From NCBI GenBank assembly GCA_026005175.1, contig BPKO01000001.1:372001-436000 (forward strand): 64,000 nt of DNA, given 5' to 3'. The notes beneath the pieces are model-generated. The model had not been told where the DNA came from. It searched no databases and saw only the letters and a list, made by a program, of their open reading frames with translations. Position numbers and translations under genes: made by a program. Below are positions 1 through 64,000 of this stretch, in pieces. How positions within the stretch are numbered: position 1 is the first letter of the stretch; each line of letters opens with the position of its first letter. Source of the stretch: Candidatus Tectimicrobiota bacterium (GTDB taxonomy: Bacteria; Tectomicrobia; Entotheonellia; Entotheonellales; Entotheonellaceae).

Positions 1-57
1 ATGAGGCTTATTGACCGCCAGGACGAAGCTTAACTTTCGCACTTCACCGAAACGCAT
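1..57 (-). CDS. Start of an unidentified gene (partial)
   Basis: An ATG with a strong ribosome binding site (GAGAAGGAGG, 7 nt upstream) opens a frame of 19 codons that runs off the left edge; it begins MRFGEVRKLSF. It lies directly downstream of the YjbH-like gene on the same strand, so it is probably co-transcribed and may belong to the same surface-polymer operon. Too little is present to name a family. Confidence 0.45.
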   Translation of the reverse strand, partial: MRFGEVRKLSFVLAVNKPH

Positions 58-74
58 CGCGTTTCCTCCTTCTC

Positions 75-2881
75 TCAGGACTTTTCGCCCCGTTTCCACC
101 CATCTGCGTACCGCCTGCTTCAGGGTGTCCAGGTGCTGCCGGATGTAAACCGGGTACAGCCGGTCCCGGTTCCAGTACACGCGCTCGAGGGCGTGATCCG
201 TGCGCAACTCCCGCCGATGTCGCTGCGCACAATGTTGCGGTCAGTAAACACCGTCGTCCGCACCTCATACGTAAAGACATCGGGCAGCCGCGGCCGCACG
301 CGCAGCGGCTTGAGCTCGCGGGCCAGGGTAAGCGGCACGGCCAGCCGCAGCCCACCTAGCGAGCCATGCTCCGAGTGGCGCAGAAAGATCCCCACTTCGG
401 TGGTGCCAAAGAAGCGCCCCAGGTCCACGGCCACGCCTTGGTCGCCGTCGAGAAACTGCCCGGCCGTGACGCTCAAGGTGAGATCCCATGGCGGGTAGCG
501 CACCCGGGCCACCCACCAGGGCCACCCAACGCTCCAAGTCCGCAAACGACGGCCCCAGGCGCGCCAGCGTGCCTTTAAACAACAGCAGTCCGTCCAGCAA
601 AGTCACCGCGGTCTCTTGTGCGATGCCGACCTCCTCTTCGCTAAAACGCCCCACGCTCACTTGCGCCAGGGCCGCTAACGGCCGGCGCCCAGCGCCCCAG
701 CGGCAAGCGCACCGCCTGGTGCAGCAGCGCCCGCTCCAGGCTGGGGTCGTCCAGTTCGCCGCGGAAGCGGCGAAAGCCCTCGGTCTGGGTCACCGGCAGG
801 CGCCCGCGTACGCTCACCACCATCCCCGGCAGCAGCTGCATCGTGGCCTCGGGCAGCAAGCTAAAGCGCACGTCTGCCACCCCGAGCTCGGTCAGCAGCA
901 GGGTCTCGATGCCCGGCCGCAGGAAAAGATCGGCTTTGAGCCAGCTGCGCTGCCGCAGCGGCGTGGTGGCCAGCGGCGCCGCCGGCAATGGCGTCACCTG
1001 CGGCGTCAAGTGCACCTGCTGCGCCAAAGCCCTCTCCGCTAGCCGCTCGTTGACAAAATCGAGGAAGGCCTCCACCGGCACGGTCAGCTGCAGCACCGGC
1101 AGGTTGACTTCTTTTACCACCACCTGCGCGTGCGTCACCGCCGGCGGGGTGTGGGTGGCCACCAGCCCCAGCACCACCCCCAGGGCGTCGAGCTCGTCGC
1201 GGTTGTAGCGGCGGTTCTCGTACTCCACCACCGCCAGCAGCGCTTGCTCCCAGGGCACCACCGACACGCGCACGTTCTCCAGCCCTTCGGCCAGAAGGCG
1301 CCCCTGCAGGCGGGTGGCCACTTCTTGCCAGTCCACCTCTTGCCCTGCCGGCGGCCGCCAGCGCTGGTAGCGCTTCTGCGCCCGGGCGGCGCGCTGCGCC
1401 CGGTACTTGGCTTCGCCCAGCACGGCGCGCAGGCCAACGCCCCAGACGAACTCGTCGAAGTCTTGCCACACCAGATCCACCACCGGCCGCGGCAGCCCGT
1501 AAGCCTCCAGCCATTCCGGCAGGGGGAAAAGGCGCAGCCCGGCGTTGACGTCGTCGCCGTCGTACTCGCCAAGCAGCGTCGCGTAGCGGTTGAGTGCCAC
1601 TTCCAGGCCGCCAAACGGGCCCTCTAGGGTGTCGGGGCCGGTGCCATAGCCCACCGTGCCGCGCACCCGGCGGCCCCACAGGCTCTTGCTCAGCACCAGG
1701 TAGCTCGAGCGGAAGTGCGGCGCCCCGCCGCCCATGTCCTCCACCCCCCACCGCCAGCGCCGGCCACCAGCGCCCTTCCTCGAGCAGCAGCAGGTGCAGG
1801 TTGGCCGAGATGTCGCGGGCGATGTCACGGCCTGCCTCGGTGGCCACCGTGCCGCGCCCTCCCAGGGTAAGGCGCGGCAGCAAGCCCACCGCAAAGGTGA
1901 AGTTGCGCTGCGATGTCGACACCGGGAAAGAGATTGGGTGTCGCGCTTGGGGTCGTAGCGCAAGTCGACGCTGCCCGAGGGGACGGTCGTGGCGGTGGGG
2001 ATGTCGATCAGCCCCGGCAGCCCCGAAAAGGCCAGCATCGAGCGCAGCAGGGCGCGGGGCCCTTGGCCGCGGCGCGGCAGGCGCCAGCGCGGCGCCGGCG
2101 CCGCAGCCGGCAGGCCGATGTCGGCCCCCGCGTGCCGTCGGGGTCGGTCTCTTCGGGATGGCCGGCGTCGCGCAGCGGCGAGTCCGGCCGCAGGCGAAAG
2201 TCGCCCCCCGCGGCGTCGACAAAGCGCGGGTCGACAAAAAGGTTGCCAGGGCCCAGGGGACAGTCGACCACGTCCTGGGGCCGGTTCTGCCAGAAGGCGT
2301 TGTAGGCAATCAGCGGCTGCGTGCCGGGATACTGGCAGGCGATGCCGCCCGCCGCGGTTGGCCATAAAAACGTTGTGGAGAACGCGCGGCGAGGCCTGCA
2401 GGCAGGCAATCCCGGGTCCCTCGTTGTCCACAAGGACGTTGTTGCGCACCGTCGGAGAGGCCTGGTTGAGCAGAATGCCGGCCAGGCGCCCGCGGCGTAT
2501 CACAAAGCCGCTCAGCACCGCCGTGGCGTCGATGCCGCCCCAGGCGCTCACCACCGCCCCTGCCCCCGGCTCGCCTTCAAGGATGGCCCCGGGCTGGCCC
2601 TGCAGGTGCACGCCTGGCTTCAAGGTCACGCTCTCCCTGTACGTTCCTGGCGCCACGCGCACCGTATCTCCGGGCTGCGCCGCCGCCAGCCCGGCCCGGA
2701 TGGTGGGATAGTCCTGCGGCACGCGCAGCGTCGCTCCCTTTCCTTGCCCGGCCAGGACCAAAACCGCCAGCCCTACCAGGGCAAGAAGGCAAGGACGCCT
2801 CACCGCGGTCGGGGAACCCCTGCCAGACAAGCCCCGTGGCCGTCTCAAATGCCTTCTGGCGCCGGCCACTCGCTTGTGCAT
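75..2881 (-). CDS. Beta-helix / YjbH-like outer-membrane protein, frame broken many times
   Basis: Likely an outer-membrane or periplasmic protein for surface polysaccharide. After a signal-peptide-like stretch (RRPCLLALVGLAVLVLAG), a right-handed beta-helix segment begins TLRVPQDYPTIRAGL and has repeats such as ILLNQASPTVRNNVLVDN. The YjbH/GfcD-type barrel then begins GLIDIPTATTVPSGSVDLRY and ends near VTAGQFLDGDQGVAVDLGRF and DRLYPVYIRQHLDTLKQAV. The reading frame changes about eight times (near 2360, 2125, 1925, 1735, 685, 530, 225 and 90). Most are repaired by removing one or two G/C bases from runs. The last repair gives VETGEKS-stop at 75, just before the ribosome binding site of the next gene. 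The start is the ATG at 2881 or the GTG at 2803; the ATG at 2938 lies on the promoter. I see a real gene spoiled by sequence errors, though a true pseudogene is not excluded. Confidence 0.6.
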
Positions 2882-2936
2882 CGGTCCCCATACCGTGTCA
2901 TCGCCGCACTCCACGCTGTACTGCGCCGTGGCTTTC

Positions 2937-2966
2937 ATCTTATGGCGGCGGCGCGCTCTCTGTCAA
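2937..2966 (-). promoter_or_regulatory. Sigma70-type promoter for the beta-helix/YjbH gene
   Basis: On the minus strand TTGACA (2966-2961) and TAAGAT (2942-2937) are separated by 18 nt. A start of transcription near 2930 places the upstream-most ATG (2938) outside the transcript and favours the start at 2881 or 2803. Confidence 0.5.
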
Positions 2967-3022
2967 GCCTTTTTTGCAACTCGGGATACGGCAGTCCTGG
3001 CTTCAGGAAGGCTGCGGGCCGG

Positions 3023-4012
3023 CTAGCGCTGCCGGCACTCCCACTGCCAGGCGGTGGCGAGGATGGTTTCCAGGTCAGAGAGGCGGGGCGTCCAGCGCAG
3101 CGCGCGCCGCGCTTTGTCGGCGGCGGCCACCAGGCGCGGCGGGTCGCCGGGGCGGCGCGGCGCCACCACGGTGGGGATGGGGCGGCCGGTGACGTGGCAG
3201 GCGGTGTCGATCACCTGACGCACCGAGTACCCGCGCCCGGTGCCCAGGTTGTAGGCGGTGTTGGCCCGGCTATCGTCAAGCGCTTCCAGGGCCAGCAGGT
3301 GGGCTTCCGCCAGGTCCCAGACGTGGATGTAGTCGCGGATGCAGGTGCCATCGGGGGTGTCATAATCGTCGCCAAAGATGGCGATGTGGGGCAAGCGGCC
3401 GCTGGCGACCGCCAGCACCAGCGGGATGAGGTGGGTTTCGGGATCGTGGGCCTCGCCCAGTTCGCCTTCGGGGTCGGCGCCAGCGGCGTTGAAGTAGCGC
3501 AGGCTGATCCAGCGCAGGCCGTAGGCGGTGCCGCAGGCCTGCAGCATCCGCTCCACAAAGAGCTTGCTCTCGCCGTAGGGGTTGACCGGCTGCTGCGGGT
3601 GCTCCTCGGTAAGCAGCGGCTGCTGGGGCATGCCGTAAGTGGCACAGGTGGAAGAGAGAATCAGCCGCGACACGCCGGCGGCGCGCATGGCGCGCAGCAG
3701 CGCGATGCTGCCGGCCACGTTGTTGTGGTAGTACTTGAGCGGGTCCTGCACCGATTCGCCCACGTAGGCTGAGGCGGCAAAGTGGAGCACCGCCTGCACC
3801 CGGTACTGGCGCAGGGTGGCCTCGAGGCGAGCCACGTCATGCACCTCGCCCTCCACCAGGGGAACGCCCGGCACCCGGTGGCAGCCGCTGGCCAGGCTGT
3901 CGTAGACCACCGGCCGGTAGCCGCGCTGCCGCAGCAGCTTCGTGGTGTGGCTGCCGATGTAGCCGGCGCCGCCGGTCACCAGGATGGCGCCGGAGGGATC
4001 AAGAGCGGTCAT
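3023..4012 (-). CDS. galE: UDP-glucose 4-epimerase GalE
   Basis: Interconverts UDP-glucose and UDP-galactose (or the HexNAc forms) in the cytoplasm, supplying sugars for LPS and capsule. It is a 329-residue extended short-chain dehydrogenase with the NAD motif TGGAGYIGSH near residue 13, the serine/threonine motif SSTCATYG, and the catalytic YxxxK in NPYGESK near residue 155. RYFNAAGADPEGELGEAHDP is the GalE signature. Its ATG overlaps the stop of the upstream epimerase in ATGA, so the two are translationally coupled. Confidence 0.93.
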   Translation of the reverse strand: MTALDPSGAILVTGGAGYIGSHTTKLLRQRGYRPVVYDSLASGCHRVPGVPLVEGEVHDVARLEATLRQYRVQAVLHFAASAYVGESVQDPLKYYHNNVAGSIALLRAMRAAGVSRLILSSTCATYGMPQQPLLTEEHPQQPVNPYGESKLFVERMLQACGTAYGLRWISLRYFNAAGADPEGELGEAHDPETHLIPLVLAVASGRLPHIAIFGDDYDTPDGTCIRDYIHVWDLAEAHLLALEALDDSRANTAYNLGTGRGYSVRQVIDTACHVTGRPIPTVVAPRRPGDPPRLVAAADKARRALRWTPRLSDLETILATAWQWECRQR

Positions 4013-5000
4013 GGTACGGTCTGCCCTTCTTCGCGGAGCCAGGCGGCAAAGCGCCGGATGCCGGTGGCGATGTCCACTTGCGGCGCGTAGCCCAAAAGCG
4101 CCTGAGACTTGCGCAAGTCGGCAAAGGTCATGGGCACGTCGCCGGGCTGTGCCGGCTGCCAGTCGAGGCGGGCGCGGCGGCCCCAGCGCCTCTTCCAGCA
4201 GGCGCACGAGCGCCAGCAGCGGCACCGGGTGGGCGCCGCCGAGGTTGAAGATCTCGCACACGCCCTGGCCGGTGTCGCCTTGCTGCAGCCAGGCGCACGC
4301 GCGCACAATGCCGTCGACGATGTCGTCGATGTAGGTGTAATCGCGCTGCGCCGTGCCGTCGCCGTAGATGGGCAAAGGCCGATCCTGAAGAAGCAGGCGG
4401 GCGAACTTGTGGATCACCAGATCTGGGCGCTGGCGCGGGCCGTAGACGGTAAAAAAGCGCAGGCAGGCAATGCGCAGGGCAAAAAGGTGGGCATAGGTAT
4501 AGCAGAGCAGTTCGCCGGCGCGCTTGGTGGCGGCATACGGCGACACGGGGGTGCTCACGTCGTCGCTTTCGGCAAAGGGGCCGCGCTGGCGGGCGCCGTA
4601 CACCGAGGAAGAGGAGCCAAAGACCAGATAGCGGACCCCCTGCTGGCGGCAGCATTCCAGCACGTTGACCGTGCCCTGCACGTTCACCGCGCTGTAGAGC
4701 GCCGGCTCGGCAATCGATGGCCGCACCCCGGCGCGGGCGGCCAAGTGCACCACCAAATCGACCGGGGCCCTGGGCAAAGCAGCGCTGCAAGGCTGCCAGG
4801 TCGCGGATGTCCCCTTCGCAGAACACAAAGCGCTCTGGCGCTTGCTGCTGCAGCCAGCGCAAGTTGGCCCGCTTGCTGGCCGGCGAGTAAAAGTCGTCGA
4901 GATTGTCGAAGCAGGTCACCCGCTCGCCGGCAGCCAGCAAGCGGGCACACAGGTGCGAGCCGATAAACCCCGCTCCCCCTGTCACCAGCACATGCGCCAC
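4009..5000 (-). CDS. NAD-dependent nucleotide-sugar epimerase (UDP-glucuronate 4-epimerase-like), two frameshifts
   Basis: Extended short-chain dehydrogenase acting on a UDP-sugar. N-terminal NAD fold [23 protein letters not shown] and SPYAATKR give the Ser and YxxxK catalytic residues; RFFTVYGPRQRPDL and YTYIDDIVDGIV are typical of UDP-glucuronate 4-epimerases. The frame breaks at the GGGGCCC near 4767 and the GGCCCC near 4182. Removing one base at each gives 329 residues, the family length. The start is taken as GTG at 5000, preceded by GGAGCAGG; an in-frame extension upstream would run into the tRNA-Leu gene. Substrate is inferred from motifs only. Confidence 0.8.
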
Positions 5001-5020
5001 ATCCCTGCTCCCGTAAGAGG

Positions 5021-5106
5021 TGCCGAGGGCCGGACTCGAACCGGCACGGACTGTGCAGTCCAACGGATTTTAAGTCCGTTGTGTCTACCCGTTCCACCAC
5101 CTCGGC
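5021..5106 (-). tRNA. tRNA-Leu (UAA)
   Basis: Reads 5' GCCGAGGTGGTGGAA and ends GGCCCTCGGCA, with a class II long variable arm and anticodon loop CTTAAAA, so the anticodon is UAA. Discriminator base A73 is present; CCA is not encoded. Third gene of a Gly-Cys-Leu array. Confidence 0.95.
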
Positions 5107-5234
5107 GGAAGGTGGCCTGCCTGGGCTCTCTGTACATGCACTCCGTTGCTACTGCAGGCCGACGGCTTTCTTGGTAGGAAAGTGTAAGCGCTCGCTGCGC
5201 CCGAGGCAATTCTTTGTGGCGGGAAAGAAGAAAG

Positions 5235-5306
<72 letters not shown>

Positions 5307-5325
5307 TCGCGCGCTGCGTGAGGAG

Positions 5326-5398
5326 AGCGGGTGACCGGGCTCGAACCGGCGACCCCAACCTTGGCAAGGTTGTGCTCTACCACCTGAGCTACACCCGC
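5326..5398 (-). tRNA. tRNA-Gly (GCC)
   Basis: Reads 5' GCGGGTGTAGCTCAGGTGGT, anticodon loop TTGCCAA (GCC), T arm GGTTCGAGCC, acceptor GCGGGTG/CACCCGC, discriminator U73. CCA is not encoded. First of three tRNA genes downstream of pgsA-plsY. Confidence 0.95.
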
Positions 5399-5459
5399 AT
5401 CCCTAGGCTAATATAGCAAATTTCCCGCCCCTGTCAACCGGCTTGCGCGGCCGCCGGGC

Positions 5460-6038
5460 TTAGAAAAGCCGCGCTTCGCTTCCCTGCCGCAGGCGGCGAA
5501 GGTTGTCGCGGTGGCGATAGACCACCAGCGCCGCCACCGCCACCGCAGCCAGCACCAGCGGCAGGGGGTAAGCCAGCACCGCCGCCGCCGCGGGAACCAC
5601 CCCGGCGGCAAGCAGCGAGGCAAGGGACACATACCGCCAGCGCAGCACCGCCGCCAGCCACACCAACGCTCCGGCGAGCACGGGCAAAGGCAGGGTTGGC
5701 ACAAAGACCCCCAGCGCCGTCGCCACCCCTTTGCCGCCGCGGAAGCCGTAGTAAAGCGGGAACATATGCCCGAGGACGGCCGCCAGGGCCACCGCGGCCA
5801 CCACCCAGGGACTTTGCCCTTGAGCCACCAGCACCGCCACCAGCCCTTTGACGCTGTCGCCAAGCAGCGTCAGCAGCCCCGCCGTGCGCCCCATGGCCCG
5901 CGCCACGTTGGTGGCGCCGATGTTGCCGCTGCCCTGGCGGCGCAAGTCCACCCCGCCGCGCAGGCGGGCCAGGAGCAAGCCAGTCGACACCGAGCCGAGC
6001 AGGTAGGCCACCAGGACCAGCGCGGTGGCGGTCAGCAT
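5460..6038 (-). CDS. plsY: Glycerol-3-phosphate acyltransferase PlsY
   Basis: Inner-membrane enzyme that transfers the acyl group from acyl phosphate to glycerol-3-phosphate, the first step of phospholipid synthesis. 192 residues with about five membrane helices. Conserved motifs: GSGNIGATNVAR near residue 36, GDSVKGLVAV (second loop, phosphate binding) and FRGGKGVATALG near residue 98. It begins 3 nt after the pgsA stop, so both act as a phospholipid pair in one operon; the three tRNAs follow. Confidence 0.95.
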   Translation of the reverse strand: MLTATALVLVAYLLGSVSTGLLLARLRGGVDLRRQGSGNIGATNVARAMGRTAGLLTLLGDSVKGLVAVLVAQGQSPWVVAAVALAAVLGHMFPLYYGFRGGKGVATALGVFVPTLPLPVLAGALVWLAAVLRWRYVSLASLLAAGVVPAAAAVLAYPLPLVLAAVAVAALVVYRHRDNLRRLRQGSEARLF

Positions 6039-6041
6039 GGC

Positions 6042-6611
6042 TCAGAGCACCTTGGCCAGGTACTTGCGCAGGTAGTCGACGCCCGAGGCCACGCTCAGCA
6101 CCAGCCCGATTCCGAGGACAAGCAGCCCGGGGAGCTGAAGCAGGGGCACGTTCACCATAAGCAGCGCCGACCCCACCACGAGTGCCAGCATCTTGTACTT
6201 GCCCATCGTCTCTGCCGCAATGATCAGGTGTTTTTCTGCGGCCAGGGCGCGCAGGCCCGTCACCGCCAGCTCGCGACAGAGAAGAATGGCCACCATCCAT
6301 GCCGGCACTTGCTGCCGCCCCACCAAGGACACGAGCGCCGCCGTCACCAGCAGCTTGTCGGCAATGGGGTCCAGCAGCTGCCCCAGCCGCGTGATCTGGT
6401 TGGTGCTGCGGGCCAGGTGGCCGTCGAGCCAGTCGGTGAAAGCCGCCAGCAAAAACACGGCCGTGGCCAGCAGCGGGTACCACCCCCGCGGCGACATGAG
6501 AAATACCAGAAGAATCGGCACCAGAAAAATGCGCACCAACGTGATACGGTTGGGCCAATTGAGCGAGCTCGACTCCCGTGGCGCGGGAGACGGAGAGGGC
6601 TGCACGGCCAT
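6042..6611 (-). CDS. pgsA: CDP-diacylglycerol--glycerol-3-phosphate 3-phosphatidyltransferase PgsA
   Basis: Integral-membrane enzyme making phosphatidylglycerol phosphate from CDP-diacylglycerol and glycerol-3-phosphate. 189 residues. The CDP-alcohol phosphotransferase signature DGxxAR...GxxxDxxxD is seen as DWLDGHLARS followed by GQLLDPIADK. About six hydrophobic segments. Sits between the lytic transglycosylase (12 nt upstream) and plsY. pgsA followed by Gly-Cys-Leu tRNAs mirrors the E. coli pgsA-glyW-cysT-leuZ order. Confidence 0.93.
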   Translation of the reverse strand: MAVQPSPSPAPRESSSLNWPNRITLVRIFLVPILLVFLMSPRGWYPLLATAVFLLAAFTDWLDGHLARSTNQITRLGQLLDPIADKLLVTAALVSLVGRQQVPAWMVAILLCRELAVTGLRALAAEKHLIIAAETMGKYKMLALVVGSALLMVNVPLLQLPGLLVLGIGLVLSVASGVDYLRKYLAKVL

Positions 6612-6623
6612 GGTACCTCTTCC

Positions 6624-7280
6624 CTACTTGCCTTGTTTGCTTCCGGGCGATCGCGGCGGCCGCCCGACCCAGACCCGGGGCGTATCGGTGAACAGGATAC
6701 GGCCGTCGGCCAGGCGATAGCGATAGATGGTTGGCCGCGGTGCGGTGCGCCGATAGGTGGCAAGCACGCGCCCCACGTAGCGGCGCGTGCTCGCGTAAGG
6801 GGGAAGGCCGCCGTGGCGTTCGACAGCCCCCGGCCCCGCATGGAAAGCTGCCAGGGCCCGGCGCACGTCGCCCCCAAAGCGCTGCAGGAGATCCCGGAAG
6901 TAGCGCGTTCCTCCGTCGAGATTGGCCAGCGGATCGAGCGGCTCGGCAACCCCGTAGCGGGCTGCGGTGGCTGGCATGAGTTGCATCAGGCCCTGCGCCC
7001 CGGCCGGCGACACCGCAGCGGGATCAAAGCCGGACTCCACGGCCACGATGGCTTGGAGCAAAGCCGGGTCCATGCCGTAGCGGCGCGCGACGCGGTCAAT
7101 GAGGTGCAATACCCGGGGTGGGGGAGAAAGCGGCGGCGCCGGCAACACGTTCGTATACACCAGGCGGCCACTGGCCTCCCGGACGGCCACGATCTCGGCG
7201 GCGGCTGTCCCCCACAGCAGCCAGGCCGCAAGCCACACGCCGCCTGCCAGCAGCCACCGTGGTCGGCCCTGGGCGTGCAT
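6624..7280 (-). CDS. Lytic transglycosylase (SLT domain)
   Basis: Secreted murein-cleaving enzyme. A signal peptide (WLLAGGVWLAAWLLWGTAAA) is followed by an SLT domain at about residues 58-170: catalytic Glu in VESGFDPAAVSP, then GAQGLMQLMP, NLDGGTRYFRDLL and AAFHAGPGAV. Flanking it are two similar short strand motifs, GRLVYTNVLP before and GRILFTDTP after, like the DUF4124-type segment found in such enzymes. It starts immediately after the hspR stop and is in the bamD-hspR-slt-pgsA-plsY run. Confidence 0.88.
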   Translation of the reverse strand: MHAQGRPRWLLAGGVWLAAWLLWGTAAAEIVAVREASGRLVYTNVLPAPPLSPPPRVLHLIDRVARRYGMDPALLQAIVAVESGFDPAAVSPAGAQGLMQLMPATAARYGVAEPLDPLANLDGGTRYFRDLLQRFGGDVRRALAAFHAGPGAVERHGGLPPYASTRRYVGRVLATYRRTAPRPTIYRYRLADGRILFTDTPRVWVGRPPRSPGSKQGK

Positions 7281-7655
7281 TTACAGCGCCTTTGCCAAAG
7301 CCCGCTGCGTCGCCAGCACCAGAGCCCGCGACGGCGGCACCGAGGCCGCGTCTTGTTGCAAAGCCGCAATCAGCTGCCGCCGCAGCTCTTCCACTTCCTG
7401 TTGCAGCTGCTCGAGCTCGCGCCGCACGCGCAAGATGACCTCCACCCCTGCCAGGTTGACCCCCAGGTCGCGCGTTAAGTGCAAGACCAGCCGGATCTGC
7501 TCCACGTCCTCCCAGGAGTAAAGCCGGGTGTTGCCCTTGCTGCGGGCGGGCTTGATGAAGCCGGCCCGCTCGTAAAGCCGCAACGTCTGGGGGTGGATGT
7601 CGAGCATCTTGGCGATACGGCTGATAAGAAACAGCTGCCGTTTTTCACCGGGCAT
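7281..7655 (-). CDS. hspR: MerR-family heat-shock regulator HspR-like
   Basis: DNA-binding regulator, 124 residues. N-terminal winged helix-turn-helix of the MerR family at about residues 8-75: ISRIAKMLDIHPQTLRLYER, then GFIKPARSKGNTRLYSWEDV, the HspR form. A coiled coil (RRELEQLQQEVEELRRQL) follows. HspR normally represses dnaK/clpB operons through HAIR sites; no dnaK or HAIR site is visible here. Its ATG overlaps the bamD end by 11 nt, so translation is coupled. A different MerR target is possible. Confidence 0.8.
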   Translation of the reverse strand: MPGEKRQLFLISRIAKMLDIHPQTLRLYERAGFIKPARSKGNTRLYSWEDVEQIRLVLHLTRDLGVNLAGVEVILRVRRELEQLQQEVEELRRQLIAALQQDAASVPPSRALVLATQRALAKAL

Positions 7656-8421
7656 GGGCGTTTCCTCGCGGGATTCCCGTCTCGGGAAGCGCGCGCAGCT
7701 GGGCGCGCGCCCGCGCCAGGTACTTGCTGGTGGGGAAGCGATCGACCAGCAGGCGCAGCACGCGCTGCGCCTTGACGTAATTTTCCTCCGCGCGGTAGCT
7801 GTCGGCCAGCAGGTAGAGGGCCTCATCGAGCTGGGGCAAGGTCGGATACAGCTGGATGAGGTTGAGCAACCGGCGGATGGCGGCCTGGTACGCCCCCTGG
7901 CGGTAGTAAAACCGCGCCACGTCGAACTCGTGTGCCGCCAGCCGCTGGCGCAGGGTGCGAATGTGGGCCTCTGCCTCTGGAATCAGAGGATCGTAAGGGT
8001 ACTGGCGGCGAAACTGGCGGAAAGCCCGCAGGGCTTCCCGGGTGGTGCGCTGGTCGCGGTCCGGCGCTCGGATCTCCTGCAAGTAGCACATGCCCAGCTG
8101 AAACTGGGCACGGCTGGCCAGCGGGTGCACCGGGTAAAGCTCGAGAAACTTCTGGTACTCAAAGCGGGCTTCCAGGTAGTTCTTCTCCCGGTAGAGGGCC
8201 TCGGCAATTTTAAACTGGGCCAGCGCTTGCTGGGCGCTGTCGTCGGACTCTTCCAAGACCCGCTGAAAGTACTGCCGTGCGCGTTCGCCCCGCTGGCGGG
8301 CCAGGTAGTAGTCCCCCAGCCGCAAGTACTCCTGCGGCGTGCGGGGCTGCGGTTTGGCCGCACACCCTACCAGCACGCAGAGAACCAGCAGCCAGCCGCT
8401 GCGGCGGGCTCCCCTTGGCAC
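7645..8421 (-). CDS. bamD: Outer-membrane assembly lipoprotein BamD
   Basis: Lipoprotein of the BAM complex that inserts beta-barrel proteins such as LptD in the outer membrane. From the GTG at 8421 (preceded by GAAGGAGGGA) it is 258 residues with signal sequence and lipobox LVGC (Cys 20), then tetratricopeptide-type repeats: TPQEYLRLGDYYLA, ALAQFKIAEALYREKNYLEA, ASRAQFQLGMCYL, EALYLLADSYRAEENY. The upstream in-frame ATG at 8484 is rejected because it lies inside the promoter. Confidence 0.9.
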   Translation of the reverse strand: MPRGARRSGWLLVLCVLVGCAAKPQPRTPQEYLRLGDYYLARQRGERARQYFQRVLEESDDSAQQALAQFKIAEALYREKNYLEARFEYQKFLELYPVHPLASRAQFQLGMCYLQEIRAPDRDQRTTREALRAFRQFRRQYPYDPLIPEAEAHIRTLRQRLAAHEFDVARFYYRQGAYQAAIRRLLNLIQLYPTLPQLDEALYLLADSYRAEENYVKAQRVLRLLVDRFPTSKYLARARAQLRALPETGIPRGNAHAR

Positions 8422-8455
8422 GGCCTTCCCTCCTTCTGGGACGACTGCAGCAGGC

Positions 8456-8484
8456 ATTGTACTGTGCCTGACAGAGCGCAGCAA
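8456..8484 (-). promoter_or_regulatory. Promoter for the bamD-hspR-slt-pgsA-plsY run
   Basis: Minus-strand TTGCTG (8484-8479), 17 nt spacer, TACAAT (8461-8456). Divergent from the tsaB promoter beside it. Confidence 0.55.
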
Positions 8485-8488
8485 CCCC

Positions 8489-8518
8489 TTGACGATGATC
8501 GGCGGGGCGTGCTATGTT
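8489..8518 (+). promoter_or_regulatory. Promoter for tsaB
   Basis: TTGACG (8489-8494), 18 nt spacer, TATGTT (8513-8518), about 47 nt before the GTG start of tsaB. Confidence 0.5.
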
Positions 8519-8564
8519 GGCAGCGCGATCCCTTTCCGCGCCACACGATAGGGGTAAACCGGCG

Positions 8565-9276
8565 GTGCGCATCCTCGGCATCGACACCGCAGGGCCACTC
8601 AATGGCGTGGCTCTGGTGGAGGGGGAGGCGGTGCGGGCGGCGCTGGCGCTGGGGCAACCGCCTGCCTTGCGGCGTCAGCTCTTGCCGCTCATCGACACGC
8701 TGCTGCGGCAAACCGGCGTTTCCCTGGCCGACCTGCACGCCTTGGCGGTCAATCTCGGTCCCGGAACCTTCACCGGCATCCGCGTGGGGCTGGCCACCGC
8801 CCAAGGCCTGGCCCTGGCCAGTGGCAAGCCTTTGCTCGGGTGTAGCGGTCTTGAGGCGCTGGCGGCACAGGTCCAAGGGTGGCAAGGCCTCATTTGTCCG
8901 GTGCTGGAGGCGAGGCGGGGCGAGGTGTACGCGGCCCTCTACCGCCGGCAAGGCGACGACCTCTGCGAGCTGCTTCCCGGAACGGTGCTTACCCCCGAGG
9001 CGCTTTGTGCCACCCTCGAGGAGCGGGTGCTGTTGGTGGGCAGCGGCGTGCACGCCTATGCCGAGGTGTTCATCGCCAGGCTGGGAGAGCGGGCCTTGCT
9101 GGTTGCCACGCCGCTTGACCCCTGCCGGGCGGTGGCCATTGCCCGCCTGGCACAGCGTCGCTTGGCAGCGAGCCAGGAGGCGCCGCTTCCGCCTCCCAAA
9201 CCGCTTTACATTCGTGCGGCGGATGCGCGATTGCCACGCCGCCGGCCGGTCGCCGCCGGGGGCGCTCTCGGTGTAG
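8565..9276 (+). CDS. tsaB: tRNA threonylcarbamoyladenosine protein TsaB
   Basis: Partner of TsaD in forming t6A37 on tRNAs that read ANN codons. ASKHA fold: RILGIDTAGPLNGVALVEG at the N-terminus, NLGPGTFTGIRVGLATAQG near residue 60, LEARRGEVYAALY near residue 115. The GTG at 8565 fits the family start. As printed the frame runs on to 9335 into the next gene. Removing one G from the GGGGG near 9260 ends it at 9276 with 236 residues, the usual size; this correction is inferred. Confidence 0.88.
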
Positions 9277-9307
9277 GGCAAGCACATCAGCAGGAGGATG
9301 CAGGACC

Positions 9308-9529
9308 ATGCTGGACGGAATCGACGAAGCGCTGATTGAGCGGGCCAGGCGAGAAAACGCCGAGTTTCGCCGCTTGTTGGCCGAGCACGAGCAATACGAA
9401 GCGCAGCTGGCAGCTCTCAACAGCCTTCGCTATCTGACCAGCGAACAGGAAATCGAGCGCAAGCGCCTGCAAAAACTCAAGCTGCTTGGGAAAGACCGCA
9501 TGCTTGCCATTCTGCGACAGTACCGGTAG
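9308..9529 (+). CDS. DUF465 small coiled-coil protein
   Basis: A 73-residue charged helical protein of the DUF465/YdcH type: ENAEFRRLLAEHEQYEAQLA, then SLRYLTSEQEIERKRLQKLK and KDRMLAILRQY. The family forms a short helical hairpin; its function is not established. Good ribosome binding site (GCAGGAGG). It sits between tsaB and ilvB on the same strand. Confidence 0.8.
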   Translation: MLDGIDEALIERARRENAEFRRLLAEHEQYEAQLAALNSLRYLTSEQEIERKRLQKLKLLGKDRMLAILRQYR

Positions 9530-9539
9530 ATTCAATACA

Positions 9540-9556
9540 CTGCCCGCCGCGGGCAG
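9540..9556 (+). other. GC hairpin between the DUF465 gene and ilvB
   Basis: CTGCCCG-CCG-CGGGCAG forms a perfect 7-bp stem. No T-run follows, so it is not a standard terminator; it could be an RNA-processing or attenuation element in the ilvB leader. Function unknown. Confidence 0.35.
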
Positions 9557-9601
9557 GGGTGCGGGCATCCCTAGGCGCAGTTGGCAAAGAGGGTAGAGAC
9601 C

Positions 9602-11284
9602 ATGAAGGGTGCCGAGATCTTCGTGCAAAGTCTGCTACGGGAAGGCGTGGACACCATTTTCGGCCATCCGGGCGGGGCGATTTTGCCCATCAACGACGCC
9701 CTCTACGACTCCCCCATTCGCCATATCCTCACCCGCCACGAGCAGGGCGCCGTCCATATGGCCGAAGGCTATGCCCGGGCGACGGGGCGCCCGGGCGTCG
9801 TGCTTGTTACTTCTGGTCCAGGCGGTACTAACGTCGTTACCGGCTTGACCAACGCCTTCATGGACTCTACCCCCATTGTCGTCTTTACCGGCCAGGTTCC
9901 CACGCCGGTGATTGGCAACGACGCCTTCCAGGAAGCCGATATCGTTGGCATCACCCGCTCCTGCACCAAGCACAACTACCTGGTCAAAGACGTGCGTGAC
10001 TTGGCACGGATTATCAAAGAGGCCTTTTATATTGCCCGCACCGGGCGGCCGGGACCGGTGCTGGTGGACATCCCCAAAGATGTCTCCATGAGCGAGTGCG
10101 AGTTTGTCTACCCCGAAAGCGTGCACCTGCGCGGCTACAAGCCCACCATCGTGGGGCATGCGGGACAGATCCGGCGCGCCGCCGAGATGATCGCCCAGGC
10201 CCAGCGGCCTGTCATCTACGCCGGCGGCGGGGTGATTCACGCGGGGGCCTCGGAAGAGCTGCGCACGCTTGCCGAGCTGACGGTGATCCCGGTGACCTGC
10301 ACCCTCATGGGGCTGGGCGGGTTCCCAGGCGTCCACGAGCTCTGGCTGGGCATGCTGGGCATGCACGGCACGGTGGCGGCCAATATGGCCATGAACGATG
10401 CCGATCTCGTGATTGCCATCGGTGCCCGCTTTGACGACCGCGTCACCGGCAACCTGGAAGAGTTTTGCGTCGGTGCCAAATTTATCCACATCGACATCGA
10501 TCCCTCTTCGATTGGCAAGAACGTGCGCGTCGACTTGCCCATCGTGGGTGACGCCAAGCACTGCTTGCAGCGCCTGCTCCAGGAGCTGCGCAGCATCGAC
10601 AAGGACTGGAAGGCAGCACACGCCGACTGGCTGGCACAGATCGCCGCCTGGCAGGCCAAGTACCCGCTGCGCTACCACCAGGAGCCCGAAGGGGAACTGC
10701 TCCCGCAGTTTGTCTGCGAGCAGATCTACGAGGTGACGCAGGGCGAGGCGATCATCACCACCGAAGTGGGCCAGCACCAGATGTGGGCCGCGCAGTATTA
10801 CCACTTCATGCGCCCGCGCCAGTTCATCACCTCCGGCGGGCTGGGCACCATGGGTTTTGGCTTCCCTGCGGCGATCGGGGCCCAGGTGGCCTACCCCGAC
10901 GCGCTGGTCATCGACATCGCCGGCGACGGCAGCTTCCAGATGACCATGCAGGAGCTGGCCACCGCCGTGCAGTACGACTTGCCGGTGATTGTCGCCATTC
11001 TCAACAACCACAGCCTGGGGATGGTCCGCCAGTGGCAGCAGTTTTTCTACGGCGGGCGCTATGCCGACAGCAGCCTGGAAGTGAGCCCGGATTACGTCAA
11101 GCTGGCAGAAGCCTTTGGCGCCGTCGGATTGCGGGCCACCCGCCCCGAGGAAGTGCGCCCGGTGCTGGAAAAGGCCATTCGCCTGCGCCGCCCCACGGTG
11201 ATCGACTTCGTGGTGAAGACCGACGAGAACGTCTTCCCCATGATTCCCGCCGGCGGCTCCATCAAGGACATGCTCCTGGCATAG
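9602..11284 (+). CDS. ilvB: Acetolactate synthase, large subunit
   Basis: Thiamine-diphosphate enzyme that condenses pyruvate (or pyruvate with 2-oxobutyrate) in valine, leucine and isoleucine synthesis. 560 residues from the ATG at 9602, which follows AGAGGGTAGAG. The ThDP glutamate is in [18 protein letters not shown] near residue 48. FAD/central domain contains [12 protein letters not shown]. The C-terminal ThDP motif is [15 protein letters not shown]...ILNN near residue 440. Followed 11 nt later by ilvN; ilvC is not adjacent. Confidence 0.95.
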
Positions 11285-11295
11285 AGGCGCGGGCC

Positions 11296-11805
11296 ATGCC
11301 GACGGCAAACGACGAGATCCAGCGCCACATTTTCGGCCTGCTGGTGGAAAACAAAGTAGGCGTGCTGGGACGCATCACCGGCCTGTTTAGCGCCCGCGGC
11401 TTCAACATCGACTGTCTGAGCGTGGCCGAAACCGAGGATCCGACCGTTTCGCGCATCACCCTGGTGACGGCGGGGGACTCGCGCATCCTCGAGCAAGTGC
11501 AAAAGCAGCTCAACAAGCTCATCGACGTCATCAAGGTGATGGACCTGAGTGAGGAGCCCCATATCGCGCGCGAGTTGGTGCTCATCAAGGTCAACGCCGG
11601 AGCCGAGACGCGCGAGGAAGTCTTCCGCATTGCCTCGATTTTCCGGGGCAAAATCGTCGACGTCACGCCCAAGACGTACACCTTGGAGGTGACCGGCGAC
11701 GAGGACAAGATCCGAGCGGTGATCAATTTGCTCAAGCCCTTGGGCATTCGGGAGATGGTGCGCACCGGCACCATCGCCATTGCCCGCGGGCAGCGGGTGC
11801 TCTAG
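11296..11805 (+). CDS. ilvN: Acetolactate synthase, small regulatory subunit
   Basis: Activates the large subunit and carries valine feedback inhibition. 169 residues. N-terminal ACT domain (residues about 8-80): FGLLVENKVGVLGRITGLFS, RGFNIDCLSVAET. The C-terminal half ELVLIKVNAGAETREEVFRI is typical of IlvN/IlvH. Lies 11 nt after ilvB and 17 nt before psd, giving the ilvB-ilvN-psd-pssA order. Confidence 0.94.
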   Translation: MPTANDEIQRHIFGLLVENKVGVLGRITGLFSARGFNIDCLSVAETEDPTVSRITLVTAGDSRILEQVQKQLNKLIDVIKVMDLSEEPHIARELVLIKVNAGAETREEVFRIASIFRGKIVDVTPKTYTLEVTGDEDKIRAVINLLKPLGIREMVRTGTIAIARGQRVL

Positions 11806-11822
11806 AGGCCAGGCGGGCAGGC

Positions 11823-12464
11823 ATGCACGCGCGCACGCGGTGGCGCCTGGCTCCCGAAGGCTGGCCGTTTGTCTTGCCGCTTGCCATGGCCAGCGGCCTG
11901 GCGCTGGCTTTGGCCTGGTGGATTCCGGCGGCGCTGCTGGCCGTCTTAGGCGGGGGAGTGGCGTTTTTCTTCCGCGACCCCGAGCGCCAGGTGCCCGACA
12001 CGCCTGGGGCAGTGGTGGCGCCGGCCGACGGCCGGGTGATCGAAGTGGGGCAAGAAGCCGACGGCCGGCCGCGGGTGGGCATTTTCCTGTCGCTGCTCGA
12101 CGTGCACGTCAACCGCGCGCCCTATGGCGGCACCGTGCGCAGCGTGACGCGCCGTGCTGGCAGGTTCGTCGCCGCTTACCGGCGGCAGGCGCCCCAGGTC
12201 AACGCCTGCACCCAGGTGATCATCGACAGCGTCGATGGGGAGTTCACGGTGACGCAAATCGCCGGCGTCTTGGCGCGTCGCATCGTGTGCCACGTCCGGC
12301 CTGGCGACGCGCTGGTCAAAGGGCAGCGTTATGGCCTCATCCGCTTTGGCTCGCGCACCGACCTGGTGCTTCCTCGCCACGCCGATGTGTGTGTGCAGGT
12401 CGGGGCCCGGGTGCGCGGAGGGGAAACGATCCTCGCCTTCCTGAAGGAGCCGCAAAGGCCATGA
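11823..12464 (+). CDS. psd: Phosphatidylserine decarboxylase (short form)
   Basis: Pyruvoyl enzyme converting phosphatidylserine to phosphatidylethanolamine at the inner membrane. 213 residues, the short form shared with archaetidylserine decarboxylases. Two N-terminal hydrophobic segments, then FFRDPERQVPDTPGAVVAPA, FLSLLDVHVNRAPYGG and the self-cleavage site GS in IRFGSRTDLVLP near residue 180, where the serine becomes the pyruvoyl group. Overlaps pssA by 4 nt (ATGA). Confidence 0.93.
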   Translation: MHARTRWRLAPEGWPFVLPLAMASGLALALAWWIPAALLAVLGGGVAFFFRDPERQVPDTPGAVVAPADGRVIEVGQEADGRPRVGIFLSLLDVHVNRAPYGGTVRSVTRRAGRFVAAYRRQAPQVNACTQVIIDSVDGEFTVTQIAGVLARRIVCHVRPGDALVKGQRYGLIRFGSRTDLVLPRHADVCVQVGARVRGGETILAFLKEPQRP

Positions 12465-13198
12465 AACGAGGCATGTATCTCCTTCCGAACCTGTTTACCA
12501 CCGGTAATTTGCTGTGCGGCTTCTCCAGCGTGATTGCTGCCCTCAACGGCCAGTACACCCAGGCTGCCTTGGCCATCCTGGTGGCCGTCGTCCTCGACTG
12601 CCTCGACGGCAAGGTGGCCCGCATGACGAACTCGGCCAGCGCCTTCGGGCTGGAGTACGACTCTCTGGCGGACTTGCTGTCGTTCGGTGTGGCGCCCGGG
12701 CTCCTGCTCTATACCTGGATCCTCCAGCCTTTCGGCCATTTTGGCTGGCTGGCGGCGTTTCTCTTCGTCATCTGCGGCGCCTTGCGCCTGGCCCGCTTCA
12801 ACGTCCAGGCCACCAGCCTCCAGCGTTACGTCTTCATTGGCTTGCCGATTCCGGCCGCCGCGGGCGTCATTGCCTCGGCCGTCTTGCTCAGCGAGCGCCT
12901 CACGCACGACGCGCACGTGGCAGAGATCGAACGCTCCTTGTTTCTCGTCCTGGCGGTGTACGTGCTGGCCTTGCTCATGGTGAGCAACATCAAGTACCGC
13001 AGCCTCAAGTACTTGCGCTTGCGGCGCCCTTTTCCCTTACCGTTGCTCGTCGGGGCTGTGCTGGCTCTGCCCATCGCACTGCTCGTGCCCGAGTTTTTCC
13101 TCTTCCTTCTTTTCCTCGGCTACGCGCTTTCCGGGCCGGTAGAGAGCCTGCTGCGACGTAAAAAACCCGAGGAAGAAGCCCTTCCGGCCGAGCACTGA
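12461..13198 (+). CDS. pssA: CDP-diacylglycerol--serine O-phosphatidyltransferase
   Basis: Membrane enzyme supplying phosphatidylserine to Psd. 245 residues, about eight helices. N-terminal YLLPNLFTTGNLLCGFSSV is the type II PssA signature; CDP-alcohol phosphotransferase motif DCLDGKVARMTNSASAFGLE, then YDSLADLLSFG. Translation is coupled to psd. Leads into lptD 24 nt later. Confidence 0.95.
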   Translation: MKRGMYLLPNLFTTGNLLCGFSSVIAALNGQYTQAALAILVAVVLDCLDGKVARMTNSASAFGLEYDSLADLLSFGVAPGLLLYTWILQPFGHFGWLAAFLFVICGALRLARFNVQATSLQRYVFIGLPIPAAAGVIASAVLLSERLTHDAHVAEIERSLFLVLAVYVLALLMVSNIKYRSLKYLRLRRPFPLPLLVGAVLALPIALLVPEFFLFLLFLGYALSGPVESLLRRKKPEEEALPAEH

Positions 13199-13222
13199 AC
13201 GCCACAGGAGCCGTGACGCTCG

Positions 13223-15265
13223 GTGCGCCGGCAAGGCCGGTGGCGGTGCCTGGCCGTTTTCTTCCTGCTCTGGCTCCTGCCGCTGCCTGCCCGCCCGTGT
13301 TCGCCAGGGGCAGAGGCGTCCCGCAGCGCGGTTCTCTTGCACGCCGAAACCGTGGAATACATGCCGGAGAGCCGGCGCCTGGTGGCCAGCGGGAGGGTCT
13401 CGGTGGTTTACGGCACCACCGAACTCTCGGCCGAGCGCGTGGAAGTAGACACGCAAAGCGGCGTGGGCACTGCCGAAGGCAACGTGCGCCTACGCACACC
13501 GCAAGACGACCTGCGTGCCGAGCGGCTTGACTTCGAGCTCACGGGCGAACGCGGCGTGCTTTACCACGCCAGCGGCACCCTCGCCCGTACCGTCCACGTC
13601 GCCGGGCAGCGTCTCATTTGGCACGCGCCACAGGCTTTCACCGTCGAGCACGGCCGCGTGACGACTTGCCCGCAGGCCGTCCCCGACTGGGAGTTCCGCG
13701 TGCGCACGGCCCGCCTGGGACCGGCAGGGATTGCCGTGCTTCGCCATCCCTCTTTCTGGATCAAGGGCATCCCGGTTTTCTACCTGCCTTACTTCTTCGT
13801 GCCGCTGCGCGAGAAGCGCACCACCGGCTTTTTGCTGCCCCGCCTTGGGCTCAGCCGCCGCGACGGGGCCCTGCTGGGCACCGAGTTCTTCTGGGCCATT
13901 GCCGACTGGATCGACACCACGCTTGGCCTCGAGTACTTGAGCGCCACCGGCTGGCGGCCCTCGGCCGAGCTGCGCTATGCGGTTGACCCCCTCTCTGAGG
14001 GCCAGCTGCGCAGCGACCTCGTCTACGAGCCCGCCAGCGGCCGCACCCGCTGGAAGGTGCTGCTGCAGCAGCAGCACGAATTCGGGCGAGGACTGCGCGG
14101 CCTCAGCCAGCTGGACGTGCGCAGTGAGCGCGCGTTTGACCGGCGCTTTGCGCGCGACGTGACCCTAGAGGCGGCGGTGCAGAGCGAGTCGTTTGTTGAC
14201 TTCAGCCAGCGCTTTGCCAGCGGTGCCCTGCGGCTGCATGCCTTGCAGGCCGAAGCCTTGACGGACGGCGGCCGGCGCTTCCGGCGCCTGCCCGAGCTGC
14301 GCGGGATGCTGTTTCCCACCCCGTTTCTGGGCAGCGTCATGCTGGAGCTGGAAGCTGCCTATAGCCGCCTGCAAGACACCGCGTTTCGCGACGAGACCCC
14401 GGTGCAGCGGCTCGACCTCTTCCCGCGCCTGCTCTTCCCCGCCGCGCTGTCCCCCTGGCTGCGGCTGACCCTCACCACCGGCGGGCGCGTCACTTTCTAC
14501 GACCGCCAGGTGGATCGCGACGAGGCGGCCGTGCGCCTGCTGCCTGAAGTGCAAGCGCACCTCAGCGGCCCGACCTGGCAGCGCCGCTTTGCCACCGTGT
14601 TACACCTGGTGACGGTACAGCTCGCCTACCGCTACGTGCCGGCGGTGCCTCAGGACGACTTGCCGGCCTTCGACACGCTGGATGCCGCCCAGCACTTCCT
14701 GGATCCGCTGCAGACCCTCCCGTTCGTCGACCGCATCGCGGCCGCAAGCTACGCCAAGCTCGCGCTCGTGCAGCACTTCTTTGCCCGGGAGAGAAGCGGC
14801 TGGCGGCCGCTGGCCCGCCTGCGCCTCAGCCAAGGGTTCGACTTTCGCGCCTTGGAGCGCACGGACGCCGCCGTGCCGGGGCCCCTGGAGGTAGAAGCCG
14901 ACGCTGCCTTCCGCCGCGGCTTGGCGCTGGCGCTGGCTGCCCGCCTTTTGCCCGCACGCGGGCTGCTGCAAGGCGCTGGCGGCCAGCTGCGCTACCGCCT
15001 GCGTTCGGGCTGGAGCCTGCACGTTGCGGCGCAATATCGGCGTGATCCCGACGTCCTGTACACCAGCGGCGGCGTGCAACTGGCGCTGTGGCCCGGGCTT
15101 GAAGTCGGTTATGGCTGGCGTCTCGATGGCCTGCGAGGGGTGGTGCGCGAACAGGAAGTCATGCTACACTACCGCACACCGTGCTGGGACGTGGCCTTGC
15201 GTTTTCGCTTCCAGGAAGGCGGCGATACCCTGGTGGCGGCGCAAGTCAATCTCCTGCGCTTCTAG
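13223..15265 (+). CDS. lptD: LPS-assembly protein LptD
   Basis: Outer-membrane barrel that places lipopolysaccharide in the outer leaflet with LptE. 680 residues from a GTG; signal peptide (CLAVFFLLWLLPLPARP). The N-terminal OstA/LptA-like beta-jellyroll spans about residues 35-150: LHAETVEYMPESRRLVASGR, GTAEGNVRLRTPQDDLRAER. The barrel begins after GIPVFYLPYFFVPLREKRTT and GFLLPRLGLSRRDG. Shorter than the E. coli protein. Its presence shows an LPS-bearing outer membrane. Probably transcribed with pssA. Confidence 0.92.
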   Translation: MRRQGRWRCLAVFFLLWLLPLPARPCSPGAEASRSAVLLHAETVEYMPESRRLVASGRVSVVYGTTELSAERVEVDTQSGVGTAEGNVRLRTPQDDLRAERLDFELTGERGVLYHASGTLARTVHVAGQRLIWHAPQAFTVEHGRVTTCPQAVPDWEFRVRTARLGPAGIAVLRHPSFWIKGIPVFYLPYFFVPLREKRTTGFLLPRLGLSRRDGALLGTEFFWAIADWIDTTLGLEYLSATGWRPSAELRYAVDPLSEGQLRSDLVYEPASGRTRWKVLLQQQHEFGRGLRGLSQLDVRSERAFDRRFARDVTLEAAVQSESFVDFSQRFASGALRLHALQAEALTDGGRRFRRLPELRGMLFPTPFLGSVMLELEAAYSRLQDTAFRDETPVQRLDLFPRLLFPAALSPWLRLTLTTGGRVTFYDRQVDRDEAAVRLLPEVQAHLSGPTWQRRFATVLHLVTVQLAYRYVPAVPQDDLPAFDTLDAAQHFLDPLQTLPFVDRIAAASYAKLALVQHFFARERSGWRPLARLRLSQGFDFRALERTDAAVPGPLEVEADAAFRRGLALALAARLLPARGLLQGAGGQLRYRLRSGWSLHVAAQYRRDPDVLYTSGGVQLALWPGLEVGYGWRLDGLRGVVREQEVMLHYRTPCWDVALRFRFQEGGDTLVAAQVNLLRF

Positions 15266-15362
15266 AGGAGAGAGGGGCTTTCTTTACCTCAAGTTGTCTT
15301 CCTGGGATGCCGAATAAAAGGGAAGGCAAGGCGACGGGGGCCTGGAAACGAGGGAGGCAGGT

Positions 15363-16661
15363 ATGCATACCCTGATGCGCAAGATTTCGCAACGCACCGC
15401 GCACGTCAGCGTTATCGGCCTGGGATACGTGGGCCTTCCGCTGGCGGTGGAATTTGCCCACGCCGGCTACCGCGTCACCGGCATCGATACCGACGCCGCC
15501 AAAGTGGCCGGCATCAACGCCGGCCAGAGCCACATCCAGGACGTCAGCAGCGGCGACGTGGCAGCGGTGGTCGCCAGCGGCCACCTGCGGGCCACCACCG
15601 ACTTTGCCGTCCTGGCCGAAGCCGACGCGGTGAGCATCTGCGTGCCCACCCCGCTCAGCAAGACCAAAGACCCGGATATCTCCTACATCATGGCCGCTAC
15701 CCAGGCCATCTGCACTTACCTCCACCCAGGCCAGCTCGTCGTGCTCGAAAGCACCACCTATCCTGGCACCACCGACGAGGTGATCTTGCCCCGCCTGCAG
15801 GAAACCGGCCTGCGGCTGGGCAAGGACTTCTTCCTGGCGTTTTCGCCCGAGCGCATCGATCCCGGAAACAAGCAGTTTCACTTGAAGAACACCCCCAAAA
15901 TCATCGGCGGCGTGACGCCCAAGTGCACCAAAGTGGCCACCCACCTCTACAAGCAAATCATCGACACGGTGGTGCCGGTGAGCTCTAGCCGCGCCGCGGA
16001 GATGGTGAAACTCTTGGAAAACACCTTCCGCGCCGTGAACATTGCCCTGGTCAACGAAGTGGCGCTGATGTGCGACCGCCTGGGGCTAGATGTGTGGGAA
16101 GTGATCGATGCGGCGGCCACCAAGCCCTTTGGCTTCATGCCTTTCTATCCTGGGCCGGGCTTGGGCGGGCACTGCATCCCGCTCGATCCCCACTACCTGT
16201 CGTGGAAGCTCAAGACGCTCGACTACCGGGCGCGCTTCATCGAGCTGGCCCATGACATCAACACCTACATGCCGCACCACGTGGTGAACCGCATCGCCGA
16301 CGTTCTCAACGAGGTGCACAAGAGCATCAAAGGCTCGCGCATTTTGATCTTGGGGATTGCTTACAAGCCCGACACCAACGACGTGCGCGAGTCGCCCGCC
16401 CTGGAAATCATCCGGCTGCTGCAGGCCAAAGGCGGCGAAGTGTTTTACCACGATCCCTTTGTCACCGACCTCAACCTGCCGGGGCTGTATGCCACCGAGC
16501 TCACCAGTCGCATGCTCAACTGGGCCGACTGCGTGGTCATCACCACGCACCACAGCACTTACGACTACCAGTGGATCGTCAACGAGGCCAGGTTGGTCGT
16601 CGATACGCGCAACGCCACGCGTGACGTCAAGGAAGGACGGGAGAAAATCCACAAACTGTAA
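15363..16661 (+). CDS. UDP-N-acetylhexosamine 6-dehydrogenase (WbpA/WecC-like)
   Basis: NAD-dependent double oxidation of a UDP-N-acetyl sugar at C6, giving a uronic acid for LPS or capsule. 432 residues. N-terminal NAD fold HVSVIGLGYVGLPLAVEFA; STTYPGTTDEVI; catalytic Cys in GPGLGGHCIPLDPHYLSWK near residue 262; C-terminal ILGIAYKPDTNDVRESPALE. The motif set matches the UDP-GlcNAc/ManNAc dehydrogenase branch rather than UDP-glucose dehydrogenase. An epimerase follows after 11 nt. The substrate is inferred. Confidence 0.9.
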   Translation: MHTLMRKISQRTAHVSVIGLGYVGLPLAVEFAHAGYRVTGIDTDAAKVAGINAGQSHIQDVSSGDVAAVVASGHLRATTDFAVLAEADAVSICVPTPLSKTKDPDISYIMAATQAICTYLHPGQLVVLESTTYPGTTDEVILPRLQETGLRLGKDFFLAFSPERIDPGNKQFHLKNTPKIIGGVTPKCTKVATHLYKQIIDTVVPVSSSRAAEMVKLLENTFRAVNIALVNEVALMCDRLGLDVWEVIDAAATKPFGFMPFYPGPGLGGHCIPLDPHYLSWKLKTLDYRARFIELAHDINTYMPHHVVNRIADVLNEVHKSIKGSRILILGIAYKPDTNDVRESPALEIIRLLQAKGGEVFYHDPFVTDLNLPGLYATELTSRMLNWADCVVITTHHSTYDYQWIVNEARLVVDTRNATRDVKEGREKIHKL

Positions 16662-16672
16662 GGAGCCCGGTG

Positions 16673-17656
16673 ATGGCACACTGTCTGGTGACGGGCGGCG
16701 CCGGCTTTATCGGCTCCCACCTCGTCGAAGGGCTGCTACGTCGCGGCCACCGCGTGCGGGTGCTCGACGACTTTGCCACCGGCACCCCGCACAACCTGCA
16801 AGCGGTGGAGGCGCAGCTGGCCCGCGAAGGCATTCCCTATGCCCTCGAAGTCGTCGAGGGCAGCATCCTCGACCCGCAGGCGGTGGCGGCAGCCATGGCC
16901 GGTATTGATTACGTGTTCCACCAGGCGGCGCTGCCCTCGGTGGCCTTTTCCCTCCAGGATCCGCTGCGCAGCAACCGCGTCAACGTCGAAGGCACGCTGT
17001 GCGTGTTGCTGGCCGCCCGCGATGCCGGCGTGCGCCGCCTCATCTACGCCGGGTCGTCGTCTGCTTACGGCGACAGCCCCGAGCTGCCCAAGCGCGAGGA
17101 CCTTCCTCCCAACCCCCTGTCGCCGTACGCGGTGGCCAAGCTCACCGGCGAGCACTACTGCCGCCTGTTTACCCAGCTGTACCGGCTCGAAACGGTGACG
17201 CTGCGCTACTTCAACGTCTTTGGCCCGCGGCAGAACCCCGACAGCCAGTACGCGGCGGTGATCCCCAAGTTCATCACCGCCTTGCTGCGCCACGAGCCCT
17301 TGCCGCTTTTCGGCGATGGCTTGCAGTCGCGTGACTTTACGTACGTTGACAACGTCGTGCACGGCAACCTGCTGGCCATGACCGCCCCCGAGGTCGCCGG
17401 GCAGGTGCTCAACGTGGCCAACGGCAGCCGTACCACGCTGCGCCAGCTGATTGCTTACCTAGAGGAGCTTACCGGGCGCCGGGCAGAGGTGGCCGTGCTG
17501 CCGCCGCGTCCGGGCGACGTGCGCCACTCGCAAGCCGACATCACGCGAGCCAAGACGCTCCTTGGCTTTGAACCTCTGGTCGACGTCAAGGAAGGGCTCG
17601 CCCGTACCCTGAAGTACTACCAGCAGCGGCTCGCCGTTTCCCCGCCTTGCACCTGA
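16673..17656 (+). CDS. UDP-N-acetylglucosamine C4-epimerase (WbpP-like)
   Basis: Extended short-chain dehydrogenase, 327 residues. [20 protein letters not shown] at the N-terminus; SSSAYGD and [11 protein letters not shown] give the Ser and YxxxK residues; [20 protein letters not shown] and [14 protein letters not shown] are typical of the WbpP/TviC epimerases. Paired with the dehydrogenase just upstream, as WbpP with WbpO or TviC with TviB, suggesting a HexNAcA product. Start is the ATG at 16673 behind AAGGAG. Confidence 0.88.
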
Positions 17657-17727
17657 CCCGAGCGCGAAGTAAGATGTCCTTTGCGGGACGGGTCCAGCAG
17701 GCAAGTTGCCTCACCGGAGGGAAACCA

Positions 17728-18687
17728 ATGCCGCAGCAGCAAGAAGAGGGGGCGGGCAAGCGCTGTGTGGTCACCGGCGGCGCGGGGTTTATCGGCTCCC
17801 ACCTGTGCGAGTACCTCTTGCAGCGTGGCTATCAGGTCATCTGCATGGACAGCCTGCTCACCGGGACGGTGGCCAACATCGCGCGCCTGCACTGCGAGCG
17901 CTTCGAGTTCATCAAGCACGATGTGACCAACTACATCTACATCGACGGCCCGGTGGACTACGTCTTCCATCTAGCCTCGCCGGCCAGTCCCGTTGACTTT
18001 GAGCGCCTGCCCATCCAGATCCTCAAAGTCGGCGCCCTGGGCACCCACAAGGCACTGGGGCTGGCCAAAGCCAAAGAGGCCCGCTTTCTTCTGGCTTCCA
18101 CCTCGGAAGTGTACGGCGATCCCCTGGTCCATCCCCAGTCCGAAGATTACTGGGGCAACGTCAACCCGGTCGGGATTCGCGGCGTCTACGACGAGGCCAA
18201 GCGCTTTGCCGAAGCCCTCACCATGGCCTACCATCGCATTCACCACCTCGACACCCGTATTGCCCGCATTTTCAACACGTACGGGCCGCGCATGCGGGTC
18301 AACGACGGCCGCGTCGTGCCGACTTTTATTACCCAGGCCCTGCGCGGCGAGCCGCTCACCGTCTTTGGCGACGGGCGCCAGACGCGCAGCTTCTGCTACG
18401 TGGCCGACATGGTGGAAGGGCTCTACCGGCTCATGCACGCCAACGTGACCGAGCCCGTGAACCTGGGCAACCCCGAAGAGATGACCATCCTCGAGTTTGC
18501 CCACCTGGTACGTTCCCTTACCGGCAGCCGCAGCGAAATCATCTTCAAGCCGCTGCCGGTGGACGATCCCCGCATTCGCCAGCCGGACATCTCGCGCGCC
18601 CGCCGGCTGCTTGGCTGGGAGCCGCGCACGCCGCTGCCCGAAGGCTTGCAGCGCACCATCGACTACTTCCGGCAAGTGCTGGCTTGA
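17728..18687 (+). CDS. UDP-glucuronate decarboxylase (UDP-xylose synthase-like)
   Basis: NAD-dependent decarboxylation of UDP-glucuronate to UDP-xylose or the 4-keto sugar. 319 residues. [19 protein letters not shown]; catalytic [20 protein letters not shown]; YxxxK within [32 protein letters not shown] is the UXS signature. Ribosome binding site GGAGGG. Its substrate needs a UDP-glucose dehydrogenase, which is not in the window. Confidence 0.9.
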
Positions 18688-18692
18688 GCCGT

Positions 18693-19736
18693 TTACGGAA
18701 ACAGCCCGGGAAAGCGCAGGCCGGTGGTTTCCGGCAGTGCGAACATGAGGTTCATGTTTTGCACCGCTTGCCCGGCTGCGCCCCGCCCCAGGTTGTCAAT
18801 GGCGGCCAGGGCAATGGCCGTCTGGGTGCGGGCGTCGATGCGCACGGTGACGTCGCAGAAATTGGAGCCCAGGGTGGCCTTGGTCTGCGGCAGGCTGTCG
18901 CGCAGGACGCGCACGAAGGGCGCCTGGGCGTAAGCCTCTTCATAGAGGGCGAGGGCTTCGGCTTCGCTCAGCGACTGCCGTAGCGGCGCGTAGGCCGTCA
19001 CCAGGATGCCGCGGGTCATGGGAATCAGGTGCGGCGTAAAGACCAGGCGCACCCGCGTGCCGGCCACCGCGCTGAGTTCTTGCTCGATCTCTGCCGTGTG
19101 GTTGTGGCCGGCCACGCCGTATGCGCGCACGTTCTCGTTCACCTCGCTGTAGCCAAAGCCGCCGCCGCCGCCACGGCCGGCGCCAGAAATGCCCGACTTG
19201 GCGTCGATGATCAGACCGGTCAGCTGCACCACCCCGGCCCGCACCAGAGGCAGCAGGGCGAGCAGGGCAGCGACCGGGTAACAACCCGGATTGGCCACCA
19301 GGCGGGCTCCGGCAATCGCCTCGCGATGCAGCTCGGGAAGCCCGTAGACGGCCTCGGCCAGGTACTGCGGCGCCACGTGGGTGAAGCGGTACCACTTGGG
19401 ATAGAGGGCAGGATCACGCAGGCGGAAATCCGCCGCCAAGTCGATGACCTTGCACCCTTGGGCGAGCAGCGCGGGCACCAGGTGCATGGCCTTGCCGCTG
19501 GGCAGCGACACAAACACCACGTGCGAGTCGCGGCCGATGCGCTCGGCATCTGCCGCAATCAGCGTCTGCGAGACAAAGCCGCGCAAGTTGGGGTACAGCG
19601 CCGCCAGCGGCTGGCCCTGTTGCGTTTCACCGGTGACGTGAACGAGCTCAACCGCCGGGTGTGTACTGAGGAGCCGGACCGTCTCGGCGCCGCCGTAACC
19701 AGAGGCACCAATCACGCTCGCCTTGATGGGGTGCAC
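18693..19736 (-). CDS. argC: N-acetyl-gamma-glutamyl-phosphate reductase ArgC
   Basis: NADPH-dependent third step of arginine (ornithine) synthesis. 347 residues. N-terminal KASVIGASGYGGAETVRLL; catalytic Cys in VANPGCYPVAALLALLPL near residue 150; DAKSGISGAGRG and HNHTAEIEQEL, the active-site His region. It is convergent with the UDP-xylose synthase gene (5 nt apart) and has its own promoter between it and the flippase gene. Confidence 0.95.
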   Translation of the reverse strand: MHPIKASVIGASGYGGAETVRLLSTHPAVELVHVTGETQQGQPLAALYPNLRGFVSQTLIAADAERIGRDSHVVFVSLPSGKAMHLVPALLAQGCKVIDLAADFRLRDPALYPKWYRFTHVAPQYLAEAVYGLPELHREAIAGARLVANPGCYPVAALLALLPLVRAGVVQLTGLIIDAKSGISGAGRGGGGGFGYSEVNENVRAYGVAGHNHTAEIEQELSAVAGTRVRLVFTPHLIPMTRGILVTAYAPLRQSLSEAEALALYEEAYAQAPFVRVLRDSLPQTKATLGSNFCDVTVRIDARTQTAIALAAIDNLGRGAAGQAVQNMNLMFALPETTGLRFPGLFP

Positions 19737-19785
19737 CGCCTTTCTCCTGCACTGGCAAAGTTCCCGGGTCGCTGGACTGCGGGAG

Positions 19786-19791
19786 ATTATA
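19786..19791 (-). promoter_or_regulatory. Extended -10 promoter for argC
   Basis: Minus strand reads TGCTATAAT, a TGn plus perfect TATAAT (19791-19786), about 50 nt before the argC ATG. No good -35 box at 17 nt; extended -10 promoters do not need one. Confidence 0.55.
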
Positions 19792-19803
19792 GCACGTCAG
19801 AAG

Positions 19804-20814
19804 TCAAGCGCCGCGGCGCCTGACGGGCCGCAGCAAAGCGGGAAATCGCGTGCACAGGCCGTACGCCAGTAGTCCCAGCGCGCTCCACACCAGCTGCTCC
19901 ACCCTGGCAACGAGGCCAAAGGCGAGGCCATACGCCTGGGCGATCCCCAGCGCCGACAGCACGGCAAGGCGCACCCCCTCGAGGGTTCCCAGGCGGGCAG
20001 GAACGAAAAAGAACACCTGATCCAATGCCGCCACCGCCACCGCGATGGCAAACGCCTGCGGCAGCGCCGGCGCTGCGGCGCCTAGGAGCAGGCGCAAGAG
20101 CACGTAGGTCTTGAGCCCCTCAGAGGCAAAGGCCAGGAGGTGCCAAGCACACGAACGCCACAGCCGCCAGGGATGGCGGCGGTAGTAGCGCAGCAGCTGC
20201 GCGTCAACGGCCTCAAGCGAAGGGGTGAGGCGCTCTCCCCACGCTCCGTCTCGGCGCTGACCCAAACGGCGCAGCAACCTGGAAAAGAGCCTGCCACGCT
20301 GGCTGAGGAGAAACCCCGCCAGCCCCAGGGCGATACCCGCCAACGCCAGCCCGGCAGGGAGCAGCAGCTCCAGCGGCAAGAGCAGCTGCTGCGCCAGGTA
20401 CCCCACCCCCACGGCCAGATAGAGGGTCTGCGCCAGGGTGACGCTGGCTTTGCCGATCACCACGGGCGCGACCGCCTGCGCCGCAGGCAGGGCGGTGCGC
20501 AGGAGGAGGGCGCGGGCCAGTTCGCCGCCCAATGTCGCAGTTGGCGTGAGCTGGTTGATGGCCATGCCGGCCTGACGGACAAGATACAACTGCCACAGCC
20601 GCAGCGGCGGCCGCAGGCCGGCAAAGCAGGCCGCCCAGCCCACGGCGTGCAAGAAGCTGGGTACCGCCTCCAGCAGCAGCCAGGGCCACAGCCACCAGCC
20701 CAGGGCACGCAATCCGTCACTCAGATCTTGCCGGCCATGGCGCACCAGCAGCACGCCAAGAAGCCCCAGACCAAGCAGCCACAAAAAGCCCGTCGTCCAT
20801 CGGGTCAGGCGCAT
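19804..20814 (-). CDS. Flippase-like membrane protein (UPF0104 / HpnL-like)
   Basis: Inner-membrane protein of 336 residues with about eight hydrophobic segments, of the lysylphosphatidylglycerol-synthase transmembrane (UPF0104) superfamily that includes the hopanoid-associated HpnL. Seen: GMAINQLTPTATLGGELARA near residue 83, a family hallmark, and FFFVPARLGTLEGVRLAVLS near residue 265. It starts 10 nt after the TolC-like stop in the rhodanese-exporter operon, so it may move a lipid substrate for that exporter. Substrate unknown. Confidence 0.75.
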   Translation of the reverse strand: MRLTRWTTGFLWLLGLGLLGVLLVRHGRQDLSDGLRALGWWLWPWLLLEAVPSFLHAVGWAACFAGLRPPLRLWQLYLVRQAGMAINQLTPTATLGGELARALLLRTALPAAQAVAPVVIGKASVTLAQTLYLAVGVGYLAQQLLLPLELLLPAGLALAGIALGLAGFLLSQRGRLFSRLLRRLGQRRDGAWGERLTPSLEAVDAQLLRYYRRHPWRLWRSCAWHLLAFASEGLKTYVLLRLLLGAAAPALPQAFAIAVAVAALDQVFFFVPARLGTLEGVRLAVLSALGIAQAYGLAFGLVARVEQLVWSALGLLAYGLCTRFPALLRPVRRRGA

Positions 20815-20824
20815 GGCGCTTCAC

Positions 20825-22186
20825 TCACGGCCGGTAAGTCAGGGTGGTCACTTCCTGTCCGGTGGCCTGGGAAAGACGCGCGGCAGCGATGTTGAGGTCG
20901 CGCACCGTTTGGTAGTACTCGGCCGCCATGCGGGTATAAAGACCCAAGCTATCAAAAACGTCCTTGGCTTCGCCCACCCCCAGGCTGAAGTTGGCCAGGC
21001 TGGTGACCATGAGGGCGCGGGCAGCCCGGCGCGCCGTTTCGGCAGCGGCAAGCTTCTGCTGGTTCTCTTGCACCTCCAGGTAACGCCGTTCGACGTCGAG
21101 AACGATGCCGCGCAAGGCGTGCTGCTGTTGCAGCTCTGCCTTGGCCACTTCTGCCTGCCGCTGCGCCACTTTGGCGTGGGTCTGCCAGAAGTCGAGCTGC
21201 CAGCGCAGGCCCAGAGCCACGCCGGCGCGGAAAAAGTTAAAGTCGTCTCGGGCAAAGGGGCTTTCCTGATCCTCGCGGTTCGGAGCGACGGCGTAGCGCA
21301 GGCCGCCGGCAAGAAAGAACGACGGATAGTAAGCGCTCTGGGCTGCCTGGAGGCGGGCCTGGCGGGCTTCCAGCCCGGCTTGCAGCTGCCGCAGCTCTGG
21401 CCGGCGCTGCTGCGCTTGCTGCACGTAAACCTCAAGCGGCTGTAATTTCAGCTCTACGGGTTCCAGCCGCGTATCGGCAATATCAAACGGCGCCGCGGGG
21501 GGCAAGCCCAGCTGCTGCATGAGGGCGCCACGCGTCACGGCTACGGCGCGCTGCAGGGCAAAGACCTCTTTGCTGACCCCGGCCAGGCCGATGCGCAGCT
21601 TGAGCACGTCTTGCTGGGTCACTTTGCCTTCTTCGAGGCGCTCCTCGGCTACTTCCAGGGCCTTGGTGAAGTTCTCCTGCACTTCGCGCAGCAGCTCTTG
21701 CACCTGGCGGCTGAAGACCAGGGTGTAGTACAGCTCCTTCACCTGGGCAATGACGGCCTCACGTGTCTGCTCCGTAGCGGCACGGCGCGCTTCAATGCCC
21801 TTGAGCGCCGCCAGGATTTCCTGCCGCAGGCGGCCAAACGTGTACAGGGGCTGCACCACGTCGAGATCGCCTTTGGTGAAGGGGCCCAGCTCGTCGGTGG
21901 TGCGGCCGTTTACCGCGTCGCCTTCGGCTCCGTTGACGATGCCGTTGAGGCTGGTAAAAGAGACTTGCGGCAGGCGTCCCGCTTTGGCCTGCGCCAGCTG
22001 CGTCTCGGCAATTCGCACTTCGGCCAAGGCTTCGCGCATCTGGGGATTGTGCTCCAGGGCATACTCCAGGCACTGCGCCAGCGTCCAGGGCTGGGCGGCC
22101 AGTGCCGTGCCTCCCCCGAGCCACAGGAGCAGCCCAAGCACGGCACCCGTGGCGGGATGATAATGGGGCGGTCTTGCCAGTTTCAC
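20825..22186 (-). CDS. TolC-family outer-membrane efflux protein
   Basis: Outer-membrane channel partner of a tripartite exporter. 453 residues, signal peptide (GAVLGLLLWLGGGTALAAQ), two OEP repeats rich in coiled coil: WTLAQCLEYALEHNPQMREA then AEVRIAETQLAQAKAGRLPQ; second repeat QAQQRRPELRQLQAGLEARQ. It lies between the MMPL exporter (56 nt) and the flippase (10 nt), so the three are probably one export machine; no periplasmic adaptor gene is seen nearby. Confidence 0.88.
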   Translation of the reverse strand: MKLARPPHYHPATGAVLGLLLWLGGGTALAAQPWTLAQCLEYALEHNPQMREALAEVRIAETQLAQAKAGRLPQVSFTSLNGIVNGAEGDAVNGRTTDELGPFTKGDLDVVQPLYTFGRLRQEILAALKGIEARRAATEQTREAVIAQVKELYYTLVFSRQVQELLREVQENFTKALEVAEERLEEGKVTQQDVLKLRIGLAGVSKEVFALQRAVAVTRGALMQQLGLPPAAPFDIADTRLEPVELKLQPLEVYVQQAQQRRPELRQLQAGLEARQARLQAAQSAYYPSFFLAGGLRYAVAPNREDQESPFARDDFNFFRAGVALGLRWQLDFWQTHAKVAQRQAEVAKAELQQQHALRGIVLDVERRYLEVQENQQKLAAAETARRAARALMVTSLANFSLGVGEAKDVFDSLGLYTRMAAEYYQTVRDLNIAAARLSQATGQEVTTLTYRP

Positions 22187-22242
22187 CGAACGCTCCTCCT
22201 CTGGATGATCGGCATGCAGGGCTGGGGATCAGCAACGGGGCG

Positions 22243-25028
22243 TTATGGCGTCGATGACGCCCCGGGCGGGGCGGGAGAAGGCGTCAGCCGCTGGGGAGGC
22301 CTTGCCGACGGCCCAAGCGGGAAGAGTTCCAGCAGCAGGGGCAGCACCACAAAAGCAGCCACCAGGCTACTGCCCACCGCCAGGGTGAGGAGAAGACCGA
22401 GGCTAAAAATTCCGGTATGCCGGGCGACCAGCAGGCTGCCAAAGCCCACCATGGTGGTGAGAGAGCTCAGGAGCACGGCTTTTCCGGTGCTGTGGCCTAG
22501 CAGCGCCGCCGTGGGGGCCTCTTGCGCGCGGTGCACGAGGTGGATGCCGCTATCGACGGCAATGCCCAGGAACAGAGGCAGGATGATCAGGTTCGCCATG
22601 TTGAACTGAAGGCCGCACAGGGCCATCCCGTCAGCCGTCCACAGCGCCCCCACCAGCAGAGGCACCAAAGAGAATAGCGCCGGTCGCGGCCGCCGGAAGA
22701 AGACCGCGACCAGGGCCACGATCACCGCCAGGGCATACAGCCCACCTCGCGTGTAGCCCCCGCTGCATCTGGCGGATTGCCTCATACGCCACCACCGGCG
22801 GACCGCTCACCTCGGGGTCAACAGCCTGCAGCTGGGTGACAAAGGCCGCCATGGGCTCGCGCTCCCAGATGTTGTCGCGGGCAAAAATACGCAGCAGGTA
22901 AGTCCCCTCCGGGCTCACAAAGCGCTGTCGCAGCAGTGGCGGGATGTCGTCCAGCGTCACCGGCGTAGGGTGCACGTTGCGCCGCAGCAGCGAGAGCTTG
23001 TCGGCCATGTCGGCCAGCAGCAGCTGCTGCAGACGTTCCAGCGCTGCCTGCGCTTGGGCTGCGGGAAGGCGCTGCAAGTGATCCTGCACCGCCAGCAGGG
23101 CCTCACGGGCGGCACGGAGCTGCGCTTCTGAGGGGCGCTGGCGCGGATCCCACTCGGCAGGCGGGCGCTGCAACTTAAAGCGGATCTTGTCGAGCAGCAG
23201 GGCAAGCTCTTCCAAGTCAACCGGCTCGGCCTCGTCCCACTTCCCGTGCAGCGGCTCGACGTAAGGGGCCAGGGCGGCCACCCGCTGCAGCCGCTGCGGC
23301 TGGTCTGGTGGCAGCAGCGAGGCAAGGCTCTCGACGCGTTCCACCACCGGCAGGGCCCGAAAGGCCTCCTGCTTGCGGTACAGCTCCGGCAGCGAAGTGG
23401 CGCGGCTGACGGCATACCACGAGGAGCGCTCGGCTTCGGCAAGCAGGCGGTGCTCCCAGACCACCGACTCTGTTCCTCGTGCTTGCAGCCGCAGCAAGTT
23501 GTAATCGAACTGCGGCTTGGGCAGCCACACCACCCCGGCCAGGGTGACCAAGCCAAGCCCGGCCAGCACGGTGCGGGGATAGCGCCGCAGCGGCCGCAGG
23601 GGGTCGAGGGGCTGCGGCTGCCAGATCCCCACCCGTCCCGGCCGCTGCCGTTCGCTTAAGGCCAGCAGCGCCGGCAGCACCGTCCAGCTGGCCAAAAGGC
23701 ACAGAAGCACGCCGCTGCCGGCAATGAAGCCCAGCTCGGCCAGCCCCCGGAAGTTGGTGAGCATGACCGCGTAAAACGCCAGCGCCGTGGTAAGGGCGGC
23801 CATGATCACCCCGGGACCCGTCAGGCGGTACGCCGCTTCTAGCGCCGGGGCAAAAGCCGCGCCGCGGGCGCGCTCCTCGGCGTAGCGGGCCAGTAGGTGG
23901 ATGCCAAAATCGATGCCCAGGCCGATGAGAATGGGGGTGAAGGCCACCGAGAGAATGTTGAGATGCCCCACCGTGAGGGTGGTAAAGCCCAGCGACCAGG
24001 CCACGGCGACGACCAGGGTGGCCACCACCAGCAGCGGGCGCCGCACCTCGCGGAAGGTGAGGATGAAAAGCACCGCTACCCCCAGCAAGGCAAGCCCGGT
24101 GGCCAGCTGCATGTCGCGCTGCGAGACCAGCATCTCGTCAGCGGCCAGGGCATTGCCGCCGGTCACTCCGGCTTCTACTTCGGGGAATTCCTGCTGCACG
24201 GCGCGTAGGTGCGCGCGCAGGGCCTGCAAGGGCGCGGCATGCTTGACAAAGCCGGTGGCGGGGCGGCCCTCCACAAGGACAAAGAGCAGGCGGCCTCCTT
24301 GTGCGGTGAGGTAGCCGTCGCTGGCCCACAAGTCGTCCTCGTCGAGGAAAAAGCGCCCCCAGGGCGAACGGTAGACGTACGACGCCGGGGCGGCCAGCAC
24401 CTGCGCCATTTCCGTAAACAGCGCGGTCAGGAACGACACGTTCTGGGTCTGGGTGCCCGCTGCCGGGCCGGCAGCCCCTTCAGCACCCAGCAGGCCGCCG
24501 GTGAGGTGGGCCACCAAGGCCTTGCTGATCTCGCGGTTGATGCCGGCCAGCAAAGACACCAGCCCGGGACGCTCAAGCAAGTCGGCCAGCAGCTCCTGGG
24601 AATCCTCCAGGCGCTGCTGCAAGGCCCCCCAGCTTCTCCGGTGACAGCAGGAGCAGCTTCTTGCCTTCCAGGGAGGAGGTGTCGAAGCGGGCCACGATCT
24701 CGCCAAAGTGGCGCTCATCGGCTGCCAGCCGGGCGGCCAGGGCATCGACGAAGCGCTTGCCGCGTTCGGGATGCGACGCAGCTACCACGACGATAAAGGC
24801 GTCGAGGTTGGGAAAAGCGCTTTTGAGCTGGCGATACACCTGGACGGAGCGCGAGTGCGCGGCCATCAGGGCGTTGCGCGAGGTTTCGAACTCCAGCCGC
24901 GTCGCTGTAACCCACAGCGCCGCACCGGCCAGGGCCACCGCCAGCCACACCGCGGCCCAGGGGACCGCGGTGACGGCGCGCACCGGGGCCACGAGCAGCC
25001 GCCGTGTCCACCTGGGCTCTGAAGGCAC
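22243..25028 (-). CDS. MMPL/RND lipid exporter, HpnN-like, two frameshifts
   Basis: Inner-membrane proton-driven exporter of about 927 residues after repair. Twelve-helix RND plan with two sterol-sensing/MMPL halves: first half GHLNILSVAFTPILIGLGID and FGIHLLARYAEERARG; second half LQFNMANLIILPLFLGIAVD and SGIHLVHRAQEA. Large periplasmic loops lie between TM1-2 and TM7-8. The architecture and FDYNLLRLQARGTESVVWE resemble hopanoid transporter HpnN. The frame breaks at a C-run near 24627 and another near 22759; removing one base at each restores it. The substrate (hopanoid or another lipid) is inferred. Confidence 0.8.
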
Positions 25029-25049
25029 GCCTCGCTCCTTGTCGCTTCC

Positions 25050-25430
25050 TTACGAGGAAGGCAGGGGTTGTCCGACCACCGGCAAGCCGGCTGCACTCCA
25101 TGCCGTGAAGCCGTTGATCATGAACGCCACGTTGCGATAGCCCAGCTGCTGGAGAGTCTGCCCTGCCAGGGCAGCGCGGCCGTCGCGGCGTCAGTGAAGG
25201 ATGATGGTCGTGGACTTGTCGGGGATGACCTCGGCGATACGGAACTCCAGCAAGCCCCGGGGCAGCAAAACGGCCTGGGCGATGTGTCCCTGGTCGTACT
25301 CCTCTTTTTCCCGCACGTCGAGGATCACCACCGGCTCGCCGGCCTGAAGCTTGGCGTAGACTTCCTGGGCGGTCAGCGACGGCACGGCCGCTTTGGCCGC
25401 CTGTACCATCTCATCAACGGTGGTTGCCAT
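25050..25430 (-). CDS. Candidate selenocysteine-containing rhodanese (in-frame TGA at catalytic Cys)
   Basis: Single-domain rhodanese, 126 residues if the TGA at 25193-25191 is read as selenocysteine 80. Before it: LTAQEVYAKLQAGEPVVILD, VREKEEYDQGHIAQAVLLP, and STTIILH. After it the same frame continues RRDGRAALAGQTLQQLGYRN, VAFMINGFTAWSAAGLPVVG and stops at TAA (25050). The family has CxxGxR-type loops after IVLY/IILH, so the TGA stands precisely where the nucleophilic Cys belongs. Start ATG follows GAGAAGGAGA. A 7-bp hairpin lies 16 nt beyond the TGA. First gene of an operon with the HpnN-like exporter (21 nt downstream), TolC-like channel and flippase. Alternatives: a TGC-to-TGA base error, or a 79-residue truncated protein. 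The strict conservation after the TGA argues against truncation. Confidence 0.8.
25158..25174 (-). promoter_or_regulatory. Candidate bacterial SECIS hairpin in the rhodanese mRNA
   Basis: Minus strand CTGCCCT-GGC-AGGGCAG forms a perfect 7-bp stem with a GGC loop. The stem begins 16 nt and the loop 23 nt after the TGA. Known bacterial SECIS elements lie just downstream of the UGA, with a short stem and a G among the first loop bases, so spacing and loop fit. It also encodes conserved rhodanese residues, so chance pairing is possible. Confidence 0.55.
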
Positions 25431-25468
25431 TTCCGCGTCTCCTTCTCTGCAAGCCCCATGGTAGCAAG

Positions 25469-25497
25469 AGCATACCGCATCCATAGCAGGCGAGCAA
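25469..25497 (-). promoter_or_regulatory. Promoter for the rhodanese-exporter operon
   Basis: Minus strand TTGCTC (25497-25492), 17 nt spacer, TATGCT (25474-25469), 38 nt before the rhodanese ATG. Divergent from the promoter at 25526. Confidence 0.5.
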
Positions 25498-25525
25498 ACC
25501 CGCGGATTGGCCGGTTGCCACGGCG

Positions 25526-25554
25526 TTGACAGCACCAGCGGACTCGGCTTACAT
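25526..25554 (+). promoter_or_regulatory. Promoter for the small unknown gene and acyl-CoA dehydrogenases
   Basis: TTGACA (25526-25531), 17 nt spacer, TTACAT (25549-25554), 37 nt before the ATG at 25592. Confidence 0.5.
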
Positions 25555-25591
25555 TAGCAAACGAGCGCTGTCTCTGGAGGGTGGTGAAACA

Positions 25592-25921
25592 ATGGAGATT
25601 TTGGAGCGCCGGCAGACCTGGCTCCATACCCACTTTATTACCGATTGCGTTCGCCTCTCTGAGGCCAAAGGGCGCGAGATAGCCGCTGCGCTGGCCCCGG
25701 TGCTGCGGCAGCACCACATCGTCTTTGGTATTCACTTTGAGGAGTCCCGGCACGATCCTGGCATCCGCATCGTGCTCGAGTGCATTCCGCTGCCACCGGT
25801 ACTCGAGCGCATCGAGGCGGCCTTGCGGCGCATCGTCGCCCCGATTCCGGCGCGCCCCACCCCCACGCGCGTCGTGGTGGCGGAAGCTGCCGAGACGACA
25901 GCGGCCCAGCAAGAAGCCTGA
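25592..25921 (+). CDS. Unidentified 109-residue protein
   Basis: I do not recognise this family. The ATG has a good ribosome binding site (TGGAGGGTGG). The first 80 residues look like a small alpha/beta domain: RQTWLHTHFITDCVRLSEAK, then VLRQHHIVFGIHFEESRHDP and IRIVLECIPLPPVLERIEAA. The tail is Pro/Ala-rich and probably disordered. No signal peptide or membrane segment. It is co-directional with two acyl-CoA dehydrogenase genes 66 nt downstream, so it may be an accessory protein of that operon; this is inference only. Confidence 0.65.
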   Translation: MEILERRQTWLHTHFITDCVRLSEAKGREIAAALAPVLRQHHIVFGIHFEESRHDPGIRIVLECIPLPPVLERIEAALRRIVAPIPARPTPTRVVVAEAAETTAAQQEA

Positions 25922-25987
25922 GGCCGGTGGCGGCTGGCGCACGTTCGGGGAGTGCCGGACGATTCCCCAGCAACGAGGAGACCACCT

Positions 25988-27160
25988 ATGTCGAGCCCGG
26001 CGGTGAGCCCTGCCGTGCAACCCCTGACCCGCCTGCGGGAAGAAGAAGAGCTGTTTCGCACCTCGGTGCGCACGTTTGCGACCGACGTCATTGCCCCGCG
26101 GGTGCGCCAGATGGACGAGGCGGCCCAGTACGACCCCGAGCTGCTGCCCCAGCTTTTTGCCCTGGGCCTGATGGGCATCGAGATTCCCGAGGCGTACGGC
26201 GGCGCCGGAGGGACTTTTTTCATGGCTTGCTTGGCCATCGAGGAGCTCTCGCGCGTGGATGGCGCCGTGGGTGTCCTGGTGGACGTGCAGAACACGCTGG
26301 TTAACAACGCCTTGCTGCGCTGGGGGACGGCAGCACAACACGCCGCCTTTTTGCCCCGGCTGGCCCGCGATACGGTCGGCGCCTACGCGCTATCAGAAGC
26401 GGGGTCGGGCAGCGACGCCTTTGCCTTGCAGACGCGGGCCACACGGGAGGGGGATCACTACCTGCTGAGCGGGCGCAAGCTCTGGACCACCAACGCCCGC
26501 GAGGCCGGCGTGTACATCGTCTTTGCCACCGTTGACCCGAGCAAGGGCTACCGTGGCATCACTGCCTTTCTCGTCGAGCGGGACTTCCCCGGCTTTGCCC
26601 TTGGCAAAGTAGAAAAAAAACTCGGCATTCGGGCCAGCAGCACCTGTGAACTGCTGCTTGACCGCTGCCCCGTGCCCAGGGACCACGTGCTGGGCGAGGT
26701 CGGCCAGGGATACCGGGTAGCCATCGAGACCCTCAACGAGGGCCGCATCGGCATCGGTGCCCAGATGGTCGGCATTGCCAGCGGTGCGCTGCAGGCGGCG
26801 GTGGCCTATGCCAAGCAGCGCGAGCAGTTTGGCCAACCCATTGCCCGCTTTCAGGCCATGCGCTTCCAGCTGGCCGAGATGGCCACCGAGATCGAGGCGG
26901 CGCGGCTCATGGTGTACAACGCGGCGCGGCTCAAAGACGCCGGCGAGCCTTTTGTGCAGCAGGCGGCCATGACCAAGTACTTTGCCTCGCAAGTGGCCGA
27001 ACGGGTGACTTCCAAAGCGGTGGAGGTCTTTGGCGGGGTAGGCTACACGGTGGAGGCCCCGGTGGAGAAGTTTTACCGCGACGCCAAAATCGGCACCATT
27101 TACGAAGGGACGTCCTTCATGCAGCTGCACACCATTGCCCGCTACCTGCTCGAACCCTGA
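25988..27160 (+). CDS. Acyl-CoA dehydrogenase (short/branched-chain type)
   Basis: FAD enzyme introducing the alpha-beta double bond in acyl-CoA and passing electrons to EtfAB. 390 residues. N-terminal helical domain with ALGLMGIEIPEAYGGAGG; middle domain AYALSEAGSGSDAFALQTRA; C-terminal YAKQREQFGQPIARFQAMRF and catalytic Glu in IGTIYEGTSFMQLHTIARY. Segments such as VDVQNTLVNNALLRWGT resemble 2-methyl-branched-chain acyl-CoA dehydrogenases. Followed by a second dehydrogenase 10 nt later; etfA/etfB are at the right end of the window. Chain specificity is inferred. Confidence 0.92.
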   Translation: MSSPAVSPAVQPLTRLREEEELFRTSVRTFATDVIAPRVRQMDEAAQYDPELLPQLFALGLMGIEIPEAYGGAGGTFFMACLAIEELSRVDGAVGVLVDVQNTLVNNALLRWGTAAQHAAFLPRLARDTVGAYALSEAGSGSDAFALQTRATREGDHYLLSGRKLWTTNAREAGVYIVFATVDPSKGYRGITAFLVERDFPGFALGKVEKKLGIRASSTCELLLDRCPVPRDHVLGEVGQGYRVAIETLNEGRIGIGAQMVGIASGALQAAVAYAKQREQFGQPIARFQAMRFQLAEMATEIEAARLMVYNAARLKDAGEPFVQQAAMTKYFASQVAERVTSKAVEVFGGVGYTVEAPVEKFYRDAKIGTIYEGTSFMQLHTIARYLLEP

Positions 27161-27170
27161 GGGAGGCCGC

Positions 27171-28346
27171 ATGATTTTCCCAGACGAGGCCGCCTACCGC
27201 GCCTATCTGCAAGACGTCAAAACGTTCTTGTGGCGCGAGATCGATCCCTTGGTGCCGCAAATCGAGGCGCAGGGGCGCATTCCCTTTGAGGAACTGCGGC
27301 CCAAGTTCCGCCAGCACGGCCTCTTTGCCTGCCTGGTGCCGGAGGCTTACGGCGGTCTGGGGCTCAGCGCGACGCAATACGCGCCGGTGCTCAAAGAGCT
27401 GGCCAAAGTCCATGGCGGCATTCGCGCCATGCTGCACGTGCACAACAGCAGTGTCCATCTCATCGAGACCGGACGCCCCGAGCAGCGCCAGCAGTACTTG
27501 CCGCGCATGGCGCAAGGCGACTTGCTGGTGTGCTTTGCCCTCACCGAGCCCGACAGCGGCTCAGGACTCGACAGCAAAGCCACGGCGGTGCGCCAGGGGG
27601 ACGTCTACTTGCTTAACGGGCGCAAGCACCTCATCACCAATGCCCGCGAGGCCGAGCTGTTTGCCGTCTTTTGCTTCACGCAAAACCCCGACGGCAGCGA
27701 GCGCGCCTTCAGCGTGTTGCTGGTCGAGCGGGGCATGCCCGGCTTTACTATTGAACCAATGGCCCCCACCATGGGGTGCGTGGGCGCCTCGCACGAATTC
27801 TTGCGCTTCGAGCAGGTGCCGGTGCCGCGAACGCACGTGCTAGGGGAAGAAGGGCGGGGCTCGGAGCAGATGCTGGCTTTTCTGGAAATCAGCCGCGTGT
27901 TCATTGCCGTGGCCGCTCTGGGCACGGCGGAGCGCGCCCTGGAGCTGGCCCTCGAGTGGGCCAAGCGCCGCGTCACTTTTGGCAAACCCATTGCCAGCCG
28001 GCAGGCGGTGCAGGGGTATCTGGCCGAGATGGCCACCGATATTTACGCTTTGCGCCACATGGTCCTCGACGCCTTGCGCAAGTACGACGCCGGCCAGCGC
28101 ATCCCCGAAGAGTCGTCGATGTGCAAGCTCTTTGCCCTGGAAGCCGTGGGGAGGGTGACCGACAAGGCGCTGCTGGTGCACGGCGGCCTGGGCTACCTCA
28201 AGTCGAGCCGCATCGAAATGCTCTACCGCGACGCCCGCCTCAACTGGCTCGAAGAAGGCACACCGACCATTCACAAGCTGATCATCGCTCGCACCTTGCT
28301 CCAGGAAGAGTTTGCCGCTTTTGGGCGGGGAGAGGAGCTGCTCTAA
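27171..28346 (+). CDS. Acyl-CoA dehydrogenase family protein
   Basis: Second member of the pair, 391 residues. HGLFACLVPEAYGGLGLSAT, CFALTEPDSGSGLDSKATAV, ASHEFLRFEQVPVPRTHVLG, EWAKRRVTFGKPIASRQAVQ. C-terminal WLEEGTPTIHKLIIARTLL has a Glu where the catalytic base of the family lies, in a modified context (EEGTP instead of YEGTS). Adjacent dehydrogenases of different type often serve one degradation pathway. The substrate is unknown. Confidence 0.9.
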   Translation: MIFPDEAAYRAYLQDVKTFLWREIDPLVPQIEAQGRIPFEELRPKFRQHGLFACLVPEAYGGLGLSATQYAPVLKELAKVHGGIRAMLHVHNSSVHLIETGRPEQRQQYLPRMAQGDLLVCFALTEPDSGSGLDSKATAVRQGDVYLLNGRKHLITNAREAELFAVFCFTQNPDGSERAFSVLLVERGMPGFTIEPMAPTMGCVGASHEFLRFEQVPVPRTHVLGEEGRGSEQMLAFLEISRVFIAVAALGTAERALELALEWAKRRVTFGKPIASRQAVQGYLAEMATDIYALRHMVLDALRKYDAGQRIPEESSMCKLFALEAVGRVTDKALLVHGGLGYLKSSRIEMLYRDARLNWLEEGTPTIHKLIIARTLLQEEFAAFGRGEELL

Positions 28347-28546
28347 TCGCGCTGTCGCAGCAGCCGCAGCAGCCGCAGCACCGTCAGCACCAGGGGCACG
28401 CCCAGCACGCCCAGCATCACCAGGGCGGCGGGATGGCGCAGGTGACGGCCGCCGTGGGCGAAGAGCTCGTTGTTGCGGATGAAGAGAAACAGGCTGGCGG
28501 CCAGAAACAGGCACACCAGCCCGTTGGAAAGCAGCCCCTTGCGCAA
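28343..28546 (-). CDS. Possible small two-helix membrane protein
   Basis: A 67-residue frame with two hydrophobic segments (GLVCLFLAASLFLFI and ALVMLGVLGVPLVLTVLRLL) and a basic tail. It lies just downstream of pckA on the same strand. The only start codon in reach is TTG at 28546, without a clear ribosome binding site, and the stop overlaps the end of the convergent dehydrogenase gene. Composition suggests a real protein, but support is weak. Confidence 0.4.
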   Translation of the reverse strand: MRKGLLSNGLVCLFLAASLFLFIRNNELFAHGGRHLRHPAALVMLGVLGVPLVLTVLRLLRLLRQRD

Positions 28547-28588
28547 GCGCGGCCGTTTTTTCCACCGCCACGGGGCTCGCCTCCCCGC

Positions 28589-30205
28589 TTACAGGCGCGG
28601 CCCTGCCGCCCGCACGGCGGCGTCCATGCCTGCGGCGAGAGGGGCAAAGTGCTGCTGGAAGCGCTGCGCCAGCGCCCGCGCTTGCGCGTCGTAGGCCTGC
28701 GGGTCGCGCCACGTCTGCCAGGGCAAAAGCAGCGACGCCGGCACGTTCGGGCAGTGCGTGGGGATGCGCAGGCCAAAAATGGGGTCCTCTACCGTGGGCA
28801 CTTCGAGCAGCGCGCCGCTGAGCGCCGCGTTGATAAGCGCCCGCGTGTGGGCAATGGGCATGCGGGAGCCCACCCCGTAAGGTCCCCCGCTCCAGCCGGT
28901 GTTCACCAGCCAGCAGTGCACTTGGTGCCGCTGCATGCGCTCGCGCAGGAGCGTGGCGTAGACTCCCGGATGCAGGGGCAAAAACGGTGCCCCAAAGCAA
29001 GGGCTAAAGGTGGCTTGCGGTTCGCTGCCCAGGCCCCGCTCGGTTCCTGCCACTTTGGCCGTATAGCCGGCAACGAAGTGGTACATCGCTTGCTCGGGCG
29101 TAAGGCGGGCAATGGGCGGTAGCACGCCAAAGGCGTCACACGTGAGCATGAAAATGTGCTGGGGATGGCCCCCGGTGCCGCTAGGGACCACCGCGGCCAG
29201 CTGCGAGAGGGGATAGGCGGCGCGGGTGTTTTCCGTGTAGGTGTCGTCGTCGAGATCGAGCTCGCGCGTCAGGGGATCGAAGACCACGTTTTCCAGCACC
29301 GTGCCAAAGCGCCGCGTGCAAGCGTAGATCTCCGGCTCGGCGGTGGGGGAGAGGCGAATCACTTTGGCGTAGCAGCCGCCTTCGAAGTTGAAAATGCCAC
29401 GGTCGCTCCAGCCGTGCTCGTCATCGCCGATCAAGCGGCGGCGCGGATCCGTCGACAGCGTCGTCTTGCCCGTGCCCGAAAGGCCAAAGAAAAGCGCCAC
29501 GTCCTCGCTGTCCGTGCCCATGTTGGCCGAACAGTGCATCGACAGCACGCCTTCGCGGGGCAAAAGGTAGTTGAGCAGGGTAAAGACCGCTTTCTTGATT
29601 TCCCCTGCATAGGCGGTGCCGCCGATAAGAATCAACCGCTGCGCAAAGTTGAGGACGATACACGTGCTCGAGTTGGTTCCGTCGATGGCCGGATCGGCGC
29701 GGAAATCCGGGGCATGGAAAATCGTATAGGCAGGCCTAAACGCCGTCTCTTCCGGCGCAGGGTGCGGTGGCAAAAAGAGATGGCGCACAAAGAGGCTGTG
29801 CCAGGCCTTGGTGGTGATCACCCGGATGGCCAAGCGGTAGGCCGGATCGGCGCCGGCCGCACAATCCTGAACAAAGACATCGCGTCCCTGGAAGTAGGCC
29901 AGAAAGCGCCGCCTGAGCGTCTCAAAGGCCTCCGGATCCATAGGGCGGTTGATGTCGCCCCACCCACACGTGCGCCTCACAGCTCGGCTCGCGGACAATG
30001 AATTTGTCGTTCGGCGAGCGCCCCGTATGCTCGCCTGTGTACACCACCACCGCCCCCCCCCTGGACGAGGTGCCCTTCGCCGCGCCGCACGATCTCCTCG
30101 CAGAGGGCAGCCGGCGCGAGATTCCTGTACACACGGCCAAGGTGGGTTAGGGCCTAGGGCTTCTAGACCCTTGGTGGGAGATGCAAGCGTATCTTCGGTG
30201 ACCAT
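28589..30205 (-). CDS. pckA: Phosphoenolpyruvate carboxykinase (ATP), three base insertions near the N-terminus
   Basis: Converts oxaloacetate and ATP to PEP, ADP and CO2 in gluconeogenesis. P-loop [20 protein letters not shown] and [20 protein letters not shown] mark the ATP-dependent family; [20 protein letters not shown] and [13 protein letters not shown] are also typical. The printed frame is open throughout but reads nonsense from about residue 18 to 85. The correct protein ([40 protein letters not shown]) appears in the other frames. Removing one base at the GGGCC near 30152, one from the nine-C run at 30053-30061, and one near 29962 gives 537 residues, the family length. Confidence 0.9.
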
Positions 30206-30272
30206 GCCGTTTCCTCCTCTGGCGTGACGCCCGATGCTGGCGGCTTTGCGACAACGGCCAGCATGGGCGTAC

Positions 30273-30310
30273 TTAGGAAAAACCTAACACGTACAGGGTC
30301 TCATGAGCAA
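30273..30310 (-). promoter_or_regulatory. Candidate pckA promoter with overlapping inverted repeat
   Basis: Minus strand TTGCTC (30310-30305), 18 nt spacer, TAGGTT (30286-30281). A perfect inverted repeat TTAGG-AAAAA-CCTAA (30273-30287) covers the -10 box and could be an operator. The rest of the gap to 30385 shows nothing further. Confidence 0.4.
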
Positions 30311-30385
30311 AGATTTTCATGCTGGCAAGCGGACCAAAAGAAGCTGACTGACTAACGGGAAGCGGTGGCGGAGGGGACAGCAACC

Positions 30386-31562
30386 CTATCCTTTGGGCAA
30401 TCCCAAGATCCGCTCGCCGATGATGTTTTTCTGGATCTCCGAGGTTCCAGAGTAAATCGTCCCGGCGCGACTCCAGAGAAAGCTGTACTGCCAGTCGCCG
30501 GCAACCGCGTACTTGGAGCCGCGCATCAGCTGGGCGTAGGGGCCCCTTGCAGGCTCATTCCGAGCTCCTGCAGCCACTTGTCCAGCTCGCTCCAGTAAAG
30601 CTTGTCCAGAGAGGCTTCCGGACCCGGGGGCTGGCCGCGCAAGCGGCGGGGTGATGCCGCGGTAGAGGTTGAGCAGCATGATTTCAGTACGGATGTAAGC
30701 CTCGGCCAGCGCCTGACGCACCACCGGGTCTTGGGCCAACGGCTGGCCGTTGCGATAGGTGGTGCGGGCAAACTCGATCATCGCCTCCAGGTGCTGCTTG
30801 ATGCGCACCTGGGTGCCCAGGGTGGAAATGCCCCGCTCGTACGTCAGGGTGGTCATGGCGATGCGCCAGCCCTCGTTGACCCTCGCCCACCACGTTGTGT
30901 CGCGGCACGCGGACGTTGTCGAAGAAGACCTCGTTGAACTCGGCGTGGCCGGTGATTTGCCGCAGCGGGCGGACGGTGATGCCGGGGCTGTGCATGTCGA
31001 CCAGAAAGAAGGTGATGCCTTTGTGTTTGGGGGCGTCGGGATCGGTACGCGCCAGCAAGATGCACCAGTCGGCGTACTGCCCCAGGCTGGTCCAGATCTT
31101 CTGCCCGTTGATGACAAAAGCGTCCCCATCCAGGACAGCTCGCGTTTGCAGCGAAGCGAGGTCAGAGCCGGCGTTGGGTTCGGAGAAGCCCTGGCACCAG
31201 ATCTCTTCAGCGCTCAGGATCTTGGGAATAAAGCGCTTCTTCTGCTCTTCGGTGCCGTGCTCGATGAGGGTGGGGCCGACGATCATGATCCCCAGGACAT
31301 TGGCCGGTTGCGGGGCACGCGCCCGCGCCATCTCCTGGGCATAAATGGCCTGCTGCACCAGCGTCGCGCCCTGGCCTCCGTATTCCTTTGGCCAGTGAAT
31401 GCCGAGCCATCCCCCCTCATAGAGCTTCCGCTGCCAGGCACGGCGGTAAGCAAACGCGGCGTCCTGGTCTTCGGGTTCCGGCTCACGCGGCAGGTTGTCT
31501 GCCAGCCACTGCCGCAGTCGCTGGCGGTAGGCTTCGTCTTGCGGGGAAAACCGCAGATCCAT
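30386..31562 (-). CDS. Acyl-CoA dehydrogenase (FadE17-like), several frameshifts
   Basis: FAD enzyme of about 390 residues after repair. LGIHWPKEYGGQGATLVQQA, QGFSEPNAGSDLASLQTRAV, INGQKIWTSLGQYADWCILL, and C-terminus GTIYSGTSEIQKNIIGERIL. The usual catalytic Glu of YEGT is Ser here (YSGT). That is normal for the actinobacterial FadE-type subfamily that works as mixed tetramers with another subunit. The frame breaks near 30881 (CCC), 30648 (GGGG) and 30539-30546 (GGGGCCCC, one G and one C too many); removing these four bases restores whole codons. Start ATG follows CAGGAGA. Confidence 0.82.
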
Positions 31563-31611
31563 GGCGTTTCTCCTGTCAGCCATCGCAGTCGCCAAGCTGC
31601 TGGACGCGCTT

Positions 31612-31640
31612 ACCGTAACACGTTTGCCGCCATTTTGCAA
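31612..31640 (-). promoter_or_regulatory. Promoter for the FadE17-like dehydrogenase
   Basis: Minus strand TTGCAA (31640-31635), 17 nt spacer, TACGGT (31617-31612), about 50 nt before the ATG. Confidence 0.4.
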
Positions 31641-31660
31641 AGGCCTTTCCCGGCGGGCGC

Positions 31661-31689
31661 TTGACGCGCGCCAGCGTTTCCGCTAGATA
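31661..31689 (+). promoter_or_regulatory. Promoter for the RidA-like gene
   Basis: TTGACG (31661-31666), 17 nt spacer, TAGATA (31684-31689), 46 nt before the ATG; divergent from the dehydrogenase promoter. Confidence 0.45.
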
Positions 31690-31735
31690 GGTACTCAAAG
31701 TCCCCGCAGGCTTTTTACAACAGAGGATGAGACGC

Positions 31736-32198
31736 ATGCACGTCGAAGCCAAACTGGCCCAACTGGGCTTGGAGCTTCCCCCGCCAGGTCCTCCCGCGGG
31801 CAACTACATCGGCGCCGTGCGCGTCGGCAATTTGCTCTTTGTGTCTGGACACGGGCCGCGGCGCGCGGACGGGAGTTATTTGCAAGGCAAGGTGGGGCGC
31901 GAGCTGACCACCGAGCAGGGCCTACGAAGCGGCAAAGCTGGTGATGCTTAACTGCCTGGCGACGATTCGCAGGGAACTGGGCGACTTGGACCGCGTTCGG
32001 CGCGTCGTCAAGCTCCTGGGCATGGTGAACTGCACCGCCGACTTTACCGAGCAGCCCAAAGTCATCAACGGCGCTTCTGACTTACTGGTCACGCTTTACG
32101 GCGAGGCTGGCCGCCATGCCCGCTCGGCCGTCGGCATGCAACAGCTGCCGATGAATATTCCGGTCGAGATCGAGATGATCGTGGAAGTGGAGAGCTAA
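31736..32198 (+). CDS. RidA/YjgF-family protein, one frameshift
   Basis: Small trimeric enamine/imine deaminase-type protein. 153 residues after removing one C from GGGCCT near 31920, which joins GRELTTEQG to YEAAKLVMLNCLATIRRELG. Family features: VGNLLFVSGHGPR, LDRVRRVVKLLGMVNCTADF, ARSAVGMQQLPMNIPVEIEM, the last with the conserved Arg of the active pocket. The start is the second of two close ATGs, with AGAGG 9 nt before it. Substrate unknown; it precedes a thiolase-like gene. Confidence 0.82.
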
Positions 32199-32258
32199 GC
32201 GGCAGACGGCACTGCGCCTGGAGCCTCCGACGCCTGTGTCTGCTGCGTGGAGAAAACG

Positions 32259-33926
32259 ATGGCCGCGTCTGAAGGGAGTTTTCGCCCCCGTGGTGTGTAC
32301 GTTGCCGCCTCGTACATGAGCCGCATCGGCAAATACGACGGGCGGCACCTGGAGGCCCTGAGCTTTGTCGAGCTGGGCCCGAGCAGGTCGAGCAGATCTT
32401 TGCCCACAGTCCGGTGCCCCGCGAGCAAATCGAAGCGGTGGTGGTCGGGAGCCAAAATCCCTTTGCCTTCAATCACATGGACAACGTGGCGGCCAAGATC
32501 GCCGGCCTGCTGGGCATCAGCGGCGCCAAGTCGGTGCTCATCGATACGGCCTCCAGCTCAGGCGCCAGCGCCTTTGAGAACGCCTATCTCGAAGTGGGCC
32601 TCGGGCCGCTACGACCGGGTGCTGGCCATTGGCATCCAAAAAATGACCGACGTAAGCACCGAGGAAGCCACGCGAATCATTGCCGGCGTGATCGATACCG
32701 AAGAGGCCGAGTACGGGCTGACCATGCCCGCTTGCGGCGCCTTGGTGGCCAAGAGTCTAATGCAAGAGTACAAGCTCGACGAAGCGCAATGGACGGCCCT
32801 GGCGGCGCGCTGGGCAGAGCGGGCCCATCGCTTTGCTGCCAAGTGCCCCGAGGCGCACCTTAACTTCCTCCTGCCCGCGGATACTTACCGGCAGGACATC
32901 GAAAACGGACGCAACTGGCTCTATTACGACCCCTTGCGCCTTTACGACTGCTGTCCCATGTCGGATGGGGTGGCCGCCTGCATCCTTACCTCCGAGCCGC
33001 AGCCGGTGCAAGTGGTGGGGGTGGGCTCGGCCACCGACTTGCCCACGATTGCCGACCGGGGGCAGTTTAGCAGCTTCCCGGCCACGGTGATTGCCGCACG
33101 CTATGCCTACGGCATGGCCGGCATTCCCGACATCCGGGCCATGGAATACAAGCTCTGCGTGAACATGCACGATCCCTTTAGCAGCTTTGGGCCCGTGAAC
33201 CTGGTGGACCTTGGGCTGGTGGACCGCGAAGAGGCACTGGATGCGCTGCTCGACGACGCCGTCACCGGCCCGGAAGGCCGCTTTCCCACCAACCTCACCG
33301 GCGGACTGCTGGCCCGCGGCCACCCGCTCGGCGCCACTGGCATGGTGCAGGTGGTGGAAAACCACCGCCTCCTCCTCGACAATCCCCGCTACCAGCTGGC
33401 CCTGGCCCACTCCATTGGCGGCCCCATCAACAACAACGTGGTCATTTTGCTCGAAAAAGCCGAACACTACGCAAAGCGGCCGCACGCGCCGTTTAAGCCC
33501 ATCGGCTTGCCCAAACTGGCAGCCATGAAGCCCAAAGGCCTGTCGCTGGAGACGCTCTTTGCCGAGCGCGAGCGCCTCAAGGCCCGCTTCCACTGCGCTA
33601 CGACGCGCTTTAGCCGCGAGGGCGAGCCGCTCAACACCATCGTCTTGCTGCAGGCAGCGCTGGGTCGCAAGCAGTACTACTTTCTCATCGGCACCGGGCC
33701 AGGACAGTACGACACGGTGCGGCGGATGCGTCCCGGGCAGGAAATCCGCCTGGAGCGGCGTAACGGCCGGCTGACTATCGACGAAGTGCCGGTGCAGCGC
33801 CTCTATCGCAAGACCATGGCAGGGCTGGTGGAACTGGCCGATTCGGCCCTGGGCCTGTTCGTGCGTCGCAAGCCGCGTCCGCCGGCCGTCGGTAAGGTGC
33901 CTGCGACGAGCGACGATGCCAAATGA
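32259..33926 (+). CDS. Thiolase-like protein with serine in place of the catalytic cysteine
   Basis: Thiolase-fold protein of about 554 residues after repair: two thiolase halves (residues about 1-410) and a C-terminal 140-residue extension. The nucleophile region reads DTASSSGASAFENAYLEV where thiolases have ACASG, so Cys is Ser. LARGHPLGATGMVQVVENHR keeps the conserved His. The second active Cys region is AHSIGGPINNN, also without Cys. Frame repairs: one G and one C at GGGCCC (32375-32380) and one G at GGGCC (32596-32600). The extension (LLQAALGRKQYYFLIGTGPG, GQEIRLERRNGRLTIDEVPV) looks like a small beta domain. Thiolysis looks unlikely; another acyl-CoA-binding role is possible. Stop overlaps the XRE start (ATGA). 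Confidence 0.75.
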   Translation: MAASEGSFRPRGVYVAASYMSRIGKYDGRHLEALSFVELGPSRSSRSLPTVRCPASKSKRWWSGAKIPLPSITWTTWRPRSPACWASAAPSRCSSIRPPAQAPAPLRTPISKWASGRYDRVLAIGIQKMTDVSTEEATRIIAGVIDTEEAEYGLTMPACGALVAKSLMQEYKLDEAQWTALAARWAERAHRFAAKCPEAHLNFLLPADTYRQDIENGRNWLYYDPLRLYDCCPMSDGVAACILTSEPQPVQVVGVGSATDLPTIADRGQFSSFPATVIAARYAYGMAGIPDIRAMEYKLCVNMHDPFSSFGPVNLVDLGLVDREEALDALLDDAVTGPEGRFPTNLTGGLLARGHPLGATGMVQVVENHRLLLDNPRYQLALAHSIGGPINNNVVILLEKAEHYAKRPHAPFKPIGLPKLAAMKPKGLSLETLFAERERLKARFHCATTRFSREGEPLNTIVLLQAALGRKQYYFLIGTGPGQYDTVRRMRPGQEIRLERRNGRLTIDEVPVQRLYRKTMAGLVELADSALGLFVRRKPRPPAVGKVPATSDDAK

Positions 33927-34402
33927 CCAAAGAAGAACGTGCCCTGGCCTGTGAAATCGGGCTCACCCTGCGCCGGCTGCGCCGCGAGCGCGGGCTTACT
34001 CAAAAAGCCCTGGCGCAGCGGGTAGCCGGCGGCGTTGACGCCACTTACATCGGCCGCATCGAGCGCGGCGCCCAGCTTCCGTCTCTCAAGGCGCTGCTGC
34101 GCCTGGCTGCGGCGCTGGACGTCCCCATTGGCACGTTCTTTTATCCGCCGCCGGCACGCGGCAGCGGTACTGCCCCTGCCCTACACCTCGAACCGCTCTT
34201 GCAAGCCCTGTACAACCGGGGCATCGACGGCGTGGCCCTGGTGCGGGCGCTGCTCGACGCCATCGGCCAGCACGTGCTCGTGGTGCCCAGACGCCACCCT
34301 GAAGAAGCGCGCCAGCTCCCGGCCATCCCGCTGCCACAGGCCGGGGCGGCCTCGCCTAGCCTCGCAGGCCGCACGGGCAAGCAGGACTCAGGCGTCGCTT
34401 AG
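33923..34402 (+). CDS. XRE-family helix-turn-helix regulator
   Basis: 159 residues. HTH_XRE domain at about residues 10-65: LRRLRRERGLTQKALAQRVA, then DATYIGRIERGAQLPSLKAL, LRLAAALDVPIGTFF. The C-terminal part has no recognised domain (ALYNRGIDGVALVRALLDAI). It is translationally coupled to the thiolase-like gene, so it may regulate that gene set. Its end overlaps the end of fdhA by 15 nt (convergent). Confidence 0.85.
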   Translation: MTKEERALACEIGLTLRRLRRERGLTQKALAQRVAGGVDATYIGRIERGAQLPSLKALLRLAAALDVPIGTFFYPPPARGSGTAPALHLEPLLQALYNRGIDGVALVRALLDAIGQHVLVVPRRHPEEARQLPAIPLPQAGAASPSLAGRTGKQDSGVA

Positions 34403-37136
34403 CTTTTCGATGCGCACCGCGCAGAACTTGAACTCGGGAATCTTGGCGTAAGGGTCAAGGGCGTCGACGGTGAGCAGGTTGGCTGCCGCTTCGCGGAAGT
34501 GAAAAGGCAAGAAGACGCTGCCCGGAGAAGGCTTGGACGAGCACACCGCCTTAACCGTAATCTCGCCTCGCCGCGACACCACGCGCACGCGCTCGCCGTG
34601 GGCAATGCCCAAAGCGGCCATGTCCTCGGCAGTCATTTCCAGCTCGGCTTCTGGGGCGAGGGCGTGTAGCGCCTTGGCCCGCCGGGTCATGGTGCCGGTG
34701 TGCCAGTGCGGCAGGATGCGCCCGGTGTTGAGGACAAAGGGGTAGTCGGCGTCGGGCAGCTCGTAGGGAGGGGCAAAACGTGCCGGCACCAGCTTTCCCT
34801 TGCCGCGCGGAAAGCCGCTGGTAAAGCGCACCAGGGTGCCGGGGTGGCCGGGCTCGGGGCAGGGCCACGCCACGCTTTCACGCTCGAGCCGCTCGTAAGT
34901 GATGCCCCGCAGCACCGGGGTCAGCGCCCGGATCTCCTCCCAAATCTCCTCCTCCGAGGCGTAGAACATGGGATAGCCCATGCGCCGGGCCAAGTCGGCA
35001 ATGATCTGCCAGTCGACGCGCGCCTGTCCGGGCGGCTCGATCGCCTTGCGCGCCAGCTGCACCCGCGAGTCGGTGTTGGTGTAGGTGCCCGTCTTTTCCA
35101 GAAAGCTCGCCGCCGGCAGCACCACGTCGGCGTAAGCTGCCGTCTCGGTAAGAAAAATGTCCTGGACCAGCAAGAAGTCGAGGGCGGCCAGGCTCTTGCG
35201 CACCTTGTTGATGTTGGGGTCGCTAAGGAAGGGGTTTTCCCCCATCATGTACATCGCTTTGATGCGCCCCTCGAGGGCCGCCGTCATGATTTCCACCACC
35301 GTCAAGCCTGGCTGGGGATCGAGGGGGACGCCCCAGGCCTGCTCGAACTTCTGCCGCACCGCGGCGTCGGCAACGCTCTGGTAGCCGGTGTACACCATGG
35401 GAATGAGACCCACGTCGGAAGCCCCCTGCACGTTGTTTTGGCCGCGCAGCGGGTGCAGGCCCGTCCCCGGTCGCCCGATGTTGCCCGTGAGCAGCGCTAG
35501 GTTGATGAGGCACCGCGCGTTGTCCGTGCCCGTGGTGTGCTGCGAGATGCCCATGCCCCAGAAAATCATTGCCCGGCGCGCCGTACCGTAGGCGCGGGCC
35601 ACCTCGCCCAGCAGCCGCTCCGGCACCCCGGTCAGCCGTGCCACTACGTGCGGTGTATAGGCCTCAACCACCTCGCGCAGCTGCTCAAAGCCCTCGGTCT
35701 GCTCGGCAACGAAGCGGGCGTTGTACCACCCTTCGCGGAGCATGATGTGCATGAGGCCGTTGAGAAACGCCACATCCGTTCCGGGACGAAACCGCACGTA
35801 GTAGCGGGCGTGATCGGCCAGCTCCGGCCGCCGCGGATCGGCCACGATAAGAGTTGCCCCGGCGCGTGCTGCCTGCTTGATAAACGTCGCCGCCACCGGA
35901 TGGTTGTGGGTGGTGTTGGAACCGATGACGAAAATTACCTCGGTCTGCAAGCAGTCGGCAAAGGGGTTGGACACCGAGCCGCTGCCGATTTGCTCGAGCA
36001 GCGCCGCCACCGACGACGAATGGCACAGGCGCGTGCAGTGATCCACGTTGTTGGTGCCAAAGACGGCACGGATGAACTTCTGGAAGAGGTAGTTGTCCTC
36101 GTTCGAGGGCCTTGGCAGAACCAAAGCCGGCCAGAGCCTGGCTGCCAAACTGCGCCTTGATGGCCAGGAAGCGGCGCGCGGCCAAGTCGAGCGCCTCGTC
36201 CCACGTCGCTTCCCGGAATGCCTGGCGCGGGTCGGGAAGCAGCTCGGCGGTCTTGGGATAGAACTCCGGCTTGCGGATAAGCGGGACGGTAAGGCGCTCG
36301 CTGTGGTGGGCGTAGTCAAAGCCGTAGCGTCCCTTAACGCACAGGCGCCCCTCGTTTACCGGGCTATTGCGCCCGGTGACGCGCACCACCGTGTTGCGTG
36401 CCACGTCGACGTGGTAAGTGACGCTGCACCCCACTCCGCAGTAGGGGCACAGAGAATCGACCGCCTTGAGCGGCGCCTCGCTCACCGGCAGGGTGAGCGG
36501 CTTGTCGATCAGCGCGCCGGTGGGGCAAGCTGCCGCGCATTCCCCGCAGGAAACGCACGTGGAGGCGCCCATTGGCACGTCGAGATCAAAGGCAATGCGG
36601 GTGGCAAAGCCCTTACCGGTACGGCCGATCACCTCGTTGCCTTGCACCTCGTCGCAGGCCCGAATGCAGCGGTCGCAGAGAATGCAGGCGTTGTGGTCCA
36701 CGGCGATCACGGCCGAGGACAGGTCACGGCCACGGTCAATTCCCTGGGCAGGCAAGCGCGAGGCGGTGATTCCCTCCTGGCGGGCCAGCGCCAGCAGCTC
36801 GTCGCACTTGGCCCCTGCGGTGGCGCCATTGCCCGGGTAGTCGGCCAGGAGCAGCTCCAGCAGCATGGCCCGGGTGCGCTTCACTTTGTCGCTCTGCGTG
36901 CGCACCACCATGCCTTCTTCCACCTGGCGCACGCAGGCTGCCTGCAGCACCCGTGCCCCTTCCACTTCCACCACGCATACGCGGCATACGCCCACGGGCC
37001 GAAGCGATGGCGCGTGGCATAGCACCGGAATGGCAATCCCGGCGCGGCAGGCCGCTTCGTACAGCGTCGTTCCCGGGGCCACGCGCACCGGGACGTCGTC
37101 GATGATCACCGTGCAGGTTTCCGGGCCCTCAGCCAT
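34388..37136 (-). CDS. fdhA: NAD-linked formate dehydrogenase, catalytic alpha subunit, one frameshift
   Basis: Molybdo- or tungsto-bis-MGD enzyme oxidising formate to CO2. 915 residues after removing one base from GGGCC near 36109. N-terminal [2Fe-2S] region (CHAPSLRPVGVCRVC) with a further Cys/His cluster region; two [4Fe-4S] sites CILCDRCIRAC and CVSCGECAAAC; [4Fe-4S] of the catalytic domain CPYCGVGC near residue 255. The active-site residue is Cys in NNVDHCTRLCHSSSVAALL, not selenocysteine. C-terminal MGD domain GRILPHWHTGTMTRR. Its start lies 5 nt after the beta-subunit stop. mobA is divergent beyond the beta subunit. Could work reversibly as a CO2 reductase. Confidence 0.9.
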
Positions 37137-37141
37137 GGAGA

Positions 37142-38773
37142 CTACCTCGCCAGATAGCGCAGGATGTCGTCTTTGAAGTACTTGATCACCGAAAGGATCG
37201 GCGCCGGCGCCGCCTGCCCTAGCCCGCAGATGGAACTCAGGCTCATCGTCTCGGCCAGCTCCTCAATGAGGGTCAGATCCGCCCGCGAGCCCTGCCCCTG
37301 GCGGATGCGCTCCAGAAGCCCCACGAGCTTTTCCGTCCCCACACGGCACGGGACGCACTTGCCGCAGGACTCCTGGCGGAAAAACCGCTGCACGTTGAGG
37401 GCGAGCTCGAGCATACAGGTTCCCTCGGCCACTGCCACCACGGCGCCAGAGCCTAGCATGGTGCCAGCCTCGGCCAGGGTGCGAAAGTCCAGGGGAATGT
37501 CGGCCATGCGCGCCGGCAAGAAGCCCGAAGAGGGCCCCCCGCCGGGGGCAAAGGCTTTGAGGGGCAAGCCGCGCCGGATGCCGCCGGCGCGCTCAAGCAG
37601 CTCGGCTGCCGGTATACCTAGAGGCACTTCGTAAACACCGGGACGGCGCACGTGACCACTGACGGCAAAAAACTTCAGTCCCCGTGCCCCGTTGCGTCCC
37701 TGCGCTGCCCACCACGCGCCGCCGTGGAGGACGATGCTGGGAACCATGGCAAAGGTTTCCACGTTGTTGATCAGCGTCGGCTTGCCAAACAGGCCGTGCG
37801 TGCCGGGGAAGGGCGGCTTGTTGCGCGGCTCGGCGCGCCGGTCTTCCAAGACCTCAAGCAGCGCCGTCTCCTCACCGCAGATGTACCCGCCAGGGCTGAG
37901 CACGATCTCGAAGTCGAGGCGGTAGTCGGTACCCAGCAAGCCCGGGGCCAGAATGCCCTCGGCTTGGCGCTGGCGCAGCCGCCGGCGCACAATCTCGGCC
38001 TCGCGCGCATACTCGTGGCGGACGAAGACGATGGCCTTGTGCGCACCCACCACCACCGCGGCCAGGGCCATGCCCTCGAGCACCAGATCGGGCAGCGCCT
38101 GCAAAATGACGCGGTCCTTGAAGGTGCCGGGCTCGCTTTCGTCGGCGTTGCAGATTACGTACTTGACGTCCCCAGGGGCCTCACGCACCACTTGCCACTT
38201 GACGCCGGTAGGGAAGCCAGCCCCACCCATGCCGCGCAGTCCGCTCTCGTGCAGCTCGTGAAGCACCGCCGCCGGGTCGCCCTGCTGCAGCACGCGGCGC
38301 AGTGCCGCATAGGGAGGGTGTGCCCGGTAGGGATCACAGGCAAAAGGGCCTGGCGCAGGGCGCAGCCGGGGGTGGCGCAGGCGGCGCCCTGCGGCCAGCG
38401 TGTCGAGCAGTGCCGTGAGGCGCTGGGCATTGACTTCGGTATAGTAGTGGTCGTTGATAGCCACCGCTGGCGCCTGATCGCAGCGCCCCAGGCAGGACGT
38501 CCAGGTGATGCTCACGTCGCTAAGGGGTGAAGCGGCGACGGCCGTGCGCACGATCTCGTGCAGGTCCGCAGCCCCGCGCAGAAAGCACGAAAGATCGCGG
38601 CAAATGCGGATGTCGACCGCTGGCGGCGGGGAGAGGCGAAAGTGGGGGTAAAAGCTTACCAGACCCTGCAAGCGATAAAGCGGCACGCCAGTGCGGCGTG
38701 CCAGCGCCTGCAGCGCCGCGGCCGACACGTACCCGTCACGCTTCTGAATGGCGTGAAGCTGCTGTAAGAGCAT
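37142..38773 (-). CDS. fdhB: Formate dehydrogenase beta/gamma fusion (NuoE-NuoF-like, NAD-binding)
   Basis: Diaphorase subunit passing electrons between the alpha subunit and NAD. Residues about 1-130 are NuoE-like with a [2Fe-2S] set (CRDLSCFLRGA, TSCLGRCDQAPAVAI). Residues about 160-540 are NuoF-like: GLRGMGGAGFPTGVKW (NAD), YVICNADESEPGTFKDR (FMN), GAYICGEE-type SPGGYICGEETALLEVLEDR, and [4Fe-4S] ESCGKCVPCRVG. ATG at 38773 is preferred; an in-frame TTG at 38836 is the -35 box of the promoter. NuoE-NuoF fusion is common in FdhB and HoxF-type subunits. Confidence 0.9.
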   Translation of the reverse strand: MLLQQLHAIQKRDGYVSAAALQALARRTGVPLYRLQGLVSFYPHFRLSPPPAVDIRICRDLSCFLRGAADLHEIVRTAVAASPLSDVSITWTSCLGRCDQAPAVAINDHYYTEVNAQRLTALLDTLAAGRRLRHPRLRPAPGPFACDPYRAHPPYAALRRVLQQGDPAAVLHELHESGLRGMGGAGFPTGVKWQVVREAPGDVKYVICNADESEPGTFKDRVILQALPDLVLEGMALAAVVVGAHKAIVFVRHEYAREAEIVRRRLRQRQAEGILAPGLLGTDYRLDFEIVLSPGGYICGEETALLEVLEDRRAEPRNKPPFPGTHGLFGKPTLINNVETFAMVPSIVLHGGAWWAAQGRNGARGLKFFAVSGHVRRPGVYEVPLGIPAAELLERAGGIRRGLPLKAFAPGGGPSSGFLPARMADIPLDFRTLAEAGTMLGSGAVVAVAEGTCMLELALNVQRFFRQESCGKCVPCRVGTEKLVGLLERIRQGQGSRADLTLIEELAETMSLSSICGLGQAAPAPILSVIKYFKDDILRYLAR

Positions 38774-38807
38774 AGGCAAGCGATCCTGTTCCTTAGCAGG
38801 CGGAGCA

Positions 38808-38836
38808 ACCTTACCGCGCTTTGCGGTTGCCGTCAA
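38808..38836 (-). promoter_or_regulatory. Promoter for the formate dehydrogenase operon
   Basis: Minus strand TTGACG (38836-38831), 17 nt spacer, TAAGGT (38813-38808), 35 nt before the fdhB ATG. Confidence 0.5.
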
Positions 38837-38848
38837 CTCCCCTGGCGT

Positions 38849-38877
38849 TTGACAAGGAGGCTGCGGCGCCTTACACT
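38849..38877 (+). promoter_or_regulatory. Promoter for mobA
   Basis: TTGACA (38849-38854), 17 nt spacer, TACACT (38872-38877), 25 nt before the mobA ATG. Back to back with the fdh promoter, so both may be controlled together. Confidence 0.6.
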
Positions 38878-38902
38878 GCTGGCGTCAAGCGGGAGAGCCA
38901 GG

Positions 38903-39512
38903 ATGCGGCCACAAGAGCAGACCGTCACCGGGGTGGTCCTGGCCGGCGGGCAGAGCCGGCGCATGGGACAAAACAAGGCGCTCTTGCCGCTTGGTGGCGT
39001 GCGGCTCATCGAGCGCGTGGTGGGCGTCCTGCAACAAGTCTTTTCCTCCCTGCTTTTGGTCACCAACAGCCCGGAAGTGTTTGCCGACTTGGGGCTGCCC
39101 ATGGTGCAGGACGTCTACCCTGGCAAAGGCTCGCTGGGGGGAATTTACAGCGCCATTTACCATGCCCCGACGCCGTACTGCTTCGTGGTCGCCTGTGACA
39201 TGCCGTTTCTGCACACGGGCGTCATCCGCTTCCTGCTGGAACACCTCGGCGCTTACGATGTGGTGATGCCTGTGGTGCGGGGCGAGATGCAACCCTTGCA
39301 CGCCATTTACAGCAAGGCGTGCCTGGCTCCCATTGCCCGGCGTCTTGAGGCCAACCGCCTGAAGATTGTGGAGTTTCTGCCCGAGGTGCGCGTTTGCACG
39401 GTGCCGGAGCATGCGTTGCGTGCCCTTGACCCCGAGCTGCGCACCTTCCAGAACCTCAACACGCCTGAAGAATATGCCGCGGCCCCAGCGCCTCCTGTCG
39501 CCTTCCGGTTAG
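38903..39512 (+). CDS. mobA: Molybdenum cofactor guanylyltransferase MobA
   Basis: Adds GMP to molybdopterin to make the MGD cofactor needed by formate dehydrogenase, which is divergent next door. TVTGVVLAGGQSRRMGQNKA with the GGxSxRMGxxK motif, YCFVVACDMPFLHTGVIRFL, VMPVVRGEMQPLHAIYSKAC. As printed the frame runs on across efp. Removing one C from GGCCCC near 39484 gives EYAAAQRLLSPSG-stop at 39512 and 202 residues, the usual length, ending 3 nt into the convergent efp end. This repair is inferred. Confidence 0.9.
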
Positions 39513-40073
39513 CTTACGCGCGCCACGTACTTGCCCTCCGAAGTGTCGACGCGAATCACGTCGCCCTCGGAGACAAATTGGGGCACTTGCACCACCAGAC
39601 CGGTTTCGACTTTGGCCGGCTTCATCGACGCCGTGGCGGTGGCCCCGCGCAGTGTCGGCTCGGTCTCTAGCACCCGCAAGTCCACCGTAGAGGGCAAAGT
39701 CACGCCAATGGGCTGGGCCGGCGAAAAAGTCGACCGTGACCCGGGTATTGGGTACCAAGTAGGGGAGGCAGTCCTCGAGCAAATCGCGGTGGAGGTAGAC
39801 CTGCTCGTAGGTCTCCGGGTGCATGAAGACGTACTGATTCCCCTCGCTGTAGAGGAAGTCCATTTCCTGGGACTCCAGGGTGGCCCGCTCGATGCGATCC
39901 GTGGAGCGGAACCGCTGCTCGACTTTGGTGCCAGTGTGGATGCTCCGCAGCGTGGTCTGCACCAGCCCTCGCTTGTTGCCCGGCGTCAGGTGTTGCATGG
40001 CCAGGACGCGGTAGAGTTCTCCGTCAACGTGAATGATCATCCCGACACGGAGCTGCGTGGCAGAAATGTACAT
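39509..40073 (-). CDS. efp: Elongation factor P, one frameshift
   Basis: Relieves ribosome stalling at polyproline stretches. 187 residues after removing one base from GGGCC near 39717, which joins VDFFAGQPIG to VTLPSTVDLRVLETEP. KOW-like N-terminal domain MYISATQLRVGMIIHVDGEL; C-terminal OB domain with VETGLVVQVPQFVSEGDVIR, the EF-P signature. The loop that carries the modified residue reads LTPGNKRGLVQ, so the tip differs from the PGKGQ and SGRNAA types. 18 nt from the upstream DUF2058 gene. Confidence 0.93.
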
Positions 40074-40091
40074 CGAAGCTGCTTCCCTCCT

Positions 40092-40538
40092 CTAAAAACG
40101 ACCGTTGAAAAAGCGAATGTATGCCGGCTCGAGGCGGGCGATGTAGGGCACCGCCTCGCCCTCGACAAGGACATAGCGCGGTTCGGGAGGGCCAGGCCGC
40201 TCGACGATGGCCACCTCTCCGGCGTCGAGCCGCCGCGCCGTCTGCTCCGAGACGTACAGGTGCCAGATGGTGTGGTGGCGCGTCGGGAAGTACCAGCGCC
40301 GCGAGGCGCTCTCCTCTTCAGGCAAGGCCCAGTAGTCGACGATGTAGCGCACCTGCAGGTCTCTTTCCTCGGCGCTCGGGAGCTCTTGGGCACGCAGTGG
40401 CGCGGCGGCCGGGGCCGCCGCGTGGCGCGCTTCCCGCTGCCGGGGAGAGCGCCGCGAATGCCCCTCCCGTTCCACGCGTTGCAGCTGTTCGGTGGTAATG
40501 AGTCCGGCTTTGAGGAGCTGATCGCGCAAACTCTGCAT
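40092..40538 (-). CDS. DUF2058 (YaiL-like) nucleic-acid-associated protein
   Basis: 148 residues. N-terminus MQSLRDQLLKAGLITTEQLQRV with basic stretch SRRSPRQREARHAAAP, then a beta domain: YFPTRHHTIWHLYVSEQTAR, RLDAGEVAIVERPGPP, RYVLVEGEAVPYIARLEPAY. This matches the DUF2058/YaiL layout (charged helical N-terminus and conserved C-terminal beta domain). Function is unsettled; the family is described as nucleoprotein- or polynucleotide-associated. Start ATG follows AGAGGAG. Lies just upstream of efp, which may suggest a translation link. Confidence 0.72.
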   Translation of the reverse strand: MQSLRDQLLKAGLITTEQLQRVEREGHSRRSPRQREARHAAAPAAAPLRAQELPSAEERDLQVRYIVDYWALPEEESASRRWYFPTRHHTIWHLYVSEQTARRLDAGEVAIVERPGPPEPRYVLVEGEAVPYIARLEPAYIRFFNGRF

Positions 40539-40606
40539 GGCCTGCTCCTCTGGGACAATTGACTGGCCCTTACATCGTACCAAGGCCCACCCAAAGCGAC
40601 AAGCCC

Positions 40607-42733
40607 TTAGCCCACGGTGGCCAGCGCCAGGCGCTCGCCCCAGCGCTGCTGGGCGGCGGCCAGCAGCGTCTGGTGTGCCTGGAGCTGGGGATCCGCTTCC
40701 AGGAGGGCAAAGGCTGCCTGGCGGGCCTGCTCGAGCAAGGCCCCGTGCCGCAGTAGACTGCCGACCTTGAGCTCCGGCAGGCCGGCCTGCTTGGTGCCCA
40801 GGAGCTCTCCTGGGCCGCGCAGGCGCAGGTCCTGCTCCGCCACGTAAAAGCCGTCTGTACTTTCCTGCAAGACGCGCAGCCGCTGCCGCCCTTCCCGGCT
40901 GAGGGCATTGCCGGCCACCAGCACGCAGAAGGCCTGCGCCGCGCCGCGGCCGACGCGGCCGCGCAGCTGGTGGAGTTGGGCCAGGCCGAAGCGCTCGGCG
41001 TTCTCGATCACCATTACCGTGGCGTTGGGGACGTCGATGCCCACCTCGACCACCGTGGTGCTGACCAAGATATCGAGCTGGCGCGCTTTGAAGGCCTGCA
41101 TGACGGCCTCTTTCTCCTCTGGCGGCAGGCGGCCGTGCAGGAGGCCGAGGCGGTAGGCCGGAAAGACGTCGCGCTGCAGGCGCTGCATGGCGGCCACCGC
41201 AGCCTCCAAGTCAAGCTGCTCCGAGGTCTCGATCAGCGGGTAGACGATATAGGCCTGGTGGCCGCGGGCTACCTCGCGATGGATAAGGTCATAGGCTCGC
41301 TGGCGCTGGGCGGCGGTGAGCACCAGGGTGCGTACCGGCAGGCGCCCTGGCGGCAGCTCGTCGATCACCGAGAGGTCGAGGTCGCCGTAGAGGGTCATAG
41401 CCAGGGTGCGCGGAATGGGGGTGGCGGTCATCACCAAGACGTCTGGGGCCAGGCCTTTTGCGCGCAGGCGGGGCCCCGCTGCAGCACGCCAAAGCGGTGT
41501 TGCTCGTCCACCACCACCATGGCCAGGCGGTGAAAAGTCACCTCCTCGTAAATAAGGGCGTGCGTGCCCACCACCAGCGGCACCTCGCCGCGGGCAATGC
41601 GGGCCAAGAGCGCCTGGCGGGGCTTGCCCTTAACGGCGCTGGTCAGCAGGGCCACTTCCACCGCCAGCGGGCGCAGCAGCGCGCGCAGCGTGGCATAGTG
41701 CTGTTCGGCCAGAATCTCGGTAGGGGCCATGAGGGCCGCCTGCAGCCCGTTGGACACCGCCATGAGCATGGCCAAGGCGGCCACCACCGTCTTGCCGCTG
41801 CCCACATCGCCTTGTAGCAGGCGGTTCATGGGGTAAGGGCGCTGCAGATCGGCCAGGATCTCGAGCAAGACGCGGTGCTGGGCGGCGGTGAGGCGAAAAG
41901 GCAGCTGGCGCAGCAGGCGCTCCCCGAGGTGATTGGGCTGGCAGTAGGGGAACGCGCGCGGCTCTTGCTGCCCGGCGCGGCGGCGCAGCGCCAAGCCCAG
42001 CTCGAGCAGGAAAAACTCTTCGAAAGCGAGCCGCCGATGAAATGGCGTGAGCTGGTCGTTGCACTGTGCGACATCGAGGTGGGCGTCGGGGAAGTGGACC
42101 TGGCGCAGCGCCTCGCGCAGCGCTGGCAGGCCGTACGTCTGGCAGAGGCTGGCCGGCAAGGTCTCCGGCACCAGCGGCACGTAGGTGTCGACCACGTGCT
42201 TCATCAGGGTGCGCATGGCTTTCTGGGGCAGGGCCGGCGGTAAGTGGGTAGACGGGCACGAGGCGACCGAAGTGCACCGACTCGGCCTCGTCGTGGTCTA
42301 GCGGCTCAAGGTCGGGGTGGACCGCTTCTAGCGCTCCGGTGTAGGGGTTCGCGGTCACCAGGGCGCTGCCCACCACCCGCATTCCCGCGGGAAAGCGAGC
42401 TCGCAGCGAGGCGCCAGGGGTATGGAACCATTTGCAGGTCAGCGTGCCGCTGGCATCGTGCAGGGTCAGCGTCACCAACGCCTTGCCTGTCCGGCTCTGG
42501 TGCTGCGCCATGGCCCCCACCGTACCGCAAAACGTCTGCCGCTGTCCTGGTTGCAAGCGGCGCAAGGGCACCGGCTGGCGGCGGTCTTCGTAGCGCAGGG
42601 GCAAGAACCACAGCAGGTCTTCGACGGTGTGCAGTCCCAGCTTGGCCAGCAAGGCGGCGCGCCGCGGCCCGACGCCGCGAATAAACTGCACTGGCATCTT
42701 CAAGCGGGCCGCCGGCTCAGCGCTGCCCGACAT
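40607..42733 (-). CDS. recG: ATP-dependent DNA helicase RecG, two frameshifts
   Basis: Branch-migration helicase that rescues stalled forks. About 707 residues after repair. N-terminal wedge/OB domain (VGPRRAALLAKLGLHTVEDL, LWFLPLRYEDRR); Walker A LLQGDVGSGKTVVAALAM; motif II VVDEQHRFGVLQR (DEQH); motif III MTATPIPRTLAMTLYGDLD; C-terminal GRVGRGAAQAFCVL and TRG-like DLRLRGPGELLGTKQAGLP. Frame breaks near 42233 (GGGCC) and at 41470-41477 (GGGGCCCC); removing one and two bases restores it. Strong ribosome binding site AGGAGGAG. Divergent from rpmB. Confidence 0.92.
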
Positions 42734-42746
42734 TTCTCCTCCTGCC

Positions 42747-42775
42747 TTGCGCCACGCCGTAGAATATGCTAGGGT
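42747..42775 (+). promoter_or_regulatory. Promoter for rpmB
   Basis: TTGCGC (42747-42752), 17 nt spacer, TAGGGT (42770-42775), 38 nt before the rpmB ATG. Weak match. Confidence 0.35.
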
Positions 42776-42813
42776 TATCGGCACACCGCGTACGGGAGAG
42801 AGGGAAGCAATTC

Positions 42814-43005
42814 ATGGCTCGTCGCTGCGAGATCTGCGGAAAAGGGCCGCAGTTTGGCCACGCCATCAGCCACGCCCACAACGTCACCAAGCGGCGCTGG
42901 AACCCGAACCTGCAGCGGATGCGCGTGCAAACCCCCACAGGGGTCCGGCGCCTGCGCGTCTGCACGCGCTGCCTGCGCAGTGGCAGGGTGCAGAAGGCCT
43001 CCTGA
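42814..43005 (+). CDS. rpmB: 50S ribosomal protein L28
   Basis: 63-residue large-subunit protein: [37 protein letters not shown]. It keeps two CxxC pairs (CEIC and CTRC), so it is the zinc-binding C+ form. Ribosome binding site GAGAGAGGG. Single gene between the divergent recG and the convergent relA. Confidence 0.96.
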
Positions 43006-43008
43006 GCT

Positions 43009-45206
<2,198 letters not shown>

Positions 45207-45239
45207 GGCATGGGTTTCCTACGTTGGCCCTCTCGCCGA

Positions 45240-45268
45240 ACTATACCCCTGCCCCTGCGGAAAGTCAA
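45240..45268 (-). promoter_or_regulatory. Promoter for relA/spoT
   Basis: Minus strand TTGACT (45268-45263), 17 nt spacer, TATAGT (45245-45240), 33 nt before the ATG. Confidence 0.65.
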
Positions 45269-45285
45269 GCAACCGCCCGTGACAC

Positions 45286-45314
45286 TTGCACTTTGCCCAT
45301 CGATCGCGTATATT
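45286..45314 (+). promoter_or_regulatory. Promoter for the TPR protein gene
   Basis: TTGCAC (45286-45291), 17 nt spacer, TATATT (45309-45314), 44 nt before the ATG; divergent from the relA promoter. Confidence 0.55.
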
Positions 45315-45358
45315 TCGCGAAACTTCTTGCTTTGCTCTGCGGCGGGGCATTTTAGACG

Positions 45359-48106
45359 ATGTGGGGCAGCGTCCCGCAACGGACACCGCTGGCTCGATGC
45401 CGCAGCCAGTCTCACCGCATAGGTATTGGCCTGTTCGTGCTTGCCCTGGCGGCGCCTGGCCTGTGGGCGGCCTCTCCAGAAGAGAGCGCGTATCGCGCCA
45501 TTGCCCGGGCCGCGGCGGCGGCGGCGCACGCGCAGGTAATCGAGGAGGGACGCCGTTTCCTGCAGCGCTATCCGCAAAGCCCGCGGCGCCCCGAAGTGCT
45601 CTTTTGGCTTGCCGAAGCCCTCTATGCCACGGGCAGTTACCACCAAGCGGCCGCCGCCTACCGGACGCTGGTTGAAACGTTTCCCGACTTTCCCCAGCTC
45701 GAGACGGCCCTCCGGCATTTGGCCATGAGCAAGGCGCAGCGGCAGCAGTACGAGGAGGCGATCGCCGCCTGGCACCAGCTGCTCCTGCGCTTCCCAGGCC
45801 TGCCGGATCAACCCCACATCCTCTGGCAACTGGCCACCCTCTACGTCAAGCAGGGGCAGTTTGCCGAAGCGTTGCCCCTCTATCAGCAGCTGCTGCACCT
45901 CGATGCCCCCCCCGTGCCGCGGGCGGAGCTGCTGCGCCACCTGGGGGATGGTTACTGGTATGCCCAGCAGTGGTCCCAGGCGCAGGACGTCTACCGGCGC
46001 CTCATCCAGCAGTTTCCAGAGAGTGAAGCGGCCTATCGGGCGCACCTGCGGCTGGGCGCGATTGCCCTTGCCCAGGAGCGCTTTGCCGCAGCCCAGAACC
46101 ACTTTCAGCTAGTGGCCACCGCTGCCCCGGCGCCGCTGGCGGCCGAGGCACACCGTGCGCTTGCCTGGGTATTCTACGAGCAGGGGCAGGTGGCCGCTGC
46201 CGCCACGTACCTCTACGAGCAGGGGCTGCTGGCCCAGCCCACTCCCACAGGGGAGATACTGGAGCAAGGCCACGACTTGCTCCTGCTGCAAGACTACGAG
46301 GCGGCCGTTGCGCTGCTGGCCCAGCCCCTGCCCGCTACGGCGACGGCAGAGGAGGCCCAGTGGTGGCTTTGGTTCCTGGCCCAGGCCTATGCGGGCAAAG
46401 GGGAACAAGAAAGGGCTCGGGACGTCCTGGCCCAGCTGCAGGAGCGCTTCCCCGCCGGATCCCGGGCTACAGCAGCCCGGCGCTGGCACGCCGAATTGCT
46501 CCTGGAGCCGCAAGCCACTGCGGCAGCACTGGTCGCCTATCAGGCGGCCCTGGAGCAGACCGACGACCTTGAGGCGCGCGAGCAGCTCCTTTTTGCGCTC
46601 GCCGAGCTCCACGAAAAACGTGGAGCTTTTGCCGAGGCCACGGAGACCTGGCAGCGACTGAGACGGCTGTCGCCTTTTAGCCCGCAGCGCTTCGACGTCG
46701 CGCTGCGCCTGGGCGCTGCCCTGGTGCGGCAAGGTACTTACCCCACGGCTATTGTTCTCTACCGCGACCTCCTCCAGCAGCCGCTTGCCGCTCCCCAGCG
46801 CCAGCGGGTGCAGCTGGCCTTGGCCTGGGCGTACCTCAAAAGCAAAGCGTATCCGCAGGCGCTCGAAGTCTATGCTGCCCTGCTTGAGGAGCGCCCTGGC
46901 GCCGACGTTGCGGCCGAGGCCCACTTCTGGCGCGGTTGGATCTGGCAGCAGCAGGGGGAACTGGCGGCGGCCAAAGAGGCCTGGCAGGCGGTGCTGGCCG
47001 TTGCCACCTCGGCGGCCCGCCGCAGTGAGGCCCTGTGGCGCCTGGGTAGCGTGCTGCTGGCCCTGGGTGAGCCGGCAGCGGCGTGTAAGTCCCTGCGGCA
47101 AGTGGTGCAGGAGCACGCCACCACCCCCTATGCGTTGTTTGCCGCCTGGCGCTGGCAGCGCTGCCTGCTGGAGGGCAAGCAGTACCGCGACGCCTTGGAG
47201 CACGACGCCGCGTTTGTGCGGCACGACCCGCTGGGCCCCCTGCGGGCGGCCCGCCTCTTTGCCCAAGGCGAAGCGCTCTTTGAGAAGAAACAGTACGAGC
47301 AGGCCCGCGCCCTCTTCCGGCGCTTGCTGGCGCAGCCAGTGCGCACGCCGCTTTCCGACGAAGCGCTCTTTATGATGGCCGAGAGCTACCTCGCTCAAGG
47401 CGACCACCGCCACGCCCTGCACGCCTACCGTCGCCTCACCGAGATGTTTGCTGCTTCTCCCCTTGCCCCCGTGGCCCACTACCGCCTCGGGCTGCTCTTT
47501 GAGCGTGCCGGGCTGCTGGAGGAAGCCGCACAAGCGCTCCGCGCCGCCTTACACGGGACAGCCCCGCCTGAGCTGCACGCCCGCGTGCGCTACCGCCTTG
47601 GCAAAGTGCTGCTGGCGCTGCAGCAGCCCGACGCCGCCCGACCTCTCCTGCGACAGCTATGGCAAGACCGCCAGGCTTTTGCTACTCTCAGTACTGGAGA
47701 GCAACTCGATACGGGGCTGCTGCTGCAGCGGCTCAGCGAGTACGAGGCTGCGATAGCCCTCTTTGCGCGGCTCAGTCAGGAAGCCAGCAGCGAACGCGAA
47801 CGGGTGGAGGCCTTGTTCTGGCAAGCGGAGACTTACCAGCTCAGCGGCGATGCGGCTGCGGCGCTGCAGCTCTACCGGCGCCTTGCCCAGGCGTTTCCCC
47901 AGCAGGGGCTGTGGGCGCGCACTGCCCTCTTTCGCGCCGGGGAGCTTTACGAAGGACAACAGCAGTACGAGGCGGCGCTTGCCATGTACCGGCGTGTGGT
48001 GGCGCTCGACCCCCACGATGCGTACGGCCGCTTTGCCGCCGCCCGCATTCGCGCCCTGCAAGCTTCCCAGCGCCGCAGTGCCGATTCGCCGTCGGGAAAG
48101 GAGTAA
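45359..48106 (+). CDS. Large periplasmic tetratricopeptide-repeat protein
   Basis: 915 residues made almost wholly of TPR-type helical repeats behind a signal peptide (GIGLFVLALAAPGLWAASP, cleavage near residue 38). Examples: RRPEVLFWLAEALYATGSYH, ILWQLATLYVKQGQFAEALP, AAYRAHLRLGAIALAQERFA, ALFMMAESYLAQGDHRHALH. No catalytic domain is seen. Such proteins scaffold outer-membrane or periplasmic complexes. It leads two DUF507 genes (4 nt to the first), so the three are likely one operon. Function unknown. Confidence 0.85.
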   Translation: MWGSVPQRTPLARCRSQSHRIGIGLFVLALAAPGLWAASPEESAYRAIARAAAAAAHAQVIEEGRRFLQRYPQSPRRPEVLFWLAEALYATGSYHQAAAAYRTLVETFPDFPQLETALRHLAMSKAQRQQYEEAIAAWHQLLLRFPGLPDQPHILWQLATLYVKQGQFAEALPLYQQLLHLDAPPVPRAELLRHLGDGYWYAQQWSQAQDVYRRLIQQFPESEAAYRAHLRLGAIALAQERFAAAQNHFQLVATAAPAPLAAEAHRALAWVFYEQGQVAAAATYLYEQGLLAQPTPTGEILEQGHDLLLLQDYEAAVALLAQPLPATATAEEAQWWLWFLAQAYAGKGEQERARDVLAQLQERFPAGSRATAARRWHAELLLEPQATAAALVAYQAALEQTDDLEAREQLLFALAELHEKRGAFAEATETWQRLRRLSPFSPQRFDVALRLGAALVRQGTYPTAIVLYRDLLQQPLAAPQRQRVQLALAWAYLKSKAYPQALEVYAALLEERPGADVAAEAHFWRGWIWQQQGELAAAKEAWQAVLAVATSAARRSEALWRLGSVLLALGEPAAACKSLRQVVQEHATTPYALFAAWRWQRCLLEGKQYRDALEHDAAFVRHDPLGPLRAARLFAQGEALFEKKQYEQARALFRRLLAQPVRTPLSDEALFMMAESYLAQGDHRHALHAYRRLTEMFAASPLAPVAHYRLGLLFERAGLLEEAAQALRAALHGTAPPELHARVRYRLGKVLLALQQPDAARPLLRQLWQDRQAFATLSTGEQLDTGLLLQRLSEYEAAIALFARLSQEASSERERVEALFWQAETYQLSGDAAAALQLYRRLAQAFPQQGLWARTALFRAGELYEGQQQYEAALAMYRRVVALDPHDAYGRFAAARIRALQASQRRSADSPSGKE

Positions 48107-48110
48107 CCCC

Positions 48111-48392
48111 ATGCGCTTACGCAAGGAGATGATCGAGTACATCGCCAGGCAGATCACCGCCAATCTTGTCGACAAGGGGTTGGTGGCGCTCAGCGTCCCG
48201 GCCGAGAAGCTGGCCGCCGAGCTCCGCCGGCTGATCACCGAAGACCTGCTCGTTGAAGACCGCCTCAACGAAGAAGTGAAAGCCATTCTGCGCGCCCATG
48301 CCGCCGAAATGGACCGCCACAACGTGGATTACGCGCGCATGTTTGCCATGGTCAAACGGCAGCTGATCAAAGAACGCGGGCTGATTCTCTGA
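48111..48392 (+). CDS. DUF507 family protein (first copy)
   Basis: 93 residues: KEMIEYIARQITANLVDKGL, then LITEDLLVEDRLNEEVKAIL and DYARMFAMVKRQLIKERGLI. The DUF507 family is small, helical, soluble and without known function; it is found mostly in Aquificota, Desulfobacterota, Nitrospirota and relatives. Ribosome binding site AAAGGAG. A second DUF507 gene follows 29 nt later. Confidence 0.85.
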   Translation: MRLRKEMIEYIARQITANLVDKGLVALSVPAEKLAAELRRLITEDLLVEDRLNEEVKAILRAHAAEMDRHNVDYARMFAMVKRQLIKERGLIL

Positions 48393-48421
48393 AGCCCCCA
48401 CCTAGTCAGGGAGGGCAGCCT

Positions 48422-48694
48422 ATGGCGCTGTCACGGGAGAAAGTCAACCATCTCTCGCAAATCCTCATTCGCGGGCTGCAGCAGTTCCCCGGCGTGACGC
48501 TGCAAGCCCCGGCCAACACGGTGCGTCTGGAAATCGTCAACACGTTTCAGCAGGCGCTCAAGCTCGAAGAGGCCATCGACGCCGCGGTGCGACAAAAGCT
48601 CGCTTCCTACTCGCGCCGCATCGTCGAGGGCAGCCGCGAGTGGGACGTGATGTACCAGAAGCTCTACGAAGAAGAATTCGCCAGGCGCCTCTGA
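48422..48694 (+). CDS. DUF507 family protein (second copy)
   Basis: 90 residues: EKVNHLSQILIRGLQQFPGV, then VRLEIVNTFQQALKLEEAID and GSREWDVMYQKLYEEEFARR. A diverged neighbour of the first DUF507 gene, likely an ancient tandem duplication; the two may form a heterodimer (inference). Ribosome binding site GGGAGGGCAG. Confidence 0.85.
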   Translation: MALSREKVNHLSQILIRGLQQFPGVTLQAPANTVRLEIVNTFQQALKLEEAIDAAVRQKLASYSRRIVEGSREWDVMYQKLYEEEFARRL

Positions 48695-48725
48695 AGCGGG
48701 TGCACTGCCCTGCCCGCGCGGCGCT

Positions 48726-50510
48726 TCAGTCTTCCTCGTAGAGGCGCTCGAGCTGGGCTTGGTATTTTTGCAAGATCACCTGGCGCCGTACTTTCAAGGT
48801 GGGCGTGAGCTCGCCGCTTTCCTGGGTGAAGTCCTCCGGTGCAATGAGAAACTTCTTGATGGTCTCGTAGGAGGCTAGCTGCGCGTTGATGGCGGCGACG
48901 CGCTGGGCGATAAGCTGGTAGATGGCCGGGTGGGTGGCCAGCGCTTCGGGGCTGGAGGCGGGGATACCGTGCTGGCGGGCGTAGTTGGCCACTTCTTCCT
49001 GGTCCAAGGTCAGGATCGCCGTCAGGTACTTGCGGCCGTCGCCGTAGACCATCGCCTGGCTAATGTAGCGGTCGGTTTTGAGCAGGTTTTCGATGTTCTG
49101 GGGGGCGATGTTCTTGCCGCCTGAAGTGACGATAATGTCTTTTTTGCGGTCGGTAATGCGGAGGAAGCCCTCGGCATCCAGTTCGCCGATATCCCCGGTG
49201 GCCAGCCAGCCATCCTCGCGAAACACGGCTGCTGTCTCCTGAGGCCGCTTGTAGTAGCCTTTGGCCACGTTGGGGCCGCGAGCAAGGATTTCGCCGTCCG
49301 GCGCCAGGCGGATTTCCACCCCGGGCAGCGGCAAGCCCACCGTTCCGAACTTGTAGCGGTCGAGGCGGTTCACCGTCAGCGCCGGACAGCTCTCGGTAAG
49401 CCCGTAGCCTTCCAGGATGAGAATGCCCGCGGCGTGGAAAAACTCGGCAATCTCCTTGGCCAGCGGAGCGCCACCCGAGACAAAGTAGCGCAGGCGCCCT
49501 CCCACGGCCTGGTGGAGCTTGCGAAAGACCAGGAGGTGGGCCAAGCGGTAGGCTGCCCCGAGCCACAGCGGCACGGGTTGGCGCTGCTGTTGGCGCCTGC
49601 TGACGCGCCGGCCAATCCCCACGCACCATTGAAACAGCGCTTTTTTTAGCGGTGAGCCGCTGGCGGCAGCCGCCTGCACGCGGGCATACATCTTCTCGTA
49701 GACACGGGGCACGGCAAACATGAGCATGGGGCGCACTTCGCGCAGGTTTTGCGGCAAGGCCTCGATACTTTCGGCAAAGGCGGTGGTGAGCCCCACGTAC
49801 AGCCCCAGGAACGCCTCGAGGCGAGCAAAAGAATGGGCAAGGGGCAAAAAGAGCAGGTTGACGTCCCCTTCCTGGGCGTCCATGATCTGGGCACAGCTCT
49901 CAACCATGAACAGGTGGTTGCCATGCGTTTGCACCACCCCTTTGGGCGGCCCGGTGGTGCCCGAGGTGTAGACGTACGTCGCCTCCGTCTCGGGAGACAG
50001 GCCCCGCAACCGCGCCTCCAGCTCCGGCTCGAGGTCTGGCGTGCCGTGCGCGCCCAGCTGTTCCAGGGTCAACACCCAAGCGTCGGCGGTGGGTGCCTCG
50101 TGCAGGAGGATTGCCTGGCGCAAGGTGGGGACCTGCGCGCGCACCTGGTGCAGCTTGGCCAGCTGCTGCGGCGTGTCCACAAAGGCCAGGGTGACCTCGG
50201 CGTCGTTGAGGATGTAAGCCACCTGCGCCGACGTCAGGGAGGGATAAACGGGCACCGTGATGCCGGCAGCGGTCAGAATGGCCAAGTCGCACTGCACCCA
50301 TTCGGCACAGCTGTCGGCCAGCAGCGCCACGCGCTCGCCCGGCTGCAGCCCCAAGGCAATCAGCCCGCGGGCCAGAGCCCGCACCCGCTCCTGGAGCGCC
50401 TGCCAGGAAATCGCCTGCCACTGGCCGTGGCGTTTGACTAGCTGCGCCGGGCGTGCGCCGCGTGGCGCCGCGCGGGTGAAAAACATCTGAGGAAGACTCT
50501 GCCACGTCAT
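48726..50510 (-). CDS. Long-chain fatty acid--CoA ligase (FadD15-like)
   Basis: Activates fatty acids to acyl-CoA through an acyl-adenylate, feeding the acyl-CoA dehydrogenases in this window. 594 residues. P-loop-like YVYTSGTTGPPKGVVQTHGN near residue 178; ILEGYGLTESCPALTVNRLD; TGDIGELDAEGFLRITDRKK; C-terminal hinge region DIIVTSGGKNIAPQNIENLL. The long linker with FPRVYEKM-type AVPRVYEKMYARVQAAAA is typical of the FadD15 group. 21 nt downstream of dtd. Confidence 0.92.
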   Translation of the reverse strand: MTWQSLPQMFFTRAAPRGARPAQLVKRHGQWQAISWQALQERVRALARGLIALGLQPGERVALLADSCAEWVQCDLAILTAAGITVPVYPSLTSAQVAYILNDAEVTLAFVDTPQQLAKLHQVRAQVPTLRQAILLHEAPTADAWVLTLEQLGAHGTPDLEPELEARLRGLSPETEATYVYTSGTTGPPKGVVQTHGNHLFMVESCAQIMDAQEGDVNLLFLPLAHSFARLEAFLGLYVGLTTAFAESIEALPQNLREVRPMLMFAVPRVYEKMYARVQAAAASGSPLKKALFQWCVGIGRRVSRRQQQRQPVPLWLGAAYRLAHLLVFRKLHQAVGGRLRYFVSGGAPLAKEIAEFFHAAGILILEGYGLTESCPALTVNRLDRYKFGTVGLPLPGVEIRLAPDGEILARGPNVAKGYYKRPQETAAVFREDGWLATGDIGELDAEGFLRITDRKKDIIVTSGGKNIAPQNIENLLKTDRYISQAMVYGDGRKYLTAILTLDQEEVANYARQHGIPASSPEALATHPAIYQLIAQRVAAINAQLASYETIKKFLIAPEDFTQESGELTPTLKVRRQVILQKYQAQLERLYEED

Positions 50511-50531
50511 GGCCTTTCCCTCCCGCTGCCC

Positions 50532-50984
50532 TCACGAAGTCGTCGCAGGGCTTTCGAGAAGAAGCGTCACCGGCCCGTCGTTGACCAGGTGGACCTGCAT
50601 GCGGGCACCAAAGATGCCCTGCGCGACGGGCACGCCGCAGCGGGCCACCGCCGCGATAAAGTCGCGGTAGAGGGGCTCGGCGCGCTCAGGCGGGGCCGCC
50701 TGCGTAAACGACGGTCGCCGCCCCTTGCGGCAGTCGGCATACAGGGTGAACTGGGACACCACCAGCACCGCCCCGCCGGTTTGCCGCACGTCGAGGTTCA
50801 TCTTGCCTTGCTCGTCTTCGAAGATCCGCAGCGTCACCAGCTTGTGGGCCAGGGCGTGTGCCTCTTGCGCGGTGTCTTGGCAATGGACGCCAAGGAGCAC
50901 CAGCAGCCCCGGCCCGATCGCCGCCACCGTCTGGCCACTTGCCTGGACTTCGGCCCGTGCTACCCGCTGCACCAGCGCTCGCAT
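50532..50984 (-). CDS. dtd: D-aminoacyl-tRNA deacylase
   Basis: Hydrolyses D-amino acids from tRNA. 150 residues with [13 protein letters not shown] at the N-terminus, [20 protein letters not shown] (the SQxTL motif) and the cross-subunit GlyPro motif [12 protein letters not shown] near the C-terminus. First gene of a dtd-fadD pair with a promoter at 51012-51040. Confidence 0.95.
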
Positions 50985-51011
50985 ACCCCTCTCGCTTCTC
51001 TGTTCGCTGAG

Positions 51012-51040
51012 ATGCTACCAGCAGCCCGCACCCGGTGCAA
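51012..51040 (-). promoter_or_regulatory. Promoter for dtd-fadD
   Basis: Minus strand TTGCAC (51040-51035), 17 nt spacer, TAGCAT (51017-51012), 27 nt before the dtd ATG. Confidence 0.5.
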
Positions 51041-51051
51041 ATCCCCTTTGC

Positions 51052-51080
51052 TTGCAATCACCCCCTGGCACGGGTAGAAT
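51052..51080 (+). promoter_or_regulatory. Promoter for the ferredoxin gene
   Basis: TTGCAA (51052-51057), 17 nt spacer, TAGAAT (51075-51080), 35 nt before the GTG start; divergent from the dtd promoter. Confidence 0.55.
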
Positions 51081-51115
51081 GTGACAGCGCCGCCAATGCA
51101 CAGAGGAGGAAGGAA

Positions 51116-51412
51116 GTGGCCGAGCGACGTGCACGCAGACCTCGCCCCAAGGCATGGATCGATGTCGAGGGTTGCACGGGATGCGAGTGGTGTATTGATT
51201 TCTGCCCGGTGGACTGCATTGACAAAATCGATGATCCATACTACGCGGGGGACGGCACCCACCAGGTGGTTGTCGTCGATTGGGACATCTGTACGGGATG
51301 TACCATTTGTGCCAAAGAATGTCCGTGGGAAACCATCACCATGATCCCGGGGACGGAAGTCGAAGAGCTTCTCAATGAAGATGTAAGCGAACTCGTCAGC
51401 GAGGAAGCCTGA
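51116..51412 (+). CDS. 2[4Fe-4S] ferredoxin-type protein
   Basis: 98-residue electron carrier. Two clusters: CTGCEWCIDFCPVDC and CTGCTICAKECPWE, the second with Trp-Glu after the last Cys. Basic N-terminus (AERRARRPRPK) and acidic tail (EELLNEDVSELVSEEA). A GTG start at 51116 directly follows AGAGGAGGAAGGA; an open frame upstream covers the promoter and is not coding. Partner unknown. Confidence 0.9.
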   Translation: MAERRARRPRPKAWIDVEGCTGCEWCIDFCPVDCIDKIDDPYYAGDGTHQVVVVDWDICTGCTICAKECPWETITMIPGTEVEELLNEDVSELVSEEA

Positions 51413-51421
51413 GGCGTTGCC

Positions 51422-52009
51422 TTAGGCGCCGCGGCGCGCCGCCAGCAGGCGGGCGAGCACGCGGTCCACAATCACTTCGGGTTCTGCCAGCCGTCCTACC
51501 CCTTCCCCTTCCAAAGCACTGGCCAGCGGGCCGTAGGTTGGTGCGATGACCTCTACTCCCCGCTGCTGCAACGTAATCAGATGCTGCTGCACCACGGGAT
51601 TGGTGTACATGTGGGCGTTCATCGCCGGCGCCACCAGCACCGGAATCCGCTCGGCCACCACCACCAAAAACGTGCTGAGCAGGTCATCGGCCATCCCGGT
51701 GGCCAGCTTGGCCAAGAGGTTTGCCGTGGCTGGCGCCACCACCACCACTTCGGTACCATGCGCCAGGGCAATGTGCTCCAGCGCCCCGGCCGGCCCCGGC
51801 GGAAAGAGCGCCACGGCCACCGCATGCCCTGAAGCGGCGGCAAAGACCGCCGGCGTCACGAAGCGCGTCGCGTGCCGGCTCATGATGACAAACACCTCAG
51901 CCCCCTGCGCCCGAAGCAGGCGCACCACCCGCACCGCCTTAAAGGCCGCAATGCTGCCCGTGACTGCCACCACCACCCGGGCGCCCTGAACCGCCGCCTC
52001 GCCCTTCAT
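51422..52009 (-). CDS. coaC: Phosphopantothenoylcysteine decarboxylase (stand-alone CoaC domain)
   Basis: FMN enzyme forming 4'-phosphopantetheine in coenzyme A synthesis. About 195 residues: VVVAVTGSIAAFKAVRVVRL (flavin fold), MSRHATRFVTPAVF, active His region GALEHIALAHGTEVVVVAPA, substrate motif LVAPAMNAHMYTNP, and the flap GPLASALEGEGVGRLAEPEV, where the Cys of E. coli Dfp is replaced by Ser. In most bacteria CoaC is fused to CoaB; here the gene ends after CoaC, so CoaB must be elsewhere. The stop is well formed and no frameshifted CoaB remnant follows. Divergent from groES. Confidence 0.85.
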   Translation of the reverse strand: MKGEAAVQGARVVVAVTGSIAAFKAVRVVRLLRAQGAEVFVIMSRHATRFVTPAVFAAASGHAVAVALFPPGPAGALEHIALAHGTEVVVVAPATANLLAKLATGMADDLLSTFLVVVAERIPVLVAPAMNAHMYTNPVVQQHLITLQQRGVEVIAPTYGPLASALEGEGVGRLAEPEVIVDRVLARLLAARRGA

Positions 52010-52021
52010 CCACTTTTCCCC

Positions 52022-52050
52022 TTGCAAACCCTCCTCCGTTGGGCTAATGT
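52022..52050 (+). promoter_or_regulatory. Promoter for groESL
   Basis: TTGCAA (52022-52027), 17 nt spacer, TAATGT (52045-52050), directly before the CIRCE element. Confidence 0.6.
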
Positions 52051-52052
52051 TA

Positions 52053-52079
52053 TTAGCACTCGATGGCGATGAGTGCTAA
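52053..52079 (+). promoter_or_regulatory. CIRCE operator (HrcA binding site)
   Basis: Perfect TTAGCACTC-N9-GAGTGCTAA inverted repeat between the -10 box and the groES ribosome binding site. HrcA represses groESL from here at normal temperature. hrcA itself is not in the window. Confidence 0.97.
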
Positions 52080-52097
52080 CAGAGGAGGGAAGAGGGT

Positions 52098-52385
52098 ATG
52101 CGTCTGCGTCCGCTGTACGACCGCATTTTGGTCAAGCGTATCGAGGAGGAAGAGCAAAAGCAAGGGGGGATTATCATTCCCGACACCGCCAAGGAAAAGC
52201 CGCAGCAGGGGCGGGTTTTGGCGGTGGGGCCAGGGCGGCTGACCGAAGACGGCAAGATTCAGCCGTTGGATGTGAAGGAAGGGGACAAAGTCGTCTTTAG
52301 CAAGTATGCCGGCACGGAGGTCAAACTTGAGGGAGAAGAACTGTTGATCATTCGTGAAGACGACGTGCTGGGCATCGTGGAATAG
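52098..52385 (+). CDS. groES: Co-chaperonin GroES
   Basis: 10-kDa lid of the GroEL chamber. 95 residues: [20 protein letters not shown], the mobile loop [20 protein letters not shown], and [20 protein letters not shown]. Follows the CIRCE element by 18 nt and precedes groEL by 29 nt. Confidence 0.97.
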
Positions 52386-52414
52386 GGCCGCATCGGCAGA
52401 GGAGGACACACTTC

Positions 52415-54040
<1,626 letters not shown>

Positions 54041-54044
54041 CCCC

Positions 54045-54677
54045 TTAGCGGCCCGGTGTGGTGCGTTCGGGCACCGGCCGGGCCGCCGGTGTGTTGGCGG
54101 CCGCCGCCACCATGTCGAGAAAATAGCGGTGGACGCGGCGGTCGGCGGTGAGCTCGGGGTGAAACGCCGCCACCAGCACCGAGCCCTGGCGGGCCAGGAC
54201 GACGTCGCCGCGGCAGGTGGCCAAGGGGGTAACCCCCTCACCAAGGGCAATGATTTTGGGGGCGCGGATAAAGACCATTTCCAGCGGCGCCGCGCCGAGT
54301 TCTGGCACCAGCGGCGTCCCCGTGGCGATGAAGCTGTCGATTTGCCGCCCATAGGCGTTGCGCTCCACCACCACGTCGATAAAGCCGAGGCTCTCTTGTG
54401 CGGGCTGGCGTGTCTCGCGGGCCAGCAGAATCAGGCCGGCACAGGTGCCAAAGAGGGGCCGCCCTTGGGCATGAAACGCCTCCAGGGCGGCACGCAGGTC
54501 TACGGCGTGCATGAGGCGCAGCAAGGCGGTGCTTTCCCCCCCGGGGATGATCAATCCCGCCACCGTGGCCAGTTCGGCCGGGGTGCGCACCAGCTGCCAG
54601 GGCACCCCGAGGTCGTCGAGGGCACGGCCGTGGGCGGCGAAGTCCCCTTGCAGCGCCAGAATGCCGATCGGCGCCAT
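54045..54677 (-). CDS. pdxT: Pyridoxal 5'-phosphate synthase glutaminase subunit PdxT
   Basis: Supplies ammonia to PdxS for PLP synthesis. About 210 residues. APIGILALQGDFAAHGRALD, oxyanion motif LIIPGGESTALLRLM, nucleophile Cys in LFGTCAGLILLA near residue 79, and His-Glu in AAFHPELTADRRVHRYFL. Start taken at the ATG that overlaps the pdxS stop (TGATG); two codons upstream is another ATG. Confidence 0.95.
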   Translation of the reverse strand: MAPIGILALQGDFAAHGRALDDLGVPWQLVRTPAELATVAGLIIPGGESTALLRLMHAVDLRAALEAFHAQGRPLFGTCAGLILLARETRQPAQESLGFIDVVVERNAYGRQIDSFIATGTPLVPELGAAPLEMVFIRAPKIIALGEGVTPLATCRGDVVLARQGSVLVAAFHPELTADRRVHRYFLDMVAAAANTPAARPVPERTTPGR

Positions 54678-55564
54678 CACCATCCCCGCGTCTGCAAAAG
54701 CTCGCTGCTTTCCAGACGGGTGATGTCGATCCCCACCATGGGCTCGCCCAAGTCTTCAGAGACCCGCGCCAGCACGTCGGGATCGTTGTAGTGGGTGGTC
54801 GCCTGCACGATGGCCCGCGCCCGGCGCACCGGATCGCCGGACTTGAAGATTCCCGAACCCACGAAAACGGCCTCCGCTCCCAGTTGCATCAACAGGGCGG
54901 CGTCGGCCGGGGTGGCGATGCCCCCAGCGGCAAAGTTGGGCACCGGCAGCTTGCCGGTTTTGGCCACCAGCTTGACCAGCTCGTAGGGCGCGCCCAGCGC
55001 CTTGGCTTCGGCCATCAGTTCTTCTTCGCCCAAGGTGGTCAGCCGCTTGATGGCGCTTTGCACCGCCCGCATGTGGCGCACCGCCTCAACCACGTTGCCC
55101 GAGCCGGCCTCGCCTTTGGTGCGAATCAGCGCTGCGCCTTCCCCAATGCGCCGCAGCGCTTCGCCCAAATCCCGAGCTCCACAGACAAAGGGCACCTTGA
55201 AGGCGAACTTGTTGATGTGGTGCACCTCGTCTGCCGGCGTAAGCACCTCGCTTTCGTCGATGTAGTCTACCCCCAGGGCTTCGAGGATCTGCGCCTCAAC
55301 AAAGTGGCCGATGCGCACCTTGGCCATCACCGGGATGGACACGGCCTGCATGATTTCTTTGATCTTTTTGGGGTCGGCCATGCGCGCCACCCCACCGTAG
55401 GCGCGGATATCGGCCGGTACCCGCTCGAGGGCCATCACCGCCACCGCCCCGGCGTCCTCGGCGATTTTAGCCTGCTCGGCTGAGGTGACGTCCATGATCA
55501 CCCCGCCTTTGAGCATCTCGGCCAGTCCAGTTTTCAGGGTAAAAGGCGTCTCCGCTGTGGCCAT
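54677..55564 (-). CDS. pdxS: Pyridoxal 5'-phosphate synthase subunit PdxS
   Basis: Makes PLP from ribose 5-phosphate, glyceraldehyde 3-phosphate and ammonia. 295 residues, TIM barrel. Catalytic Lys in [20 protein letters not shown] near residue 82 and in [20 protein letters not shown] near residue 150; phosphate site [20 protein letters not shown]. Perfect AAGGAGGT ribosome binding site. DXP-independent vitamin B6 route. Confidence 0.97.
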
Positions 55565-55749
55565 CACGCTTTACCTCCTTGCACACCGCACGCTCACACC
55601 CTCCGTCGGTCAACGGCACCGGCTCCCTCCCTCTGAGGGTTACGCTACTAATCTAAAAAGAACCCGTGTGGAACGCAAGGGGCTTTTCTGCTTGCTTGGC
55701 TTGACGCCGCTTTCTCTCTCTGCTACTTCTACGGTAAAAGGAAGCGAGG

Positions 55750-56952
55750 ATGCTTTCCTATCCACAGGCCCTGGCCCGCATCGTGGCTGCCCTTGAGCCG
55801 CTGGCCAGCGAGAGCGTGCCCGTGCTGGCGGCCGCCGGGCGCGTGCTGGCGGCCGACCTGGTGGCGCCACACGACATGCCGCCGTTTCGGCAGGCGATGA
55901 TGGACGGCTATGCGGTGCGCGCCAGCGAGACCCGCCAGGCCACGCCCCAGCACCCCGTGCGGCTGGCCATTGGCCCCACGCTGACGGCGGGGATGGCGCC
56001 ACCGCGGCTGCTGCCGCGGCAAGCCATCCGCATCATGACCGGTGCCCCCTTGCCCGCCGCCGCCACCGCCGTGGTCCGCCTGGAAGAGGCCGAGCGTGAC
56101 GGCGAGCAGCTGGTCCTGCGCCAACCCGTTCCGGCAGGCCAGCACGTGCAGCGGCGCGGCGCCGAAGTCCGCCGCGGCACGGTGCTCCTGCGCGCTGGCG
56201 CGCGCCTCACCCCACCCCGGCTTGGCTTGGCCCTGGCCCTAGGCATAACCACCGTGTGCGTGCGGCAGCAGCCCCAGGTGGCGCTGGTGGCCCCGGGAGA
56301 CGAACTCCTCCCGCCGGGGGCGCCCTGGCAGCCAGGGAAAAAGTGGTGCAGCAACCTCTACGCCCAGGAACTGCGCGCTTGTGAGCTGGGGTGTCGCACC
56401 GTCAACTTGGGCCTGGTGCCCGATACCCTGCCGGCCCTCGTGGCGCAGCTGGAGCGCGGGTTGGAGGCCGATCTCCTCGTGGTTTTAGGGGGCTCCGGCG
56501 GCGGTGACCGCGACTTTACCGCCCGTGCCTTCCAGGCCATTGGCGCGCAGCCGCTCTGCCGCGGGGTTGCCACCAGTCCGGGGCGTAGCCTTTTGGTGGC
56601 CCGTGCCCAGAAGACGCTCCTCTTCGCGCTGCCCGGCTCCCCTTGGGCTGCCTACATCGGCTTTGAGGTCTTCGTCCGCCCCGCCATTCGCACCCTGCTG
56701 GGCCAGCACCCTGCCCTGCCTCCCCTTCGCCTTGCTACCCTCACCGCGGCCCAGCAAGGGCGCCGTGGCCTAACCCACTTCCGCCCCGTGCGCCTGCACC
56801 AGGGCACCAACGGCTGGCTTGCCACTCCCCTCCCCTCCCTGCTTGCCCTGGCGCGCACCTGCCCTGCTGCCCTCGGCCTCCTCGTCCTTCCGCCCACCCG
56901 CACCCGGCTCCCCGCCGGCGCGCGAGCGCGCATCCTCCCCATAACAGACTGA
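55750..56952 (+). CDS. moeA: Molybdopterin molybdotransferase MoeA-like
   Basis: Inserts molybdenum into adenylated molybdopterin. 400 residues. Domain order as MoeA: MPPFRQAMMDGYAVRASETR, TAGMAPPRLLPRQAIRIMTG (canonical), domain III VALVAPGDELLPPG, then LVVLGGSGGGDRDFTARAFQ and LFALPGSPWAAYIGFEVFVR. The domain III loop, GGVSxG with Asp in classical MoeA, reads GGSGGGDRD, so this is a diverged member. It serves the formate dehydrogenase together with mobA if active. Single gene between pdxS (divergent) and nrdJ. Confidence 0.85.
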   Translation: MLSYPQALARIVAALEPLASESVPVLAAAGRVLAADLVAPHDMPPFRQAMMDGYAVRASETRQATPQHPVRLAIGPTLTAGMAPPRLLPRQAIRIMTGAPLPAAATAVVRLEEAERDGEQLVLRQPVPAGQHVQRRGAEVRRGTVLLRAGARLTPPRLGLALALGITTVCVRQQPQVALVAPGDELLPPGAPWQPGKKWCSNLYAQELRACELGCRTVNLGLVPDTLPALVAQLERGLEADLLVVLGGSGGGDRDFTARAFQAIGAQPLCRGVATSPGRSLLVARAQKTLLFALPGSPWAAYIGFEVFVRPAIRTLLGQHPALPPLRLATLTAAQQGRRGLTHFRPVRLHQGTNGWLATPLPSLLALARTCPAALGLLVLPPTRTRLPAGARARILPITD

Positions 56953-56984
56953 AAATACGCGAGTTATTGCCGGAAAAAAATTTT

Positions 56985-57055
56985 TTGCAAGTTGCATTTT
57001 CTGGTTGACAAATTCCCTTGACAGGGTATATTAGGACCAGAAATGCAACTTGCAA
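56985..57055 (+). promoter_or_regulatory. nrdJ promoter flanked by a pair of TGCAANTTGCA operators
   Basis: TTGACA (57005-57010), 16 nt spacer, TATATT (57027-57032). On each side stands the palindrome TGCAA-N-TTGCA: 56986-56996 (centre G) and 57044-57054 (centre C). The flanks also match, so the two copies form an almost perfect 19-bp inverted repeat (56985-57004 against 57037-57055, one extra T on the left). This suggests a dimeric repressor binding at both sites, perhaps by looping. The regulator is unknown. No NrdR box or cobalamin riboswitch is seen. Confidence 0.7.
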
Positions 57056-57079
57056 TAAATGTCAGGCGAGGGTGAGCGT

Positions 57080-59851
57080 ATGCGCGTTTCAGCGTTTCAT
57101 CAGGCCGGGGAGGAGGTCGTTCGCGTCGGCAATGGCAGTGGGGGGCGGGGGGTAACGGGCGGTCTGGCGCTCTCGCGGTACTTCACGCGGGGGGAGGTGT
57201 CTCCTTATGACGAGGTGGTGTGGGAAACGCGTCGCGCCCTGATTACCGGCGAAGACGGCAGTGTGGTTTTCGAGCAGCCCGAGGTGGAGGTGCCGCAGTT
57301 TTGGTCGCAGCTGGCCACCAACGTGGTGGCTTCCAAGTACTTCCGCGGCATGCTGGGCACCCCGCAGCGCGAGCGCTCGGTGCGCCAGCTGATCGACCGC
57401 GTGGTGGGCACCCTGACGCGCTGGGGACAGCGCGGCGGCTACTTTGCCAGCGAGGAGGATGCGGCCATCTTTGCCGACGAGCTCACCCATCTCCTGCTCT
57501 TCCAGAAGGCTTCTTTCAACAGCCCGGTGTGGTTCAACGTCGGGGTTGAGGAGCGCCCGCAGTGTTCAGCGTGCTTTATCAACTCGGTCAGCGACACCAT
57601 GGAGTCCATTCTCACCCTGGCCAAGACCGAGGGCATGCTCTTTAAGTGGGGCTCAGGGACGGGGACGAACCTGTCGCCGATTCGCTCCTCGAAGGAGCCC
57701 TTGGCCGGCGGAGGCACCGCGTCGGGGCCGGTGTCGTTCATGAAGGGCTATGACGCCTTTGCCGGAGTGATCAAGTCCGGCGGCAAAACGCGGCGCGCCG
57801 CCAAGATGGTGATTCTCAACATCTCCCACCCGGACATCGTCAAGTTTATCCGCTGCAAAGCAGAAGAAGAAAAGAAAGCTTGGATTCTCATCGACGCCGG
57901 CTACGACGGCTCGCTGGACGGCGAGGCCTACGCCTCGGTGAGCTTTCAGAATGCCAACCACTCGGTGCGGGTGCCTGACGCCTTCATGCGTGCCGTGCTC
58001 GAAGATGGGCAGTGGCAGACGCGCTACGTCACCACCGACGAGGTGTGCGAAACCTACCGGGCGCGCGACCTCATGCGCATGATTGCCGAAGCGGCGCACA
58101 TCTGCGGCGATCCCGGCATGCAGTTCGACACCACCATCAACGACTGGCACACCTGTCCCAACAGCGGGCGCATCAATGCCTCCAATCCGTGTAGTGAATT
58201 TATGTTCCTCGATGACACGGCCTGCAACCTGGCGTCGCTCAACCTCATGCAGTTTCTCACTCCGGAGGGCGAATTCGACGTCGAGGCGTTTCGGCACGCG
58301 GTGGCCATCGTCTTCTTGGCTCAGGAAATTATCGTTGACAACGCCAGCTACCCCACCCCGGCCATCGAACGCAACAGCCGCGATTTTCGGCCGCTGGGGC
58401 TCGGCTATGCCAACCTGGGCGCCTTGCTGATGGCCCGTGGTCTGCCCTACGACTCAGAGGCCGGCCGAGCCTATGCGGCAGCGATTACCGCCCTTATGAC
58501 CGGGGAGGCCTATCTTACCAGCGCCAAGATTGCCAAAGTCAAGGGACCTTTCCCCGGCTACGCGGTCAACTGCGAGCCCATGCTGCGCGTCATCCGCAAG
58601 CACCGCGAGAGCCTCCACGGCATTGCCCACCACCTGGTGCCCGCTTCCCTCATGCAGGCCGCCATCGACGTCTGGGATGATGCCCTCGCCCTCGGCATGC
58701 AGTATGGCTACCGCAACGCGCAGGCCACCCTGCTGGCCCCCACCGGAACCATCAGCTTTATGATGGACTGTGACACCACCGGCATCGAACCCGACATCGC
58801 GCTCGTTAAGTACAAGAAACTGGCCGGCGGGGGCACGATGAAGATCGTCAACACCACGGTCCCACTGGCCCTGAAACGGCTTGGCTACACCCACGAGCAA
58901 ATCCGCGACATTGTGCAGTATATTGACGAGCACGAGACCATCGAAGGCGCGCCGCACTTGCGTGAGGAGCATTTGCCGGTCTTTGACTGCGCCTTCCGGC
59001 CGCGGGGCGGGACGCGGGCCATTCACTACTTGGGCCACCTCCGCATGGTGGCGGCGGTGCAGCCGTTCCTCAGCGGCGCGGTCTCCAAGACGATCAACCT
59101 GCCGCAGGACGCCACGGTCGAAGATATTGAACAGGCCTACATCACCGGCTGGAAGCTGGGGCTCAAAGCCATCTCGGTTTACCGCGACGGCTGCAAGCGC
59201 ACCCAGCCCCTGAGCACCGGCGCCGAGAAGGTCGCGCAAGGGGGGAAACCCGTGCGGCGTCGCCTTCCCGACGAGCGGCCGGCCATCACGCACAAGTTTT
59301 CCATTGCCGGCCACGAAGGCTACATCACCGTGGGCTTGTTCGACGACGGCACACCGGGCGAAATCTTCTTGGTGATGGCCAAAGAGGGGAGCACCATCTC
59401 GGGGCTCATGGACGCCTTTGCTACCTCAATTTCCTTGGCTCTGCAGTATGGCGTTCCGCTCAAAGCCCTCATTGACAAGTTCAGCCACATGCGCTTTGAG
59501 CCTTCAGGCCACACCAACAATCGCGAGATCCCCTTTGCCAAGTCGATTATGGACTACATCTTCCGCTGGCTGGCTTCCAAATTCTTGCCTCCTGAAGAGC
59601 GCCGGCACGTCGGGCTGATCGAGCGCCGCGGCGAGGCGTCGCCAGAGGGAACAAGGCCGCCTTCTCCAGGCAGCAATGGCGCAACCCCAAACGGCGTGGT
59701 CATTGGCGACGGCACGGCCAGAGCGGTAGAGGAATTTACGTTCCATGTTCACGAAGACGCGCCGGCCTGTGTCGAGTGTGGCGCCCTCATGATTCGCAAC
59801 GGCACTTGCTACAAGTGCCTCAACTGTGGTGCCACGAGCGGGTGTTCTTAG
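57080..59851 (+). CDS. nrdJ: Adenosylcobalamin-dependent ribonucleotide reductase (class II)
   Basis: Reduces ribonucleotides for DNA synthesis without or with oxygen, using vitamin B12. About 923 residues. KASFNSPVWFNVGVEERPQC, SACFINSVSDTMESILTLAK, KWGSGTGTNLSPIRSS; radical-site loop NASNPCSEFMFLDDTACNLA near residue 370; LLAPTGTISFMMDCDTTGIE. C-terminal TSCPD-like domain and zinc ribbon CVECGALMIRNGTCYKCLNC for re-reduction. Start: ATG 57080 behind GAGGGTGAG; an ATG 7 codons upstream (57059) has no such site. Only RNR in the window. Confidence 0.95.
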   Translation: MRVSAFHQAGEEVVRVGNGSGGRGVTGGLALSRYFTRGEVSPYDEVVWETRRALITGEDGSVVFEQPEVEVPQFWSQLATNVVASKYFRGMLGTPQRERSVRQLIDRVVGTLTRWGQRGGYFASEEDAAIFADELTHLLLFQKASFNSPVWFNVGVEERPQCSACFINSVSDTMESILTLAKTEGMLFKWGSGTGTNLSPIRSSKEPLAGGGTASGPVSFMKGYDAFAGVIKSGGKTRRAAKMVILNISHPDIVKFIRCKAEEEKKAWILIDAGYDGSLDGEAYASVSFQNANHSVRVPDAFMRAVLEDGQWQTRYVTTDEVCETYRARDLMRMIAEAAHICGDPGMQFDTTINDWHTCPNSGRINASNPCSEFMFLDDTACNLASLNLMQFLTPEGEFDVEAFRHAVAIVFLAQEIIVDNASYPTPAIERNSRDFRPLGLGYANLGALLMARGLPYDSEAGRAYAAAITALMTGEAYLTSAKIAKVKGPFPGYAVNCEPMLRVIRKHRESLHGIAHHLVPASLMQAAIDVWDDALALGMQYGYRNAQATLLAPTGTISFMMDCDTTGIEPDIALVKYKKLAGGGTMKIVNTTVPLALKRLGYTHEQIRDIVQYIDEHETIEGAPHLREEHLPVFDCAFRPRGGTRAIHYLGHLRMVAAVQPFLSGAVSKTINLPQDATVEDIEQAYITGWKLGLKAISVYRDGCKRTQPLSTGAEKVAQGGKPVRRRLPDERPAITHKFSIAGHEGYITVGLFDDGTPGEIFLVMAKEGSTISGLMDAFATSISLALQYGVPLKALIDKFSHMRFEPSGHTNNREIPFAKSIMDYIFRWLASKFLPPEERRHVGLIERRGEASPEGTRPPSPGSNGATPNGVVIGDGTARAVEEFTFHVHEDAPACVECGALMIRNGTCYKCLNCGATSGCS

Positions 59852-60010
59852 ACGACGGATCACGTCGCAGGCTTGCGATGCGAGGCCTCAGGGTGGATAG
59901 ACAGGGAAGGGCTTAGGGAACGCACGCCACTTCTTTCCCCCCTCATCCTCTCCCTCTCTATTGTGGCCCCCCCTCTCTCCCTCCATACCTTCCCTGCTAT
60001 CCCCCTTTGC

Positions 60011-61202
60011 TTACAGCGCCCCGGCGCGCCGCAGCGCCGCCACCTCTGCTGGGGACAGCTGGAGCCACTGCGCCAGCACCTCTTCGGTGTGCTCCCCTAA
60101 AAGCGGCGGGGGCGTTTCCACCCCTCCCGGGGTTTCGGAGAGCTTGATGGGCACGCCGGTCACGCGGATCTGCCCGGCGCGAGGGTGGGAAAGGGAGACC
60201 ACCATGTCGCGGGCGTGGACTTGGGGGTGTTCGCAGACTTCGCCCACGGTGTGAATACGCCCGCATGGCACGCCGTGCGGGCGCAGCAGCTCGAGCCATT
60301 CCTGGGCCGTCTTTTGCAAAAGCAGCGGTTCGAGCAAGGCGTTGAGTTCCTGCCGGTGCCGTACCCGGTCGGCGTTGGTGCGGAAGCGCGGATCGGTGAG
60401 CCATTCTTCGTGGCCGACGGCGCGGCAGAAGGCACGCCACGTCGCATCGTTGCCGCAGGCCACGTTGAGGTAGCCATCGCGGCAGCGGTACGTCTCGTAA
60501 GGCGCAATGGTGGGGTGCTGGTTCCCCATGCGTGTCGGACTCTCTCCGGTGGCAAAGTAAATACCGGCCTGATACGTAAGCAGGGCCACCTGACAGTCGA
60601 GCATTCCAATGTCGACTTTCTGGCCGCGACCAGTACGCGCGCGGGCGAGCAGTGCCAGCAAGATCCCTTGAAACGCCGTCATCCCAGCGATGATGTCGGC
60701 CCTGCGACGTCCCCACTTTGTATGGGGGGCCTTCCGGAGAACCGGTGAGGCTGGCAATACCCCCCTCGCCTTGAATGATGAGGTCGTAGCCCGGCAAGTG
60801 AGCCCAGGGGCCGGTATGGCCGTACCCGGAAATAGAGCAGTAAATGAGGCGCGGATTGAGTTCCCGTACCGCTTCGTATCCCAGGTCGAGCGCCTCCATG
60901 GTCCCGGGGCGAAAGTTCTCTACCAGCACGTCGGCCGTGGCCACCAGCCGTCGCAAGAGGTGCAAGCCGTCGGCGTGCTTGAAGTTCAGCGTGATACTGC
61001 GCTTGTTGCGGTTGATGCTCAGGAAGTAAGCGCTTTCCCCGTTGAGAAACGGGGGACCATAAGCGCGGGTATCGTCGCCGACCCCCGGGCGTTCTACTTT
61101 CACCACGTCGGCGCCCATGTCGGCTAAGAGCATGGTACAGTAGGGGCCGGCGAGCACCCGCGTCAAATCGAGGACTTTTATGCCCGCCAGTGGCTTCTGC
61201 AT
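60011..61202 (-). CDS. CaiB/BaiF family (class III) CoA-transferase, one frameshift
   Basis: Moves CoA between carboxylic acids. 396 residues after removing one base from GGCCC near 60700, joining PPYKVGTSQ to [20 protein letters not shown]. The break is beside the catalytic Asp of the family (ADIIAG). Start [61 protein letters not shown]-terminal [20 protein letters not shown]. Substrates could be succinyl-CoA with a branched or carnitine-like acid; not determinable. Lies 26 nt after alanine dehydrogenase. Confidence 0.88.
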
Positions 61203-61228
61203 GTGTCGCCTCCGTGCGTGTCGGGAAC

Positions 61229-62333
61229 CTATGCGTGATAGGGATGGTAGGGGAGCCCCAGAGAGGCGGCAACGGCCGGGTGGGTCACCTGCCCGCGGTG
61301 CAAGTTCAGTCCTTTGCACAGGGCAGGATCGTCGGCCAACGCTTGCCGCAGGCCTTTGTTGGCCAACTGCAGCGCGTAAGGAAGGGTCACGTTGGCCAGG
61401 GCATAAGTTGCCGTGCGCGCCACGGCGCCAGGCATATTGGGAACGCAGTAGTGGACCACGCCGTCGACGATATAGGTGGGCTGGCTGTGCGTCGTGGGGC
61501 GTGAGGTCTCGGCACACCCCCCTTGGTCAATGGACACGTCCACCAGCACCGCCCCTGGCTGCATCTGGCGGACCATGGCGCGGTCGATCAGGTGTGGCGT
61601 GCGCGCTCCGGGGACCAGCGCCGCTCCAATGACCAGGTCGGCTTCGGTCACCGCCGCCTGCAAGTGCTCCGGATGCGAGATGAGCGTCTTCACCCGGCCG
61701 CGAAAGATGTCGTCAATCGCCCGCAAGCGCTCCAAGTTGATGTCGAGGAGGGTCACCTCCGCGCCCATACCGCAGGCCAGACGGGCCGCGTTTCTCCCCA
61801 CGATTCCCCCGCCGACGATGGCCACCCGGCCGGGTTCTACACCGGGGACACCCGAGAGCAGGACGCCCCGGCCGCCGCTTGCCTTTTCCAGGCATTTAGC
61901 CCCCACGTGGATGGCCATCCGCCCGGCGATTTCGCTCATCGGCACCAGCAGGGGCAGGGCCCCGTCGGCGGTCTGAATGGTTTCAAGCGCGATGGCGCTG
62001 ACTTGCCGCTCTAGCAGGGCGTGCGCCAGCTCGGGCGCCGCCGCCAAGTGCAAAAACGCATATAAAATCTGACCGGGCCGCAGCAAGGGCCACTCTTGCG
62101 GCAGCGGCTCTTTGACTTTCATGATCAGCTCGCTGTTGCCGAACACCTCCTCACGGGGGCACAGCACGGCACCCGCGGCGCGGAAGTCTTCGTCGCGGAT
62201 GCCGCTGCCTACCCCGGCGCCTTCCTCGATCAGGACTTGGTGTCCGGCCCCGCACCAAGGTGCGAACCCCACTTGGAACAATAGCAACCCGGTACTCGTC
62301 GGGTTTGATTTCCTTGGGCACACCGATGCGCAT
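61229..62333 (-). CDS. ald: Alanine dehydrogenase, one frameshift
   Basis: Reversible NAD-dependent deamination of L-alanine to pyruvate. 367 residues after removing one base from GGCCCC near 62248, which joins [28 protein letters not shown] to [20 protein letters not shown]. Substrate Lys region [14 protein letters not shown]; catalytic His in [17 protein letters not shown] fold [21 protein letters not shown]-terminal [20 protein letters not shown]. The repaired N-terminus is canonical. Confidence 0.92.
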
Positions 62334-62374
62334 AGGCTGTCCTCTGCGGACGCGTACCCCTCTCGTGCCGCGGT

Positions 62375-62773
62375 TCAGGGAAGCTTGAAAAACGTCCCCG
62401 TAGCTTCTACGACACGCGTCCCTTCTGGAGTCGTGATCCATCCCTCTGCCACCGCCACCCGCCCGCGTTCGTGCAGCACTCGCCCGTATGCCCGCAAGCG
62501 TGTGCCCACGAGGACGGGCTGGCGATAGCGGAGCGCCATTTTGGCCGTCACTACCGGAATGCCCCGGAGCCAGAGACAGTTGGCCATGGCATCGTCCACC
62601 AGCGCAGCAAGGATGCCCCCGTGCACCACGCCGTCGTACCCCTGATGGCGGGGCTGGGGGACAAACTCCGCGGTGGCCATGCCGTCTTCAAGCCGAAAGG
62701 TGAGCTGGAGCCCTAGCGGATTGCGTTTCCCGCAAACAAAACAGCCGTCCTCACGATAGCGATGCAGCGCCAC
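62375..62773 (-). CDS. Hotdog-fold thioesterase (PaaI-like)
   Basis: Probable acyl-CoA thioesterase, 132 residues from a GTG. An N-terminal CFVCGKRNPLGLQL is common in this subgroup; HQGYDGVVHGGILAALVDDA gives the HGG motif and the catalytic Asp; the domain ends TTPEGTRVVEATGTFFKL. Lies between etfA and ald on the same strand; substrate unknown. Confidence 0.85.
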   Translation of the reverse strand: MALHRYREDGCFVCGKRNPLGLQLTFRLEDGMATAEFVPQPRHQGYDGVVHGGILAALVDDAMANCLWLRGIPVVTAKMALRYRQPVLVGTRLRAYGRVLHERGRVAVAEGWITTPEGTRVVEATGTFFKLP

Positions 62774-62860
62774 TTCTCCTCTGCCAGGGCGTATCGTGGC
62801 AATTGTAGCACGTGCTGCAGCGGCCTGCCCACCGGCAGCAACCAGGGGGTTGGGTGCTCC

Positions 62861-63859
62861 TTACTTCTTCAACAGTTCCTCGCACTTCTTGTGGAAGGCT
62901 GGGATAACCTTTTTGTAGTCTCCCACCACCCCGAGGTGGGCTCGCTGGAAAATCGGCGCATCGGGGTCGCGGTTGATCGCCACGATGGTCTTGGCATATC
63001 CGCACCCGGCCATATGCTGGGCAGCGCCAGAAATGGCGCAGGCGATGTAGAGCTTGGGGCTAATGATTTTCCCGGTCAGGCCAATCTGCATCTGCGTGGG
63101 TACCCAGCCCTCGTCCACCGCAGCCCGCGAGGCGCCCACCGCACCGCCCAGCAGCTTGGCACAGGGCTCCAGGAGGGCGTAGAAGTCTTCAGGGCCTTTG
63201 AGGCCACGGCCGCCGGCAATGACGATTTCGGCGTCTTCGAGGCGGACGCCCTCGGCTTTGGCCTTGACCCGCTCGATCACCCGCGCCGGCAGCGTCGCCG
63301 GGTCGAGGGTAACTTCCACCGGCACCAGGGTCCCTTGCCGAGAAGGATCGCGTACCGCCGGCTCCATAGTCTTGGCCCGCACCGTTGCCATCTGCGGTCG
63401 CGTCTTTTCGATCACCACCGTGGCCATGGCATTGCCACCGGAGACGGGCCGAGTGGCTTCTAGCAGCTTGGTCTCCGGATTGATCGCCAAGTCCACGCAG
63501 TCCGAAGCCAGTCCGGTACCGAGGCGAAACGCCAGCCGCGGCGCGAGGTCGCGCCCGTTGTCGCTCATGCCGATAAGCAAGATGCTGGGCTGGGCTTGGG
63601 CCACGATCTGGGCCATCACCGCCGTGTACGACGCCGTCTGGTACGTCTCCAACACCGGGGCATCGGCCACGTACACAGTGTCAGCCCCGTGATACACGGC
63701 TTCCTGAGCGGCTTCCTGCACCCCGTGCCCTAGCACAGCAGCCAGCAGCGGTTCGCCCAGCGCGTCGGCCAGCTTGCGGCCGGCGCCCAGCAGCTCTTTG
63801 GCAATGGAAGCGAGCGTACCTCCAGTGGTTTCGGCAAACACCATCACCCCTTGCGTCAT
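62861..63859 (-). CDS. etfA: Electron transfer flavoprotein, alpha subunit
   Basis: Carries electrons from acyl-CoA dehydrogenases to the quinone pool or a bifurcating partner. 332 residues. N-terminal [21 protein letters not shown]-terminal FAD domain [80 protein letters not shown]. 31 nt downstream of etfB, as usual. Serves the three acyl-CoA dehydrogenases seen here. Confidence 0.95.
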
Positions 63860-63890
63860 CGGTTGGCTCTCCTTTGCCGTGCTCGTATGG

Positions 63891-64000
63891 CTAGATGATT
63901 TTCAGCTCGCGCAAGCGCAGTGCCAGCTTTTCTCCCATCTCCTCCGGGGTTTCCCCTTCGATGAATTCGCAGCTCCCTTCAAACCGCGGAATGTAAAGCT
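63891..64000 (-). CDS. etfB: Electron transfer flavoprotein, beta subunit (C-terminal end only)
   Basis: The last 36 residues of an open frame entering from the right edge, LYIPRFEGSCEFIEGETPEE then MGEKLALRLRELKII, stop TAG. The EGETPEEMGEKLALRLRE helix matches the EtfB C-terminus, and the position directly upstream of etfA supports the call. Confidence 0.8.
   Translation of the reverse strand, partial: LYIPRFEGSCEFIEGETPEEMGEKLALRLRELKII

Follow-up and report, generated by a model that had tools for sequence, protein, structure and literature searches.

Catalogues of selenoproteins have included rhodaneses that contain selenocysteine (Sec) from about 2005 onwards (PMC1088965; later PMC2398784, PMC9312934). 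An earlier sequence-only reading of the DNA studied here had also mentioned such proteins, from metagenome surveys. A 2026 catalogue lists five forms, all with a rhodanese domain carrying Sec encoded by UGA and with the motifs UxxS, UxxG, CxU, UxxG and UxxxxU (PMC13188914); differing Sec motifs within one domain are treated as separate subfamilies (PMC9312934). Sec-containing rhodanese folds are also found in NF041203 (rhodanese_LYCAU), in which Sec stands two residues past a Cys (CxU), and in TsoB (NF045694), a rhodanese/DsbD fusion. We found no report in the literature of a tested function for any Sec-rhodanese.

The window analysed here, i.e., the whole stretch of 64,000 nucleotides from a Candidatus Tectimicrobiota bacterium, carries a rhodanese gene interrupted by an in-frame TGA, the UGA of which is almost certainly read as Sec. 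The features discussed below are the following.

25050..25430, minus strand: predicted Sec-rhodanese coding sequence, 126 aa, ATG at 25430, TAA at 25050-25052
25191..25193, minus strand: in-frame TGA, codon 80, predicted Sec80 at the position of the rhodanese catalytic Cys
25158..25174, minus strand: putative bSECIS hairpin CTGCCCT-GGC-AGGGCAG, stem of 7 bp, loop of 3 nt with G as its first letter, spacing of 23 nt between TGA and loop
25438..25444, minus strand: Shine-Dalgarno-like AAGGAGA 5′ of the ATG, from reading of the sequence
22243..25028, minus strand: HpnN-like MMPL/RND transporter, about 21 bp downstream of the rhodanese gene, frameshifted near a G6 run (24625-24630)
G000:C9:120631-121554, minus strand, elsewhere in the window genome: selD (L083), in-frame TGA in the N-terminal active-site region, ACAG-U-ASKM

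Read on the minus strand from 25430 to 25050 with the TGA translated as a residue, the gene encodes MATTVDEM...STTIILH-U80-RRDGRAALAGQTLQQLGY...PLPSS followed by TAA (the letters of the plus strand at 25191-25193 are TCA, hence TGA on the minus strand). This translation bears out the proposal of the sequence-only reading that 46 codons follow the TGA before a TAA, giving a product of 126 residues, and that the TGA falls exactly on the catalytic codon; the strand had been left unstated there. The match to the Pfam rhodanese domain PF00581 extends from residue 20 to residue 114 and bridges the TGA (73.5 bits; threshold 22.2), so the part that follows the TGA belongs to the same domain. The start codon is credible because an AAGGAG is located about 8 nt 5′ of the ATG, at normal spacing (GCAGAGAAGGAGACGCGGAAATG), and no signal peptide is evident in the N-terminal sequence (MATTVDEMVQAAK...). 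Standard gene calling would render this gene as a fragment stopping at the TGA. A GC3 scan of the window for further TGA-interrupted genes left the rhodanese gene as the sole convincing case; a hit at 6044 on the minus strand appears to be the junction between two successive genes, where one ends and the other begins. The sequence-only reading had named no other gene in the window with an in-frame stop.

Orthologues of the window protein are present in three further genomes (G001, G002 and G003) from two genera other than that of the window organism, giving a family set of four genomes and three genera in a collection that contains five genomes of this phylum. Whereas the catalogued forms 1, 2 and 4 exhibit UxxS or UxxG, the proteins of this family exhibit UxxD (window) or UxxE (G001-G003) followed by [G/N]R. 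The Uxx[D/E][G/N]R type is unlisted among Sec-rhodanese forms, being set apart from WP_010941598.1, MBM9537886.1 and MCY3690685.1 by their listed motifs alone, and has been found so far in only one family of an uncultured phylum. The window protein belongs neither to NF041203 (42.5 bits, cut-off 115, and no CxU) nor to TsoB (32.3 bits, cut-off 805). Its best NCBIfam model is MoeB PRK08762 (NF006444), of whose 387 positions it matches 3-116 with 94.4 bits; the score is under the cut-off of 449 bits because the window protein, a standalone protein of 126 aa, is devoid of the second (adenylyltransferase) domain. Among Cys rhodaneses, its nearest relatives are for the most part domains at the N-terminus of longer proteins of the MoeB type, such as a 337-aa frame of the genome G035 that is 46% identical and has Cys where the window protein has Sec, together with standalone Cys proteins from other lineages that have a similar loop. 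Two of the latter (L105 in G320 and L110 in G043) are similar in size and their loop VTYCGG[EG]TRxxLSAHTL is a close parallel to VTHUGGENRAVLAGQTL of the Sec form, but they carry the catalytic Cys despite the presence of SelB and tRNA-Sec in both genomes, and have other gene neighbours.

The TGA is present at the codon in question in 4/4 genomes of the family, at protein identities to the window rhodanese of 58% (G001), 50% (G002) and 50% (G003). Relatives at E <= 1e-20 were detected in 49 of 386 genomes, and the TGA in just four of these, precisely those of the family; the close non-Sec relatives that were read have Cys at the position of Sec80, one example being VTYCGGETRGSLSAHTLQ, aligned with VTHUGGENRAVLAGQTLQ of the Sec form. 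The alignment of homologues suggested in the sequence-only reading thus gives either Cys or TGA at codon 80. The four Sec proteins form a single clade (bootstrap 96, SH-aLRT 90), as would be expected if Cys had been replaced by Sec a single time, in the family's ancestor; the tree does not resolve the order of the deeper branches. A scan of viral_contigs with the orthologue alignment yielded zero relatives, and a scan of genome_contigs just more distant Cys rhodaneses, for the most part from Clostridia. Purifying selection at the protein level persists beyond the TGA as before it, with dN/dS of about 0.23-0.46 downstream and about 0.12-0.41 upstream; downstream of the TGA, divergent pairs have dN of about 0.27-0.39 against dS of 0.8-1.2.

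A hairpin CTGYCCT-GGC-AGGRCAG, with a 7-bp stem and a GGC loop throughout, can be formed in all four Sec-rhodanese genes inside the coding sequence, 17-33 nt downstream of the UGA. Its folding energy is −10.4 kcal/mol in the window and G001 and −8.3 kcal/mol in G002 and G003, and it lies within every published bound for a bSECIS element: a loop of 3-9 nt, a stem of 4-16 bp, a G in the first two loop positions, a distance of 16-37 nt from the UGA and an MFE of at most −7.5 kcal/mol (PMC13188914). One C-G pair is replaced by U-A in G002 and G003, both sides having changed in a compensatory manner; at the codon level, one of the two changes turns Ala into Val and the other alters a Gly codon synonymously. 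At this site the window gene and its G001 orthologue share seven consecutive codons without a difference. The SECIS core is stronger than in synonymously randomised coding sequences (p = 0.024, 0.026 and 0.0003); the whole 45-nt stretch after the UGA is not unusually stable, only the core is, and the equivalent core of the Cys relative from G035 is not stronger than its own randomised versions (p = 0.54). As hairpins of equal strength follow 2-5% of the codons in window genes, the SECIS evidence weighs mainly via its conservation.

The search of the genome for selA, selB, selC and selD, also proposed from the sequence, detected all four. The tRNA-Sec scores 76.5 bits (gathering score 47) and has a UCA anticodon according to ARAGORN; selA (637.8 bits) and selB (391.5 bits) are adjacent, and selD (378.9 bits) contains an in-frame TGA of its own near its start, at the site where Sec is known from other SelD proteins. 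These genes are located on contigs C3 and C9, the rhodanese gene on C1. Both selB and tRNA-Sec were found in each of G001, G002 and G003. The TGA in the orthologues, the Cys in the homologues and this machinery support the assignment of UGA to Sec made in the sequence-only reading, and we regard it as almost certain, judging from these sequences, that codon 80 is decoded by the organism's own SelA, SelB, SelD and tRNA-Sec, directed by the bSECIS hairpin within the coding sequence.

That the TGA stands for a Cys codon misread in sequencing, or mutated in a pseudogene, is extremely improbable. The assembly, the completeness of which is estimated at 77%, apparently has indel errors, e.g., in the HpnN-like neighbour, where the frameshift at the G6 run 24625-24630 is likely a homopolymer error; however, the identical TGA recurs in the assemblies of three other genomes, of which two consist of a single contig, and selection continues after it. 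Error and decay are excluded by this conservation within the family and by the coding selection past the TGA; a lone substitution error, already judged improbable from the sequence, is excluded by the three other genomes. We also consider it very improbable that the TGA acts as a true stop, giving a conserved truncated protein of 79 residues with rare read-through. TGA does serve as a stop elsewhere, as the orthologues of G001-G003 themselves appear to terminate in TGA, so that a single message would use TGA in both ways, for Sec and for termination. Against a stop at codon 80, the rhodanese domain is completed only by the 46 codons that come after the TGA, on which purifying selection acts, the codon is precisely the catalytic one, and a SECIS hairpin and the full Sec machinery are present. 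Conservation, selection and SECIS led us to reject error, pseudogene and true stop. Elsewhere in the window, an acyl-CoA dehydrogenase-like gene (30386-31640, minus strand) is distributed over two frames that overlap (30684-31640 and 30386-31129); another indel error is the likely cause.

The active-site loops read U-R-R-D-G-R in the window protein and U-A-G-E-G-R or U-G-G-E-N-R in the orthologues, i.e., U-x-x-[D/E]-[G/N]-R, and U80-RRDG-R85 aligns without gaps with the CAGGxR of relatives. The loop has the rhodanese features of six residues with the nucleophile first and an Arg at +5; Asp or Glu occupies +3, where Gly is usual, and this acidic residue could alter the reaction. The catalytic Cys is replaced by Sec, and the four Sec proteins contain zero Cys, with neither a resolving Cys nor a UxxC motif found in them. 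The AlphaFold model (pLDDT 91.8) places residue 80 between the strand 75-79 and the helix 84-95, which is the catalytic position, and the best solved structural relatives of the window protein are rhodaneses (6mxv, TM 0.87; also GlpE and YgaP).

These features point to a cytosolic single-domain rhodanese in which a selenolate would replace the nucleophilic Cys of the six-residue loop. The selenolate of Sec80 would attack a sulfane-sulfur donor (thiosulfate, polysulfide or persulfide), forming a selenenyl-sulfide intermediate (Se-SH) on Sec80, from which an external thiol would accept the sulfur. Lacking any Cys, the protein could not form a selenenyl-sulfide internally, so that its turnover would depend on an external thiol. 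Judging from the fold, this course of sulfane-sulfur transfer, by Se-SH and then an external thiol, is somewhat favoured. Overall, a Sec80 rhodanese that transfers sulfane sulfur to an external thiol is the best explanation of the sequence data, with a probability of about 75%.

Two other functions can be envisaged for a genuine Sec80, both of which appear unlikely. The protein could handle selenium, with Sec80 carrying a perselenide (Se-SeH) or selenide and supplying selenium either to SelD or to some selenium-modifying enzyme. Delivery of selenium by a perselenide-bearing, selenium-substituted rhodanese has already been put forward (Ogasawara 2001, listed among the references of PMC5877670), and the window organism makes several selenoproteins; the rhodanese gene is nevertheless remote from the genes of the Sec machinery, and G004, G320 and G043 have selB and tRNA-Sec, yet only Cys relatives were found in them. 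A redox enzyme built on the rhodanese fold (a reductase of peroxide, sulfenate or an oxyanion), to which we give the same small chance, would fit the predominance of oxidoreductases among selenoproteins of known function (PMC2398784; PMC9312934) and the acidic residue at +3, which departs from the classical CxxGxR, but the missing resolving Cys and UxxC motif, together with the rhodanese-like loop length and Arg at +5, argue against it.

The operon context mentioned in the sequence-only reading turned out not to be conserved. In the window, the genes after that of the rhodanese encode the HpnN-like transporter of the MMPL type and a protein of the TolC type; in the two other genera, the gene directly downstream of the Sec-rhodanese encodes an FKBP-type isomerase (L055, L056 and L057 in G001, G002 and G003; the FKBP assignment comes from a domain test of the G001 copy, to which the other two are homologous), which is absent at the equivalent place in the window. 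Since G001-G003 have other neighbours, we rejected the idea that the rhodanese, the HpnN-like transporter and TolC serve a common function as an operon.

Further Sec-rhodanese candidates were observed in these genomes. A second one in the window genome (L046, G000:C10:104859-105224, plus strand) has a UxxG motif in FILF-U-AGGGRSSLAAKTLQ (FILF-U-AGGGRSS around the Sec) and a 7-bp hairpin of −10.1 kcal/mol, the loop of which starts 19 nt after the UGA. A third rhodanese with an in-frame TGA (L047, G000:C11:79017-79349, minus strand) is of the CxU type (VVYCT-U-EGETTSA) and scores 85.4 bits with NF041203, under the cut-off of 115. A true member of NF041203 is encoded in G001 (L051, G001:C217:293-625; 174 bits, cut-off 115; FYCA-U), i.e., a known Sec-rhodanese form within the clade. 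Rhodanese-like proteins of G003, G002 and G001 (L048, L049 and L050, respectively) share LYU[T/S]CPHHLASLAY, and no Sec-rhodanese form in the catalogue has their UxC motif. A gene of an unrelated genome (L054, G036:C342:1818-2132, minus strand) contains two in-frame TGAs in VFY-U-T-U-PSEGSA; its UxU motif is missing from the motif list of the catalogue. The window genome also contains an open frame of 669 aa in which four rhodanese domains, Cys-containing and degenerate, are arranged in tandem (L097, G000:C10:116525-118015, plus strand), and a similar frame is present in G001 (L096), in an arrangement as in PDB 1yt8.

It is conceivable, although we consider it doubtful, that the family runs several Sec-rhodaneses per genome (Uxx[D/E], UxxG, and CxU or UxC) as a selenium-based relay network for sulfane sulfur or selenium, which has not been described so far; if true, an uncultured bacterial family would possess a dedicated selenium-based sulfur-trafficking network. 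The Uxx[D/E] proteins add a well-supported selenoprotein subfamily to the Sec-rhodanese forms, with Sec as its predicted sole chalcogen nucleophile. As it is 126 residues long, has just one reactive selenium and is closely related to Cys proteins, the window protein would offer a clean test of the contribution of selenium to sulfur transfer.
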